Shown: piece by piece, positions 1-64,000 of the stretch
How positions within the stretch are numbered: position 1 is the first letter of the stretch
Layout of the letters: every line of letters begins with the position of its first letter
Source of the DNA: Acidimicrobiales bacterium
Lineage (GTDB): Bacteria > Actinomycetota > Acidimicrobiia > Acidimicrobiales > RAAP-2
Reading direction: 5' to 3'
Length of the DNA: 64,000 nt
Assembly: GCA_030039755.1 (NCBI GenBank)
Contig: JASHUY010000074.1
Coordinates: forward strand, 1-64,000
Made by a program: the position numbers and the translations under genes
Notes under the pieces: generated by a model
Databases searched by the model: none
Seen by the model: only the letters and a program-made list of their open reading frames with translations
What the model was told of the DNA's origin: nothing

Positions 1-155
1 GCGTAGGTTCGAATGAGACCAGCCACCCGAGCCCAATCGTGCGGCCGGAGCTCGATCATCTCGAAGACCCCCCCAGCACCGAACGACTCGAGAAAGTCGG
101 CTTCGGTCTCGGGGCCGCTGTCTCGCTCGATGAAGTCGGTGTCGACGACGATCAA
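1..155 (-). pseudogene. VapC-like PIN-domain toxin remnant (runs off window edge, internal deletion)
   Basis: Minus-strand translation from a TTG overlapping the upstream stop gives LIVVDTDFIERDSGPETEADFLESFGAGGVFEMIELRPHDWARVAGLIRTYA: PIN N-terminus (IVVDT) joined directly to mid-PIN sequence. Confidence 0.5.
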
Positions 156-379
156 CCGGTTCGGCTCAGCTCGCTTTTGAGGATTTCCTCGTGACGCTCA
201 GAGAGGTCCCGAGTGGGCGGCTCCCACCCACGACGGCAGCGAGCGGGTCTTCGGCGCCGTCGGCACGTGGGACACCAGCACCTCGGCGGCGATCTCCTCG
301 GCGGACGTGCCCCGCTCGGCAGCCTCGGAGACCAGGCGCTCGACGGTCTCTTCGGAACCACCACCCGGAGCTCGGTCAC
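152..379 (-). pseudogene. VapB/CopG-like antitoxin remnant with frameshifts
   Basis: VTELRVVVP / SEETVERLVSEAAERGTSAEEIAAEVLVSHVPTAPKTRSLPSWVGAAHSG / RDLSERHEEILKSELSRTG spread over two frames (ORFs 152..733 and 198..386). Confidence 0.5.
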
Positions 380-441
380 CCCCCAAACGAACCTGGTGGG
401 GCGTCCGGTCCCGAGCTGGACTCCTACACGGCCCTCGTCGC

Positions 442-1917
442 TCAGGCCGGCGGGCCGACGACGGTGACCACGGTTCCGATCGGCGTCGAGGGCCACACCC
501 TGCCGGCTGTGTAGATCGGCATCTCCACGCAGCCGTTGGACTGCGGGAAGCCGTACGAAGCCCTCGGATACCCGTGCAGAGCCTCCCCCCCGTCGAAATA
601 GCTCGCCCAGGGAACTGTCACGTCGTAACTCGTCCCTGTGACGTCGGTTCCCCGCATGTTGGAGACCTGCACGTGCGAGAAGACCTCGAACGTGCCGTCT
701 GTCGTTGTCGCGCCCGGCACACCGGTGTTGCACGGCACGTCGGCGAAGGTGAGCACGCCGTTCACCCAGACTGTGAGGTGCTCAGGAAGGTTCTTTGTGA
801 CGAGGACGTACGTCACCGGTTCGCCGTCTCGCTTCCCGGCGGCGGCGTCGGCCAGGAGGGAGGACCACACGGCTGGGCCGGCGGCCCCGTCGGCGTCGAC
901 GTCGAGTCCGTTCTGTGTCTCGAACGCCATGATCGCCGCGTCGGTGAGGGCGGAGGCTCGCGCGGGTGACCACAGGCTCGTGTACTGCGCGGGAAAGCCG
1001 CTGTCGCGCCAGAGGAACGTTCCCGGCTGTGGCAGGGCCATCTCGGACGGCTCCGGCGTGGGCCCGGAGAACGCGAGGGGCAGGTAGCCGAGCGTCGCGA
1101 GGAGCTGCTGGAGCCGGAGCACGCTGCCAGGTGCGATCGTGAACGACGCCGCGACGGGCTTCGTCAGCACGGACCCGTTGCTCGCCCGGACGCCGGAGGA
1201 CCCGGAGGGGACCGTCACCGTGTACGTCGTGGACGGCACGAACGACGCGGCCGGGGTGAAGAGCATCTCGTACGTACCCACGAGCTGCCAGGTCCCCGCG
1301 ACCGCCGGGTGCAACGACGGCGCGGGCGAACCGAAGAGGAGCGGTTGCGAGAAGCTCACCGCGATCGTGGTGTTCGGAGCGACTCCCCCGGTGCCACCGA
1401 CGGGGACCACGGACGTGACGGTCTCGATGCGCGGAGGGTCGGGCGCGTGCCGGCCGTCGCCCGACCGCCGCGCCGGCCGGTGCGCGTGGGCGTGCGACGT
1501 CCAGGGGAGCGTGAACCCGATCGCGACCCCTGCGCAGACGAAGAGGACCAGGAGGGCGACCATCGCGCGCAGGGCCCGATTGGTCGCCCTCGGCTTGTCG
1601 GTGGATCCGGCGTCATGAGGGAGCGCGCCGACGGCATGAGGGAGCGCGCCGGCGTCGTCAGGAGGTGCGCCGGCGGCATGAGGGAGTTCGCCGGCGTCCG
1701 GGTCCCCCGTCGCGTCATCGACGGGTCCCGGGGCCTCACGGGTTCCCGGCGACTCCCCGACAGGCGGTGCAGAGGCGACCGTTCCCGCGCGTCGCGCTCG
1801 GCGGAGCACCGCCCGCGAGACGACCACGACCACGGCGCCCGAGAGCGCGAGACCGAGGAGCCCCTTCATCCGCCACCACGCTCTCTTGGCCGACGGCCCC
1901 GGTTCGCTGGTCACCAC
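442..1917 (-). CDS. L,D-transpeptidase (YkuD) with Ig-like and peptidoglycan-binding regions, membrane anchored
   Basis: C-terminal HGYPRASYGFPQSNGCVEMP catalytic motif; N-terminal TM segment; central PG-binding-like region. Confidence 0.85.
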   Translation of the reverse strand: MVTSEPGPSAKRAWWRMKGLLGLALSGAVVVVVSRAVLRRARRAGTVASAPPVGESPGTREAPGPVDDATGDPDAGELPHAAGAPPDDAGALPHAVGALPHDAGSTDKPRATNRALRAMVALLVLFVCAGVAIGFTLPWTSHAHAHRPARRSGDGRHAPDPPRIETVTSVVPVGGTGGVAPNTTIAVSFSQPLLFGSPAPSLHPAVAGTWQLVGTYEMLFTPAASFVPSTTYTVTVPSGSSGVRASNGSVLTKPVAASFTIAPGSVLRLQQLLATLGYLPLAFSGPTPEPSEMALPQPGTFLWRDSGFPAQYTSLWSPARASALTDAAIMAFETQNGLDVDADGAAGPAVWSSLLADAAAGKRDGEPVTYVLVTKNLPEHLTVWVNGVLTFADVPCNTGVPGATTTDGTFEVFSHVQVSNMRGTDVTGTSYDVTVPWASYFDGGEALHGYPRASYGFPQSNGCVEMPIYTAGRVWPSTPIGTVVTVVGPPA

Positions 1918-2003
1918 CCGTCACCGCCCCTCTCCGCCCATCATGCCCCCAGCCGACGGGCGAGTGAACGTCGCCTCCACGACAGGAGCGGCGTACCCTC
2001 CCG

Positions 2004-2897
2004 TCACGGGCGTGACGGCCGCCCCTTGCGCGGGACGCTTCGGGGACCTCCGGGCTCGGGGATGAACGGCGTGTCGCGCAGCTCGAGCGACGCCCTCAGG
2101 CCCCGTTGCGCCCGCACCCGGTTCAGCCCCTCGAGGTCGGGGGAGTCCGTCGAGCCCGAATGCAGGACCACCGAGACGAGCCCCGCCGTCTCGAGCGCGT
2201 TGCGCAGGCCCATCGCCTCGAGGCCGAGGGTCGTGATCATCTTGTTGAGCCGGACGGAGTCACGCGGCACGAGCGCGATCCGTCGGGCGAGCGCAGAGGC
2301 GCGCTCGAGGAGCTCGTCGTGAGGGACGACCTCGTTCACGACCCCCATCCGCAGCGCCTCCTGGGCGTCGAAATGGTCGCCCGTGAGCGCGTAGCGATGC
2401 GCGTTCTTCCACCCGACCAGCGCAGCGAGGAGGAACGTCGAGTTCTGGTTCTCCCGCACCTCTGGCTGGCCGAAGACGGCACGGTCCGAGGCGATGGTGA
2501 TGTCCGAGCAGAGCGCGTACCACAGGCCTCCGCCGAGGCACCACCCGTTCACTGCGGCGATCACCGGCAGCTCGAGTCGCATCAACGACAGGTGCCGCGA
2601 CGCTGCCGTGGTGTCCGCGTTCCACCATCGCATGACGACGTCGCGAACCGTGCGCTGTTCCCGGCTGACCGCATCGTCCTCGGACAGGTCGTAGCCCGCG
2701 CTGAACGCGTTGCCGGACCCGGTGAGCACGACGGCGCGGATCGTGGGGTCCTCGACGGCGAGCCGCAGCGCGGTATGGAGCTCGCGCTCCACCTCGGCGT
2801 TGAGCGCGTTCATCTGCTCCGGACGATCGAACGCGAGGACGAGCACGCCGTCTTCGGCGGCCCACGAAAGCGTGTCGAAACGGGGGATCTTGGCCAT
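2004..2897 (-). CDS. enoyl-CoA hydratase/isomerase family protein
   Basis: Crotonase fold: FDRPEQMNALNAEVERE, AFSAGYDLSEDD, NGWCLGGGLWYALCSDITIAS. Confidence 0.9.
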   Translation of the reverse strand: MAKIPRFDTLSWAAEDGVLVLAFDRPEQMNALNAEVERELHTALRLAVEDPTIRAVVLTGSGNAFSAGYDLSEDDAVSREQRTVRDVVMRWWNADTTAASRHLSLMRLELPVIAAVNGWCLGGGLWYALCSDITIASDRAVFGQPEVRENQNSTFLLAALVGWKNAHRYALTGDHFDAQEALRMGVVNEVVPHDELLERASALARRIALVPRDSVRLNKMITTLGLEAMGLRNALETAGLVSVVLHSGSTDSPDLEGLNRVRAQRGLRASLELRDTPFIPEPGGPRSVPRKGRPSRP

Positions 2898-3230
2898 TGT
2901 CCGGCGCCGGTCCTTTCGTCTGTGACCACTCGCGCTGCTCTCGAGTCTCCACGGCGCGGTCGTCGACGCCCGCTGGACCTGGCGCCGAGGTTATCCCGGC
3001 GTCGTGGCGATCCAAGAGTGGCGTTCGTACCCGGCTGCGGAGAACCGTCCGCCCCCTCGTCCGTCTCGCGTCCGTGACCCGTCAGTCACTTGTCCGTCAC
3101 GCCGCACGACCCCTACTCTTCCCATGACCTTCCGGCACCCGCTCCCCCGCTCTTCCCGCGACCTTCCGGCACCGGCTCACGGGAACGGAGAGTGGGACGA
3201 TGCGATGGTCCGCCCCGACGAAAGGCTTCG

Positions 3231-5345
3231 ATGACGTTGGCAGAGCCGCCCACGGCCGACCGGTTGACCGCGGTGATGAGCCCGCGGCACGTCGCCGTGC
3301 TCGGCGCCTCGAGCAAGCGCCGCACCCTCGGCAACCAGGTCCTGCGGAACCTCGCCCAGGAGGGGTACCCAGGGTCCGTCCTGGCCGTGAGCGCGCGTGC
3401 CGACCTCGTCGAGGGATATCCGGCCGTCCCCACGATCGAGGACCTGCCGGGCGGGCTCGACGTCGCGATGGTCTGCATCCCCGCTCCGTCACTGCCTACA
3501 GTCCTCCGGCGGCTGGACGCCACGGGATGCCACGCCGCGGTCGTGCCGACCGCCGGGTTCGGCCCCGGGCAGCTCCAGGAGCTGCAGGACGCCTGCGACG
3601 CGATCGCGATGACCGTCACCGGCCCCAACTGCCTCGGCGTCCTGAGCCTCGCGGGCGCCGCACCGCTGTGGACCGCGCGCTACCGCCGGACCGTGCCGCA
3701 CGGCGGCGTCAGCATCGTCGCCCAGTCCGGCTCGGCCGCGATCTCGATCATGAGCTCGCCCGGGCTCGCTTTCGCTCGGATCGTCTCGAGCGGGAGCGAG
3801 CTCGAGGTGACCTCCGCCCACTACGTCGAGTGGTTGGCCGCCGATCCCGAGACGACGTGCATCGGGCTGATCGTGGAGTCCATCAGGTCCCCGGTCGCCT
3901 TCGAGGCGGCCGCCGCCCGTGCCGAGCAGGCCGGAAAGCCGCTCGTCGCGCTCAAGGTCGGCCGCTCCAAGATCGGGGCGCGCGCCGCGCAGGCCCATAC
4001 CGGCGCCCTCGTGAGCGACTACGACGCCTACGTCGCCTACTTCGCGCGGCTCGGCGTCGCGACCGTGCTCGACTACGACGAGATGGTCGCGACCCTCCAG
4101 TGCTTCTCGAACCGGAGGCTGCCGAAGGCTCGCGGGGATCGTGTCGGGATCGTCGGGATCTCGGGGGGACAGACGGCGCTCGCCTGCGACCTCGCCGTCG
4201 AGTCGGGCCTGCAGCTGGCGGACTTCGCGCCGGGCACCGTCCGGCGCGTCGAGGCGGCGCTGCCCGGTGCGCCTGGATGGAACCCGGTCGACATCGGATC
4301 CAGCATCGACTTCGAACGACGCAAACCGCGCCAGGCGCTCACGGCCGTCGTCGACGACGCGCAGGTCGACTCCGTGCTCGTCATCCAGGACGCACAGGGC
4401 ACCATCCCGCTCACACCCGAGCACACATACCTCACACACGTGCGATCCGTGGAGGCTGTGAGCCGCGACAGCGACAAGCCGATCGTGATGGCGTCGAGCT
4501 CGAGCAGCGACACCCACCCGATGATCGAAGAGCTCGTCCAAGGCTCGGCCGTCCCGCTCGTCCGGGGCCTGCGCCCGGCGCTCGTGGCCCTGCGGAACCT
4601 CGCGGTGAAGGCGGCGCCGGCCGTTTCCGGCCCACGCGCCGCGCTCCCGGCGGATCTCGTGTCGCAGGTGGCTCGCTCGGGCGGGCCCCTCCGCCACGCC
4701 CTCGTGAGGTCGCTGCTCGAGCGCTACGACATCCCCTTCGTGCGCGCCGCGTTGGCGACGGACAGGGCCGAGGCGCTGGCTCTCGCCGACCAGATCGGGT
4801 TCCCGCTCGTCGTGAAGGTCGCCTCACCCGACGTCCCGCACCGGCTGGAGGTGGGCGCCGTCGTGACCGGCGTACAAGACGCCGCGTCGTTCGAGAAGGC
4901 GATCGAGCTGATCGACGAACGCGTAGCCGACGCCGTTCCCCACGCGCGCATCGAGGGGTACGAGGTCCAAGAGCAGGTTGCCGACGCCGTCGAGGCCATC
5001 GTGGGCTTCTCCTCGGCGCCTCCCTTCGGGCCGATGATGGTCGTCGGCTCGGGCGGCTCCTTCGTGGAGCTGGTCGCCGATCGGGCGACCGACCTCGCGC
5101 CGCTCTCGCTCGAGCGGTCCGGGCAGCTGATCGCCGGGACCGCCCTCGGCGAGCTGCTCGGCGGCTACCGCGGGAAGTTCCCGGCCACCGCGACGGACGG
5201 GCTCGCCGCGGTGCTGCACCGGTTCTCACGGCTCGCCGACGACTGGCGCGAGCTGCTCGTCGAAGGCGACCTGAACCCGGTGCTCGTCGAGATCGGATCG
5301 GGACGTGCCGTCGCGGTGGACGCGCTGCTCGTCTCCGCACCGTGA
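3231..5345 (+). CDS. NDP-forming acyl-CoA synthetase (fused alpha/beta, acetate--CoA ligase family)
   Basis: MTLAEPPTADRLTAVMSPRHVAVLGASSKRRTLGNQVLRNL; GPNCLG; AQSGSAAISIM; C-terminal ATP-grasp region. Start refined from ORF 3090..5345. Confidence 0.88.
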   Translation: MTLAEPPTADRLTAVMSPRHVAVLGASSKRRTLGNQVLRNLAQEGYPGSVLAVSARADLVEGYPAVPTIEDLPGGLDVAMVCIPAPSLPTVLRRLDATGCHAAVVPTAGFGPGQLQELQDACDAIAMTVTGPNCLGVLSLAGAAPLWTARYRRTVPHGGVSIVAQSGSAAISIMSSPGLAFARIVSSGSELEVTSAHYVEWLAADPETTCIGLIVESIRSPVAFEAAAARAEQAGKPLVALKVGRSKIGARAAQAHTGALVSDYDAYVAYFARLGVATVLDYDEMVATLQCFSNRRLPKARGDRVGIVGISGGQTALACDLAVESGLQLADFAPGTVRRVEAALPGAPGWNPVDIGSSIDFERRKPRQALTAVVDDAQVDSVLVIQDAQGTIPLTPEHTYLTHVRSVEAVSRDSDKPIVMASSSSSDTHPMIEELVQGSAVPLVRGLRPALVALRNLAVKAAPAVSGPRAALPADLVSQVARSGGPLRHALVRSLLERYDIPFVRAALATDRAEALALADQIGFPLVVKVASPDVPHRLEVGAVVTGVQDAASFEKAIELIDERVADAVPHARIEGYEVQEQVADAVEAIVGFSSAPPFGPMMVVGSGGSFVELVADRATDLAPLSLERSGQLIAGTALGELLGGYRGKFPATATDGLAAVLHRFSRLADDWRELLVEGDLNPVLVEIGSGRAVAVDALLVSAP

Positions 5346-5418
5346 GCCAGGCTGTGAGCCAGGGCCGTGAGCCAGGGCCGTGAGCCCAGACCGCGGGCCA
5401 GGGCCGTGAGCCAGGGCC
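5342..5418. repeat. about six tandem copies of a 12-13 bp unit GTGAGCCAGGGCC
   Basis: Directly readable; the first copy contains the stop codon of the preceding gene. Confidence 0.9.
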
Positions 5419-5423
5419 GGGGC

Positions 5424-6341
5424 TCAGCGCTCCTGGAGCCGGGGGTCCAGGATGTTCCGGAGGGCGTCGCCGAGCAGGTTGAACCCGATCACCGTGATCA
5501 CGACCATGATCCCGGCCGGGTAGATCTCCCACCAGTAGCCGTTGAACATGTTGTTGAGCCCTGTCGAGAGCATCCCTCCCCACGAAGCGGTCGGCGGCGG
5601 CAGCCCGAATCCGAGGAACGAGAGGTAGGCGAGCAGCAGCACCGCTGTGGCGACCTGGAAGGTCGCGTTCACCACGATGACGCCGATGGCGTTCGGGACG
5701 ATGTGGCGGCGGAGCATCCAGTCCTTGCGGGCGCCGAAGCCGCGCGACGCCTCGACGAACGAGAGCGTGCGGATGGCGAGGCTCTCGCCGCGCACGAGGC
5801 GCGCGGGCACGAGCCAGGAGATCACCGCGATCACCCCGATGAGGGTCCAGACGTCCGGCTTCACGGCCGTGGCGAGGAAGATGACGATGAACAGACCGGG
5901 GATGCCGAGGAGGACGTCGACCGCCCGCATCATGACGGAGTCGAGCGCTCCGCCCGTGAGGGCCGCGAGCGAGCCCCAGATCGCCCCGACGGTCGTCGCG
6001 AGGAGTGCGACCGCGAGCGCGATCTCCATCGTGGACTGCCCGCCGGCCATCAGGCGGCCGACGATGTCGTAACCCAGGTCGTCGGTGCCGAGCAGGTGCT
6101 GCGAGCTCGGGGCCAGGTTGGCGATCACGACGTTGGTGTGGACCTGGTCGGTGCGGTAGACGAGCGGACCGACGAACGAGAAGAGCAGCACGAAGACGAC
6201 GAGCGTGAGTCCGATCAGGGCCGACTTGTCCGCCCGGACCTCCGCAGCGATCCGCCTCACGAGGCCGCCGCCACTCGGTGGCAGGAGATCCGCCACGACC
6301 ACGTCGCCACCGAGGACCTTGGAGACGGCTGCGTCAGTCAT
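5424..6341 (-). CDS. peptide-type ABC transporter permease (DppC-like)
   Basis: Multi-TM; EASRGFGARKDWMLRRHIVPNAIG EAA-loop; GFGLPPPTASWGGML. Confidence 0.88.
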   Translation of the reverse strand: MTDAAVSKVLGGDVVVADLLPPSGGGLVRRIAAEVRADKSALIGLTLVVFVLLFSFVGPLVYRTDQVHTNVVIANLAPSSQHLLGTDDLGYDIVGRLMAGGQSTMEIALAVALLATTVGAIWGSLAALTGGALDSVMMRAVDVLLGIPGLFIVIFLATAVKPDVWTLIGVIAVISWLVPARLVRGESLAIRTLSFVEASRGFGARKDWMLRRHIVPNAIGVIVVNATFQVATAVLLLAYLSFLGFGLPPPTASWGGMLSTGLNNMFNGYWWEIYPAGIMVVITVIGFNLLGDALRNILDPRLQER

Positions 6342-7275
6342 AGCGGATGCGCGGGTCGAGTACGGCGTAGCCGATGTCGGCCATCAGGTTGCCGACGACG
6401 ACCGCGACGCCCACGAGCACGATGATGCCGAGCTCGAGGGGGTAGTCGTCGGTGACGGCGGCGTTGTAGAACGTGAGGCCGGTGCCGGGGTAGTTGAAGA
6501 CGTACTCGACGACGACGCCCCACGTGAAGAGCGCGGGGAGGGACAGGCCGACGAGGGTGACGACGGCGGCGAGCGAGTTGCGCAGCGTGTGCCAGAGGAG
6601 CACCCGCAGGTTGGAGGCGCCCTTCGCCCGGGCGGTCCGGATGAAGTCGCAGGCAAGGGTGTCGATGGCGGACGATCGCATGTAGCGGCTGAACAGCGCA
6701 TAGGTCACGAGCGTCATCGTCGCGATCGGGAGGACGAGGGCCCTCGGGTCGCCGAGGCTTGTGCCCTGCGGCGCCTCGGCGGGGAAGATCGACCAGTTCA
6801 CCGCGAGCAGCTGGATGAGCAGCAGGCCGAGCCAGAACGAGGGCATCGAGTAGAGGAAGAACGAGACGGCCGTCGCGCCGTGGTCGAACAACGTCCCGCG
6901 CCGGTACGCCTGGGTGATGCCGAGCGGAATCGCGATCGCGATGGCGACGACGAGGCCGACACCGACCAGAAGAAGGTCGTGCGGAAGGTCTCTCGCCAGG
7001 ATGGAGTCCACCGACCGGTGCAGTTTGTAGGAGTAGCCGAGGTTGCCGTGGGCAAGCTGCCAGAGGAACTTCCAGTACTGGTCGGGCAGCGACTGGTTGA
7101 GCCCGTACTGCCGGACGAAGGCGTCGATGCTGAGCGAGTTCGCCCTGGGCCCGAGCATCGCCCGCGCCAGCGTCGTCCCGCTCGCGATCGCGTGCTGGAG
7201 CAGGAAGGTCACGAGCGTGATCCCGAGCACGACGATGATCGCGTGGTAGAGGCGGCGGGACACGTAGGCCAGCAT
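6334..7275 (-). CDS. peptide-type ABC transporter permease (DppB-like)
   Basis: MLAYVSRRLYHAIIVVLGITLVTFLL; ARAKGASNLRVLLWHTLRNSL EAA-loop; ORF extends to 7320. Confidence 0.88.
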   Translation of the reverse strand: MLAYVSRRLYHAIIVVLGITLVTFLLQHAIASGTTLARAMLGPRANSLSIDAFVRQYGLNQSLPDQYWKFLWQLAHGNLGYSYKLHRSVDSILARDLPHDLLLVGVGLVVAIAIAIPLGITQAYRRGTLFDHGATAVSFFLYSMPSFWLGLLLIQLLAVNWSIFPAEAPQGTSLGDPRALVLPIATMTLVTYALFSRYMRSSAIDTLACDFIRTARAKGASNLRVLLWHTLRNSLAAVVTLVGLSLPALFTWGVVVEYVFNYPGTGLTFYNAAVTDDYPLELGIIVLVGVAVVVGNLMADIGYAVLDPRIRYD

Positions 7276-7411
7276 CAGGCGCTCACCGGCATGGCTCGGA
7301 CCGGCGTACCGGCGCAGCATACGGGACTGCGCCGGCCGGGAAGGAACAGTCTGGCCGCTGCGTTCCGTCGCGTCCCATCGACCCCGGAGGCTGCCGGGCC
7401 TTCACCGTCTC

Positions 7412-8299
7412 CTAGCTGGTCCCGAAGAAGCGCGCGGCGTTGTGGTACAGCCACTTCTCCTTGACGGCGTCCTTCAACGGAAGGGCGAGGTACTCCTCGA
7501 TCGCCTCCTCCATCGTCATCCCGAGCAGCGCCCAGGAGAGGCCCACCATGATCTTGTCCTGGAGCAACGTGTTGCCGAACTGCAGGAGCTGCTCCCAGCC
7601 GGAGCCCTTCGTCGCGAAGTGCCGGGGCCGGTGGGCCGCGGTGTCGGCGTAGAGGTTCGGATGGCGGCGGAGCAGGCCGACCATCTCGTTCACCCAGGGC
7701 CACCCGGCCAGACCCGCGATCATCTTCAGCTCCGGGAAGTCGATGGCGACGCGGTCGAGCTCGCGCGGGTGCCCGAGGTCGTAGGGCCGGTCGTTGGCAT
7801 AGGTCATGGCCGTGTAGATCCGCACCGGGACGCCCAGCTCGACGCACTTCGCGTAGAGCGGGTAGTAGCGCGCGTCGCTCGCCCGGACCTGGTCGTAGAG
7901 GGACGCGACGCTGAGCCCCCCGAAACCCTCCTCGCGCACGAGGCGCTCGAGCTCGCGCACCGCCCTCATGCCGTCGTACGCGCTCAGGTGCGCGAACCCG
8001 ATCACGCGCGAGGGGAACAGGCTGACCACCTCGCTCGTGATGGTGTTCGCGCCGGTGGAGAGCACGCACTTCACCACGTTCGCCTTGTCCATGAGACCGA
8101 CCATTTCGGTCGCGCGCTCGGCGATCGGCCTCGTGTCGGGCTCGTTCTCGGCGGTCCGCGAGGAGAAGATCGTGGCGTAGTTCTGAAAGCCGTAGCCGGC
8201 CGGCGCCGGCAGGCGGTCCGGGCCGGCCGGGCCGTTGGTCTCCACGTAGGGAGACGGCGTTCTCCCCGGTAGGTAACCCTCCAAATCGATCACCTGCAA
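7412..8299 (-). CDS. amidohydrolase family protein (Amidohydro_2-like)
   Basis: TIM-barrel amidohydrolase pattern, FPELKMIAGLAGWPWVNEMVGLLRRHPNLYADTAA, LYHNAARFFG. Confidence 0.75.
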   Translation of the reverse strand: MQVIDLEGYLPGRTPSPYVETNGPAGPDRLPAPAGYGFQNYATIFSSRTAENEPDTRPIAERATEMVGLMDKANVVKCVLSTGANTITSEVVSLFPSRVIGFAHLSAYDGMRAVRELERLVREEGFGGLSVASLYDQVRASDARYYPLYAKCVELGVPVRIYTAMTYANDRPYDLGHPRELDRVAIDFPELKMIAGLAGWPWVNEMVGLLRRHPNLYADTAAHRPRHFATKGSGWEQLLQFGNTLLQDKIMVGLSWALLGMTMEEAIEEYLALPLKDAVKEKWLYHNAARFFGTS

Positions 8300-8387
8300 C
8301 GGGCGAACCTCCTCTCTCGATCGAAGGAGCCGGCCGGCGCCTACCGGACGGGCGGCGTGCGCCGTGTGGACGGAGAGGGCCCCGGCG

Positions 8388-10295
8388 TCAGGACCCGCTG
8401 AGGTACCACAGCTGGGGGGTCATGTCCCCGGCGACGGGGTTCTGGGGGAGCGCGCCGTGCAGGTTCTTCTTGATCACCGAGATCTCGTAGTAGATGTTCG
8501 GGATCCACAGGTTCGGGTTGACCTGCTCGACGTACTTCTCGTACTTGTAGAGCAGGCTCGTGGCCTGGCTGGCCGGCGCCGTGCGGATCGCCTGGATGAG
8601 CTTGTCGAGTGTCGCGGAGTACGGCGCGTTGCCCTCGTACAGGGCGATGCCGGTGCCGAAGGCCGGGCCCCCGTCCGGGAAGGTGCCCGGGTCCCAGTAG
8701 TACGCGGTCTCGTAGTCGATGAGCGACCACTTGCAGGGGCTCCCCGCCTTGCACGGGGCAAGGATCGCCCCGATGCCGTTGTTGGTGAGGCCGCGGAGTG
8801 TCCACTTGATGCCGGCGGTGCTCATCGAGGACTGGATCGCCTGCATCATCTTGTCGATCTCGGGGAAGCCCGTCGGCTCGATGGCGATGAGCGAGAGCGG
8901 CATGCCCTTCGTGATGCCGGGGCCGCACTTGGACGGGTCTGCGCAGGTGGTCTGGCCTGTCGGCACGACCTTCCAGCCGTGGCTCTTCAGGAGCGCGATG
9001 GCCTTCGACGGGTCGTAGGGGTACGTCGCCTTCTTCTCGGTCGGGCTCGCGTAGCTCGTGAACGGCTCGGTCGGGACCGGCCCGTACGTCGGGTACGCGT
9101 AGCCCCCGTAGATGGTGTCGATGAGCTGCGGCTGGTTGATCAGCTCCTGCATGGCGACACGCACGTACTGCTGCTTCATGAACGGCGCGGCCGAGGGGTC
9201 CGTGTAGTTCACGTACAGGTAGTTGACCCCCCAGATGGGCCAGGGCTCGATCTCGTACCCCTCGCCCTTCAGCCTCGAGATCTCGGGGATGCTTGTGTTC
9301 GAGATGAACCCGTAGTCGACGCCCCCCGTGAGCAGCGCGTCGTTCTCTGCGGCGTAGCTCGTGTAGGGCAGCTCCACCAGCTTCGCGATGTGCGGCTTCG
9401 GGCCGAAGTACTTGCTGTTCGGCGCGAAGGTGAACTCGCCCGAGGAGCTGTTGCTGACGAGGCGGAACGGACCGTCGACCACCTTCCAGAGAGGACTCGA
9501 GGAATAACCGGCGGTTGTGTTCGACTGCGAATTGAGGAACTTGTAGACGGCTTCCGCGCCCTTCGTCGTGGTGTCGTCGTTGCCGACCTTGCCGGACATC
9601 GAGGTCTTGTCCCAGGCTTGCTGGGGCATGGGCGTGATCTCGGCCAGCGCCGTTCCGGTGAACCACTCCGGGTTGTACGACGCGGTCAGATGGAGGACGA
9701 CGGTCTGCGCGTTCGGGTAGTCGGCGCTCTTCAGGTCTGTGGGGAACGTGCCCGGGACGTAAGGCCCGTAGTTCGCCTTGTTGGCTTCCAGCATGTTGAT
9801 CCAGAACTCGACGTCGCGCGAGGTGATCGGCGCACCTGTCGACCACTCCATTCCCGTCTTCAGGTGGATCGTGACCGTCCGGTCGTTGTCGCTGTACACG
9901 GGCGCGCTCGCCATGCTGAGTGTGGGGTTGATGTCCAGGGTGTCGCCCTTCCCGAACCAGTAGAGCGGCTCGTAGAGCAGGTTCTGGAGCAAGGCCGTGT
10001 TGTTCGTGCTGTAGTCGGCGAGGGGGTACAGGGGGAAGATGTAGACGGGTGCGGAACCGGGCTCCTCGGCGAAGGTCACCGTGCCCCCCTTGGTCGCATT
10101 GGCCGCCTTGGCGCTGCCCGCCGAGGTGGGCGTCGCCCCCGTGCTCGGCCCGAGCAGCAACCAGACGGTCGCGGCGAGGCCGAGGACCGCCCCCCGTCTC
10201 GCCGCGTGCCTGGCGCTCCGACCGAACACCCGACCGGACAGCAGCTTGGCTGCGTCGCCAAGGCGGGATGACCGAGTTGCCCTCGCTGCAGGCAT
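8388..10295 (-). CDS. ABC transporter substrate-binding protein, family 5 (peptide/nickel type)
   Basis: Signal-like N-terminus then NNTALLQNLLYEPLYWFGKGDTL, GMEWSTGAPITSRDVEFWINML. Confidence 0.85.
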   Translation of the reverse strand: MPAARATRSSRLGDAAKLLSGRVFGRSARHAARRGAVLGLAATVWLLLGPSTGATPTSAGSAKAANATKGGTVTFAEEPGSAPVYIFPLYPLADYSTNNTALLQNLLYEPLYWFGKGDTLDINPTLSMASAPVYSDNDRTVTIHLKTGMEWSTGAPITSRDVEFWINMLEANKANYGPYVPGTFPTDLKSADYPNAQTVVLHLTASYNPEWFTGTALAEITPMPQQAWDKTSMSGKVGNDDTTTKGAEAVYKFLNSQSNTTAGYSSSPLWKVVDGPFRLVSNSSSGEFTFAPNSKYFGPKPHIAKLVELPYTSYAAENDALLTGGVDYGFISNTSIPEISRLKGEGYEIEPWPIWGVNYLYVNYTDPSAAPFMKQQYVRVAMQELINQPQLIDTIYGGYAYPTYGPVPTEPFTSYASPTEKKATYPYDPSKAIALLKSHGWKVVPTGQTTCADPSKCGPGITKGMPLSLIAIEPTGFPEIDKMMQAIQSSMSTAGIKWTLRGLTNNGIGAILAPCKAGSPCKWSLIDYETAYYWDPGTFPDGGPAFGTGIALYEGNAPYSATLDKLIQAIRTAPASQATSLLYKYEKYVEQVNPNLWIPNIYYEISVIKKNLHGALPQNPVAGDMTPQLWYLSGS

Positions 10296-10564
10296 GCCTG
10301 TCGTCCTTTCCGGTCAGAGGCGTTCGAGAACGACGGGCCGCACGATGCAGGAAGGCACGCCCGGACGTGGGCACGCCCCTCCGTCGGACTCCTGCCTCTG
10401 GCACCCCCCGTCACTCGGGCCGAACGATCGAATCGGCTCCGAGACAATGTGTCCTGTCGGTTGGTTAACTTACCGCGGCAGATTTCGATTTCAAGCCCGA
10501 GCGGAACCCGACCCACGAGCCCCGGAGGCCGGGAGCCGCCACTCGAGCCCTCCGCCGCGCGGCG

Positions 10565-11782
10565 TCACGGGGCGTCGGGCCTCTCGCCTGCAGCGAGCGC
10601 GACCGCCGACGACGCGAGCGCGGTGGCGCCGATCACGAGCGCGCGCTCGTCGACGGTGAACGCGGGGCTGTGGTGGAAGCGGACGACGCCGTCGTCGGGC
10701 GCGGCGCCCACCATCAGGTAGCAGCCCGGCACCGCGTCGAGGAGGACGGAGATGTCGTCCGAGGCGGGCACCGGCGCATCCATCTCCGTGACCGTGGCGT
10801 CCGGGCAAGCCTGCCGGGTGGCCGCGAGCACCGCCGCGGTCACGCCGGGGTCGTTGCGGACCGGCCCCGTGCCGTACTCGACGGACAACGAAGCCGAGAC
10901 GCCGAAGTCGTCCCCCACGTCCGCGACGAGAGAGGTCAGCCGACGCATCGACTCTTCGAGATCGCGCCGGTCGAACCACCGCAGCGTGGCGCACAGCTCC
11001 GCCCGCGTCGGCACCACGTTGAACGCCGTGCCCGCCGCGATCAGGCCTGGGCTGCAGACGGCGTCCGTGCCGTCGAGGTGCATGCCCTCCACGACCGTGT
11101 GCAGCCGGACGGCGATCGTGGACGCTGCCAGGACGACGTTGCCCTGACGCGGTTGCATCGCGCCGTGCCCCCCGGTGCTCGTGATCGAGATGCGCAGGCC
11201 GTGCGCACCGGCCATGCTCAGCCCCGGCCTGGTGAGCACCGTCCCGGTGGGCGCGGAGCTCACCACGTGCAACCCGACCACGGCAACCGGGTCCACGCCG
11301 GCGAGCAGCCCGCCGTCCACCATCGCCTGGGCCCCCGAGACGCGCTCCTCAGCCGGTTGGAACACGAACAGGAACCTTCCCGGGAGGTCCTCTGCGGTGG
11401 CGGCCAGCGCAGCCGCGACCTCGAGGAGGATGGCCGTGTGAGCGTCGTGACCGCACGCGTGCATGCATCCGGGCGCCTGCGAGGAGAACGCGAGACCGGT
11501 CTCCTCCTCGACCGGGAGCGCGTCGATGTCCGCTCGCAGGAGGACCGTGCCGCCCGGCCGCTCCCCGTCCACGACCGCCACCGCGCCCGTGGGCGTCGGG
11601 CAGGGCAGGAGGGTCGCACCGCACGCCGCGAGCTCGCCGCGCACGAACTGCGAGGTCCGCCGCTCCTCGAAGGAGAGCTCGGGGTGCGCATGCAGGTCCC
11701 GTCGCACGTCGACCATGCGATCGACGTTCCGGGCGATCTGGTCACGGACGTGCGTGCCGGCTGCGGCGATGCGACGTGTCAC
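10565..11782 (-). CDS. M20-family amidohydrolase (hippurate/IAA-amino acid hydrolase type)
   Basis: DLHAHPELSFEERRTSQFV; GCMHACGHDAHTAILL; VVGLHV. Confidence 0.9.
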   Translation of the reverse strand: MTRRIAAAGTHVRDQIARNVDRMVDVRRDLHAHPELSFEERRTSQFVRGELAACGATLLPCPTPTGAVAVVDGERPGGTVLLRADIDALPVEEETGLAFSSQAPGCMHACGHDAHTAILLEVAAALAATAEDLPGRFLFVFQPAEERVSGAQAMVDGGLLAGVDPVAVVGLHVVSSAPTGTVLTRPGLSMAGAHGLRISITSTGGHGAMQPRQGNVVLAASTIAVRLHTVVEGMHLDGTDAVCSPGLIAAGTAFNVVPTRAELCATLRWFDRRDLEESMRRLTSLVADVGDDFGVSASLSVEYGTGPVRNDPGVTAAVLAATRQACPDATVTEMDAPVPASDDISVLLDAVPGCYLMVGAAPDDGVVRFHHSPAFTVDERALVIGATALASSAVALAAGERPDAP

Positions 11783-11803
11783 CTGGTCATGCCCTCCTGC
11801 CGT

Positions 11804-12736
11804 TCACTCTTGCGCGAACTCGAAGCCGAAGCGGCCCTTCACGCAGAGATTGCCGCTCGTCACGTCGTGATCGAGCGGGGAGGTGACCTTCACGATGCGG
11901 TTGTCCTGCACGTGCAGCTCGAGGTTGCAGCCGACGCCGCAGTACGGGCAGACGGTCCGGGTGACCTCCTGGCGGCTCTCGTCCCAATCGCCTCGCGCAC
12001 GGAGGTCGTGCTCGCTCACGAACATGAGCGCCCCGGTCGGGCAGACCCCGATGCAGTTGCCGCAGTACACGCAGGCAGAGTCGGGCAGCGCCGCGTCGAA
12101 CTCCGTCGAGATCCGGGCGTCGAACCCGCGGCCGGCCACCGCGATCGCGAAGGTGTTCTGCGCCTCCTCGCCGCACGCCTCGACGCACTTGTAGCAGAGG
12201 ATGCACTTTGCATAGTCGCGCACGTACTGGTCGTTGTCGCGCTTCACCGGCTGCGCCACGGTGGCCGCCGCACCGACCGCGGGGGCCTCGTGGTGGCCGG
12301 CGTGGGCGTGGTCCCGGTCAGCCGCCCGTGCCGCCGGACCGTGCCGCTCGGGGCGTGCGCCGTACTGCTCGATCCAGCGGTGGACGTCGCTCCCGGCGGT
12401 CGAGAGGTCGACGGAGGAGGCCAGCAGCTCGAGCACCATGCGGCGGCTGGTGCGGACGCGCTCGGAGTCCGTCCGCACCACCATGCCCGCGGCCACCGGG
12501 CGCGAGCACGACGGCACCAACGCGCGGGAGCCGTCCACCTCGACGACGCACACCCGGCACACGTTCACCGGCGCCAGCGTCTCGAGGTAGCAGAGGGTGG
12601 GCACCTCGATGCCGCGAGCCCGGCACGCCTGGAGGATCGTGGTCCCCTCCGGGGCGATGACCGGGTCGCCGTCGACGGTCAGCTCCACGCTCCGCCGCAA
12701 GGCGACCGGGGCCGGGGCCGGTGCCACCGTGTTCAC
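11804..12736 (-). CDS. formate dehydrogenase electron-transfer subunit: [2Fe-2S] + 4Fe-4S ferredoxin (HoxU-like) with C-terminal MopB N-terminal [4Fe-4S] domain
   Basis: MNTVAPAPAP..CRVCVVEVDG; CILCYKCVEAC; CVYCGNCIGVCPTGAL; ends CPYCGVGCNLELHVQDNRIVKVTSPLDHDVTSGNLCVKGRFGFEFAQE. GTG start overlaps upstream stop (GTGA), SD present. Start refined from ORF 11804..14533. Confidence 0.88.
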   Translation of the reverse strand: MNTVAPAPAPVALRRSVELTVDGDPVIAPEGTTILQACRARGIEVPTLCYLETLAPVNVCRVCVVEVDGSRALVPSCSRPVAAGMVVRTDSERVRTSRRMVLELLASSVDLSTAGSDVHRWIEQYGARPERHGPAARAADRDHAHAGHHEAPAVGAAATVAQPVKRDNDQYVRDYAKCILCYKCVEACGEEAQNTFAIAVAGRGFDARISTEFDAALPDSACVYCGNCIGVCPTGALMFVSEHDLRARGDWDESRQEVTRTVCPYCGVGCNLELHVQDNRIVKVTSPLDHDVTSGNLCVKGRFGFEFAQE

Positions 12737-14616
12737 GGTCTCCTCCCGTTCCCCGCCCCCGCACCGGTCGCCACCAGGCCCCGCCGGACGGCGGACATCA
12801 CGACGCTGCTCGCCGTCTGCCCGAGCCCGCAGATCGAGGCGTCGCGCATCACCTGGTCGACGTCGTCCAGGATCGCCAGCTCGTCGGCGATCGAGCCGAT
12901 CGGCCTTCCCGCGGCGAGGCGGCCGAGGACCTCCTCCTGGCGCTGGGTGCCGATCCGGCACGGCACGCACTGCCCGCAGGACTCGTCGCGGAAGAACCGC
13001 GCGACGCGGCCGACGAAGGCGGTCATGTCGACGGTGTCGTCCAGCACCACCATCACGCCGGATCCGAGCGTCGTGCCGGCGGCCCGGGCCCCCTCGAAGG
13101 AAAGCGGCAGGTCGAGCTCGTCGGGCCCGACGAAGCTGCCCGCGGCCCCGCCGAGCAGCACCGCCCTCAGCGGGCGGCCCTCGGCCACCCCGCCCGCGAG
13201 GTCCAGCAGGGCGCCGAGGGCGGTCCCCATCGGCACCTCGTAGAGCCCGCGGCGCGCGACGCGGCCCGACACGCAGAACAGCCTGGTGCCCGTCGAGTCC
13301 GGCGTCCCGAGCGCGGCGTACCCGGAACCTCCCATCGAGAGGACCTCGAGCACGGAGAGCAGGGTCTCGACGTTGTTCACCCCGGTCGGCTTGTCGAAGA
13401 GCCCGCGGTCCACCGGGTAGGGAGGCTTGTTGCGAGGCTCGGGCCGGCGACCCTCGATGGAGTTGAACAGCGCCGTCTCCTCCCCGGCGATGTACGCGCC
13501 CGCGCCGCGCCGCACCTCGAGGTCGAAGCCGATCCCCGAGCCCATGACGTCCTCGCCGAGAAGGCCCCGCTTCCTCGCCTCGGCCGCTGCGTGCTCGAGG
13601 CGTGCCGCGGCCACCGGGTACTCGCCCCGCAGGTACACGAACCCCTTCTGCGCACCCGTGGTGACACCGGCCACGGTCAGCGCCTCGACGAGCGCGTACG
13701 GGTCGTGGTCGAGCAGGACACGGTCCTTGAAGGTGCCCGGCTCGGACTCGTCGGCGTTGGCGACGAAGTAGTGGGGGCGCACCGGGTTGCGCGCGACCGC
13801 CTCCCATTTGGCACCCGTCGGGAAGGCGGCGCCGCCCCGCCCGAGCAGCTTGGCGTCCTTCAGCTCGGCGATCACGCCCGCCGGCCCGAGTTCGAGCGCC
13901 CGGCGGAGGCCCTGGTACCCGCCGGCCGCCCGGTACGCGTCGAGCGACGAGGGGTCCACCCGGCCCACCCGGCGCAGCAGCCGGGTGTCCTCCGCGCCGG
14001 CCTGGGGAACGAGCGCGAGGGGGACGGGCAGCTCGGCGAGCTCCAGGCCGGGACCGAGGGAAGCCAGCCGGTCCATGTCGCCGGCGGCGAACGGCGCGAG
14101 CGTTCCCCGACCGCCGTGCTCGCCGGCCACCTGGACGAGCGCCGCCGAGCCGTGCTCGCAGTGGCCGAGGCACGGGCTCGGCCGCCAGGTGACGGTCGTC
14201 CCCGACCCGGCCGGCCCGTGGCGCCGGGCCAGCTCCTCGGCCGGGTCCCCGCCGGAGGCCGCGAGGCACGCCACGTCGTCGCACACGTGCACCACGACGG
14301 GCGGCCCGGGTTCGAAGGTGAACAGCGCGTACGCGCTCGCCACCCCGAACGCCTCGGCCGGCGGCAGGTCGAGCCGGGTGCAGAGGTAGCCGAGGGCGGC
14401 CGGGCCGATCGAGCCGACCCGCTCCTGGACGGCGTGCAGCGCGGGGAGCAGGAGGTTGCGCCGGCTGCGGGCGAGCGCCGTCCCGCCGATGGCGACGTGC
14501 CCGTCGAGCGCCGTGCGCGTCCCGCCGAACCAACCCGATTCCGGCGGGCCGAGGACGGAATCGACGGCAAGTCGCTCGTCCGCGCTCGGGGTCGCCTCGG
14601 TCGTGGAGAGGTCCAT
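12733..14616 (-). CDS. NuoE-NuoF fusion (HoxF-like) NADH-binding/FMN diaphorase subunit of formate dehydrogenase
   Basis: N-terminal NuoE-like CDDVACLAASGG..CLGHCEHGSA; NuoF GRGGAAFPTGAKWEAVARNPVRPHYFVANADESEPGTFKDR; CGQCVPCRIGTQR. Confidence 0.92.
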   Translation of the reverse strand: MDLSTTEATPSADERLAVDSVLGPPESGWFGGTRTALDGHVAIGGTALARSRRNLLLPALHAVQERVGSIGPAALGYLCTRLDLPPAEAFGVASAYALFTFEPGPPVVVHVCDDVACLAASGGDPAEELARRHGPAGSGTTVTWRPSPCLGHCEHGSAALVQVAGEHGGRGTLAPFAAGDMDRLASLGPGLELAELPVPLALVPQAGAEDTRLLRRVGRVDPSSLDAYRAAGGYQGLRRALELGPAGVIAELKDAKLLGRGGAAFPTGAKWEAVARNPVRPHYFVANADESEPGTFKDRVLLDHDPYALVEALTVAGVTTGAQKGFVYLRGEYPVAAARLEHAAAEARKRGLLGEDVMGSGIGFDLEVRRGAGAYIAGEETALFNSIEGRRPEPRNKPPYPVDRGLFDKPTGVNNVETLLSVLEVLSMGGSGYAALGTPDSTGTRLFCVSGRVARRGLYEVPMGTALGALLDLAGGVAEGRPLRAVLLGGAAGSFVGPDELDLPLSFEGARAAGTTLGSGVMVVLDDTVDMTAFVGRVARFFRDESCGQCVPCRIGTQRQEEVLGRLAAGRPIGSIADELAILDDVDQVMRDASICGLGQTASSVVMSAVRRGLVATGAGAGNGRRP

Positions 14617-14627
14617 CAGCCCGGCGC

Positions 14628-14672
14628 GAGCTTACGCCGGCACGGCCCGCGGGAGCTTACGCCGGCACGGCC
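14628..14672. repeat. 20-bp direct duplication GAGCTTACGCCGGCACGGCC, 25-bp period
   Basis: Two exact copies; one carries the 3' end and stop of fdhA. Confidence 0.9.
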
Positions 14673-16573
14673 TGCGCCTCGAGGGCGCCGGGCAGCCGCT
14701 CGACGCGGACCGCCGTCGCCTTGAACTCGGCCGTGCCCGACTTGGGGTCCCAGCTGTCGAGGGTGAGGACGTTCGTCTCGGCCTGGTCGGGAAAGTGCAG
14801 GGTCATGAACGCGAGGCCCGGCCGCAACGACCGGTCGAGGTGGACGGGCACGGTGATCGAGCCGCGCCGGGAGCTCACCTGCACCGTCTCACCCTCCGCC
14901 ACGCCGAGGCCCGCCATGTCCTCGGGGGAGAGGTCGAGGGTCTCGGGCCGCCGGAGGGGAGAGGCGTAGCCGCCGGTCTGGACACCCGTGTTGAAGGAGT
15001 CGAGCCGGCGACCCGTGGTGAGCCGCACCGGGAACTCGTCGCTCAGCTCGTCGAGCGGCGGCTCGAACTCCACCGGGCTGAACGGGGCGGCGGCGCCCCG
15101 CTCGGCAGGGTCCTCCTCCCAGAGCCGGGCGTGGAGGAACTGGGTGCCGGGATGGTCCTCGGTCGGGCACGGCCACTGGATCCCCCCCATCGCCTCGAGC
15201 CGGTCGTAACGCATCCCGGCGTGCATGGGAGAGAGGCTGCGGCACTCGTCCCATACCTCCTCGGCGCTCGGTTGGCCCCAGTCGTGGCCCAGGCGCCGGG
15301 CGACCTCGCAGATGATGTCGATGTCGTCGCGGGCCTCCCCGGGCGGGCGGCGCGCCGGGCGGAGCCGCTGGACCCGACGCTCGCTCGAGGTGACCGTGCC
15401 CTCGGACTCGAAGGAGGCGACGGCGGCCGGCAGCACCACGTCGGCGAGCTGCGCGGTCTTCGTGAGGAAGATGTCCTGGACGACGAGGTGGTCGAGCTCC
15501 CCGAGCAGCCGGACGGTCCGGTGCTTGTCGGCCTCCGACTGGGCGGGGTTCTCGCCGAGGACGTAGAGCGCCCGCAGCTCTGTGCGTTCGATCGCGTCGA
15601 ACATCTGGGCGAGGTGCCAGCCCGGCCCGCGTGGGACGGCCACCCCCCACCGGGCTTCGAACCGGGCGCGGACGGCGTCGTCCGCGACGTCCTGGAACCC
15701 CGGGAACTTGTTGGGCAGGGCGCCCATGTCCCCGCCGCCCTGGACGTTGTTCTGCCCCCGGAGCGGGACCAGCCCCGAGCCGAATCGCCCGACGTGCCCC
15801 GTCAGCAGCGCGAGGTTGCACAGCGCGAGGACGTTGTCGGTGGCGGTGTGGTGCTCGGTGATCCCCAGGGTCCAGCACAGCTGCGCGCGCCCCGCCCGCC
15901 CGTAGTCGTGCGCGAGGTCGGCGATGAGGTCGCCCGGCACCCGGGTGAGGCGCTCCCCCTCGGCAAGGGTGAACGGCTCGACGGAGGCGGCGTACTCCTC
16001 GAACCCCGAGGTCGCCCGCCTCACGAACTCGGTGTTCACGAGACCGGCGTGGATGATCTCCCGGGCCACGGCGTTGGCCAGGGCGATGTCCGACCCGACG
16101 TCGATGCCGAGCCAGACGTCCGCCCACTGCGCCGAGGTCGTGCGGCGAGGGTCGACGACGTACATCTTCGCCCCGCGCCGGAGCCCCTTCAGTAGGTGGT
16201 GGAAGAAGATGGGGTGCGCCTCGCGCGCGTTCGACCCCCACAGGACGACGAGGTCCGTCTGCTCGATCTCCTCGTAGGAGCTGGTGCCGCCCCCGGCACC
16301 GAACACTGCCGCCAGACCGGCGACGCTGGGAGCGTGTCAGGTGCGGTTGCAGGAGTCGATGTTGTTCGACCCCATGACCGAGCGCGTGAGCTTCTGGGCG
16401 AGGTAGTTCACCTCGTTGCTCGACTTCGAGCAGCTGAACATGCCGTACTCGCTGCCGCGGTGGAGCGCGAAGCCTGCGGCGGCGCGGTCGAGGGCTTCGT
16501 CCCAGGTGGCGGGGCGGAGCGCGCCGCCCTCTCGGACGAGCGGCTGAGTCAGGCGGGCGTAGTGGCGGGGCAT
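14657..16573 (-). CDS. fdhA: selenocysteine-containing formate dehydrogenase catalytic subunit (MopB domain), UGA=Sec at 16337-16339
   Basis: Same-frame ORFs 16337..17236 and 14657..16306 join through one TGA: MPRHYARLTQPLVREGGALRPATWDEALDRAAAG..GSNNIDSCNRT-U-HAPSVAGLAAVFGAGGGTSSYEEIEQTDLVVLWGSNAREAHPI. AAAGGAGG Shine-Dalgarno before ATG at 16573. Confidence 0.92.
16302..16339 (-). promoter_or_regulatory. candidate bacterial SECIS element
   Basis: UGA-CACGCUCCCAGC-GUCGCC-GGUCU-GGCGGC-A-GUGUU: 6-bp apical stem (one U.G wobble), GGUCU loop 18 nt after UGA, possible lower stem GACAC/GUGUU. Confidence 0.75.
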
Positions 16574-16742
16574 CGCGTCCTCCTTTCCCGGTGTCGGCCA
16601 CCGAGAACGCGCACCTGACGTTACCGCGTGGAATTGTCGCCTCGGGGCACGCTTCCGAGCTCCCGAACGCCTGCGGCCAGGGGGTGCCCGAGCCGTTGAT
16701 CTGCGTGTTCGGGTGGCGATCCGGCTGTAGCGTCGGTGGGGC

Positions 16743-18194
16743 ATGCGGGGTCGACCAGTGTCCGCCGACCCGCTCGTCGCCGCGCTCTGCGCGGTCCTCG
16801 GCCGTGACCGGGTCCGCGACGACGCCGCAGAGCGGGCGTTGCTCGCGCACGACGCCTCGGTCTTCGCCGGCGGCGCCGCCGGGCCGGTGTGCTTCCCGAC
16901 GAGCACCGAGGAGGTCCGGGCGGTCGTGCGGATCGCCGCCTCCCACGGCAGCGCCGTGGTGCCGCGCGGCGCGGGAACGGGCCTCGCCGGTGGGGCGATC
17001 CCACTCGGCCGGCCCGTGGTCGTGGTGACCACGAAGATGAACCGGATCCTCGAGGTCGACCGCGACGACCGGATCGCCTGGGTCGAGCCGGGAGTGGTGA
17101 ACCTCGACCTCACCAAGCACCTCCGCCCGCTCGGCTTCCACTTCGCACCCGACCCTTCGAGCCAGCAGGCGTGCACGATCGGGGGGAACGTCGCCAACAA
17201 CTCCGGCGGGCCCCACTGCCTCGCGTACGGCGTCACCAGCCAGCACGTGCTGGCGCTCGACGTGGTGCTCCCAGACGGGGAGGTCGTCAGGCTCGGCGGC
17301 CTCGACGCCGAGCCACCGGGCTACGACCTCCGGGGCGCCTTCATCGGCGGTGAAGGAACGCTCGGCATCGCGACGCGCATCGCCGTCCGCATCACGAAGA
17401 ACCCGCCCGCGGTCCGGACGCTCCTGCTCGCGTTCGACAGCATCGAGGAGGCCGCGACGGTGGTGGGGAGGGTCGTCGCGGCGGGCATCGTCCCCGCGGC
17501 CATGGAGGTCATGGACCGCGGCATCACCGTCGCGGTCGAGAACTTCGTGCACGCCGGCTACCCGGTGGACGCGGGGGCCGTGCTCCTCGTCGAGGTCGAC
17601 GGTCCCGAAGCCGGCACCGCCCTCGACGCCGAGCGCATCGCCGAGATCGGTCGGGCCGGCGGAGCGACGAGCGTCCGCACCGCCGCGGGCGAGGAGGAGC
17701 GCGCGCTGCTGTGGCGCGGGCGCAAGACCGCCTTCGGGGCGGTCGCCCAGATCGCTCCTTCTTATTACCTGCACGACACGGTGGTGCCCCGCGCCGCCCT
17801 GCCGCAGGTGTTGCGCGCCGTCTACGAGATCGCGGAGCGCCACGGCCTCATGGTGGTGAACGTCTTCCACGCAGGGGACGGGAACCTGCACCCGCTGCTG
17901 CTCTTCGACCCGCGAGAGCCGGGGACCCTCGCGCGGGTGCACGCCGCGGGCCGGGAGATCGTCGAGGTCTCGCTCGCCGCGGGGGGCGTCCTGTCCGGCG
18001 AGCACGGGGTCGGGGTCGAAAAGCGCGACTACATGCCGCTCCAGTTCTCCGACGTCGACCTGGACCACCAGAACCGGCTGCGCCGGGCGTTCGACCCCGC
18101 GTGCCGGGCGAACCCGGGCAAGGTCCTCCCGAGCGGCCACAGCTGCGCCGACATCCAGTCGCTCGAACGCCTGCCCGCCGGGGTGTGGGCGTGA
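16743..18194 (+). CDS. glcD: glycolate oxidase FAD-binding subunit GlcD-like
   Basis: PRGAGTGLAGGAIPLGRPVVVVTTKMNRIL; GGNVANNSGGPHCLAYGVT; HAGDGNLHPLLLFD; GEHGVGVEKRDYM. Confidence 0.88.
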   Translation: MRGRPVSADPLVAALCAVLGRDRVRDDAAERALLAHDASVFAGGAAGPVCFPTSTEEVRAVVRIAASHGSAVVPRGAGTGLAGGAIPLGRPVVVVTTKMNRILEVDRDDRIAWVEPGVVNLDLTKHLRPLGFHFAPDPSSQQACTIGGNVANNSGGPHCLAYGVTSQHVLALDVVLPDGEVVRLGGLDAEPPGYDLRGAFIGGEGTLGIATRIAVRITKNPPAVRTLLLAFDSIEEAATVVGRVVAAGIVPAAMEVMDRGITVAVENFVHAGYPVDAGAVLLVEVDGPEAGTALDAERIAEIGRAGGATSVRTAAGEEERALLWRGRKTAFGAVAQIAPSYYLHDTVVPRAALPQVLRAVYEIAERHGLMVVNVFHAGDGNLHPLLLFDPREPGTLARVHAAGREIVEVSLAAGGVLSGEHGVGVEKRDYMPLQFSDVDLDHQNRLRRAFDPACRANPGKVLPSGHSCADIQSLERLPAGVWA

Positions 18195-19237
18195 CGGCCC
18201 CGGCGCCCGACGGCGCGCTGGTCCGGTTTGCACGCGAGGTCGGCGCCACCGGCCCGGTCGCCGTGGAGGGGGGGCGCACGCGCTGGGACACCGGTGGCGA
18301 CCCCGCTGCGGGGACCCGGCTCCTTCGGGCCCCCGCAGGGATCGTCGAGCACCGGCCCGAGGAGATGACCGTGCGCGTCCGGGCGGGGACGGCGGTGGAC
18401 GAGCTGCACGACGAGCTCGCCGCCACGGGCCAGCGCACGGCGCTCCCCCGGCGCGGCGGGACCGTCGGCGGCGCGCTCGCGGTCGGCGAGAACGACGTGT
18501 GCGTCCTCGGCCGGGGACGGGTACGCGACGCGGTGCTCCAGGTCCGCTACGTGTCGGCCGACGGGGTCGTCGTGACCGGCGGCGGCCCGACCGTGAAGAA
18601 CGTCACGGGGTACGACCTCCCCCGGCTCCTCGTGGGCTCTCTCGGCACGCTCGGCCTCCTCGCCGAAGCGATCCTCCGCACGAACCCGGTCCCCGCCGTC
18701 TCGCGCTGGTTCCGCGCCGAAGGGGCCGTCCCCTTCAAGGCGTTCGACGCGCTGTTCCGTCCCTCCGCGGTCCTCTGGAACGGGTGCACCACCTGGGTGG
18801 AGCTCGAGGGGCACGCGGCCGACGTCGAGGCCGAGCGGCGCGCGCTCGTCGCGGCCACGGCGGTGGCCGGGGGCTGGTCGGAGTGCGACGCCGGACCGGT
18901 GCTCCCCCCCTACCGATGGTCGTTGCGGCCCTCCGAGCTCCGCAGGCTCCACGAGGCGGCTCCCGGCGGGCCCGGCGCGGCCGGCGGGGCCGGCGGGCCC
19001 GGCGAGGCCGGTGAGGCCGGCGGGCACGGCGCGTCGATCGGGGAGCCCAGCGGGCTCGGCGAGCTCGTCGCGTCGATCGGCGTCGGGACCGTCTTCTCGT
19101 CACGTCCGGCGCCGCCGCGTCCGCCGTCCCCCGCACTCGCGGCGCTCGCCGCGCGCGTCAAGCACGAGTTCGATCCCGGTGGCCGGCTGAACCCGGGGCG
19201 GTCGGTCGACCCCGCCGGCTCCGTGAGCCCACGGTGA
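18191..19237 (+). CDS. glcE: glycolate oxidase FAD-binding subunit GlcE-like
   Basis: RRGGTVGGALAVGENDVCVLGRGRVRDAVLQVRYVSADGVVVTGGGPTVKNVTGYDLPRLLVGSLGTLG; GTG start overlaps glcD stop. Refined from ORF 17711..19237. Confidence 0.8.
   Translation: MTAPAPDGALVRFAREVGATGPVAVEGGRTRWDTGGDPAAGTRLLRAPAGIVEHRPEEMTVRVRAGTAVDELHDELAATGQRTALPRRGGTVGGALAVGENDVCVLGRGRVRDAVLQVRYVSADGVVVTGGGPTVKNVTGYDLPRLLVGSLGTLGLLAEAILRTNPVPAVSRWFRAEGAVPFKAFDALFRPSAVLWNGCTTWVELEGHAADVEAERRALVAATAVAGGWSECDAGPVLPPYRWSLRPSELRRLHEAAPGGPGAAGGAGGPGEAGEAGGHGASIGEPSGLGELVASIGVGTVFSSRPAPPRPPSPALAALAARVKHEFDPGGRLNPGRSVDPAGSVSPR
18958..19032 (+). repeat. GGC/GCC-rich low-complexity tract encoding a Gly-rich linker inside glcE
   Basis: APGGPGAAGGAGGPGEAGEAGGHGASIGEPSG. 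Confidence 0.85.
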
Positions 19238-19244
19238 GGTCGGC

Positions 19245-20441
19245 GTGACCACCCTGGGGCTTGACCCCGAGGAGCTCGGCCGGTGCGTGCAGTGCGGGCT
19301 GTGCCTGCCTTCCTGCCCCACCTTCCGCGTGACGGGCGACGAGAGCCAGTCACCGCGCGGGCGGATCGCGCTGATGCGTGCGGTCGAGCACGAGGGCGCG
19401 CCCCTCAGCGCGCCGGTGCGCAGGTCGTTCGAAACGTGCGTGCAGTGCCGCGGCTGCGAGACGGCATGCCCGAGCGGGGTGCCCTTCGGGCACCTCATGG
19501 CGCGGACGCGCGAGGTCATCGTGCAGAGCGGCCTGTCGACCTCCCGGCCGGTCCGCGCGGGCTACGCCGCCCTCGGCCGTCCGCGGCTCGTGCGGGCGGC
19601 GGTCCGCGCCGCGGCCCTCGGCCAGCGGCTCCACGCGGTCCCGGCGTCGGCGGGACTGCCACCGCTTCCGCTCCGGCAGGCGCCGCTGCGCCGCACGGGG
19701 TCCGACGCGCACCTCTTCACGGGCTGCGTCATGGACGCGTGCCAACGCGACGTCCACCGCGACACGGTGCGCGTGCTGGCCGCGGCGGGGTTCGGCGTGG
19801 AGCCGACGGGTGACCGTGTGCCCTGCTGTGGCGCGCTGCACGCCCACGCGGGCCTCGGGAGGGCGGCGCGGAAGCTCGCCGCGGGTGCCGTGCGCGCGCT
19901 CGGCGACGGGCTCCCCGTGCTCGTCAACTCCGCGGGGTGCGGAGCCGCGATGAAGGAGTACGGCCGGCTCCTCGGGTCGGACGCGGCGCGCGAGCTCGCA
20001 GGGCGGGTCTTCGACGTCTCCGAGTGGCTCGCGCCCCGAATGGCGAACCTCCCGGAGGTCCGCCCGCTCGACCTCCGTGTCGCGGTCCAAGACCCGTGCC
20101 ATCTCCGCCACGTCCAGCGTGTCCACGCCGCCACCCGCGCGGTCCTCGCGCCGTTCGTCCGGGAGCTCCTCGAGCTCGACGACGACGGGCTGTGCTGCGG
20201 CGCCGGCGGCTCCTACGCGTTCTTCGAGCGGCGAGAGGCGCGCGCGATCCGAGCCCGAAAGCTGGCGTCGATCGCGCGGTCGGCGCCGGACGTCGTCGCG
20301 AGCGCCAACCCCGGCTGTTCCATGCACCTCGCGGCCGCGGGAGTTCCTGCGGTCCACCCGATGACGCTCGTCGCGCGGGCGCTCGGGGCGCAGGGAGGCG
20401 CTCGGGGCGCACAGGGCGCACAGGGTCGGCTAGGCAGCTGA
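19245..20441 (+). CDS. glcF: glycolate oxidase iron-sulfur subunit GlcF-like
   Basis: CVQCGLCLPSCPTFRVTGDESQSPRGRIALMRAVEHE; CVQCRGCETACPSGVPFG; CCG motifs (PCCGALH, CCGAGGSY). Confidence 0.9.
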   Translation: MTTLGLDPEELGRCVQCGLCLPSCPTFRVTGDESQSPRGRIALMRAVEHEGAPLSAPVRRSFETCVQCRGCETACPSGVPFGHLMARTREVIVQSGLSTSRPVRAGYAALGRPRLVRAAVRAAALGQRLHAVPASAGLPPLPLRQAPLRRTGSDAHLFTGCVMDACQRDVHRDTVRVLAAAGFGVEPTGDRVPCCGALHAHAGLGRAARKLAAGAVRALGDGLPVLVNSAGCGAAMKEYGRLLGSDAARELAGRVFDVSEWLAPRMANLPEVRPLDLRVAVQDPCHLRHVQRVHAATRAVLAPFVRELLELDDDGLCCGAGGSYAFFERREARAIRARKLASIARSAPDVVASANPGCSMHLAAAGVPAVHPMTLVARALGAQGGARGAQGAQGRLGS

Positions 20442-20527
20442 CGGCCACCGTCCGCCGGGCGTAGTTTCACGAGGATCGCAGTGAGCCGGCGGGAGGTGCA
20501 GGCACGAGGAGTCCACGAGGAGACGCG

Positions 20528-21328
20528 GTGGTGGACGAGACGGCCGGGCGGGGCACGCCGGGGGGCTTGCGGCTCCCCGGAGAGATCCGTGCGTGCCTGT
20601 TCGACCTGGACGGCGTCCTCACCGACACCGCGGCGATCCACGCAGCGGCGTGGAAGGAGACGTTCGACGAGCTCCTGCGCAGCCGTGCCTCGGCCTCGGG
20701 TGAACGGTTCGTGCCCTTCGACCCCGTGAGGGACTACGACGAGCACGTCGACGGCCGACCCCGGCTCGACGGCACCCGCGAGTTCCTGCGGGCCCGGGGG
20801 ATCGCCCTTCCCGAAGGATCCCCCGGGGACCCTCCCGGCGCGCAGACGGTCGCGGGCCTGTCCAATCGCGAGGACGAGCTGTTCCTCTCGCGTCTTCACC
20901 GCCAGGGCGTAGAGCCCTACCCGGGATCGGTGCGTTTCGTCCGAGCCGTCCGGAGGGCGGGGCTCCGGACGGCGGTCGTCTCTTCGAGCGCGAACGCCGG
21001 CGAGGTGCTGGCGGCGGCGGGCCTTGCCGACCTCATGGACGACCGCGTGGACGGAGCCGTCGCGGCCGCAGAGCACCTGGCCGGCAAGCCGGCCCCGGAC
21101 ACGTACCTCGCTGCGGCACGACGACTGGGCGTCGCGCCGTCGGCGTCCGCGGTGTTCGAAGACGCCTTGGCGGGGGTGGAGGCGGGGAAGGCGGGCGGGT
21201 TCGGATGGGTGGTCGGGATCGACCGCGTCGGGCAGGCGGCCGAGCTCGCCGCCCGTGGGGCCGATGTCGTCGTGCCCGACCTCGGCGACCTCATCGACGA
21301 ACGGCCCCAGCCGTTCCATCGTCACTGA
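20528..21328 (+). CDS. beta-phosphoglucomutase family HAD phosphatase/mutase
   Basis: FDLDGVLTDTAAIHAAAWKETFDELL; TAVVSSSANAGEVL; GKPAPDTYLAAARRLGV; VFEDALAGVEAGKAGGFG. Confidence 0.87.
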   Translation: MVDETAGRGTPGGLRLPGEIRACLFDLDGVLTDTAAIHAAAWKETFDELLRSRASASGERFVPFDPVRDYDEHVDGRPRLDGTREFLRARGIALPEGSPGDPPGAQTVAGLSNREDELFLSRLHRQGVEPYPGSVRFVRAVRRAGLRTAVVSSSANAGEVLAAAGLADLMDDRVDGAVAAAEHLAGKPAPDTYLAAARRLGVAPSASAVFEDALAGVEAGKAGGFGWVVGIDRVGQAAELAARGADVVVPDLGDLIDERPQPFHRH

Positions 21329-21330
21329 TC

Positions 21331-23685
21331 GTGCTCGGTCACCCGTCCTTCAGCGTCGAGCCCTGGCAGCTGACCGAGGTCGCGCTGGACCTCGACGTCC
21401 TGGCGCAGACCGAGTCGCTGTTCGCGTTGTCCAACGGCCACCTCGGGATGCGCGGCAACTTGGACGAGGGCGAGCCCTACGGGTTGCCCGGGACGTACCT
21501 CAACTCGGTGTACGAGCTCCGGCCGTTGCCGTACGCCGAAGTCGGGTACGGGAACCCCGAGTCGCTGCAGTCGGTCGTGAACGTCACCAACGGCAAGGTC
21601 ATCCGGCTCCTGGTGAACGACGAGCCGCTCAACGTCCGCTACGGGAAGCTCCTGGCGCACCGGCGCTCCTTGGACTTCCGCACGGGGGTGCTCGACCGGG
21701 AGTTCGAATGGCAGAGCCCGTCCGGTGCCCGCGTCCGCGTGCGATCCAAGCGCATGGTGTCGCTGGTCCAGCGCGCCGTCGCCGCCATTCACTACGAGGT
21801 GGAGGGTGTCGACCGACCGGTGCGGGTCGCGATCCAGTCCGAGCTGATCGCCAACGAGACCGTGCCCGTCTTCGCCGACGACCCGAGGGCGGCGAGCGCG
21901 CCCGAATCGCCGCTCGAGCCGGAGGCGCACATCGCCAACGGCACGAGGGCGGCCCTCCTCCACCAGGTGCGGAGCAGCGGCTTGCGGGTCGCTGCGGCCA
22001 TGGACCACACGTACGTGGCGCCGGAGGAGACCGAGACGACCTCCGAGTCCTCCGCCGACGTCGCGCGTCTCACCGTGGTGAGCAGCCTCGCCCCCGGCGA
22101 GCGGCTCTCCCTCACGAAGTTCCTCGCCTATGGATGGTCCTCCGTGCGGTCGCGACCGGCTCTCCAGGACCAGGTCGCGGGCGCGCTGGAGGTGGCCCGC
22201 CACACGGGCTGGGACGCGTTGGCGGACGAGCAGCGCCGCGCCCTTGACGACTTCTGGGGAAGAGCCGACGTCGAGGTCGTCGGCGATCCCGAGATGCAGC
22301 AAGCGGTGCGTTTCGCCATGTTCCACCTCTACCAGGCCGCGGCGCGCGCCGAACTGCGACCCATCCCGGCGAAAGGGCTCACGGGGCCCGGCTACGACGG
22401 CCACACCTTCTGGGACATGGACGTCTTCGTGCTGGACTTCCTGACGGCCACGTCTCCGGGGACCGCGGCGGACGCGCTGCGTTGGCGTCGATCCCTCTTG
22501 CCCGACGCGCGCGCCCGGGCGCGCCAGCTCGGCCTGTCCGGGGCGGCTTTCCCGTGGCGGACGATCGACGGAAAGGAGAGCTCCGCGTACTGGCCCGCCG
22601 GGACGGCCGCCTTCCACATCGGGGCCGACGTCGCCTATGCCGTGGTGCGCTACCTGCGGGCCACCGAGGACCAGGACTTCGCGCGTGACGCCGGTCTCGA
22701 GCTCCTGGTGGAGACGGCGCGGCTCTGGCATTCGCTCGGCCACGAGGACGCCGGCGGCGGCTTCCGAATCGACGGCGTCACCGGACCGGACGAGTACAGC
22801 GCGCTGGGCGACAACAACGTGTACACGAACGTCATGGCGCAGCTGAACCTGGACGCGGCTGCCGCGTGCGCGACCCGCCATCCGGCGCGCGCCCACGAGC
22901 TCGGCGTCCTTCCCGGAGAGACCGGCGCCTGGCGTGGCGCCGCCAAGGCGATGGTGATCCCCTACGACAGGCGGCTCGGAGTCCATCCGCAGGCGGAGGG
23001 GTTCACGGACCACGAGGTGTGGGACTTCGCCGGGACCCGCCCCGACCAGTACCCGTTGCTGTTGCACTTCCCGTACTTCGACCTCTACCGCAAGCAGGTC
23101 GTGAAGCAAGCCGACCTGGTATTGGCGCTCCACCTGCGCGGCGACGCCTTCAGCGAAGAGGACAAGGTCCGCGACTTCGACTACTACGAGCGGATCACGG
23201 TGCGGGACTCGTCACTCTCCGCCTGCTGCCAGGCGGTCATCGCCGCCGAGGTGGGACCGCTCGAGCTCGCGTACCGCTACGCCGAGGAGTCGGCGCACAT
23301 GGACCTCTCGGACCTCGAGCACAACGTGCGCGACGGCCTGCACCTGGCGTCGCTCGCCGGCACGTGGATGGCCCTCGTCGACGGCTTCGGCGGGATGCGG
23401 TCGACGGACGAGGGCCTCTCGTTCCATCCCTCCCTTCCGAGGGCTCTCAGCCGACTCCGCTTCCGCGTGGTGTACCGGTCCAGGCAGCTCCGCGTGACCG
23501 TAGGCCGGCGTGAGGCGACGTACGAGTTGCTGAAGGGGGAGCGCCTGTCGTTCTCCCACTACTCCGACGTCGTGCAGCTCGAGGAGGGCGCCGGGGCACG
23601 GCGCGCGATCCCGTCCCGGCCCAGGCGGCCGAGCCCGAGCCAACCCGTGGGAAGGGAGCCGAGGCGGTTCAGGACCGAGACCTGA
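21331..23685 (+). CDS. glycoside hydrolase family 65 protein (maltose/trehalose/kojibiose phosphorylase type)
   Basis: ALSNGHLGMRGNLDEGEPYGLPGTYLNSVYE; GHTFWDMDVFVLDFLTATSP; DGVTGPDEYSALGDNNVYTN. Start refined from ORF 21205..23685. Confidence 0.88.
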   Translation: MLGHPSFSVEPWQLTEVALDLDVLAQTESLFALSNGHLGMRGNLDEGEPYGLPGTYLNSVYELRPLPYAEVGYGNPESLQSVVNVTNGKVIRLLVNDEPLNVRYGKLLAHRRSLDFRTGVLDREFEWQSPSGARVRVRSKRMVSLVQRAVAAIHYEVEGVDRPVRVAIQSELIANETVPVFADDPRAASAPESPLEPEAHIANGTRAALLHQVRSSGLRVAAAMDHTYVAPEETETTSESSADVARLTVVSSLAPGERLSLTKFLAYGWSSVRSRPALQDQVAGALEVARHTGWDALADEQRRALDDFWGRADVEVVGDPEMQQAVRFAMFHLYQAAARAELRPIPAKGLTGPGYDGHTFWDMDVFVLDFLTATSPGTAADALRWRRSLLPDARARARQLGLSGAAFPWRTIDGKESSAYWPAGTAAFHIGADVAYAVVRYLRATEDQDFARDAGLELLVETARLWHSLGHEDAGGGFRIDGVTGPDEYSALGDNNVYTNVMAQLNLDAAAACATRHPARAHELGVLPGETGAWRGAAKAMVIPYDRRLGVHPQAEGFTDHEVWDFAGTRPDQYPLLLHFPYFDLYRKQVVKQADLVLALHLRGDAFSEEDKVRDFDYYERITVRDSSLSACCQAVIAAEVGPLELAYRYAEESAHMDLSDLEHNVRDGLHLASLAGTWMALVDGFGGMRSTDEGLSFHPSLPRALSRLRFRVVYRSRQLRVTVGRREATYELLKGERLSFSHYSDVVQLEEGAGARRAIPSRPRRPSPSQPVGREPRRFRTET

Positions 23686-23742
23686 CGACGTCGCTCCCTC
23701 CTTCCGAACGCGTCCCGACGCGCCGCCGTCACCCGCGCACGC

Positions 23743-24426
23743 TCACGGCGCGCCTTCCTCGAAGCGCAGACCCGACCCCGGCTCGGTGAGGAAGTACCTC
23801 GGGCGTGACGGGTCCGGCTCAAGCTTGCGCCTGATCGAGACCATGTACACGCGCAGCAGGTTGCTCTTCGTGTTCTGGAGCCCCCAGATGTCGGCGAGCA
23901 GCTGCCGCTGGGTGAAGAGCTTGCCGGGGCTGCGCACGAGCCGCTCCACGACCTGCCACTCGGTCGCCGTCAGGTGCACCGCCTGCCCGTTGGTCAACTC
24001 GGCCCGGTGACGCTCCAGGTCGATCACGAAGTCCTTGGTCCGCACCAACGGTCGCTCACCGGCCACCTCGGGGCGCCGCAGCGCGACACGGATCCGGGCC
24101 ATGAGCTCGTCCATCCCGAACGGCTTGGTCACGTAGTCGTTCGCGCCGGCGTCCAAGGCGGCCACCTTCTCCGGCTCCCCCGCTCGGGCGGAGAGCACGA
24201 CGATCGGGGTTGTCGACCATCCCCGCAGCCCACGGATCACTTCGATCCCGTCCATGTCCGGCAACCCGAGGTCCAAGACGACGGCGTCGGGGTGGTGCCG
24301 CGCGGCGAGGGCCAGGGCCTGGTGGCCGCCCGTCGCGAGCAGGACCTTGTAGCCGCGTGCCTCCAGGTTCACGCCCATGGTCCGCAGGATCGGCCGCTCG
24401 TCGTCGACGACGAGGACGGAGCTCAC
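23743..24426 (-). CDS. kdpE: KdpE response regulator (OmpR family)
   Basis: SSVLVVDDERPILRTMGVNLEARGYKVLLA; VVLDLGLPDMDG; winged-helix C-terminus LTATEWQVVERLVRSPGKLFTQRQLL. GTG start overlaps kdpD stop. Confidence 0.92.
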   Translation of the reverse strand: MSSVLVVDDERPILRTMGVNLEARGYKVLLATGGHQALALAARHHPDAVVLDLGLPDMDGIEVIRGLRGWSTTPIVVLSARAGEPEKVAALDAGANDYVTKPFGMDELMARIRVALRRPEVAGERPLVRTKDFVIDLERHRAELTNGQAVHLTATEWQVVERLVRSPGKLFTQRQLLADIWGLQNTKSNLLRVYMVSIRRKLEPDPSRPRYFLTEPGSGLRFEEGAP

Positions 24427-26945
24427 GACCCTTCCGCCGATCTCTTCAGGGTCACGACCATCGTGGTCCCACCTCCCGGCGTGTCTTCGATCGCGAGGCG
24501 GCCGCTCATCGCCTCGACGAAGCCCTTTGCCAACGCTAGACCCAGACCCAGACCTTGAGGACCCTGCCCGACGCCGTCTCCGAGCTGCTGGAAGGGGACG
24601 AAGACGCTCTCCCTTCGCGCGACGGGGATGCCCGGGCCCTCGTCGATCACGCGGATCTCCACCTCGCCGTCGACCGCGCCGACCTCCACCCGTGCGGGCT
24701 TTCCGGGCGGCGCCCACTTCTGCGCGTTGGAGACGAGGTTGGCCACCGCCCGTTCCAGCAGACCGGGATCGGCGCTCGCCGGAGGGACGTCACCGTTGAA
24801 GTGGACGACGACGCCCGTGGCTGCCGACGCCAGGCTGGCGATCGCGTTGTCCAGCACGTCGTGCACCGAGGTGGGCTCCTCGACGACCGGCAGCATCCCG
24901 GACTGCAGCCGGGTCATGTCGAGCAGGCTCGCGATGAGGTCGTTCAGGCGGTCCGCTTCGGAGTCGATGGTCTCGCAGAACTGCCTCACCTGTTCGGGCT
25001 CCCAGGCCACCTCCTTCGAGAGGATGCTCGTCACCGCGGCCTTGATCGAGGCGAGCGGCGTCCGGAGATCGTGGGAGACCGCCGCCAGCAGTGCGGAGCG
25101 CAACGTGTTGGCCTCGGCCAGCTCCACCGCGGCCTTGGCCTCCACCTCGAGGCGTTCTCGCGTCTGGGCGGTCCGAAGCTGCGCCACGAATGCGTCCAGC
25201 AGCCGCACGTCGTCGGCGGACAGCGTGTGGCCGGAGAGCACCAGGGACGCCCCGCCGTCGAGCTCGACCGCGTAACTCCCCTCCTCCGGCGACGACGGCG
25301 CCGGGGCGCCCTCCGCCACTGCCGCCGTCCATCCCCCTTCGCGGCGCGTGAGGATGGCCGCCGAGTCCAGCCCGAACGTCCGGCGCACGTCCGCGACGAT
25401 GTCGGGAAGTGCCTGGGCGCCGGCCAGCACGGAGGCGCCGGCGAGGCGCGCCAGTGACTCCGACTCGGCCTGCGCGCGCGCCACCTGCACGCCCCGCCTC
25501 GTGAGCGAGTCGACGAGCGCGCTGACGATCCCGGCAACGGCGAAGAAGACGACGAGCGCCACCGCCTCGACCGGATGATCGACCCGGAAACTGTCGAGAG
25601 GAGGTGCGAAGAAGAAGTCGCCGAACAACGCGCCGGTGACCGCGGCGGCGACGCCCGCGACGACGCCGCCGAGGGTCGCCACGCACGTGACGGCGAGCAG
25701 CAGGACGAGAAGCGCGCCCGGCAGCCCGAGCTGCTGGTGGATCGGCGAGATGCCGAACGCGAGGAGGGGCACACCCAGGATCGCGAGGACGAGCGCGGCG
25801 TTGCGGCGTCGAGCCGGCACCAGGGCCGGTCGGTGCCGCCGTGCCAGCTGGGGGACTGGCGGCGACGGCGCGTCGGGCGCGGAGATCACGTGCACGTCGA
25901 TGGGGGCGGCGTCCCTCACGACCCGGTTGATGACGGAACCGTGGAGCAGCTCGTAGGCCCAGGACCGGCGGCTCGCGCCGAGCAGGAGCTGCGTGGCGTT
26001 CTCCGTCTTGGCGAACCGCACCAACCCCTTGGCCTCGTCGACACCGCCCACTTCCACGAAGCGGCCGCCGAGCTCGCCGACCAGCCGCCTTTGGTCCTCG
26101 AGCGCCGGCGGCTCGTCCCGCGCCCGCCCGTCTGTCACCCGCACGTGGACGCCGATCACCTCCGCGCTGGTGCGCGCGGCCATTCGGAAGGCCCTGCGCA
26201 AGAGGTGCTCGGAGCCCGGCGCGCCGCTCAGCGCCACGACGATGCGCTCCTTCGTCTCCCAGGGTTGCCGGATCCCGTGGCGCTCCCGGTAGTCGGCAAG
26301 CTCGTCGTCGACACGGTCCGCCACCCAGAGCAGGGCGAGCTCGCGCAACGCGGCGAGATTGCCGACCCGGAAGTAGAAGGCGAGCGCGGTGTCGACCTGG
26401 TTCGGTGGGTAGACGTTGCCGTGCGCCATGCGTCGACGGAGCGCCTCGGGCGACATGTCGACGAGCTCGATCTGGTCGGCGGCTCTCACCACCGCGTCCG
26501 GGACCGTCTCGCGTTGACCGACTCCGGTGATGCGCTCGACGATGTCGTTCAGCGTGGCGAGGTGTTGGATGTTGACGGTGGAGATGACGTCGATGCCCGA
26601 CGCGAGGAGCTCCTCGATGTCCTGCCAGCGCTTCTCGTTCTTGCTGCCGGGGATGTTCGTGTGCGCGAGCTCGTCGACCAGCGCCACCTGTGGGCGCCGC
26701 GCCAGGATGGCGTCGACGTCCATCTCCTCGAGGGTCTGCCCGTGGTAGCGGATCTGCCGCCTCGGCACGATCGGCAGGTCACGCAGCTGCGCCACCGTGT
26801 TGGGCCGGTCGTGCGTCTCGACATAGCCGACGACGACGTCGGCACCGCGACTGCGGCGGCGCCACCCCTCCGCCAACATGGCATAGGTCTTGCCCACCCC
26901 CGGCGCCGCACCGAGGTAGATGCGGAGATGGCCCCTTCGCTGCAC
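24423..26945 (-). CDS. kdpD: KdpD osmosensitive K+ channel sensor histidine kinase
   Basis: LRIYLGAAPGVGKTYAMLAEGWRRRSRGADVVVGYVETHDR; AAVSHDLRTPLASIKAAVTSIL. Confidence 0.95.
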   Translation of the reverse strand: MQRRGHLRIYLGAAPGVGKTYAMLAEGWRRRSRGADVVVGYVETHDRPNTVAQLRDLPIVPRRQIRYHGQTLEEMDVDAILARRPQVALVDELAHTNIPGSKNEKRWQDIEELLASGIDVISTVNIQHLATLNDIVERITGVGQRETVPDAVVRAADQIELVDMSPEALRRRMAHGNVYPPNQVDTALAFYFRVGNLAALRELALLWVADRVDDELADYRERHGIRQPWETKERIVVALSGAPGSEHLLRRAFRMAARTSAEVIGVHVRVTDGRARDEPPALEDQRRLVGELGGRFVEVGGVDEAKGLVRFAKTENATQLLLGASRRSWAYELLHGSVINRVVRDAAPIDVHVISAPDAPSPPVPQLARRHRPALVPARRRNAALVLAILGVPLLAFGISPIHQQLGLPGALLVLLLAVTCVATLGGVVAGVAAAVTGALFGDFFFAPPLDSFRVDHPVEAVALVVFFAVAGIVSALVDSLTRRGVQVARAQAESESLARLAGASVLAGAQALPDIVADVRRTFGLDSAAILTRREGGWTAAVAEGAPAPSSPEEGSYAVELDGGASLVLSGHTLSADDVRLLDAFVAQLRTAQTRERLEVEAKAAVELAEANTLRSALLAAVSHDLRTPLASIKAAVTSILSKEVAWEPEQVRQFCETIDSEADRLNDLIASLLDMTRLQSGMLPVVEEPTSVHDVLDNAIASLASAATGVVVHFNGDVPPASADPGLLERAVANLVSNAQKWAPPGKPARVEVGAVDGEVEIRVIDEGPGIPVARRESVFVPFQQLGDGVGQGPQGLGLGLALAKGFVEAMSGRLAIEDTPGGGTTMVVTLKRSAEGS

Positions 26946-26956
26946 CGAGCCTCCCG

Positions 26957-27748
26957 CTACCTCCGCATGTTCTCGAGCGCGAGATTCAGCTCCAGGACGT
27001 TCACGTACGGTGTCCCGAGGAACCCCCAGGTCGAACCGATGGTGTACTTGCGCACGAGGGCGAGGACGGTGCGAAGCGGGAGGTGCCGGGCCTTCGCCAC
27101 CCTTGGCGCCTGCAGGTCCGCGTTGGCGATCGAGATCCCGGCGTCGAGGCCGGACGCGGATGTCGTCACCGCGTCCACCGGCACCTTCGCGTCCGGCGCG
27201 AGCCCGTTGAGCTTCCGGTAGGCCATCGCCCGTTCGGGCACCGTTGTCGGGTCACACACGTAGGAACCTGTCTTCGTCTTCTCGTATTTCTCCCCGGGCT
27301 CCGGGCTGATCACCGGCTTTCCGGTGGACTTTGTCAATGGTACGCAGTAGGGGTCCGCCTTGGTCGCGAAGGGGTTCGTCGCCGACGGCTCTCCGTTCAG
27401 CCCGACCGTGTTGAACCCGGGGATGAAGCCCACGAGGCGGGGGTCGCTGGGCCCGTAGTTGGAGGCCGCGCTGTCGGTCGAGTTGTACGCGTATGTCCCC
27501 GTTCCCGACGGCCTCGACTGGAAGTACTGGGGCAGAGGCGTCCCTGTCTTGGAGGTGAACGACTGCCCGATGAGGGCGGAGCCCACCACCTTCCCGTCGC
27601 GATAGAGAAGGGATCCGTTCGCCTGGTTCTTGAACGCCACCTGGCCGATCCCCCAGACGACGATCGGGTACGCGAGCCCGACCACCACGGCCACGACGGC
27701 CGTGAGCGCGATCGACGGGAGCAGGTGTTGGCGGAGTGCCCTCAGCAT
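26957..27748 (-). CDS. kdpC: K+-transporting ATPase subunit C
   Basis: LIGQSFTSKTGTPLPQYFQSRPS; LDAGISIANADLQAPRVAKAR. Confidence 0.93.
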   Translation of the reverse strand: MLRALRQHLLPSIALTAVVAVVVGLAYPIVVWGIGQVAFKNQANGSLLYRDGKVVGSALIGQSFTSKTGTPLPQYFQSRPSGTGTYAYNSTDSAASNYGPSDPRLVGFIPGFNTVGLNGEPSATNPFATKADPYCVPLTKSTGKPVISPEPGEKYEKTKTGSYVCDPTTVPERAMAYRKLNGLAPDAKVPVDAVTTSASGLDAGISIANADLQAPRVAKARHLPLRTVLALVRKYTIGSTWGFLGTPYVNVLELNLALENMRR

Positions 27749-27758
27749 CTGGACCTCC

Positions 27759-29849
27759 TCAGTGGATCCCGGCCGGACCGACGATGCACACGTCGATCAG
27801 TTTGATGAGCACGAACGGCGTGATGAGACCGCCGACGCCGTAGATGAGCAGGTTCCGGCGGAGCTGGCGCGTCGCGTCCATCGCCTTCACCCGGACGCCG
27901 CGCAACGCCAGCGGGATCATGAGCACGATGATGATCGCGTTGAAGATGACGGCGGACAGGATCGCGGACTGAGGCGTGTGCAGATGCAGGATGTCGAGGT
28001 CGGTGAGTGCCGGGAAGACACCGTGCAGCATCGCCGGGATGGCGATGAAGTACTTCGCGACGTCGTTCGTGATGGAGAACGTCGTCAACGCGCCCCGGGT
28101 GATGAGCAGCTGTTTGCCGACCTCGACGACGTCCATGATCTTCGTGGGGTTGCTGTCGAGGTCCACCATGTTCCCGGCCTCCTTTGCGGCCTGGGTCCCG
28201 GTGTTCATCGCGACGCCCACGTCGGCGAGCGCGAGCGCCGGCGCGTCGTTGGTGCCGTCGCCGGTCATCGCCACGAGCTGCCCGCCGGCCTGCTCGCGGC
28301 GGATCCTCTTCATCTTGTCCTCGGGCGTCGCCTCGGCCATGAACTCGTCGACGCCCGCCTCCTTGGCGATGGCGGCGGCGGTGAGCGGGTTGTCACCGGT
28401 GACCATGACCGTCCTGATGCCGAGGGCGCGCATCTCTGCGAACTTCTGCGCGATACCCGGCTTGACGGTGTCCTTCAGGTGCACGACGCCGAGCACCCTC
28501 GGCCCCTCGGCCACGACGAGCGGCGTGCCACCGTCCTTGGCGATGCGCTCGACGACCGGTGCGAGGTCGTCCGGGACGGTGCCGCCCTGTTCCTCCACCC
28601 AGGCGCGCACGGCGTCGCTCGCTCCCTTGCGGATCGAGCGACCGTCCCATTCGATCCCCGACATCCGGGTCTGGGCCGTGAAGGGGACGAGCGACGCGCC
28701 GGGGGTGTCCGGCGCGCGCACGTCGTAGGTGAGCTCGGCGAGGTCGACGATCGAGCGCCCCTCGGGGGTGTCGTCGGACAGGGACGACAACAGGGCCGCG
28801 TCCGCGAGCTGTCGCTCCGTGACGCCGGCCACCGGGATCAGCTCGGACGCGATCCGGTTGCCGTAGGTGATGGTGCCGGTCTTGTCCAGGAGAAGCGTGG
28901 TCACGTCTCCTGCCGCCTCCACCGCGCGTCCGGACGTGGCGAGGACGTTGTGCTGCACCATGCGGTCCATCCCGGCGATGCCGATCGCCGAGAGGAGCGC
29001 CCCGATCGTCGTCGGGGACAACAGGACCAGGAGCGCGACGAGCAGGATGATCGGCTGCGGCGAGTGCGAGTAGATGGCGAACGGCTGGAAGGTCGACACG
29101 GCCACGATGAAGATGAAGGTCAGGCTCACCAGCACGACCTGCAGCGCCAGCTCGTTCGGCGTCTTCTGGCGGTTCGCGCCCTCGACCAGCGAGATCATCC
29201 GGTCCAGGAACGTCTCGCCGGGCTTGGCGGTGATCTGCACGACCAGCCGGTCGGAGAGCACCCGGGTGCCACCCGTCACCGCAGACCGGTCACCCCCAGC
29301 CTCACGGATGACCGGTGCCGACTCGCCGGTGATCGCCGACTCGTCGACGAGCGCCGTCCCCTCCACGACGTCACCGTCGCCCGGGATCAGCTCGCCGGCG
29401 TCGACCACGCACCGGTCCCCCACCTTCAACTCCGCCGACGCCCGGTCGACCGTCGACCCGTCCGGGAGGAGGACGTGGCCCACCGTCTCCTGGCGGGACC
29501 GCCGCAGCGTGTCCGCCTGCGCCTTCCCGCGACCTTCCGCCATCGCGTCGGCGAAGGTGGAGAACAACACGGTCAACCACAACCACAGGACCACCAGGCC
29601 CGAGAAGACGTTGTTGGCCGCCGTCGTGTGGGGCGCGTCGCGCAGGAAGATGACCGACGTCCAGATGCTCCCCACGTACACCACGAAGATGACCGGCTTC
29701 TTGATCATGTAGCGCGGGTCGAGCTTCAAGAAGGTGTCGACGAGGGCGCGCCGCACGATCGGGCCGTTGAAGAGCGAGACCCCGCGCGTCGGTCGGTTCG
29801 GCTTTTGCGGGGGAGCCGACTCAGGCGGTGCCAGCGTTCCGATGGTCAT
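27759..29849 (-). CDS. kdpB: K+-transporting P-type ATPase subunit B
   Basis: [14 protein letters not shown] phosphorylation motif; [45 protein letters not shown]. Confidence 0.96.
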
Positions 29850-29859
29850 TTCTCAGTTC

Positions 29860-31611
29860 CTACAGTCCGAAGTGGCCCGCGAAGTGCTCGGCGAGAGGAC
29901 CGAGCGCCAGGGCGGGGAAGTACGTGAGCCCAACCAGAATGATCACGATGCCCATCAGCATGACCGCGAAGAGCGGCTTGTCCGTTCGCAACGTTCCAGC
30001 CGTCACCGCGTAGGTCCGCTTCCTGACGAGCGACCCGGCCAAGGCGAGCGCGGGGATGATCTCGAAGTACCGACCGATCCACATGCAGAGAGCGAGCGAG
30101 AAGTTGTACCAGTTCGTGTTGCCGTCGAAGCCCGCGAACGCCGACCCGTTGTTGTGCGCCGCCGAGGTGAACGCGTAGACGATCTCGGTCAGGCCGTGTG
30201 GCCCGGTCGTCGATATCGAACTCGCGGTGGACGGGACCAGGATGGAGATGCTGGCAAGCACGAGCACCGTCGCCGGCAGCACGAGGATGTAGATGGCGGC
30301 CAGTTTCATATCTCGTGCCGTGATCTGTTTACCGAGGTACATCGGCGTTCGTCCGACCATGAGGCTGCCTATGAAGACGCCTATCAAGACGAATATCAAC
30401 ATGCCGTACAACCCGGTGCCCGTTCCCCCGGGGATCACCTCCCCGAGCATCATGTTGAAGAGCGGCACGGCGCCGCCGATGGGCGTGTAGCTCTCTTCGG
30501 CCGAGTTCACGCCACCGGTGGAGGTGGCGGTGATGGCGGCCGCATTGAGCGCGGATCCCGTGGTGCCGAGTCGAATGTCCTTGCCTTCCAGGTTGCCTCC
30601 TGGATTGGTCGACGTGATCGACTGACTGACGCCGGCGTAGTTCAGCTTCACGTTCCCCCGGGCCTCGAGCGGCGCCACGATGAGGATCGAGATCGTGAAG
30701 AGGATCGCCATCGCGCTCAGGACCACGGCCGCCTGACGCATCGACTTGATCATCTTGCCGAAGGTCCAGGCGAAGGCGAACGGGATCATGCACAACATCC
30801 AGAGGACGAGGATGTTCGTGAGGCCGTTCGGGTTCTCGAGGGCGTTCGCGAAGTTGGCGTCGAAGTACCCCCCACCGTTGTCGCCGAGGGCCTCGATCGG
30901 CGCCATGCTCGCCACCGGCCCTCGCGGCAGTGTCTGGGTGAGGGTCTTGACGCCGGTGGAGTGCGTCGTCTGCGCGGCGAGCATGGACAAGTGCGTGTCG
31001 GCCCCGAAGCTCTGGATCGCCCCCTGGCTCATCAGGATGATGGCGAAGATGAAGGCCAGCGGGATCAGGATCCTGGTGCAGGAGCGGACCGTGTCGACCC
31101 AGAAGGTGCCGATGGTCGTCTGCCGGCGCCTGATCAGCGCGCGGATGAACGCTGCGGCCAGTGCCATCCCGACCGCTGCCGAGATGAACTGGTGCCAGAC
31201 GAGCCCGAACATCTGGCTCAGCTGGCTCATCGTGTTCTCGCCCGCGTAGTTCTGCCAGTTCGTGTTGGTCATGAAGCTGATCGTCGTGTTGAACGACAGC
31301 CCCGACGGAACACCCGGGAAGTGGTTCGGGTCGGCCGGCAGATGCGCCTGGACCCTCAGGATCAGGTAGGTGAGGAGCCCGCCGACGAGCGTGTAGACGA
31401 GGAGCGACATGAGGTAGCTCCGCCACCGCTGCTCGCGGTCGGGGTCGATGCGGCAGATCCGGTAGGTGAACCGCTCGATCGGCAGGAAGAACCGGTCGCC
31501 GGGCGCGTGCCCTCCGGAGTAGACCTTGGCCATGTAGTTGCCGAGGAGCGGCGTGCTGACGGCGAGCAGCGCCAGGAAGAAGACGATCTCGGCCCAGCTG
31601 GAACCGGACAT
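29860..31611 (-). CDS. kdpA: K+-transporting ATPase subunit A
   Basis: NYMAKVYSG; FNTTISFMTNTNWQNYAGENTMSQLSQM; GDNGGGYFDANFANALENPNG. Confidence 0.96.
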   Translation of the reverse strand: MSGSSWAEIVFFLALLAVSTPLLGNYMAKVYSGGHAPGDRFFLPIERFTYRICRIDPDREQRWRSYLMSLLVYTLVGGLLTYLILRVQAHLPADPNHFPGVPSGLSFNTTISFMTNTNWQNYAGENTMSQLSQMFGLVWHQFISAAVGMALAAAFIRALIRRRQTTIGTFWVDTVRSCTRILIPLAFIFAIILMSQGAIQSFGADTHLSMLAAQTTHSTGVKTLTQTLPRGPVASMAPIEALGDNGGGYFDANFANALENPNGLTNILVLWMLCMIPFAFAWTFGKMIKSMRQAAVVLSAMAILFTISILIVAPLEARGNVKLNYAGVSQSITSTNPGGNLEGKDIRLGTTGSALNAAAITATSTGGVNSAEESYTPIGGAVPLFNMMLGEVIPGGTGTGLYGMLIFVLIGVFIGSLMVGRTPMYLGKQITARDMKLAAIYILVLPATVLVLASISILVPSTASSISTTGPHGLTEIVYAFTSAAHNNGSAFAGFDGNTNWYNFSLALCMWIGRYFEIIPALALAGSLVRKRTYAVTAGTLRTDKPLFAVMLMGIVIILVGLTYFPALALGPLAEHFAGHFGL

Positions 31612-31728
31612 CTAGAAATGCTCCGGCTTGATGAGGACGTAGACCAGGTAGACGGCCAGAAGGACTGCCACGATGATGGCGACGAGGTCGTCGCCACTGA
31701 TCGCCCAGCCGAAGATGGCGATGAGCAT
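31612..31728 (-). CDS. kdpF: K+-transporting ATPase subunit F (38 aa, absent from supplied ORF track)
   Basis: MLIAIFGWAISGDDLVAIIVAVLLAVYLVYVLIKPEHF directly upstream of kdpA. Confidence 0.85.
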   Translation of the reverse strand: MLIAIFGWAISGDDLVAIIVAVLLAVYLVYVLIKPEHF

Positions 31729-31895
31729 CAGGCCGCCACCTCGTCGACGTCGGCTTCGGCCTCCACGCCGATTCGCTCCGACTCCTCGGCGATCGCCTCG
31801 TCGTCCGACCCGATGAGGTGGTCGCAGAAGATGACGAAGAGAATCGCAAGGAGCGTGAAGCCGAGAATGATCGCAACGTAGATGACGTCGTCCAC
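31728..31895 (-). CDS. small single-TM protein (55 aa) upstream of kdpF
   Basis: VDDVIYVAIILGFTLLAILFVIFCDHLIGSDDEAIAEESERIGVEAEADVDEVAA; GGAGGAGCT SD before GTG; stop overlaps kdpF ATG. Confidence 0.7.
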   Translation of the reverse strand: MDDVIYVAIILGFTLLAILFVIFCDHLIGSDDEAIAEESERIGVEAEADVDEVAA

Positions 31896-32224
31896 AGCTC
31901 CTCCAACCAATGTGTGCTCGAGCGGTCCTGCTCGCTGCAACGGCAAGCGTAAGGATCTCTTAGTGGAGGCGGAATACCTTTAGCGCGTCCTTGATGGGCA
32001 ACGCTCGGACTTTTGCGCGCCCTTAGCGCGCTTCGCACGCTTCGCGCGGCCGGGTCGCTTGACGGTCCCGCGGTGCGGCGAACGTGCGGTGTCGGCGCAG
32101 GACCCCGCGACGTCAGGCCGAGAGCCGCGATCGGTCTGCCGACGAGGGGGTCCCGCGCAACAGCGACGTCAATTCGGTCGCCGGGCGCGTCAACAGAACA
32201 GAAACGGAGACTCTCGGGCGGAGC

Positions 32225-33004
32225 TCAGCCGTCGCCGTCTTGAACGGCGCCGATCAAGGGGACCTGCGCATCCTCCACCACGGACCAGCTCACGGAGCTC
32301 ACACCGGGCTCGAGACTGAGACGGCTGACCGCGGCTTCGAGGGCGACGTCGTCCCGCCCGTTGAGGCCGATCTCGGCCTCCACCATGACGAGGTCGCCGC
32401 CTTCGATGTCGCTGCTGCGGATCGCCCGCAGGTGGAACTCGCCGTTCGTGAGCGTCTGGACGATGAGCGCACGGACGTGTGCTTCGTGCTTGGCCCGGCA
32501 CACCGCCCGGAACCGGTACACGGTCTGCAGCTCGTCGGCCATCGGAAGACTGTCGATGTGGCGGGCGACGGGACGGAGCAGGAGGTGGACCGAGACGACG
32601 AGAATCGCCCCGATCGTGGCTTCCACCGGGTACCCGGCGCCTGCCAGGGTGCCGACGGCGGCGGAGCACCAGATGGTGGCGGCCGTGTTGATGCCACGGA
32701 CGTTGACCCCGTCGCGCAGGATCACGCCCGCCCCGAGGAATCCGACCCCGGACACGATGTAGGCCGCGATGCGGGTCGGGTCGGCTCCGTGCATGCCCTC
32801 GAGGAACACCGAGAGGAGCTCGAAGAGGGAGGCGCCCAGGGCAACCAGGGCGTTGGTGCGCAGGCCGGCACCGCGTTGGCGCCATTGGCGCTCCGCGCCG
32901 ATGACGGCACCGAGCGCCACCGCCAAGAGGGCTCGGCCGGCGAAGTACACCGTCTCCGAGGTGGAGATCGATGAGCCGAAGCTGCTCAAACCGCTGCTCA
33001 TCAC
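32225..33004 (-). CDS. MgtC/SapB family protein
   Basis: GRALLAVALGAVIGAERQWRQRGAGLRTNALVALGASLFELLS; GVGFLGAGVILRDG. Confidence 0.9.
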   Translation of the reverse strand: MMSSGLSSFGSSISTSETVYFAGRALLAVALGAVIGAERQWRQRGAGLRTNALVALGASLFELLSVFLEGMHGADPTRIAAYIVSGVGFLGAGVILRDGVNVRGINTAATIWCSAAVGTLAGAGYPVEATIGAILVVSVHLLLRPVARHIDSLPMADELQTVYRFRAVCRAKHEAHVRALIVQTLTNGEFHLRAIRSSDIEGGDLVMVEAEIGLNGRDDVALEAAVSRLSLEPGVSSVSWSVVEDAQVPLIGAVQDGDG

Positions 33005-33555
33005 GGACCTCTCGGGGACAGGCGAGGCGCGGCCGACCTCGTCGTGTCCCGCCCCGGCGTGACGGGTCGCGCACTCGCGGGGCGCGAAGGGCCCTTGGCC
33101 GACGGGTCATTGCGTGGTCCCTCCCGGTGCGGAACCAGCACGAGAGGGCAAGGAGCGCGGTGGATGACCGCGTAGTCGGTCGAGCCCGCGAGGACGCCCA
33201 TGATCCCGGGAGCGCCCGAGGAGCCGAGCACGAGGAGGTCGGCGCCTCGAGCCGCGTCCACCAGGACGTCCACCGGCCGGCCCCTCATGACGGAGCTCCT
33301 CACCCGCACCTTCTCGTCCGGGTCGAGCTGCGCGGCGATCGCTTGGTCGAGCTCCGCCTGGGCGTCGGTGGCGATCTCGGCGGCGGGGACGCGGACGAGC
33401 GGGGAGTAGGGAACCGGCATCGGGACCTCGAACGCGTGGAAGACCTCGACGATCGCTCTCGTCAGGCGCGCCTGCCGGATCGCCCATCTCAATGCGGCGA
33501 CGCTCACCTCGGAGTCGTCCATCCCGACGACGATCCTTCGTGTCCTTTGGGCCAT
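33001..33555 (-). CDS. universal stress protein (UspA family)
   Basis: RRIVVGMDDSEVSVAALRWAIRQA; DLLVLGSSGAPGIMGVLAGSTDYAVIHRAPCPLVLVP. Confidence 0.9.
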   Translation of the reverse strand: MAQRTRRIVVGMDDSEVSVAALRWAIRQARLTRAIVEVFHAFEVPMPVPYSPLVRVPAAEIATDAQAELDQAIAAQLDPDEKVRVRSSVMRGRPVDVLVDAARGADLLVLGSSGAPGIMGVLAGSTDYAVIHRAPCPLVLVPHREGPRNDPSAKGPSRPASARPVTPGRDTTRSAAPRLSPRGP

Positions 33556-33583
33556 GGCGCCTTCTTTCCGTCGCCCGGTCCCG

Positions 33584-35343
33584 TCAGTGGACGAAACCGC
33601 TGAAGAGCTTGACCGCGACGAGAACCGCCGCGATCACGAGGTACCCGCGAAGGGTCAGAAGGCCCAGTCTCCGCATGCTCGACATCTTGGGAGCAGCCAG
33701 CAGCTCGAGGCGTGGCATTCGCCACGTCTTGCGGTCGAGCTCGCGGACGTCCGCCAACCTGTCGCGTGATCCCCCGGCCTTCACCCGCCGCGACCGCATG
33801 ATCAGAAGTGCGGGCGTGACGACGAACAGCGCGACGGCGAAGCCCGCCGCGAAGAAGACCTCGGTAAGCAGCTTCCCCGAGACGGACGGGAACAGTGCGC
33901 TGACGACCAGGATGAAGCTCAGGATGACGAGCACGCCGACGATCGTGAAGACGAGGACGTTCTGCCACGACTTGTTGACCCAAGGGCCGAGCACGTCCTT
34001 GTCGTTGCACAGCAGCGCGAGGAACAACACCGCCGAGGGAAGCAGGATCCCCGCCAGGACCTGGACATACTCGGTCAGCACCCCGAGGAAATGGCTGCTC
34101 CCCAGAAGCACCACCGTGCACGCGAGGAGGATCTGCCCGCCGTACGCGGCATAGAAGAACGGCGCGGTCCGGATGTTGCGGTGCAGCGAGTGCTTCTTGT
34201 CGAAGCTGTCCCCGAACGCGTAGGACGTGGCCAGCGACACCGCGCCCGCCCCGATCAGGGCCGCGAACAGCAGCATCAACGCGGCGAGTGGCCGGCGGTG
34301 TGGCCCATCGTGGCGCGGATGGCGTCGTCGAACCAGCCCGAGTCCGTGTACGTGGCGGATCGGCCGTAGAGCCTGGTGCCGTTGAGGGCCATGGCGGCGA
34401 AGATGATCATTCCTGCTGCGGCGACGGTCGTGATGATGCAGCCGAAGAACGTGTCGGCTCGCTCGTAGCCGAGCCAGCGGGGTGAGATCCTCTTGTCCAG
34501 GATGTTGGACTGCTGGAAGAACAGCTGCCAGGGTGCCACCGTCGTGCCGACGATGGCGACGATGAGAAGGATGGCTGCGCTCGACACGCCGCCTTCGACG
34601 CCCGGGATGACGAATCCGTGCACGACGGGCCCCGCAGTCGGGTGCGACATCACGACGAGGGGCACGAAGACGAAGCTGCCCACGATGAGAAGGAACATCG
34701 CCCTCTCCCAGCGCCGGAAGCTGCCGGTAGCGGCGAAGGTGAACATGAGCGCCCCTGCGGTGGGCACGCTCGCCCACTTCGACACGCCGAAGTAGGCCAG
34801 AGCGAAATTGACCCCGATGAACTCGGTCAGAAGCGTGAGGAAGTTCAAGACGAAGAGGTCTCCGACCGAGAAGAGGTTCCAGAACCTTCCGAAGCGCTCC
34901 CGGATGAGGCGGGCGTGGCCGACGCCGGTCACGGCGCCGAGCCGGGTGACCATCTCCTGGGCCGTGAAGAGCACGACGAAGAGGGCCAGCATCACCCACA
35001 GCATCGTGTCGCCGTACTGCTGACCCGCCTGGGTGTAGGTCTGCACGCCTCCGGCGTCGTTGTCCCCGACCATCACGATGATGCCGGGGCCCATGATGAC
35101 GGCGAACGTGAGGAAGCGCTTCAGCCACGTCGTGCGCGCGGCGCGGTCGCGCATCGAGATCGTGCCGAGCGACCCCCGGATGTCGCCGATGTGCTTCGGG
35201 TCCAGCACCGCCGGACCGAAGTCGAGGTCCCCGGCGTCGCGGAGGCGGGTGATGACACCGGCGCGGTCCTCGGCGAACTCCTCGTCGGTGATGGCGACGC
35301 CATCGTGCGCCCGGCCGGGCGGGGCGAGCTCCTTGTACGCCAT
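33584..35343 (-). pseudogene. Nramp family divalent metal transporter split by a frameshift near 34288
   Basis: Frame 34276..35343 carries the N-terminal half (VGDNDAGGVQTYTQAGQQYG ... GTTVAPWQLFFQQSNILDKR); frame 33584..35365 continues at LAALMLLFAALIGAGAVSLATSYAFGDSFDKKHSLHRN, collinear with intact paralogue 36196..37869. Confidence 0.85.
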
Positions 35344-35747
35344 GACAGTGCTCCTTTGCGAACACGACCCGTCCGCACCCTGACCTCGCGGTAAGTGGGC
35401 GCGACGGGACGAACCGAGCCCGGAGCGCGCGGAGACGCGGACTCAGGCTCGCCGAATTGGTGACGGTGGACGGCCGACGTCGTCACGACGTCTCAGGCTT
35501 CCAGGCGCCGAGCATGGGGCCCGGTGCTGTGCGCGACCGGCGCTGACGCCGCGCTGCGCAGGGAACCTACGCGCCGGGCTGCGGGCGGGTACCCGCAGGG
35601 TCAGGGAATCGTCAGACCGCCCTCGGTGACAGCCTGACGTCGGTACTGTGGGGTTTGTCGGGGTCCGAGCTCACGACTGTCACCTCCTTTTGTCGATCTC
35701 CGGGCTTCGGTTGATCTCCGAGTCGTACGGGACGACCCCGTAGAAGC

Positions 35748-35763
35748 ATGAACAGCTTATCAT
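35748..35763. promoter_or_regulatory. ArsR/SmtB-type operator candidate
   Basis: Imperfect palindrome ATGAACAGCTTATCAT upstream of the ArsR gene. Confidence 0.5.
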
Positions 35764-35806
35764 GGATTGTCAAGTCGGGTGACGCCGAAAGGTCGATGGT
35801 GACGCG

Positions 35807-36199
35807 ATGAAGCCGCGGCCGGCACCGGGTTCCGTCGGTGACGCGCTCGCAATCAGCAACCCGGTGGCGGAGCGACTCGCCGACACGATGTTCGCGCTCT
35901 CGACGCCGAGCCGGGTGTTGATCCTGGGGCGCCTCCTCGGTGGCTCCTGCTCGGTGAGCGACCTGACCGACGCGCTCGGCATGGAGCAGTCGGCGGTGTC
36001 CCACCAGCTGCGGGTGCTGCGTGAGCACAGTCTGGTGCGTGCGGAGAAGGTCGGGAGAAAACGTCTTTACGCCCTGTACGACGAGCACGTCGCCACGCTG
36101 CTCAAGGCCGGGCTGAAGCACGTCGACCGGGAGGGGCGTTCCCGTGCCCCGAAGACCCATCTCCACCGGGCTCGGGGCCCGGGCGGGGGTGCGTCGTGA
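35807..36199 (+). CDS. ArsR/SmtB family metalloregulator
   Basis: LSTPSRVLILGRLLGGSCSVSDLTDALGMEQSAVSHQLRVLREHSLVRAEKVGRKRLYALYDEHV. Confidence 0.9.
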   Translation: MKPRPAPGSVGDALAISNPVAERLADTMFALSTPSRVLILGRLLGGSCSVSDLTDALGMEQSAVSHQLRVLREHSLVRAEKVGRKRLYALYDEHVATLLKAGLKHVDREGRSRAPKTHLHRARGPGGGAS

Positions 36200-37869
36200 A
36201 CGTGACCACCGACGGCCGGCATCGGGTCGACCGCGCGGAGGCGGCCCTGACGCGCGCCTCCTTCGCGCCGCCCGGCGACCGTCGCTCGCTGTTGGACCGG
36301 GCACACCGCGGCGACATCATCGGCGCGCTCGGCAAGGTGGCTTCCGTCGACGCCGCACCTCGCAGCGGCGTGCGGCGGCGGTTGCTCGCGCTCCTGGCGG
36401 TGATGGGTCCCGGGGTCGTGGTACTGGTGGCCGACAACGACGCCGGGGGAATCTCCACCTACGCCCAGGTCGGTCAGGACTACGGCACGAGGTTCCTGTG
36501 GCTGCTCGCGATACTCAGCGCAGCACTTCTCGTCAACCAGGAGATGGTCGGACGCCTGGGCGCGGTGACGGGAGCGGGCCACGCCCGGTTGATCTTTGAG
36601 CGCTTCGGACGACGGTGGGGATCTTTCGCGCTCGCCGATCTGCTGGTGGTCAACTTCCTCCTCATCGTCACGGAGTTCATCGGCGTCGCCTTCGGGCTCG
36701 GGTACTTCGGCATAAGTCGAGACGTGTCGGTGCCGCTCGCCGCGCTCCTCCTGATCTCGGTCACCGCCACCGGCAGCTTCCGCCGCTGGGAGCGGGCGAT
36801 GTACCTGTTTGTCGTGCTCAGCCTCGCGGCGGTGCCTCTGGCAGTGGTCGCCCATTCGGGCGCCGGGACGGGGTCCTTTGGAGCTGCGACGGGGCGACTC
36901 CCAGCTGAAAGTCCCGTGCTCGTCGCCGTCGCGCTCGTCGGCACCACGGTGGCGCCGTGGCAGCTGTTCTTCCAGCAATCCAACGTCGTGGACAAGCGGA
37001 TCACCACCCGATGGCTCTCGTACGAGCGGGCGGACACCACCATCGGGACCGTGCTCTTCGTCGTGGGCGCCATCGCGGTTCTCACCGCCTGCGCGTTCGC
37101 GTTCGACGGCACCTCGCTCCACGGCGCGTACGTCGACGCCGGTACTCTGGCCGACGCCCTCCGCCACCGGGTCGGTGAGTGGGCCGGAGCATTGTTCGCC
37201 GTCATCCTGCTCAACGGCTCCATCCTCGGTGCCTGCGCCGTCACGCTCTCCACTTCGTACGCGATCGGGGACGCGAGCGGCACGAAGCACTCGCTTCACC
37301 GGTCCTGGCGCGACGCCCGCCGGTTCCATGGGAGTTATGCGGCACTCATCGTCCTCGCCGGCGCGATCGTGCTGATACCCGGAGCGCCTCTGGGCATCGT
37401 CACCCTGGGCGTCCAGGCGTTGGCGGGGATCCTCCTTCCCAGTGCACTGGTGTTCTTGCTCCTGCTGAGCAACGACCGAACCGTGCTCGGCCCCTGGGTC
37501 AACCCGCGGTGGCTCAACGTCGTCACCGGCGCGCTCGTGGCCGACTTTCTCGTCCTGTCCGGGCTGCTCGTGGTCTCGACCCTGTTTCCGAGCTTCGCGA
37601 CCGGATGGCCGGTCGCCATCTCCAGCCTTGCCGGCGCCGGTGCCCTGGGCGCGGTCGCAGGTTTCCGCCTCGGCCGCGGGACTGGTGACGGACACGCCTC
37701 CAACTCCGACGCGGCACGCCGCGACTGGTCGATGCCGCGGATCGACAGCCTGGCTCCACCGCTCACGTCTCGGGCCCGAACGGTCGGGCTCGTGCTGCTT
37801 CGCTCGTACCTGGTCCTTGCAGCGGTCGCGGTCATCGTGAAGGTCATCCGCTTGCTGGTCGGCGCATGA
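36196..37869 (+). CDS. Nramp family divalent metal transporter (intact)
   Basis: VADNDAGGISTYAQVGQDYGTRFLW; GTTVAPWQLFFQQSNVVDKRIT; multi-TM. Confidence 0.9.
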   Translation: MNVTTDGRHRVDRAEAALTRASFAPPGDRRSLLDRAHRGDIIGALGKVASVDAAPRSGVRRRLLALLAVMGPGVVVLVADNDAGGISTYAQVGQDYGTRFLWLLAILSAALLVNQEMVGRLGAVTGAGHARLIFERFGRRWGSFALADLLVVNFLLIVTEFIGVAFGLGYFGISRDVSVPLAALLLISVTATGSFRRWERAMYLFVVLSLAAVPLAVVAHSGAGTGSFGAATGRLPAESPVLVAVALVGTTVAPWQLFFQQSNVVDKRITTRWLSYERADTTIGTVLFVVGAIAVLTACAFAFDGTSLHGAYVDAGTLADALRHRVGEWAGALFAVILLNGSILGACAVTLSTSYAIGDASGTKHSLHRSWRDARRFHGSYAALIVLAGAIVLIPGAPLGIVTLGVQALAGILLPSALVFLLLLSNDRTVLGPWVNPRWLNVVTGALVADFLVLSGLLVVSTLFPSFATGWPVAISSLAGAGALGAVAGFRLGRGTGDGHASNSDAARRDWSMPRIDSLAPPLTSRARTVGLVLLRSYLVLAAVAVIVKVIRLLVGA

Positions 37870-37893
37870 CGGGCGGGACCCCTCGACGGTGCC

Positions 37894-37961
37894 CCGCCGG
37901 CAGGGTCATGCCGCTGGCAGGGTCATCCCGCTGGCAGGGTCATCCCGCCGGCAGGGTCACG
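37894..37961. repeat. 17-bp tandem repeat, 4 copies: CCGCYGGCAGGGTCATS
   Basis: ccgccggcagggtcatg/ccgctggcagggtcatc/ccgctggcagggtcatc/ccgccggcagggtcacg. Confidence 0.95.
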
Positions 37962-38319
37962 AGGTGGGCCACAGTGGTGGACACGGATCTTCCTGCGGAA
38001 GGCTCATCCAGTCGCCGCGCACGGGTGCATAGCACTCGGCCACCACCGCTCCTTCCTCACCGGCTGTGACATGGTGGGGGACGTCGGGGCCCACCCGCCA
38101 GGAGCCGCCGGGACCGAGCGTTCTCGTCTCGCCCCCGATGGTGAAGGTGAGCGCGCCTTCGATGACGAATCCCATCTGCTCGTTGTCATGCGTGTGCTCC
38201 GGGACGCGCTCACCCGGGCCGATCTCGACGATGGCAAGGGTCATTCTTTCGCCGTCGACGATTCTCGCCCTCACCCCTTCCCAGATCGATCGGGGATGCA
38301 CGTCGCGCAACTCGCTCAT
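37957..38319 (-). CDS. cupin-domain protein
   Basis: ERVPEHTHDNEQMGFVIEGALTFTIGGETRTLGPGGSWRVGPDVPHHV; start refined from ORF 37957..38394. Confidence 0.8.
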   Translation of the reverse strand: MSELRDVHPRSIWEGVRARIVDGERMTLAIVEIGPGERVPEHTHDNEQMGFVIEGALTFTIGGETRTLGPGGSWRVGPDVPHHVTAGEEGAVVAECYAPVRGDWMSLPQEDPCPPLWPTS

Positions 38320-38435
38320 CGAAGTCACAGGATTCAAACCCTCAAACCCTCCCGTCCAACCTGCGGGCAACGACCGGGTGAACCCTATCCGCACGGGGGT
38401 CGTCCCCCCGTCAAGCCCGTGACCTCCGGGACGAG

Positions 38436-39785
38436 CTACGAGGCCAGCTCCTCATCGCGGCGCTCGAGCTTCAGCTGCCCCGTGTTCGCGTCGAAGTCGA
38501 AGAGCTCACCGAAACGTCCCCAGTCGATGGCGATCCTCATCTGCTCGCGCGCCTCCTCCTCGGAGAAACCCCGGCGCAACAGGTCGAGGAAGAACTCCTC
38601 GCTCAGCGTCCCGTCCTTCGTCGTCAGCAACGACTGGCAGATCGCCCGCACGAGCGGTGCCCGCTCGCGCGCGCGTTCGGCGAAGATCATCTTCGACTCG
38701 ACGATGTTGGCTGCGACGAACTTGCGGCCGTCTTCTGCAACCTGGATGTCGGCATCTTGCACCTCGGCCAGCCCCAACAGCTGGGCGGCGTCGACGAGGG
38801 GGAGGAGGTCGTCGACTTCGAAGGTCAAGGTGTGGGCAAGTTGCGGCAGGTCGTCGCGTCCGCCGTGTGCGATCAGGATCTCGAGGAGCCCGGACATGCC
38901 TCCCACCGTCGCCTGGGGAAGCGGGGTGTCGATCGGCGTCCCTTCCGGAGCCGGTGCCGCCGTCCAGATGTGCGCCGGCGGCCTCGTGTCCGGCCCGGTC
39001 ATGAGGGTGTAGATGTGGTCGACCAGCCCCTGGAAGGATTCATCGTGCCGTGCGCGCGGGTGGGGCAGGTGGCAGTCGATCTCGGTGCGGATGCGTCCCG
39101 GGTTCGCACCGAGGACGAAGATCCGGTCGGCCAGCAGCACCGCCTCTTCGATGTTGTGGGTCACGATGAGCATGGCCTTCGTCGGGAAATCCTTCTCCTG
39201 CCAGAGCCGCAGGAGCTCAGCCCGGAGGTTCTGCGCCGTGAGCACGTCGAGGGCCGAGAACGGCTCGTCCATCAGCAACGCCTCCGGCTCCACCACGAGT
39301 GCGCGGGCGAACCCGACCCGCTGGCGCATCCCACCCGAAAGCTCTCTCGGATAGGCGAGCTCGAAGCCGTCGAGGCCGATGGTGTCGATGGCACGCTCAG
39401 CCCGGGAGCGGCGGTCGGCGGGCGGGACGCCGAGGGCTTCCAGACCGAGCTCCACGTTCTGGCGGACGGTGAGCCACGGCAAGAGGGCAAAACTCTGGAA
39501 CACCATCGCGACACCCGGATTGGCGCCGTTGAGGGTCTGGCCGCGGTAGCGGACGATGCCCGAGGTCGGGGCGATCAACCCCGCGATACAGCGCAGAAGC
39601 GTGCTCTTGCCCGACCCGGAGCGCCCGAGAAGGGCGACGATCTCGCCTTCGCGTAAGTCGAGAGAGATGTCGTCGAGCACCGCGAGGGGACTGCCGTCGG
39701 GAGACACGAAGGACTTGGTGACGTGCGAGACCTCGATGATCGGTTCGGCTCCGCTCTTGTTCGGCGAATTCGCTGCCGAGGTCAC
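38436..39785 (-). CDS. nitrate/sulfonate-type ABC transporter ATPase with AAA-associated C-terminal domain
   Basis: Walker [31 protein letters not shown]; Walker B LLMDEPFSALD; C-terminal extension. Confidence 0.9.
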   Translation of the reverse strand: MTSAANSPNKSGAEPIIEVSHVTKSFVSPDGSPLAVLDDISLDLREGEIVALLGRSGSGKSTLLRCIAGLIAPTSGIVRYRGQTLNGANPGVAMVFQSFALLPWLTVRQNVELGLEALGVPPADRRSRAERAIDTIGLDGFELAYPRELSGGMRQRVGFARALVVEPEALLMDEPFSALDVLTAQNLRAELLRLWQEKDFPTKAMLIVTHNIEEAVLLADRIFVLGANPGRIRTEIDCHLPHPRARHDESFQGLVDHIYTLMTGPDTRPPAHIWTAAPAPEGTPIDTPLPQATVGGMSGLLEILIAHGGRDDLPQLAHTLTFEVDDLLPLVDAAQLLGLAEVQDADIQVAEDGRKFVAANIVESKMIFAERARERAPLVRAICQSLLTTKDGTLSEEFFLDLLRRGFSEEEAREQMRIAIDWGRFGELFDFDANTGQLKLERRDEELAS

Positions 39786-41571
39786 AGCGAGTACCTTGAC
39801 TCGGCCACCCCGTAGAGGCGCCGCCAGAACAGGCGGTTCACGACCACGACGAAGGCGCTCATGACGATGCCCCCTGCGACGAGGCTGGAGAAGGCGCCTT
39901 GGTTCGACGACGTCGCGATGTAGTTACCGAGCCCGTACGCGTTGAGGGTGTGGTGGTGCCAACTCACCAGCTCAGCCACGATCGAGGCGTTCCACGCGCC
40001 GCCGGCAGCGGTGATCCCGCCGGTGACGTAGGCCGGGAACACCGCCGGGAGGATGACCTGACTCCACCGCTGGCGTCGGTTCAGTCGGAGGTTCACCATC
40101 ATCTCGCGCAAGTCGTTGGGGATGGCGCTGGCGCCGGCGATGACGTTGAACAGGATGTACCACTGCGCTCCAGCATCATGAGGACGATCGCCCCGATGTC
40201 GAGCGGGATGCCGAGATCGATGAAGACAAGCGTGGCGAAGGGGAACAGCAAGATCGCTGGGAAGCTGGCGAGCACCTGCACGACCGGCTGCGCGTACCGG
40301 GACAGTTTCGGGCTCATCCCGATCTTCACCCCGATGGGGACCCAGATCAGGGTCGAGATGACGAGCAGGACGACGACACGGGCGAACGTGGCGAACCCCT
40401 CGCCGACCAGCTCGGGGAACCGGCCGAAGCCAAGGTGGGAATTCAGGTAGCGAACACCGATGACGACGACGGCCGCCGAGATCACGAGTACCACCACCCA
40501 GAAGACGAGGTCGCCGGTCCGTCGTCGGCGGACGTTCCCGTGGAGCGGGTACTCCGCCAAGCCGAAGGGGCGGGTCGCCCTGTCGAGTGCGCGTCCGGCC
40601 GGCCGCACGGCCGTCCCCGCGATGTGCGGGATCGACGAGCGGCGCAGAAAGTTCAGCACCACGCTCTTGGGGGGGTCGCCCGATTCGGAGCTCTCCATGC
40701 GGAACTTGTCCGCCCACGCCACGAGGGGGCGGAAGACGAAGAAGTTCGTCCCCACCACGAGGATCACCATGACACCGATGGCCACGCCCACCTTCGAGTA
40801 CGAGCCGGCGGCCACGGCGGCCGCCATGTAGCTGCCGATGCCCGGAAGGCTCTCTGGGACGCCCTTGCCGTGGACGAACACGGTGACCGCCTCCGAAGCC
40901 GTGAGGAAGAACCATCCCCCGCCCATGGACATCATCATGTTCCACACCAGGCCGATCATCGAGCTGGGCACGTCGAGCTTCCAGAACCGCTGCCACTTGG
41001 TGAGCCTCGACATGCGCGCCGCCTCGTCCAGCTCGGAGGGCTGGGCGACGAGCGAGTGGTAGAAGCTGAAGGTCATGTTCCATGCCTGCGACGTGAAGAT
41101 GACGAAGATCGAAGCGAGCTCCAGGCCGAGGACGCTGTTGGGGAAGAGCTTGATGAAGAACGTGAGGGCGATCGGCAGGAAGACGAGGATCGGTATCGAC
41201 TGGAGGATGTCGAGGACGGGGATGAGCACCTTCCTCGCCCGGCGCATTCGAGCGGCCGCGGTCCCGTAGACGAGGGTGAAGACGAACGAAAGGCCGAGCG
41301 CCAGGAACATCCGCAGGAGGGAGCGGGCGGCGTAGTAGGGAACGTCGGCCAAGTTGGTCGAGATGGTGATCGTGCTGCGTCCCGGGGTGAAGTTGATCGC
41401 CATCGACCGGCCGAGTCGCACGACGACATAGAGCACCACGACGACGCCGACGGCGACGACCAGGTCGACCCAGCTCAACTTCCGGCCGCGAAGGACCGGG
41501 CGGATCGGCAGGAAGCGCGAGTCCGCGGTGGAGCCGCCGCGCCGACTCGCCTCCACCTCGACCGGTGCCAC
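39782..41571 (-). pseudogene. ABC transporter permease (two fused BPD-type halves) interrupted by a frameshift near 40170
   Basis: Frame 40099..41571 ends ..IGAIVLMMLERSGTSC; other frame continues GAQWYILFNVIAGASAIPNDLREMMVNLRLNRRQRWSQVILPAVFPAYVTGGITAAGGAWNASIVAE. Confidence 0.85.
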
Positions 41572-41808
41572 CGGCGCACTCTACTGATCGGTCCTGTTCA
41601 ACCGCCGACTTCGAACGCCGCCCGGCGGCCCGTCGGCCCGTCGAGGCGTCCGAGGGGCCCGGACAGCAAGGCACCGAGCACGAGAGGCGCTCGACCAGGG
41701 GTGGAACCTTCGTAGCGTGGGGATGCCCGGCGCGATCCGGCCAGCCGGACGCAGGCCTTAGTCTTGGACGAGACGTCAGCTTCCGGAACCGAGAGCAGGA
41801 GGTAACCC

Positions 41809-42021
41809 GTGGCCGTCTCGTTGGTCCTTTACGTCGTTTCATTCGTCCTTGTCGGATGGGCGATCTTCGACATCGTCCGTCAGCCGGCTTGGAAGATGAG
41901 CAGGAATCGCAAGCTGGCATGGGGCCTCGGCGCAGGCGTCGGCTGGTTCTTCCTGGGCTTCGTCGGTGCGATCGTGGCTGCGATCTACCTCTTCGGTGTC
42001 CGACCTCGGCTCGCAAGGTAG
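41809..42021 (+). CDS. small membrane protein (70 aa)
   Basis: MAVSLVLYVVSFVLVGWAIFDIVRQPAWKMSRNRKLAWGLGAGVGWFFLGFVGAIVAAIYLF; CAGGAGG SD before GTG. Confidence 0.65.
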   Translation: MAVSLVLYVVSFVLVGWAIFDIVRQPAWKMSRNRKLAWGLGAGVGWFFLGFVGAIVAAIYLFGVRPRLAR

Positions 42022-42116
42022 GGCGCGCGGCCACCGACCGAGGCCCGGCCTGGCTCTCGACCGCGGGGTGAACTGCGAGGTGACCAGCGCGAGAGGGCCT
42101 CGGATCCGACGCGTTG

Positions 42117-43283
42117 TCAGGTCGTAATTGCGCGTCGAGGAACTCGACGTGAAGGCTCCGATGACCGCGTGTTGCCGGTAGGGCTTGTGAGGCGACGTTC
42201 AAGTTCGGTGAACTGCTGGATCAATTCTGGTGCCTCGAAGGCACGGTTGCGACGCCCGACATTTACCTGATTGAGGATGCCGACCTTCTCCAGTTGCGTA
42301 ATGGCTACGTTGGTCGCCTGGAAGGAGCGGCCAATCACGGCCGCGGCACCCTTGACAGTTACGATCGGTGCGCCGGGCAGGGCGTTGATCAGACGCTCGG
42401 CAGCCGAGCCGGACCTGAATCGACCGAGCCGACTGCGCCATTCGGCCTGCAGGGCCGAGACCTGATTCTCAAAGTCTTCGGCATCGCCGATCGCGCGACG
42501 ACACGCAGTCGCGAAGAGCCCCACCCAGCGGTTCATGCCGACCCTCGCCGCCTCCGAATCAGACCTCCCGACGTAACGAGTGGCCGTTAGACCTGCGACG
42601 TAATCCTGCGACCAAGTCGCGAGTACCAGGGAAATCGGCGCCACAACGCGAGCCGCGAGCCCCCGACGCCTAAGGACCAGATGAACGAGCGTGCGCCCGA
42701 TGCGACCGTTGCCATCCACGAAAGGGTGGATGGTCTCAAACTGGCAATGGGCCATCGCCGCCTGGGTGATCGCTGGCAATGAGGCCGTATTGCAAAATGT
42801 GGAGAGGTCGTTCAGCAGCCTGTCGACCTCCTCGGGCGGCGGCGGCACGAACACTGCTGAGCATGGGTTGTCACTGCTGCCTCCGATCCAGTTTTGCTCG
42901 GTGCGTACCCTGCCGGCCATCCCTTCGAGGGGCCCTCCAGCAAGTAGCCGTCTGTGCGCCTCCAAAAGGGTGTTGAGGGTGATTTCGTCTCCCGGAGCGA
43001 CAGTGGAGAGCGCCCATGACGTCGCCTGGATGTTCCCCAGGACCTCGACCGCGGTCACGTCGTTCGTTACGTCACCCAGCGCCTGGCCGGCCTCGGCCCG
43101 AAGCAGGCGCCGACCGCCTACTTCAAGTCCCTCGATCCTGGACGAGGCGATTGATTCCGCTCGCAGCAGTAACCGTGCAAGCGCCTCGGTGTCGGCCAGC
43201 GCGGTCGCGGCTGCGTCGAAGCGGGCGATGGCAATCTCCGCGTCGGCGACGTCGGCGGCGACGTCACCGTCGAGCCGTATCAC
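42117..43283 (-). CDS. Fic family protein
   Basis: HPFVDGNGRIGR Fic motif; inhibitory-helix-like SSRIEG; C-terminal winged-helix-like region. Confidence 0.9.
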   Translation of the reverse strand: MIRLDGDVAADVADAEIAIARFDAAATALADTEALARLLLRAESIASSRIEGLEVGGRRLLRAEAGQALGDVTNDVTAVEVLGNIQATSWALSTVAPGDEITLNTLLEAHRRLLAGGPLEGMAGRVRTEQNWIGGSSDNPCSAVFVPPPPEEVDRLLNDLSTFCNTASLPAITQAAMAHCQFETIHPFVDGNGRIGRTLVHLVLRRRGLAARVVAPISLVLATWSQDYVAGLTATRYVGRSDSEAARVGMNRWVGLFATACRRAIGDAEDFENQVSALQAEWRSRLGRFRSGSAAERLINALPGAPIVTVKGAAAVIGRSFQATNVAITQLEKVGILNQVNVGRRNRAFEAPELIQQFTELERRLTSPTGNTRSSEPSRRVPRRAITT

Positions 43284-43393
43284 CCGCCCGACCAGGGGGT
43301 CGGGGATGTACGCTTCGTAATCACAGGAGGCTCGGTCCCTTCGGGGCGACCCCGTGGCGACGGTCGAGCGGAGAGCAGGTTCGCGGCAGGTCG

Positions 43394-44479
43394 CTACGGC
43401 CTCTCCCGAAGCGCGCCGATGCCGAGCGACCCTTGTGCGGCCGAGCCGCTCGGGGCGGCCGGCGGGGCGACCGGGCTGCCACTTGCAACGGCTCGCGCAC
43501 CCCCGGCGTCACCCGGCAACGGTGGGGGGTCGTCGAGGAAGTCCGCCGTCGGCACGAAGAACAGCGTGCCCGTGACGGGGGTGGAGAAGTCGAGGATCCG
43601 GTCGTAGTTCCCGGGCGGATCTCCGAGGAACATGCGCTGAAGCATCAGTTCCGTGACCGACGGGCTGGCGGAGTATCCGATGAAGTACGTGCCGACCTCG
43701 CCGGACCTCAGTGAACCGAACGGCATGTTGTCGCGGACGATCTGGCGCTGCGTTCCGTCCGACCCGACGATGGTGTTCAGGGCGACGTGCGAGTTGGTCG
43801 GTTTGACGTCGTCCTCCAACTCGACGTTCGAAAGCTTTTCCCGCCCGATCACCTTCTCCTGCTCTTCGACCTCGAGCGCGTTCCAGGCGACGACGTCGTG
43901 CAGGTACTTCTGGACGATGACATAGCTCCCGCCGGAGAAGGCCGGGTCCTCGGAGCCGACGAACGCCGCGGCGTCAGCTGCCGGTCCAGTCGGGTTCTCG
44001 GTTCCGTCGACGAAGCCGAGCAGGTCCCGCTCGTCGAAGTACTTGAAGCCGTGCACCTCGTCGACCACCGTGGCGGCGCCGGCCAGCCGTTCCACCACCA
44101 ACGAGCCGAGCTCCCAACAGAGATCCATCCTCACCGCGCGAACGTGGACCAGAAGATCGCCCGGGGTGCTCACGGCCCGACGCCGAACACCGTCGAGGGA
44201 ACGGAAGGGGTGCAACTCGGCGGGTCGTGGGCCGGAGAAGAGGCGATCCCACGCGTCCGAACCGACCCCGACCACGACTGCGAGGCCACCGTGGAGCGCA
44301 CGGAAGCCGACCGTGCGCGCCAGGCCGGAAAGGTCGGCGAGCAGGTCGTGGGCGACCCGCTCACCTCCTTCGTCGATCGAAAGGACGAGAAACAGGGCAC
44401 TCCCGGTCAGCGGCGTCACCACCGGTTGGGCGACCGGCGGTTGGACACCCGTCGGGCTTTGCTCACCGATCGCCATCAC
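43394..44479 (-). CDS. DyP-type heme peroxidase with encapsulin cargo-loading-like C-terminus
   Basis: GFVDGTENP motif; C-terminal SGSAAQGSLGIGALRERP after a Pro/Ala/Gly-rich linker. Confidence 0.9.
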   Translation of the reverse strand: MMAIGEQSPTGVQPPVAQPVVTPLTGSALFLVLSIDEGGERVAHDLLADLSGLARTVGFRALHGGLAVVVGVGSDAWDRLFSGPRPAELHPFRSLDGVRRRAVSTPGDLLVHVRAVRMDLCWELGSLVVERLAGAATVVDEVHGFKYFDERDLLGFVDGTENPTGPAADAAAFVGSEDPAFSGGSYVIVQKYLHDVVAWNALEVEEQEKVIGREKLSNVELEDDVKPTNSHVALNTIVGSDGTQRQIVRDNMPFGSLRSGEVGTYFIGYSASPSVTELMLQRMFLGDPPGNYDRILDFSTPVTGTLFFVPTADFLDDPPPLPGDAGGARAVASGSPVAPPAAPSGSAAQGSLGIGALRERP

Positions 44480-44514
44480 GGTCCTCCCTCGTGTCCTCGC
44501 CGGTGAACTTTCGA

Positions 44515-45135
44515 CTACTCGCGGGTGGACCCCGTTCCCGCTCCCCGTTCAGCCTCGTGGCGTCGGGTCAGTTCGATCAGCTCGTCTCGATAGCGGTGGT
44601 CGGCCCTGTCCGACTCGTCGCTGACGCGGGCACCGTTCTCCCACCACTGCATGAGCCCGCGCCCCATCTCCTGGCCGGCACGCGTGTGAACGCAGAGGGC
44701 GTAATCGGGGACGCCCACGGACAATTCCCCCCTCTCGACCAGATTGGCGACCAATTCGGAATGCTCAGAACTGGTTCGGTCCTTCTTGGCCTTGGCGAGG
44801 AACCTGACCGCGTGGACGGCCATCATGGTGCGCTCGCCACCCGTGGCGACACGATAGTTGTCGTGCAGGCAGTTGATCAGCAGCGGCGCCAGCGGTTCGC
44901 CCATCCCGACGTCCTCGACGGCGATGACCTTGAGCCGGTACCACAGATGCTCGCCAACCTCCTCCGAGGTCGACAACATCTCATAGGCGGCCACTACCGC
45001 ATTGTCGACGTTCCCTCGCCGTATCTCCTTCTGCAGGACCGACACCAACTGGTCCACCGGAACGCCCCGGGGGGAGGTCATCCTCGTCCACGGGTCCTCT
45101 TCGTGCGGCGGTGGTCCCATCCGACGTTCAGCCAT
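44515..45135 (-). CDS. RarA/MgsA C-terminal-domain-like protein (no ATPase domain)
   Basis: VDQLVSVLQKEIRRGNVDNAVVAAYEMLSTSEEVGEHLWYRLKVIAVEDVGMGEP resembles the helical C-terminal region of RarA/WRNIP1 ATPases. Confidence 0.55.
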   Translation of the reverse strand: MAERRMGPPPHEEDPWTRMTSPRGVPVDQLVSVLQKEIRRGNVDNAVVAAYEMLSTSEEVGEHLWYRLKVIAVEDVGMGEPLAPLLINCLHDNYRVATGGERTMMAVHAVRFLAKAKKDRTSSEHSELVANLVERGELSVGVPDYALCVHTRAGQEMGRGLMQWWENGARVSDESDRADHRYRDELIELTRRHEAERGAGTGSTRE

Positions 45136-45381
45136 GCGGCACTCCTTTGGTGTGGTGGTTCAGGCGCGCCCGCGACGGAAAGGAGCTCGAATCGGTCGAA
45201 TGGTACGCGATCGGTGTCGCAGCGGGCAAACCGTCGCCACGCGCGGCGTGCAACGACCCGAACGCGCTGCGATAGCGTACGGCTGCGTCGAAGACGACCG
45301 CGTGAAGGCCTTCCTGCACCGCAGGCTCGTGCCGGGGCCTGGAAGGTGCTGTCGACGGATGCACAAGACGAGGGAGTCGCG

Positions 45382-46266
45382 ATGACGGCCTACACGGTGC
45401 CGAGTGACGCATGCCGTCGCCCGATCGCAATCGACGGAGCGGGGACGATCGGAAGGCAGATCGCCACGGCCTATGCCGCCGGCGGGAGCGACGTCCGGCT
45501 CTTCGACCTCTCCCAGAGCCAGCGCGAAGCAGCAGGCGACTACGTGCGCGAACACGTCGGGCGGTTCCGCACGAAGCTCAACCCCGACGGACCACGGACC
45601 GGTCGAGCGACGGTGTGCGGGAGCCTGGACGAGGCCGTCGACGGCGCTTGGATGGTGGTCGAGGCCATCTCCGAGAAGCTCGAGCTGAAGCAGGCGACGT
45701 TCGCGCTCCTCGACGAAACTGCGGACGACGATGCGATCCTGGCGAGCAACTCCTCGTCGATACCCACGAGTCAGTTGGTCGGAAGCGTCCGGCACCGCGA
45801 GAGGGTCCTGAACACGCATTACTTCATGCTGCCGGACATCAATGCCGTCGAGCTGATGTCCTGCGGCGAGACCGACGAAGGCGTGATCACCGGCCTGATG
45901 GAAGAGATCCCGCACTACGGGCTCGCACCGTTCCGCGTGCGCAGAGAGAGCGACGGGTTCATCTTCAACCGCATCTGGGCCGCGGTCAAGCGTGAGTGCC
46001 TCATGGTGGTCCAAGAAGGGGTCGCGGCGCCCGAGGACGTGGACGAGATGTGGAAGATCTTCACGTCGCCCGGCATCCCGCCGTTCCGGTTCATGGACCA
46101 GGTCGGGCTCGACGTGGTGCTGGACATCGAGGAGCACTATGCGTCCGTGCGGCCCGGGCTGCCCGAAGGCCCGCGGCAGCTGCTGAAGATGCTGATCGAC
46201 GAGGGAAGGCTCGGGGTCAAGAGCGGCCGAGGCTTCTACGGTGATCCGTCCGTCGTCCGAGCCTGA
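45382..46266 (+). CDS. 3-hydroxyacyl-CoA dehydrogenase family protein
   Basis: IAIDGAGTIGRQIATAYAAGGSDVRLFDLS; NTHYFMLPDINAVELM; start refined from ORF 44227..46266. Confidence 0.88.
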   Translation: MTAYTVPSDACRRPIAIDGAGTIGRQIATAYAAGGSDVRLFDLSQSQREAAGDYVREHVGRFRTKLNPDGPRTGRATVCGSLDEAVDGAWMVVEAISEKLELKQATFALLDETADDDAILASNSSSIPTSQLVGSVRHRERVLNTHYFMLPDINAVELMSCGETDEGVITGLMEEIPHYGLAPFRVRRESDGFIFNRIWAAVKRECLMVVQEGVAAPEDVDEMWKIFTSPGIPPFRFMDQVGLDVVLDIEEHYASVRPGLPEGPRQLLKMLIDEGRLGVKSGRGFYGDPSVVRA

Positions 46267-47201
46267 TCCCACGGCACCGCCGTTTCGAGTTCCCCGGAAG
46301 TGGCGAGGCCGTCGATGACCCCTCGCCGCGTCACGCAGAACGCTCCCGAGCGGCATCCTGCGTCGATCGCGTCGTCCATCGTGCTTCCCCGGGCGAGCGC
46401 CGCGACGAGACCGGCGGTGAAGGCGTCTCCGGCGCCGGTCGTGTCGAGCACCTCGACCGCGTAGGCGGGGAACCGCTCGACGCCGTCCACCGACGCCCGG
46501 AGCGCACCCTTCGCGCCGAGGGTGGCGACCACCGTTCCGACGCCCCAGTCGACCAGGGCGAGCGCCTGTGTCTCGACCCGGGCGGTTTCGACTCCGAGGT
46601 GGCGCGCAAGCGTTGCGAGCTCGACCTCGTTCGGCGTCAGCACGTCGAAGAGGTGGAGGTCCCCACGGTCGATGGGACGAGCAGGGGCGGGGTTCAGCAC
46701 GACGCCTTTCCCTCCTTCGTGCGCCCAGACCGCAAGTCCGGCTGCGAGCTCCGAGGGGCACTCCAGCTGGCAGACGATGTAGCTGCACTTCTCGAGCTCG
46801 TCGCCCAGCGCCAGGATGACGTCACGGCTCGTCAGCTCGAGGTTGGCTCCCGGTGCAACGCTGATCGCATTGTCGCCCGATGTGTCGACCAGGATCACCG
46901 CGACACCCGTCGGCCCGGACCCCGTCATGATGCCGTGAGGGGGAAGGCCTTCAGAGACCAAGGTCGCCCGCGCCTGGCTCCCGAAGACGTCGTCGCCAAG
47001 CTTCGTCGCGAACGCGACGTCGACACCGAGCCGGGCGATCCCGATCGCCTGGTTGGCGCCCTTGCCCCCGGGGCCCGCCTCGAAGCGGTGAGCGAGAACG
47101 GTCTCACCGGCTGCCGGGAGACCACCCCCGTACACGGTGAGACCGGCGTTGTAGGAACCCGCGACGACGACAGACGCCGTGCGGCTCGCCCTATTCATCA
47201 A
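46236..47201 (-). CDS. ribokinase-like PfkB family carbohydrate kinase
   Basis: EAGPGGKGANQAIGIARLGVDVAFATKLGDD; DTTGAGDAFTAGLVAALARG. Confidence 0.9.
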   Translation of the reverse strand: MMNRASRTASVVVAGSYNAGLTVYGGGLPAAGETVLAHRFEAGPGGKGANQAIGIARLGVDVAFATKLGDDVFGSQARATLVSEGLPPHGIMTGSGPTGVAVILVDTSGDNAISVAPGANLELTSRDVILALGDELEKCSYIVCQLECPSELAAGLAVWAHEGGKGVVLNPAPARPIDRGDLHLFDVLTPNEVELATLARHLGVETARVETQALALVDWGVGTVVATLGAKGALRASVDGVERFPAYAVEVLDTTGAGDAFTAGLVAALARGSTMDDAIDAGCRSGAFCVTRRGVIDGLATSGELETAVPWDQARTTDGSP

Positions 47202-47276
47202 CTGTTCGTCTCACTGTCGCTCCGGGGAAGTCGCTCCGCGAACCGCTTCAGCTCGGCGACCGGTGACGTCGTCGCC

Positions 47277-49073
47277 TCAGTCGACGACGGGGATCGAACC
47301 GAGAAGCTCTCCCGTCGTACCGTCGGCGATCCCGAGGTCCGTGACGTGCGGTCCGGGGAGGCACGGCAAGGTCGCCGTCATTACCTGGAAGAGCGGCTGG
47401 CTCAAGAGCGACGGCCGCAGCCCGACGGAGAGCGCGGCCCGCTCGACCCGGTCTTGGGCGGCCGCCACCGCACGGGGCTCATCCGTCGAGAGGAGACCGG
47501 CGATCGGTAGCCGGACCATCGCGAGCACCTCGCCTCGGGCTGCGACGGCTACGCCACCGCCGGCCGCGATCACCGAATTGGCGGCCGCGGCCATGTCGGC
47601 GGGGTCGCGTCCGAAGACGACGAGGTTGTGCGAGTCGTGCGAGACGGTGGTCGCGACCGCTCCACGCCACCTCCCCCAACCGCTCAGCACGCCTACGCCC
47701 GGCGCGCTCGAACGGCGCCCGTGCCGATGGACGACCGCCTGGTAGATGCAGTCCTCGGGGAGCTCCAGCCGTCCACGGGAGCAGCCGACGGTCCTCGTCT
47801 CCCAGTTCGTGGTCACGACGCCGTGGACCACGCGGACCTCGACGTCGCCCGGCGCGGCGTCCACGGTGAACGCGAAGTCGTCGGACGACATCGGCGACAG
47901 GCGGACGGTCCGGAGCGGCGGCGCGCTCGGGCTCTCCCCCACCGGCACGACGAGCTGACCGTCGACCGCGACCTCGACCCCCCGTGAGAACACGCGATGG
48001 ACGGCGAGCGACCGGAGGTCCGAAAGCACGAGCACGTTCGCGAGCCGCCCCGGCGATACGAGACCGAGGTCGCGCCGGCCGAGGCGGTAGGCGGCGTTGT
48101 AGGTCGCCATCCGCACCGCGACGCTCGCGTCGACGCCGGCTTCGACCAGGCGCCTCAGGAGATGGTCGACCCCACCGTGCCGTAGGAGCGTCGACGCGAA
48201 GAGGTCGTCGGTCGCCGCGACGACGTGGACCGGGAGCTGGGGGAAGTCCTGCAGCGCGGAAGCGACCCCCGGGATGAGCGACTCGAACGCGCCGCGTAGC
48301 TCCACGGTCAAGCCCGCCTGGACCCGGGCCAGGAAGTCGCCATCGACCATGAGCTCGTGGTCGGACGTGATGCCCGCCGCCGCGTACGCCTGCAGGTCCG
48401 CACCGCCGAGCCCTGCGGCGTGCCCGTTGACCAACTTGTCGCTCGCGATGCCGGCGTCCACGATCCCGCCCATCCGTTCGTCGAGCGCAAGGACCCCTCG
48501 CATGTCCATGACCTCGGCGAGCCCGACCACCTCCGGCCAGCGCAGCATCTCGGCGATCTCAGCAGGGCCGAGGTCTGCACCGGAGAGCTCACGCCCCGGG
48601 ACGGGCGGCACGCACGACGGCGCCTGCACGAGGAACTCGACGGGCAGGCCCCGGCTGGCGTCGATGGCGTAGCGAACCCCGTCGAGGCCCGCGACGTTCG
48701 CGAGCTCGTGCGGATCGCAGTGAACGGTGGTGGTTCCCCTCGGGCAGACCGACGCGGCGTACGACGCCGGGGTGAGCATGGAGCTTTCGAAATGCACGTG
48801 CATGTCGACGAAGCCAGGGCAGACGACTTCGCCGGTTGCGTCGACGAGCTTCCGCGCGTCCGTTCGTGACCCGGTCGGGTGGACGCTGGCGATCAACTCG
48901 CCCGAAATGCCGACATCCGCACGGCGGAGCTCGCAGGTGCCGACGTCCAGAACCGCACCGTTTGCGATCATCACGTCGAAGGGGCGGTCTCCACGTGCCG
49001 CGGCCACCGCCTCGCGCCGAGACCCGAGAGGAGGCGTCGTAGGAGCGTGATCGCTCCTCGTTGAGCCGGTCAT
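47277..49073 (-). CDS. adenine deaminase
   Basis: VVCPGFVDMHVHFESSMLTPASYAASVCPRGTTTVHCDPHELANVAGLDGVRY; SHDSHNLVVFG. Start refined from ORF 47277..49487. Confidence 0.93.
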   Translation of the reverse strand: MTGSTRSDHAPTTPPLGSRREAVAAARGDRPFDVMIANGAVLDVGTCELRRADVGISGELIASVHPTGSRTDARKLVDATGEVVCPGFVDMHVHFESSMLTPASYAASVCPRGTTTVHCDPHELANVAGLDGVRYAIDASRGLPVEFLVQAPSCVPPVPGRELSGADLGPAEIAEMLRWPEVVGLAEVMDMRGVLALDERMGGIVDAGIASDKLVNGHAAGLGGADLQAYAAAGITSDHELMVDGDFLARVQAGLTVELRGAFESLIPGVASALQDFPQLPVHVVAATDDLFASTLLRHGGVDHLLRRLVEAGVDASVAVRMATYNAAYRLGRRDLGLVSPGRLANVLVLSDLRSLAVHRVFSRGVEVAVDGQLVVPVGESPSAPPLRTVRLSPMSSDDFAFTVDAAPGDVEVRVVHGVVTTNWETRTVGCSRGRLELPEDCIYQAVVHRHGRRSSAPGVGVLSGWGRWRGAVATTVSHDSHNLVVFGRDPADMAAAANSVIAAGGGVAVAARGEVLAMVRLPIAGLLSTDEPRAVAAAQDRVERAALSVGLRPSLLSQPLFQVMTATLPCLPGPHVTDLGIADGTTGELLGSIPVVD

Positions 49074-50209
49074 CTCCCGGCGTGTGCCTTGCGCCACTCG
49101 GTGAACTCCTGCACGTACCTGGCCCGGTCGACGTGATCGAGGAACGACGCTTCGACGGCCCGGATGCTCGAGTCGAGCAACTCGTCCACGCTGAGGCCGA
49201 GGCCGTCGTCGGCGTTCGCCAGCAGGTACTCCTGGGTGAGCGAGAAACGGAAGAGCGCGGGATCGTCCGAGTTGATCGTGACGAAGAGGCCGGCGGCGAG
49301 CATCTCGCGGATCGCGCCGAGCCGCCACTTGCGGGTCGCCCGGCGGCTCGTGGTGGGGATGACGTTGAAGGGGATTCCCTCGTCCCGGCACCGGGCGACG
49401 ACGCGTCGGTCCGACAGCACGTGGTAGCCGTGGTCGATCCGCTCGCACCCGAGGGCGTCGAGGCAGGTGGTGACGTTCCGTGCCCACCGGTCGTGCTCAG
49501 CGGCATGCGCCGTGCGGTGCAAGCCTCGCCGCTTCGCCGTCACGAACGCGTCGGCGAACTGCTCGGGAGGTCCCGCGATCTCTTCGTAGTCGAGCCCGAC
49601 GCCGACGATCTCCTCCTTGGGGTAGGCGACCACCTCCTCCACCATCGCCCGCGCCACCTCCCCCGTGTCCTCCCTGTCGACCGCCGCGATCACCGCTGCC
49701 TGTACGCCGAGGTCGTGGACGGCAGCCCGGATTCCTTCGACGAGGCCGTCGGCCATCGTCCGGTAGGAGACGCCGTGGCCGAAATGGACGCTCGGGCTGA
49801 ACGCGAGCTCGTGGTACCGCGTGTTGTTGATCGTCACGCCGTCCTCGATCGCCTCGTACGCGGCCCGCGCGAAGTCCTCCTGGTCCCTCAGGCACGCGCA
49901 GATGTCGTCGTACACGTCGAGCAAGCCGAACCAGGGTCCCTCGTCACGCTCTTCGGGAAGCGGGTCGCTGTTGATGTGGTCGTAGAGCTCGTCCGCCGGC
50001 AGAGGGAGCTCGATCCCGTGCTTCTTCGCGAGCTCGCCGAAGGTCCCGCTCCGGACGCAGCCGATCAGGTGGACGTGGAGGTCGACCTTCGGAGCAGCGC
50101 GGAGGATCGAGCGTGCGTCCGGACCGCTCCTCTGGTTCCTCTCGTTCCTCTGGTTCCTCGTGGTCGCAGTCGACATTGTCGCAGTCAACGCTCGACGCTC
50201 CTTCCGCAC
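49070..50209 (-). CDS. adenosine deaminase family protein
   Basis: PKVDLHVHLIGCVRSGTF; RIDHGYHVLSD; FVTINSDDPALFRFSLTQEYLL. Confidence 0.9.
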   Translation of the reverse strand: MRKERRALTATMSTATTRNQRNERNQRSGPDARSILRAAPKVDLHVHLIGCVRSGTFGELAKKHGIELPLPADELYDHINSDPLPEERDEGPWFGLLDVYDDICACLRDQEDFARAAYEAIEDGVTINNTRYHELAFSPSVHFGHGVSYRTMADGLVEGIRAAVHDLGVQAAVIAAVDREDTGEVARAMVEEVVAYPKEEIVGVGLDYEEIAGPPEQFADAFVTAKRRGLHRTAHAAEHDRWARNVTTCLDALGCERIDHGYHVLSDRRVVARCRDEGIPFNVIPTTSRRATRKWRLGAIREMLAAGLFVTINSDDPALFRFSLTQEYLLANADDGLGLSVDELLDSSIRAVEASFLDHVDRARYVQEFTEWRKAHAGR

Positions 50210-50261
50210 GACGGACGTGCCTCGAGTCGGCAGGTCACCGGGTCTGACGGGTCACACGGCG

Positions 50262-51944
50262 TCAACGGGCCTCGAGCCAGGCCTTGCCGAGCTGCGCGGT
50301 CTCCACCGGGGGGCGCTCGCGTCGGGCCCCCAAGCGGGCGAGCACCGTACGCCAAGCCCGCGCGCCGGACGACCCGGCACCCGCGACGCCCAGGCGACGG
50401 AGCGCCACCCGTTCCACCGCGCTCAACACCGAATAGAAGAGGATCGAGAGGATCGTCAGGACGACGGCCGCCGCCCACATCTGTGTGTAATTCGAATTGA
50501 CGAACGCCGTGACGATCAGGTACCCGAGTCCCCGCCCCGTGGCGAGCCACTCCGCGAGGGTGGCGCCGAGCACGGCGAGCGGAGCGGATATCCGGGCGGC
50601 GGCCAGCATCGCGGGCATTCCGATCGGCAGCCGAAGCCGCCACAGCGTCTGCCAGAGCGAGGCGTCGTGGGCGCGGAAGAAGAGGAGCGTGTCGCCGGAA
50701 GCCGAGCGCAGCCCGAACATCGTGTTCACGAGAACCGGGAAGAACGTCACGATGGCCGCGATCGCCCCCGCGGAAAGCCGCCCCCTGCCGAGCACGAGCG
50801 TCACGATGGGCACGAAGACGATCGCCGGGATCGAGCTCACGATGAACGCGAGCGGTATGACGGCACGCCCCGTCGCCGGGGAGACCACGAAAAGGACGCC
50901 GAGGACCCAGCCGACGGCGATGCCGACGCAGAAGCCGAGTCCCGCGTCGGCGAGCGTGATGCCGATCTGCGACAGTACGACGGATCCGGCGCTTCCGACG
51001 AAGAGGTAGTTGAAGACGTCCGCGGGGTTCTTCACCACATAGGTCGAGAGGTCGAACACCGGGATCGCAGCCCACCACACCAGCAGGATCAGGCCGATCG
51101 ACGCGACCGTCTCGACGCTCCGGACGATGCGCGACCGGCTGTCGCGCCTGGTGAGGTCCAACGCGGTCGCGGTCGCCGACGCATCGAGCGGGGGGCTCCA
51201 CGGGTTCAGCAGGCGCCCGATGTACCGGACGAGGTAGTACCCGGCCAACGCGAGCGCCGTCGTGACCGCTGCCACGCCCCACACTCGGTCGACCTGTGCG
51301 CCGTACATCGCGTCGATGAGCATGACGCCGAGCCCGCTGCTCGCCCCGATGAACTCGCCGAGGATGGCACCGACGAGAGCGGCCGGAACCGTCAAGCTGA
51401 GCCCGGTGACGATCCCCGGAAGCGCAGCCCTTGCTCGGACCTTCGTCAGCGTCCTCCATCGTCCGGCGCCGTACGCGCGGGCGACGAGCAAGGCTCCGGG
51501 GTCCGCCTGACGGAGCCCCAAGAGCGTGAGGATGAGCGTCGGGAAGAAGACGAAGAATCCGGCCAGCACCGCTCCGGGCGCGTCGCCGGAGAGGGTCACC
51601 TCGAGCACCGGTGCCAGAGCGACTCCCGGGATGCTGAAGACGGTCAGCCCCAGGAGGAGGGCGGGACGCTCGGTCCGCGCGACGGACTGCGCGATCCCTG
51701 CGACGACGATCGCGGCGGCGTTCCCGATCGCCCAGCCCTTCGCAGCCGTCTCCAGCGTTGTCGGGACGTTGGCCCCGTACAGCGCCCGGTCGTCCCACAG
51801 ACCCGCGACGACGTGGGTCGGCGCGGCGATGATGCCCTTTCCGGCGAGCACCCACTCGCCGAGCACCTCCAGCACCAAGAGGATCAGAAGAGCGAGGCCC
51901 GCCGTCCCTCCCCACCGTCTCACCGCGGCGCGGAGCGTGCTCAT
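50262..51944 (-). CDS. ABC transporter permease, two fused BPD domains (NitT/TauT type)
   Basis: Two repeats of TM bundle with EAA-like loops (ARAYGAGRWRTLTKVRARAALPGIVTG and FRAHDASLWQTLWRLRLPIGMPAMLAA). Confidence 0.85.
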   Translation of the reverse strand: MSTLRAAVRRWGGTAGLALLILLVLEVLGEWVLAGKGIIAAPTHVVAGLWDDRALYGANVPTTLETAAKGWAIGNAAAIVVAGIAQSVARTERPALLLGLTVFSIPGVALAPVLEVTLSGDAPGAVLAGFFVFFPTLILTLLGLRQADPGALLVARAYGAGRWRTLTKVRARAALPGIVTGLSLTVPAALVGAILGEFIGASSGLGVMLIDAMYGAQVDRVWGVAAVTTALALAGYYLVRYIGRLLNPWSPPLDASATATALDLTRRDSRSRIVRSVETVASIGLILLVWWAAIPVFDLSTYVVKNPADVFNYLFVGSAGSVVLSQIGITLADAGLGFCVGIAVGWVLGVLFVVSPATGRAVIPLAFIVSSIPAIVFVPIVTLVLGRGRLSAGAIAAIVTFFPVLVNTMFGLRSASGDTLLFFRAHDASLWQTLWRLRLPIGMPAMLAAARISAPLAVLGATLAEWLATGRGLGYLIVTAFVNSNYTQMWAAAVVLTILSILFYSVLSAVERVALRRLGVAGAGSSGARAWRTVLARLGARRERPPVETAQLGKAWLEAR

Positions 51945-51981
51945 CCAGAGAGGTGGCGTCGAGGTCGGTTGGACACGTCGA

Positions 51982-52806
51982 TCACGCGACGGTCTCCTCC
52001 ACCGCCTGTGCCCGGGAGCCCCCTGAGAAGAGCTTCTCCATCAGTTCGTCACAGATCGCGTGGAACTCGGGGCTGCGCAGCACCGAGACGGTCCTCGGCC
52101 GAGGAAGGTCGACCGAGCGGACCGCGAGGATCCGTCCCGGCCTTCCGGACATCACGACGACCTGGTCCGCGAGAAAGACCGCCTCCTGCATCGAGTGCGT
52201 CACGAGCACCGTCGTCGTCGGACGCTCGGTCCAGATGCGCAGCAACTCGAGGTTCAGCCGCTGCCGGGTCATCTCGTCGAGAGCGCCGAAGGGTTCGTCG
52301 AGCAGCAGGAGCTGGGGGTTCGAGATCAGTGCCCGCGCGATCGCGACGCGCTGGCGCATCCCTCCAGAGAGCTGTGCCGGGCGCGCGTCCGCGAAGTGCT
52401 CGAGCTCCACGAGCGCGATCAGGTCGTCCACGACGGTGGGACTGACACGCTCCCGCGCCAGTTCCATTGGCAGCGAGATGTTGCGTCTCACGGTGCGCCA
52501 CGGGAGAAGAGCGGGGTCCTGCAGCGCGAGCCCGATCGCGTGACGCCGTCGCAGGATGTGCGGTGCGCACCCGTCGACCTCGACGCGTCCCGTGTCGAAC
52601 GTCTCGAGGTCGCACAGAATCCGCAGGAGCGTTGACTTCCCGCAGCCCGACGGCCCGACCAGCGACGTGAAGCTGCGCGACGCGGCCGTCAAGCTGATGC
52701 CTTGAAGCGCCTCGAACGACCGGCCGCCGACACGGTAAGACTTGTGCAGCCCCTCGATCACGACGCCGTCGGTCGCCGCACGGCCGACGTCCGCGGCACG
52801 GTTCAT
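51982..52806 (-). CDS. ABC transporter ATPase (NitT/TauT type)
   Basis: [46 protein letters not shown]. Confidence 0.92.
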
Positions 52807-52816
52807 CTCCGGATCC

Positions 52817-53965
52817 TCACTTCAACTTGTACGCCGCCTCGAGGATCTTGTTTGTGAAGATGCTCGATGGCACGCCGGTGATGCCGGCGGCAGCCATCGT
52901 CTCGATGTTCTGACGCGCCTCGCCCATCCACAGCAGCCCGTGAACTTCCGTTGTGTGGCTCACCATGATCTCGGCGTACTTGCGAGCAGCCAACACCGCG
53001 CCCTTCGCTGTGATCACGCCCGAGGACTCGTAGAAGCTCTTCACGAGGCTGATCGTGGCCGTGGGGTTCTTCGAGTAGAACTCCGCTCCCTCCACGACGC
53101 CCGCCATCAGTTCCACGAGCTCCTCCTTCTGGTCCTGCAGCGAGGAGGTGAGGGTGAAGTAGCAGTGCTGGTACTGGTTGAAGTTGAAGTCGGCCCAGAT
53201 CATTGTGATGGTCTTGTGGCCTGCCACCTGCAGCGACACCGACTGTGTCGTGAAGAAGACCACCAGGCCGTCGACCTGACCGCTCGTGAGAGGCGTCGTT
53301 GTGAAGCTGATCGGGACGATCGTCACGGAGCTCTCGGGGACGCCGTTGATCTTCAGGAACGCCTTGAAGCTCGTCACGTCGCCCGCCGCCACGCCTATCT
53401 TCGTCCCCTTCAGGTCGGCGGGTTTGCGAAGCGGCTTCGTCGGGAGGGAGACGACCGCGTACGGCGAGATCTGGAATTCGGCACCGATGATGCAGAACTT
53501 CTGGCTGTGGGCGGACAGGTTCGCCTCTGCCACCGCTGTCACCGAGTCCATGGCCACCAACGCCTTGCCGGATGCCACCACGGCGGACAAGGCGACGTTG
53601 GGCCCACCCGGCAGGAGGGTGACCTGCAGGCCGTTCTTCGTCCAGTAGCCCTTCTTCTCGGCGACGTAGAGCGAGCCGAACTCGGGATTGGGCACCCAGC
53701 TCGTCTGCAGCGTCACGCTCTGCAAGCTTCTCTTCACCGCCGGCGTGCTCGCGCCCGCCGTTCGCGCCCCTCCGACTGACGCCAGCGCACCCGCGGCGAT
53801 CGTCCCGGCCACGCTCCCGAGCGCAAGCTTGCTGAAATCCCGTCGAGTGAGACGCAGGTCACCGGATCGCTCCGAGCCGCTTGACGGGCCGCCTGACAAG
53901 TGGCCTTGTGCCTCGTCCTCAGGTGAATGCATGGAACCCCCCTTGCTTTTCCGTCGTGCCTTCAT
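52817..53965 (-). CDS. ABC transporter substrate-binding protein (NMT1/SsuA-like), Tat-type signal
   Basis: [64 protein letters not shown]. Confidence 0.88.
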
Positions 53966-54067
53966 CGGCGTCTCGTTGCGGATGGGAACGGTCGGTACGT
54001 CACCGCTCGCGAACCGCCAACTCGAAGAGCGTAACCGGGGCAGAGAACGTGCACGGGCTGCACGGTG

Positions 54068-55477
54068 TCACGCTGCTCCGATCAATGTCTCGAACCTGCT
54101 CATGATGACGGGGAGCCGCTCCGCGAGCCGCGCCCGTAGCCGTTCCTCGTCCACGTGCACGAGCTCGCGACCGTCGAGGACGACCTTCCCGTCGACGACG
54201 ACGGTGTCGACGTCCCGGCCCGTGACGCTTCTCGCGACGGTGAACGCCGCGTCGGTGACGGGTTGGAGATCCCAGGTCTGGGACTGCACCAGGATCACGT
54301 CGGCTCGTTTCCCCACTTCGAGGCTCCCGGTCCAGGCGCCCAGTCCGAGCGCCCTCGCTCCTCCGATCGTCGCCGCTGCGAACAGCGACTCGAGGGAGAT
54401 CTCGCCGCGCGCGTGCCACGGCGTCGCGAAGTGGCTCTGCAGCGCGACCCACGAGGCGCGGACGGCCTGGAAGAGGTCGAGGCTGCCGGACGACGCCCCG
54501 TCGGTGCCCAACCCCACCTCGATCCCGAGGCGGAGCATCTGTGGGATCTTCGGAGGGCCGATCAGAAAGTTGCCCATCGGGCAGTGCGCGACGCTGACCT
54601 TGTTCGACTGGTACATCCGGAGCTCGTCGTCCGTGAGGAGGACCGAGTGCGCCGCATGCACCCCTGGACCCAGGAACCCGGTCGCGTCGAGGTGCTCGGC
54701 CGGCCGTTGGCCCCAGTGCTCGGTGGCGTAGTCGACTTCGTACGTACCTTCCGCGAGGTGGATGTGGATCCGCGCGCCCGTCTCCTTCGACAGGTCGGCG
54801 AACGTGTCCCACAGCTCGGCCGAAGAGACGATCAACTGGCGGAGCGCGAGCCATGCACCGACCCGGTTCTCCTCCGACGGCACGCCCCAGTTCTTCACGA
54901 GCCGCAGGTTCTCTTCGACCGCCTGCCCGGTCGAGAGGGTGGCGCCGTCGGGCAGGCCGTCCGCGTCGTCCAGCGTCGACCTGGCGATGATCCCCCTGAT
55001 GCCGATCTCGCGCGCCGCGAGACCCATCTCGTCCGGGTGCGGACCGCCTGCCTCCGCGAAGCAGGTGGTCCCGACGGAGAGCAGGTTCCCATAGCCGACG
55101 AGCCCGGAGAGATGTACGTCCTCCTCGCTGAGCGCCGCCTCGAACGGGATGAGGTAATTTCGCCAGATCGGGATCTTCAGCTGCCGCCGTCGCGCGAGCT
55201 GGGCAAGCTTCCCCCTCAGGAGCTGCTGGCCCGTGTGAAAGTGGGTGTCGACGAGGCCGGGAAGCATGAAGTGCCCGCCCGCGTCGATCGTTCGTGCCGC
55301 CGTGAACCGCCCGTCGGCGTCCGACGACGCACCGATCCAGACGATCGTTCCGTGTCTGACCGCGAGGGCGGCGTCCGGGAGCACCGTTCCCGCGGCATCC
55401 ATGGTGACGGCGCTGCCACCTCGCAATAGGAGGTCGACCGGCTCTGGAGCTCCCCGTACGCCGCCGGCGGGGCTCAC
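54068..55477 (-). CDS. amidohydrolase, cytosine/MTA/SAH/guanine deaminase-like
   Basis: HFMLPGLVDTHFHTGQQLLRG; RIHIHLAEGTYEVDYATEHWGQRPAEHLDATGFLGPGVHAAHSVLLTDDEL; GLGTDGASSG. Confidence 0.88.
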   Translation of the reverse strand: MSPAGGVRGAPEPVDLLLRGGSAVTMDAAGTVLPDAALAVRHGTIVWIGASSDADGRFTAARTIDAGGHFMLPGLVDTHFHTGQQLLRGKLAQLARRRQLKIPIWRNYLIPFEAALSEEDVHLSGLVGYGNLLSVGTTCFAEAGGPHPDEMGLAAREIGIRGIIARSTLDDADGLPDGATLSTGQAVEENLRLVKNWGVPSEENRVGAWLALRQLIVSSAELWDTFADLSKETGARIHIHLAEGTYEVDYATEHWGQRPAEHLDATGFLGPGVHAAHSVLLTDDELRMYQSNKVSVAHCPMGNFLIGPPKIPQMLRLGIEVGLGTDGASSGSLDLFQAVRASWVALQSHFATPWHARGEISLESLFAAATIGGARALGLGAWTGSLEVGKRADVILVQSQTWDLQPVTDAAFTVARSVTGRDVDTVVVDGKVVLDGRELVHVDEERLRARLAERLPVIMSRFETLIGAA

Positions 55478-55744
55478 CGGGTCGTCCTCCCCCGTCTCGC
55501 GCTATCGCGCTCGGTCCACCCGGTCACCCGAGGCGCGGGCTTCTCTCGCGGACCTGGGACGGATGCGCCCCTCTTCTTGCGGCTCCCGACCGAGCTTGCG
55601 CGGCCCCGGACCGGGCGACGGGCGCTCCGAGCCGTGCACGCACCCTCGTGCCCGGCACCGTTCTTCGCCTCGGTGGTCGTCCCGAAGCGGCACCCACACG
55701 CACCCCCCAGACCGCCCCCGGCGCACCCGCCGAAAGCCATATCG

Positions 55745-55766
55745 GTAACGTTTTCAGAAACGGTAC
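55745..55766. promoter_or_regulatory. LacI-type operator candidate (site 1)
   Basis: GTAACGTTTTCAGAAACGGTAC, near-perfect inverted repeat; similar to site 2. Confidence 0.6.
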
Positions 55767-55873
55767 TCGTTCCGACGAACCACGTCAACGGCCCGTCCGT
55801 CCGGCCTGTCGGGACGGCGCACACGCGTGATCGGCCGCAACGCCGGGTGGGGACCAGCCGACGACGGTGCGTC

Positions 55874-56977
55874 TCACGAAGCCTTCTCGGCCCGGCCCTT
55901 CCTCCCGCCGGCTGGGGACGCCCCGCCACGACCCGGTACGAGGCCCTGAAGGGGTGGCCGGAGCGTGGAGTCGGTGCTCCCACGGACGAGGAGCTGGGTG
56001 GGGAGCACCTCCGACGCGGTCGGACCCGCCCGCCGGCCGAGCTGGCGCAGGAGGACCCTGACCGCCCGCCGCCCCATCCGGTCGATGTGCTGGTCGACCG
56101 TCGTGAGGTTGACGAGCGGCGAAGCCGCGAGCTGGACGCCGTCGAACCCCGCGAGAGCCACGTCGTCGGGAACCTTGAGCCCCCGATCGATGAGCGCCTC
56201 GAGGGCACCGAGGGCGACCGAGTCATTGACCGCGATCAGTGCGGTCGGCGGGTGCGGGATTTCCCTCCACGCGATCGCGGCCTTGCCGCCGTGCTCGGCC
56301 GAGAAGTCGCCTTCGGCGACGAGCGGGTCGGGCTCCCCCGCCTCGGTCATCACGCGTCGAAACCCTTCGACACGCGCGACCGCGTTCGTCGCGAACTTGG
56401 GACCTCCGATGAAGCCGATCCGGCGGTGGCCGATCGAGAGGAGGTAGCGCGTCAGGTCCTCGGCGCCGCCCGCGTTGTCGGACACCACGTAGCTCGCCTG
56501 CGGATCGGTGGGCGGCCGGTTCGTGAAGACCACCCGTCGTCGGTCCGGAAGCAGTTCGTGAACGACCGCCTCGTCGTGGGAGACGGAGGCGTGGATGACG
56601 CCGTCCAGCCCCTGCAGGAGGAGCCGCTCGAGGTAACGCCGGGTTTCCACGGCCCGGTCGTCCGTGTTGCAGATCACCACCGTGTAATCCCCGCGTTTCG
56701 CCTCCTGCTCGACGCTCCGGGCGAGCTGGGGGTAGAAGGGGTTGGCGATGTCGCTCACCAACAGCGCGAGGAGCCGCGTCCGGCCTGCGACCAGCGCCCG
56801 TGCGATGGGGGACGGCTGATAGCCGAGCGAGTCGATGGCGGCCTGGACCCGGGCGCGGGTCTCGTCTTTCACGTCCGCGTGCTTGCGCACGACCCGTGAG
56901 ACGGTCGAGACGGAGACCTGCGCCAGATCGGCGACATCGACGATCGTCGGGCCTCGCTCCTGTCTGGGGACGCTCAC
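55874..56977 (-). CDS. LacI family transcriptional regulator
   Basis: TIVDVADLAQVSVSTVSRVVRKHADVKDETRARVQAAIDSLGYQPSPIARAL. Confidence 0.93.
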   Translation of the reverse strand: MSVPRQERGPTIVDVADLAQVSVSTVSRVVRKHADVKDETRARVQAAIDSLGYQPSPIARALVAGRTRLLALLVSDIANPFYPQLARSVEQEAKRGDYTVVICNTDDRAVETRRYLERLLLQGLDGVIHASVSHDEAVVHELLPDRRRVVFTNRPPTDPQASYVVSDNAGGAEDLTRYLLSIGHRRIGFIGGPKFATNAVARVEGFRRVMTEAGEPDPLVAEGDFSAEHGGKAAIAWREIPHPPTALIAVNDSVALGALEALIDRGLKVPDDVALAGFDGVQLAASPLVNLTTVDQHIDRMGRRAVRVLLRQLGRRAGPTASEVLPTQLLVRGSTDSTLRPPLQGLVPGRGGASPAGGRKGRAEKAS

Positions 56978-57050
56978 GGACGCATTGTCGCACCGGACGT
57001 AGCCTCCCGACGGGTTCTCGCGCCTCGGGTCCGCTCGTGGCCCCGGGGAT

Positions 57051-58409
57051 TCAGCTCTTCAGGTCGTCACTCAGCCGCCGCAGTGCACGCCCAAGCCTCG
57101 CCGTCATCTCGGTGAGCTCCTCGGTCGTCGACACGAAGGGTGGCATCAAGAGCAGGTAGTCGCCCTTCTCGCCGTCGACGCCGCCGTTGCAGGGGTAGAC
57201 GACGACCCCCTCCTCCATTGCGTAGCGCGCGGCGGTCGACGCCGTCCCGGCACGCGCGGGGAAAGGGGCCTTCGTCGCCCTGTTCGACACCAGCTCCACG
57301 CCTGCAAGGAGCCCGCACCCGCGCACGTCCCCGACGAGGTCGACGTCGCCGAGAACGTCGCGCAGCGCGTCGAAAAACGGGGTCTCGAGCGCCGCGACAC
57401 GCTCCACCAATCTCTCGCGAATCAGGATCTTCAGCACGGCCGCGCCCGCCGCGCAGGCAACGGGGTGCCCCGCGTAGGTGAAGTTGTGCTCGAAGCGTCC
57501 CGACCCCTCCACGAACGGCTCGAGGAGCTCCGCACGAACTGCGAACCCTCCCAGCGGCGCGTAGCCGCCGGACACACCCTTGGCGAAGACGAGGAGGTCG
57601 GGCTGGACGTCGAAGCGCTCGACGCCGAACCACCGTCCGAGACGGCCGAACCCGGTGATCACCTCGTCCGCGACGAGGAGCACCCCGTAGCGGTCGCAGA
57701 TGTCCCGGACCACCTGGAAGTACCCGTCTGGCGGGGTCAGCGCCCCGGCTGCGGCCCCGACGACCGGCTCGACGACGAAGGCGGCGACCGATTCGGGCCC
57801 GACCTCGAGGATGCGGCGCTCCAGCTCTTCGGCGCATTCGAGCGTGCAACTTCCCGCTCGCGCGCAATGGCCGCACCCGCGATACCTGTTCGGAGCCTCG
57901 ACGTGGGGGAAGGGCAGGAGAAGCGGCGCATGGCGCTTCCTCCGGATGGCGTGCCAGCCGGCCGCGAGCGTGGCGAGCGAGTTTCCGTGGAAGCTCGGCC
58001 ACCGACCGATCACGCGCCACCGCTCCGGCTCGCCTCGTTCGAGCCAGTACTGCCGTGCGAACTTGAAGGCGCTCTCGTTGGCCTCGGAGCCGCCGGACAC
58101 GAAGAAGACCCGGTCGAGGTCCCCGGGCATGACGGACGAGACAAGACCGGCGAGCTCGCGGGCGGGGAGCGACTCGAAACGAAGGGCGTGGACGTAGGGA
58201 ATCCGCTCGGCCTGGTCGCGCATCGCGTCGGCCACCTCGGACACTCCGTAGCCCAGGCTTGCCACGCCGACACCTGCCGCGGCGTCCAGGTAGCGACGGC
58301 CGTCCTCGTCGACGAGCTCGACCCCCTCACCCCGGACGAACGCCCTCGGCGGCCCTGAGAGCTCGGCCTTGAGGAGGTGGCCGGGCGCGCCGAGAGCCGA
58401 CCCGGTCAA
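57051..58409 (-). CDS. class III aminotransferase
   Basis: YGVLLVADEVITGFGRLGRWFGVERFDVQPDLLVFAKGVSGGYAPLGG PLP-lysine region. Confidence 0.9.
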   Translation of the reverse strand: MTGSALGAPGHLLKAELSGPPRAFVRGEGVELVDEDGRRYLDAAAGVGVASLGYGVSEVADAMRDQAERIPYVHALRFESLPARELAGLVSSVMPGDLDRVFFVSGGSEANESAFKFARQYWLERGEPERWRVIGRWPSFHGNSLATLAAGWHAIRRKRHAPLLLPFPHVEAPNRYRGCGHCARAGSCTLECAEELERRILEVGPESVAAFVVEPVVGAAAGALTPPDGYFQVVRDICDRYGVLLVADEVITGFGRLGRWFGVERFDVQPDLLVFAKGVSGGYAPLGGFAVRAELLEPFVEGSGRFEHNFTYAGHPVACAAGAAVLKILIRERLVERVAALETPFFDALRDVLGDVDLVGDVRGCGLLAGVELVSNRATKAPFPARAGTASTAARYAMEEGVVVYPCNGGVDGEKGDYLLLMPPFVSTTEELTEMTARLGRALRRLSDDLKS

Positions 58410-59698
58410 CGTGCGCCCTCGGCGACCGCCTCGGGCAACGCGTCCCGGACGCGGACGAAGGCGTGCTCGTAGCCCGAAGCGACTCTCGCGAGGTGGTCGT
58501 CGGTCATCGCGGTCGACAGGTTGAGCATGCCCCTCGGCGCCGCGTACACGCCTTCGAGCAGGAGGGCGAGATGGAGCGCGGCGAGCCCCTGGCGTTCCAC
58601 CGACCCGGGGCTGGCGGCGACCGTCGGGCGCGCGCTCGCAAGGTGAACCTGCAAGATCGAACCCGCCCGGCTCACGACCGCCTGCACGCCGGCGCGCGCG
58701 GCTCCAGACTCGATCTCGTCTGCGAGCGTCGCCGCTCGCCCGTTCAGTTGCTCGATCGCTCCGGCGTCCAGCATCCGCAGCGACACGACGCCGGCGCTCG
58801 CGGTCACGACGTTGCCGTTGAACGTGCCGGAGTGCGAGAGGGCACGCGGGTGGAGAGGGTCGGTGTACCCGAGCAGCTCAGCCCGTCCGAGAACCCCGCC
58901 GACCGGAAAGCCACCACCCACGATCTTCCCCACCAGGACGAGATCCGGGGAGAGATCCAGCTTCCCGTGCACGCCGCCGAAGGAGTTCCGAAGGCTCTGG
59001 ACCTCGTCGAGGACGAACAACGCGCCCACCTCGGCTGCACGAGCGCGGACACGTTGCAGGAACCCGGGTAGTGCGGGCACCACGCCACCGTTCCCGAGGA
59101 AGGGCTCGACGACGACGGCAGCCGCCGACGGGCCCAGCACGGACTCGACCCCTCGCAGGTCGTTGTACGCGGCCCGGACCAGGTCCGGGCCGCCGTCGGC
59201 GAGCTCGGGCACCGAGCCGTGATAGCCGCCCTCGAACGCCACGACGACACGCCGCCCGGTCGCCGCCCGTGCGATGCGCAGCGCGAGCAGCGTCGCCTCG
59301 GACCCCGAGTTCGTGAACCTGACCTGCTCGGCGGCGGGATACCGTTCGCGGAGCAGGTCCGCGAGCTCGAGTTGGCTCAGGTGCGGCGCGGGGAACACCG
59401 TTCCCGACTCGAGCGCTCTCCGCACCGCGTCGAGGATCTCGGGGTGCCGGTGGCCGTGGACGAGGGACGTGTAGTTGTTCAGGACGTCCACGTACTCGCG
59501 GCCGTCGACATCTCGGACCACAGCGCCGTTTCCGTCGTCGAGCACGACGGGATAGGGGTCGAAGTGCGCGATGGTGCGCGTCTGCCCGCGCGGCATCACC
59601 CGGCGGAACCGCTCGTGCAGCGCCCGCGAGCGCTCGGTCTTCTCGAGGTAGTCGCGGACGAGCTCTTCCGAGCTCCCGGGCATGCGTCCATCCTTCAC
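58406..59698 (-). CDS. class III aminotransferase, glutamate-1-semialdehyde aminomutase-like
   Basis: RRVMPRGQTRTIAHFDPYPVVLDDGNGAVVRDVDGREYVDVLNNYTSLVHGHRHP; FVLDEVQSLRNSFGG; VGKIVGGGFPVGG. Confidence 0.88.
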   Translation of the reverse strand: MKDGRMPGSSEELVRDYLEKTERSRALHERFRRVMPRGQTRTIAHFDPYPVVLDDGNGAVVRDVDGREYVDVLNNYTSLVHGHRHPEILDAVRRALESGTVFPAPHLSQLELADLLRERYPAAEQVRFTNSGSEATLLALRIARAATGRRVVVAFEGGYHGSVPELADGGPDLVRAAYNDLRGVESVLGPSAAAVVVEPFLGNGGVVPALPGFLQRVRARAAEVGALFVLDEVQSLRNSFGGVHGKLDLSPDLVLVGKIVGGGFPVGGVLGRAELLGYTDPLHPRALSHSGTFNGNVVTASAGVVSLRMLDAGAIEQLNGRAATLADEIESGAARAGVQAVVSRAGSILQVHLASARPTVAASPGSVERQGLAALHLALLLEGVYAAPRGMLNLSTAMTDDHLARVASGYEHAFVRVRDALPEAVAEGAR

Positions 59699-59756
59699 GC
59701 CACGACCTCCGTGGGCACGTGGGGACGCCGGGGGGCGCGGATCGCACGGCTCGTCG

Positions 59757-60476
59757 TCAAGGCTTGCCGATGCATGTCGGGTGCGCGCGCAGCTCGGGGT
59801 CGTGGCTCGGGATCATCTCCCACCCGCCGGCGCGGGCGGTCTCGAGGAAGTGCTCGGTCTCCGCGGTCCGTGGGCACGACGGGGCCACGATCCCGGTGTT
59901 GGCGTACATCGGCACGATGTCGCCGCAGACGCAGACCGGGCCCGAAGGACGTGTGAGGACGACCGACTGGTGCCCGGGGGTGTGGCCGCCGTTCCACAAG
60001 ACCTGAAGGCCGGGGAGCAGCTCGACGTCCCCTTCGACGGTTCGCACGCGCTCGCCGAGCATCTCGAGGAACTTTGCGACTTCGACGTAGTAGGGCCCGC
60101 TTCCGGGCCCGGTCGCCCAGCGCACCTCCGACCGTTGGACGACGACTTCGGCCTTGGGGAAGCAGGTGTCGTTGCCCACGTGGTCGTAGTGAAGATGGGT
60201 GTGGACGACGAGTGTCACGTCGCCGGGCTCCACGCCGCAGGCGCGCAACCCCTCGTGGAGGAGCGCGGAAGTGTCGCCTTCGATGGTGAAGCCCGCCGCG
60301 GCCGAAGCCCGTGCGTTGGCGCCCGTGTCGACGATGACGTGATGCGGTCCGTCCGTGAGCAGGAAGCAGTAGCACGGCAAGGCGACGAGAAGATCGGGCG
60401 GAGCCCCGGGCAGATGGGAAGCGAGCGGCACGCCCGGGATCACCCCGACCTCGAGGATGGAGAAGCTCCAGTGCAC
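59757..60476 (-). CDS. MBL-fold metallo-hydrolase (lactonase-like)
   Basis: HHVIVDTGANARASAAAGF; VVHTHLHYDHVGNDTCFPKAEVVVQRSE; NGGHTPGHQSVVL. Start refined from ORF 59757..60932. Confidence 0.88.
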   Translation of the reverse strand: MHWSFSILEVGVIPGVPLASHLPGAPPDLLVALPCYCFLLTDGPHHVIVDTGANARASAAAGFTIEGDTSALLHEGLRACGVEPGDVTLVVHTHLHYDHVGNDTCFPKAEVVVQRSEVRWATGPGSGPYYVEVAKFLEMLGERVRTVEGDVELLPGLQVLWNGGHTPGHQSVVLTRPSGPVCVCGDIVPMYANTGIVAPSCPRTAETEHFLETARAGGWEMIPSHDPELRAHPTCIGKP

Positions 60477-60487
60477 CGCATCCGCCT

Positions 60488-61258
60488 CTACGTGTGCGCG
60501 GTGAGGAGCATGCCGCCGTCGACGTAGATCATCGACCCGGTCACGTAGGCGGCGTCGGGCGAGCAGAGGAACGACACGGCTCCGGCGACGTCCGAGGGCT
60601 CCCCGGCACGCCCGAGGGGGATCGTGGGGACCGTGCGGTCGAGGTACTCCTGGCCGCTGCCGCCCCCGAGCTTCGTGTGCACGATCAGGCCGGGCCCGAC
60701 CGCGTTGACCGTTATCCGGTACGGCGCGAGCTCCAAGGCCAGATTGCGGGTCAACATCCAGACCCCGCCCTTGCTCGCGTCGTACGCGGCGAGCCCACGC
60801 CCGGGCGCGCTCGCGTGGACCGACGCGACGTTGACGATCCTGCCCTCGCTTCCGGCATCCACCATCAGCCTGGCGGCCGCGAGGTCGCAATGGAACGTTC
60901 CGGTCAGGTTCACGTCGATCACCTGGCGCCACGCGTCCTCGCGGAGGTCCAGGGGGGGTGAGGACGCGAGGATGCCCGCCGAATGGACCAGCGCGAAGAG
61001 CGGTCCGCCTCCCTCGCAGACCTGGGCGAACGCGCTCGCCACCTGACCCTCGTCGCGCACGTCGGCCTGCGCCGCGACGGCGTCCCCGCCCGCGGACCGG
61101 ATCGCATCGGCAACCTCCTCGACGGCGGCCACGTCGCGGTCGACGACGCCGACGAGGAACCCGTCTCGGGCGAGCCGCAACGCCGCCGCCCGGCCGATGC
61201 CGCTGCCGGCGCCGGTGACGACCGCACTCCTCTTGCGACCGTTGCCGCCTGCGCTCAT
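60488..61258 (-). CDS. short-chain dehydrogenase/reductase
   Basis: AVVTGAGSGIGRAAALRLARDG; YDASKGGVWMLTRNLALELAPYRITVNAVGPG. Start refined from ORF 60488..62323. Confidence 0.92.
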   Translation of the reverse strand: MSAGGNGRKRSAVVTGAGSGIGRAAALRLARDGFLVGVVDRDVAAVEEVADAIRSAGGDAVAAQADVRDEGQVASAFAQVCEGGGPLFALVHSAGILASSPPLDLREDAWRQVIDVNLTGTFHCDLAAARLMVDAGSEGRIVNVASVHASAPGRGLAAYDASKGGVWMLTRNLALELAPYRITVNAVGPGLIVHTKLGGGSGQEYLDRTVPTIPLGRAGEPSDVAGAVSFLCSPDAAYVTGSMIYVDGGMLLTAHT

Positions 61259-61266
61259 CGCGCCGT

Positions 61267-62247
61267 TCACCCGCGCGACCGCGCCGCGGCCGGGCCCTTG
61301 CGGGTGCGGATCGTCGAAAAGACCCGCTCCACGTCGTCCGCGACGCGGGCCGCGGAGAGGCGGTACTTCTCCAGCAGGGCCTCGTTGGGACCGCTCTCCC
61401 CGTAGCAGTCCTGGATCCCGAGCCGCTTCACGGGCACGGGGGCCTTGTCGGCGAGGACTTCGGCGACCGCGCCCCCCAGCCCACCGAGCACGCTCTGCTC
61501 CTCGACGGTCACGACGAGCCCCACGCCGAGCGCGGCCTCGACGAGGGCGTCCTCGTCGATCGGCTTGACCGTGGGGCAGTGCAGCACCGCCGCGCTGACG
61601 CCGCGCGCGGCCAGGAGCTCGGCGGCTTCGACGACCCGGGTCGTCTGCACCCCGGTCGACACGAGCACGAGGTCGTCGCCGTCGCGCAGCACGACCGCGC
61701 GCCCGAGCTCGAAGTGGTAGTCCTCGTCGAAGATCGCAGGCGAAGGCTCCCTCGTGATCTGGATGTACGCGGGGCCGTCCAGAGCCGCGAGGCGCTCGAC
61801 GGCCTGTCGGGCCTCGATCTGGTCCGCCGGGGCGACGACGGTCATGCGGGCGAGGGAACGCATGACCGCGACGTCGTTGAAGATCTGATGCGTCTTTCCC
61901 GTCATGCCGGTCAGAAGGCCGGCATACCCGCCGACGATCGTGACCGGCAGCCCGGGCTGTGCGACGAGCACCCGGATCGAGTCCAGCGCGCGGGCAACGG
62001 CGAAGCAGGCGAACGTCGTGACGAACGGGACGAACCCGACGGTCGCGAGGCCCGCCGCCATGGCGACCATGTTCTGCTCCGCGATGCCCGCCTGCAGATA
62101 GCGACCCGGGTGGGCGGTCTCGACCGCCGCCCCACCCGTCGAGCTGCCGACGTCCCCGTCGAGGACGACGATCCTCGTGTCGCGGCCCGCCAGCTCCGAG
62201 AGCGTCTCGCCGAGCACCTGTCGAAGCGGGGGGCCCACCACCCTCAT
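61267..62247 (-). CDS. transketolase, C-terminal subunit
   Basis: MRVVGPPLRQVLGETLSELAGRDTRIVVLDGDVGSSTGG; PGRYLQAGIAEQNMVAMAAGLATVGFVPFVTTFACF. Start refined from ORF 61267..62940. Confidence 0.9.
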   Translation of the reverse strand: MRVVGPPLRQVLGETLSELAGRDTRIVVLDGDVGSSTGGAAVETAHPGRYLQAGIAEQNMVAMAAGLATVGFVPFVTTFACFAVARALDSIRVLVAQPGLPVTIVGGYAGLLTGMTGKTHQIFNDVAVMRSLARMTVVAPADQIEARQAVERLAALDGPAYIQITREPSPAIFDEDYHFELGRAVVLRDGDDLVLVSTGVQTTRVVEAAELLAARGVSAAVLHCPTVKPIDEDALVEAALGVGLVVTVEEQSVLGGLGGAVAEVLADKAPVPVKRLGIQDCYGESGPNEALLEKYRLSAARVADDVERVFSTIRTRKGPAAARSRG

Positions 62248-63116
62248 CGCGCGCGCTCGAGGGCACGTCGTGCGACATCGATCTCCTCGAGCGCACACGC
62301 CAGCTCGTCGGCGGTGGGGACACGGCTGTGCCAGCTGAAGTCGTCCTCCATGAACGACACGCCCTTCCCCTTCACGGTGTGCGCGACGACGACGGTCGGG
62401 GCGCCGGTCCGCGCCCGCGACTCCCGGAGGACCGCCGTGAGCGCACGGAGGTCGTGACCGTCGACCTCCAGGACCCGCCACCCGAACGCGCGCCAGCGAT
62501 CGGCCAGCTCGGCAGCCTCGTAGGGTCGGGCCCGTCGGCCGGTCGCGGGGTCGCGCCACCCGAATTGCTGCAACCCGTTCTCGTCCACGACGGCGACGAG
62601 GTTGTCGAGGCGGTAGCGACGGGCTACGTGCGCGCCCTCCCAGACCGTGCCCTCGTTGCACTCGCCGTCGCCGACCATGACGAAGGTCGTGAAGCTGCTC
62701 CCTCTGAGACTCGCGCCCAGGGCGATCCCGACCGCAGCCGAGAAGCCCAGTCCGAGCGACCCGGTGGACATGTCGAGGCCGGGCAGCATCGTCATGTCGG
62801 GGTGCCCCTGCAGGCGCGAGTCGATCGCGTCGAACGTCATCACCTCTTCGAGCGGGAAGTAGCCGCGGAGCGCCATGACTGCGTAGAGGGCGACGGAGCT
62901 GTGCCCCTTGGAAAGCACGAAGCGGTCGCGCTCGGGCCATGTGGGCTCCTCGGGGCGGATCCGCAAGACTCGGAAGTACAGCACGACGAGGGCGTCGACG
63001 GCGGACAGCGGACCTCCGAGATGGCCGCCCCGCGCGGTCGCCACGGCACGGACCACGGTCTCACGTGCGTCGCACGCGAGCGCCCGGAGTTCACCCTCCT
63101 CGGCGCCCTCGCTCAC
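62244..63116 (-). CDS. transketolase, N-terminal (TPP-binding) subunit
   Basis: GHLGGPLSAVDALVVLYFRVLRI; GHPDMTMLPGLDMSTGSLGLGFSAAVGIALGA; GDGECNEGTVWEGAHVA. Start refined from ORF 62244..63416. Confidence 0.9.
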   Translation of the reverse strand: MSEGAEEGELRALACDARETVVRAVATARGGHLGGPLSAVDALVVLYFRVLRIRPEEPTWPERDRFVLSKGHSSVALYAVMALRGYFPLEEVMTFDAIDSRLQGHPDMTMLPGLDMSTGSLGLGFSAAVGIALGASLRGSSFTTFVMVGDGECNEGTVWEGAHVARRYRLDNLVAVVDENGLQQFGWRDPATGRRARPYEAAELADRWRAFGWRVLEVDGHDLRALTAVLRESRARTGAPTVVVAHTVKGKGVSFMEDDFSWHSRVPTADELACALEEIDVARRALERAR

Positions 63117-63505
63117 GTGCCAGTTCTCGCCTCGTACGATCCGGGCACGACCGGCGGCGAGAAGATCGACAGGAGCTCGAGAGGCCCTGGGCCGGCCGAC
63201 ACCGTGGCGTGATGCAGACCGGGCGGGATGTAGACCGAGACCCCCGGCTCGAGGTCGACCGACCCGTCGGGCGTGACGAGCCGCCCGCGCCCCTCGAGGA
63301 TGTACACGACCTCCTCTTCGCGTTCGTGCACGTGCCCGTCCGGCGCCGAGCCCTCGGGGAACGTCGCGACCCCGACGGTCACGCGCTGCGCACCGGTGTT
63401 CTCCGGTCCCACACACAGACGCCAGTCCCTGCCAGGGAGCGGGAACACCTGGGCGTCGTCCCGGTGGACCCGCTGTAGTCCCCCTTCCCGCGCGACCTCA
63501 GCCAC
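63113..63505 (-). CDS. cupin-domain protein
   Basis: GHVHEREEEVVYILEGRGRLVTPDGSVDLEPGVSVYIPPGLHHATV; start refined from ORF 63113..63808. Confidence 0.82.
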   Translation of the reverse strand: MAEVAREGGLQRVHRDDAQVFPLPGRDWRLCVGPENTGAQRVTVGVATFPEGSAPDGHVHEREEEVVYILEGRGRLVTPDGSVDLEPGVSVYIPPGLHHATVSAGPGPLELLSIFSPPVVPGSYEARTGT

Positions 63506-63562
63506 AGCACGCCCCCTCCTGATGAGCCCCGTCGGTCTGACGGGAGCATCGGCATCGTTACC

Positions 63563-63584
63563 GGTAGCGTTTTCGACGACGCTA
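63563..63584. promoter_or_regulatory. LacI-type operator candidate (site 2)
   Basis: GTAGCGTTTTCGACGACGCTAC, perfect 7-bp arms GTAGCGT/ACGCTAC, just upstream of the cupin/transketolase operon. Confidence 0.6.
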
Positions 63585-64000
63585 CTCCGCCGGCGTGGCA
63601 GCGTCAACGGTCGCCGGCGCGGGGGATGGTGCTCGCCACCGTCGTGCGCGTGCGGAAGACGCCCGAGCCAGCGAACACCGCCTGGGTCCCGTCGCGTTGA
63701 TGGCGTGGGGCCGAGTTGACGCCTTCGGTTCAGTGACCTAATAATTGGACGATGGCCAACTTGGGGGGTGACCGCCTTCACCTCCGTGCAGGTGAAGGGC
63801 AGAGTCAAGGCATCTGCATCAGTTGGAGGAACTCCGGGGGCTCTCCGTGCGATCGTTGGTAGCGCCCGAAGCGGAAGGGCATTCGCAGCTACTTGTGGGC
63901 CCTCTCGAACTTCAGCCTGTCCACCTCGTCGCTTGGACGGCTGCCTTGGTGCATCGCTCCCGCTTCGCGCGCATGGTATGCGGAAGTGATCTTCGTCACG

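Follow-up and report, generated by a model that had tools for sequence, protein, structure and literature searches.

A predicted, apparently undescribed LacI-family regulon with overlapping operators at cupin/split-transketolase genes of Acidimicrobiales and Chloroflexota

Introduction

Two familiar operators of the LacI family are the CcpA cre box, TGNAANCGNTNNCA, and the PurR operator, ACGCAAACGTTTGCGT, which have in common a CG centre, G at -6 and A at -3. CytR, a LacI-family regulator of nucleoside catabolism, accepts half-sites at flexible spacing.

A central CG is present in 1173 of 1303 LacI-family motifs (PMC4052901). This centre has been linked to the hinge leucine of the protein, and the G at -6 to arginine 20 of the TVSR helix (PMC2978694). 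Overlapping sites at a distance of ∼13 bp have been found upstream of 110 operons; their overlap reaches far into the zone of specific contacts, and its mechanism was left unexplained (PMC4052901).

Here we analyze a 64-kb stretch of DNA from an Acidimicrobiales bacterium (the window), which carries two candidate operators of one LacI-family protein. These have the CG centre, G at -6 and A at -3 of the CcpA and PurR operators, but differ from them in the specificity bases at -5/-4 and in the regulon. A possible nucleoside link and a non-standard arrangement of half-sites recall CytR, whereas the spacing in the window clade is fixed. The local LacI-family regulons collected in PMC4052901 resemble the locus in their even, CG-centred palindromes and in being local, autoregulated and directed at adjacent operons for carbohydrate-type catabolism. 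Against those regulons, in a non-exhaustive comparison, the window genes (cupin, split transketolase, MBL-fold protein, aminotransferases and deaminases) match none that we recognised, and the window clade has operators that overlap at a distance of 12 bp, with as many as four registers. Overlapping, conserved operators within a single promoter are also known for GntR of gamma-Proteobacteria at gntKU (PMC4052901); there, however, the distance is ∼13 bp as opposed to a 12-bp pitch with more than two registers in some promoters, and the genes and phyla of the window clade are unrelated. Thus the regulon is of a known general kind and apparently an undescribed member of it, attached to a cupin/split-transketolase pathway common to Chloroflexota and a rare Acidimicrobiales lineage.

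Results

Site sequences, their uniqueness and conservation, the promoter geometry, the linkage to a LacI clade and the 12-bp spacing were computed from the DNA; coordinates are collected in Table 1. Both operons lie entirely on the minus strand. The cupin operon, whose first start codon is inferred near 63505, encodes a cupin, transketolase N, transketolase C, an SDR, a metallo-beta-lactamase fold protein, two class-III aminotransferases and the LacI protein. The second operon encodes an amidohydrolase, an NMT1-type solute-binding protein, an ABC ATPase, a fused permease, an adenosine deaminase, an adenine deaminase and a ribokinase-type kinase. Site 2 precedes the cupin gene and site 1 lies between the LacI gene and the second operon, so that a candidate site stands before the regulator's own operon and before the adjacent catabolic one, the layout of a local LacI regulon. 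An initial sequence-only reading had named the LacI protein as the regulator, an isolated gene between the two operons. The assignment is supported, but the isolation is not: the gene shares the strand of the site-2 operon, follows the preceding gene after 73 bp and is most simply the last member of the cupin operon. Judged by strand and gap, LacI is therefore probably autoregulated.

Table 1. Positions of genes, promoter elements and candidate operators in the window
Feature	Position	Strand	Basis or remark
LacI-family regulator, VSVSTVSRVV recognition helix	55874..56977	-	last gene of cupin operon
Rest of cupin operon	57051..63505	-	Pfam; same order and strand in genus-mate G011
Second operon	46236..55477	-	Pfam and NCBIfam
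22-bp palindrome 1, GTAACGTTTTCAGAAACGGTAC	55745..55766	+	located in window
22-bp palindrome 2, GTAGCGTTTTCGACGACGCTAC	63564..63585	+	located in window
Core operator 1 (candidate), TGAAAACGTTACCG	55743..55756	-	exact in G011; one of two genome places of YGAAAWCGYTACCG at 0 mismatches
Core operator 2 (candidate), CGAAAACGCTACCG	63562..63575	-	exact in G011; other genome place of YGAAAWCGYTACCG
-35 box TTGACG, promoter 1	55783..55788	-	pattern scan
-10 box TACCGT, promoter 1	55760..55765	-	within right arm of palindrome 1; 17 bp from -35
-35 box TTGACG, promoter 2	63602..63607	-	pattern scan
-10 box TAGCGT, promoter 2	63579..63584	-	within right arm of palindrome 2
Second operator register, site 2, CGGTAACGATGCCG	63550..63563	-	12 bp from core
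Weak upstream register, site 1, GAGTACCGTTTCTG	55755..55768	-	12 bp from core, overlaps -10 box

Membership of the regulator in the LacI family is indicated by Pfam matches to an N-terminal LacI HTH and a periplasmic-binding-protein-like sensor domain, both above their cut-offs (PF00356, 62 bits; PF13377, 120 bits). Its best relatives in the PDB are RbsR, CcpA and PurR. Alignment with homologs places the recognition helix at VSVSTVSRVV and the hinge leucine in PIARALV, and the candidate sites of this TVSR protein have both the CG centre and the G at -6.

Upstream of each operon lies one of two similar 22-bp palindromes. The first begins and ends exactly where it had been reported, while the second is present one base to the right of the interval first given for it (63563–63584). 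Both were described as having inverted arms of 7 bp, which is correct for site 2; at site 1 only 6 of the 7 positions are matched. With up to 3 mismatches the window contains the two palindromes only (0.01 expected). In pattern-based scans of the 2.98-Mb draft genome exact matches were confined to the two sites, rather than the many random ones that would speak against the motif; no third site was found at 0 mismatches, although the draft is ∼70% complete and a further one could thus be missing. Among 60 relatives, the pattern recurs only in genus-mate G011, at site 2.

Read on the minus strand, each site has the order TTGACG, 17 bases, TASCGT, 3 bases and a 14-bp CG-centred sequence of LacI type, YGAAAAC|GYTACCG. 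At site 1 this core spans the position where transcription of the amidohydrolase/ABC/deaminase operon is predicted to begin, and at site 2 it sits at the cupin/transketolase promoter. At 0 mismatches, YGAAAWCGYTACCG occurs in exactly two places in the window genome and two in G011, all of them within the cluster. An even palindrome with a central CG and G at -6, present at both sites and at Chloroflexota homologs, is what would be expected of an operator for a TVSR-type LacI protein (PMC2978694, PMC4052901).

The promoter pattern TTGACN-N16–18-TANNNT occurs twice on the two strands of the window, only at the two sites, compared with a mean of 0.2 and a maximum of 1 in shuffled sequences; the pattern was formulated after the sequences had been seen, and its support is the recurrence at both sites and in G011. 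A scanner for consensus promoters, requiring 9 of 12 matches to TTGACA/TATAAT, returned nothing at either site. Because TTGACG-N17-TASCGT precedes each operator and this arrangement is kept in G011, the shared block ACGSTACTC is mainly a -10 region. The 22-bp palindrome is thus a composite of the left half of the core operator and the -10 box, the latter part also scoring as a weak upstream operator register.

The same cluster is present in the genus-mate G011 (JASHYA010000034.1, Acidimicrobiales MAG JOPF271), its LacI protein being 89% identical, and here the two halves of the palindrome part ways. The left block common to both sites, GGTARCGTTTTC, is fully retained at each of them; the right block ACGSTACTC is kept at site 2 and lost at site 1. 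At site 1, CGCCGAAAGCCATATCGGTAACGTTTTCAGAAA is unchanged while the right arm has gone from ACGGTAC to AACGTAT, and even so promoter 1 retains TTGACG-N17-TACGTT. At site 2 the 22-mer is intact except for one loop base, and promoter 2 keeps TAGCGT at -10 with a spacer of 18. The phylogenetic footprint proposed at the outset is therefore found for the CG-centred 14-mer at both sites, but not for the 22-bp dyad at site 1. An additional site, CCGTATCGTTACCG, lies in G011 at L039:6859–6872, 79 bp from the site-1 core.

These data bear on the original proposal that the whole 22-bp palindrome is the operator, its arms GTARCGT and ACGSTAC being read by one dimer. Both sites do share the palindrome, and G011 preserves the perfect arms at site 2. 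Conservation of both arms in orthologous promoters was nevertheless not found, since the right arm is lost at G011 site 1 and the outer arm is absent at the G438 locus. That right arm coincides with a -10 box 17 bp from TTGACG, and the dyad is without the CG that LacI proteins are expected to have at the centre of their sites. We therefore regard this proposal as improbable and take the 14-bp core to be the candidate operator.

Close relatives of the window LacI are found in Chloroflexota at 47–63% identity. Several of these loci combine cupin, transketolase N and transketolase C genes, in that order, with a sugar-type or other ABC transporter, an MBL-fold protein and LacI, and a motif scan located CG-centred sites, YGRTAWC|GWTAYCR, in them. 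A held-out motif was built without seven loci (G744, G751, G577, G862, G873, G843 and G641). Its best match per locus fell at most ∼300 bp upstream of cupin or transketolase N in six of the seven, tied in G862; in G577 it fell upstream of LacI. LacI proteins from site-bearing loci cluster together with support of 100/99, and inside that clade the window protein groups with a Chloroflexota subclade (98/96). By contrast, the LacI homologs L043 and L044, at 40–47% identity, have no strong site or motif, so the operator code stops at the edge of the clade; nor was a site seen near LacI on the short contig of G625. A second 0-mismatch place in G438 (C144) was rejected as a regulon member, being inside a predicted ORF by crude gene calls.

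Like sites thus follow the LacI clade into another phylum, upstream of cupin/transketolase genes, which supports the initial suggestion of one LacI regulon. The prediction that the two operons form one LacI-regulated unit is well supported, with support for the second operon confined to the window genus because several site-bearing Chloroflexota loci lack its genes. No further carrier of the LacI gene was detected among 395 Acidimicrobiia genomes sampled. LacI and its operon (55874–63505) were found in two genomes of that class only, with their closest relatives in Chloroflexota, and lateral transfer is suggested by these comparisons. The LacI-linked transporter varies by genome, being of family-5 SBP, liv, ribose or NMT1 type (L133, L135, L129 and window 50262–53965), while cupin and transketolase stay constant.

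A palindrome scan by itself cannot tell which protein binds. TetR proteins bind palindromes of similar length, and a TetR-family gene, divergent from the cupin operon and followed by M24 peptidase and family-5 binding-protein genes, lies outside the window at L040:1283–2005 (∼64283–65005 in window numbering), ∼700 bp past site 2. As the binder of the two sites, however, this or any regulator other than LacI is very improbable: a TetR relative is absent from the G011 contig beside a conserved site and from beside the Chloroflexota sites, and the sites track the LacI clade. The gene was rejected on synteny, its neighbourhood not being conserved. We give scarcely any credence to the idea that the shared sequence is merely a promoter class, TTGACG-N17-TASCGT plus a start region, with no dedicated regulator. 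The right arm and the -35 box are indeed promoter elements, but the core is palindromic, occurs only twice per genome near LacI in the window species and G011, and is found in another phylum with no fixed position relative to -10 and -35.

In most promoters of the LacI clade, a second operator is found exactly 12 bp from the best one; G641 has three registers and G695 four. This spacing was examined with a leave-one-out motif in 12 promoters, leaving overlap positions unscored and removing near-duplicate promoters. Offsets -12 and +12 ranked first and second of all tested, and neither was reached in any of 500 shuffles. CG dinucleotides number 31 in the 6-bp register versus 3–13 in the other phases. 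The two window sites illustrate the ladder only modestly. At site 2 the downstream register, CGGTAACGATGCCG, is good, with the third-best motif score in 20 kb (14.9 of 20.4 bits), and is unchanged in G011, and the upstream one is weak. Site 1 is weak on both sides; its leave-one-out score at -12 exceeds that at all its other offsets except +12, and the upstream register GAGTACCGTTTCTG is out of register in G011. G466 has no good neighbouring register. Overlap at one fixed pitch across this set of 12 promoters thus places the clade among overlapping-operator systems, and the pitch is 12 bp rather than the ∼13 bp of GntR; a pitch of 13 is suggested, by eye, at G011 site 1 alone. The strict 12-bp ladder is a variant of the known but unexplained overlapping arrangement.

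At least two LacI dimers might stack on these registers as a cooperative array. The same pitch is seen on both sides of a phylum boundary, with as many as four registers, and functional overlapping sites have been reported for gntKU of E. coli (PMC4052901). Adjacent half-sites nonetheless share 2 bp in the same major groove, and simultaneous binding is hard to square with known structures (PMC4052901), making such stacking unlikely. Because overlapping half-sites fall in the same major groove, alternative use of the registers by one dimer is the likeliest arrangement. A more radical proposal, which we find doubtful though not far-fetched, is that the ladder has a binding mode of its own, a (CGNTAN)n hexamer array being read by several dimers or by one that exchanges between registers; the operators explained by known LacI structures are, by contrast, isolated or helically phased (22/32 bp).

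Discussion

We consider it probable, on the strength of these sequence comparisons, that LacI represses its own cupin operon and the adjacent operon through the 14-bp cores, with 12-bp alternative registers. We infer binding by the window LacI, repression, autoregulation, register exchange and response to an effector as follows. The LacI protein encoded in the cupin/transketolase operon would control that operon together with the amidohydrolase/ABC/deaminase operon. It would bind YGAAAAC|GYTACCG, which follows the -10 box of a sigma-70-type promoter (TTGACG-N17-TASCGT) after 3 bp and extends over the predicted transcription start. Bound there, the repressor would keep RNA polymerase out until released by an effector. 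A single dimer may use the 12-bp registers in alternation, raising its effective affinity.

Overlapping LacI sites were flagged as unexplained in 2014 (PMC4052901). The clade described here provides roughly twelve natural promoters in which LacI operators overlap at a constant pitch and, with up to four registers, makes the question testable.

The initial reading also had both operons answering to one effector and probably acting on one substrate. Such a substrate, if shared, may possibly be a pentose or a nucleoside-like compound, a tentative guess of low confidence. Hints in the window are the ribokinase-type kinase and the adenosine and adenine deaminases. Elsewhere, G744 has RbsD/FucU, MocA and TIM-barrel isomerase-type genes with a ribose-type ABC transporter, G695 an RpiB-like protein, and G862 an aldo/keto reductase beside its second site; the distant LacI homolog L044 adjoins amidohydrolases and an ORF labelled nucleoside-phosphorylase-like by sequence reading. 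An apulose-type transketolase pathway was also considered, and a literature search for it gave nothing relevant.

The leader of the second operon differs between the two genus members. A stretch of 215 bp at 55478–55692, separating the site-1 promoter from the amidohydrolase start, is missing from G011, where the site-1 operator stands ∼50 bp from the start codon. This stretch occurs once in the genome and matches no Rfam family, and a search of the leaders for riboswitches gave no Rfam hit. Upstream of site 2, the plus strand carries TTGACG-N18-AATAAT at 63716–63745, possibly a promoter for the divergent genes.
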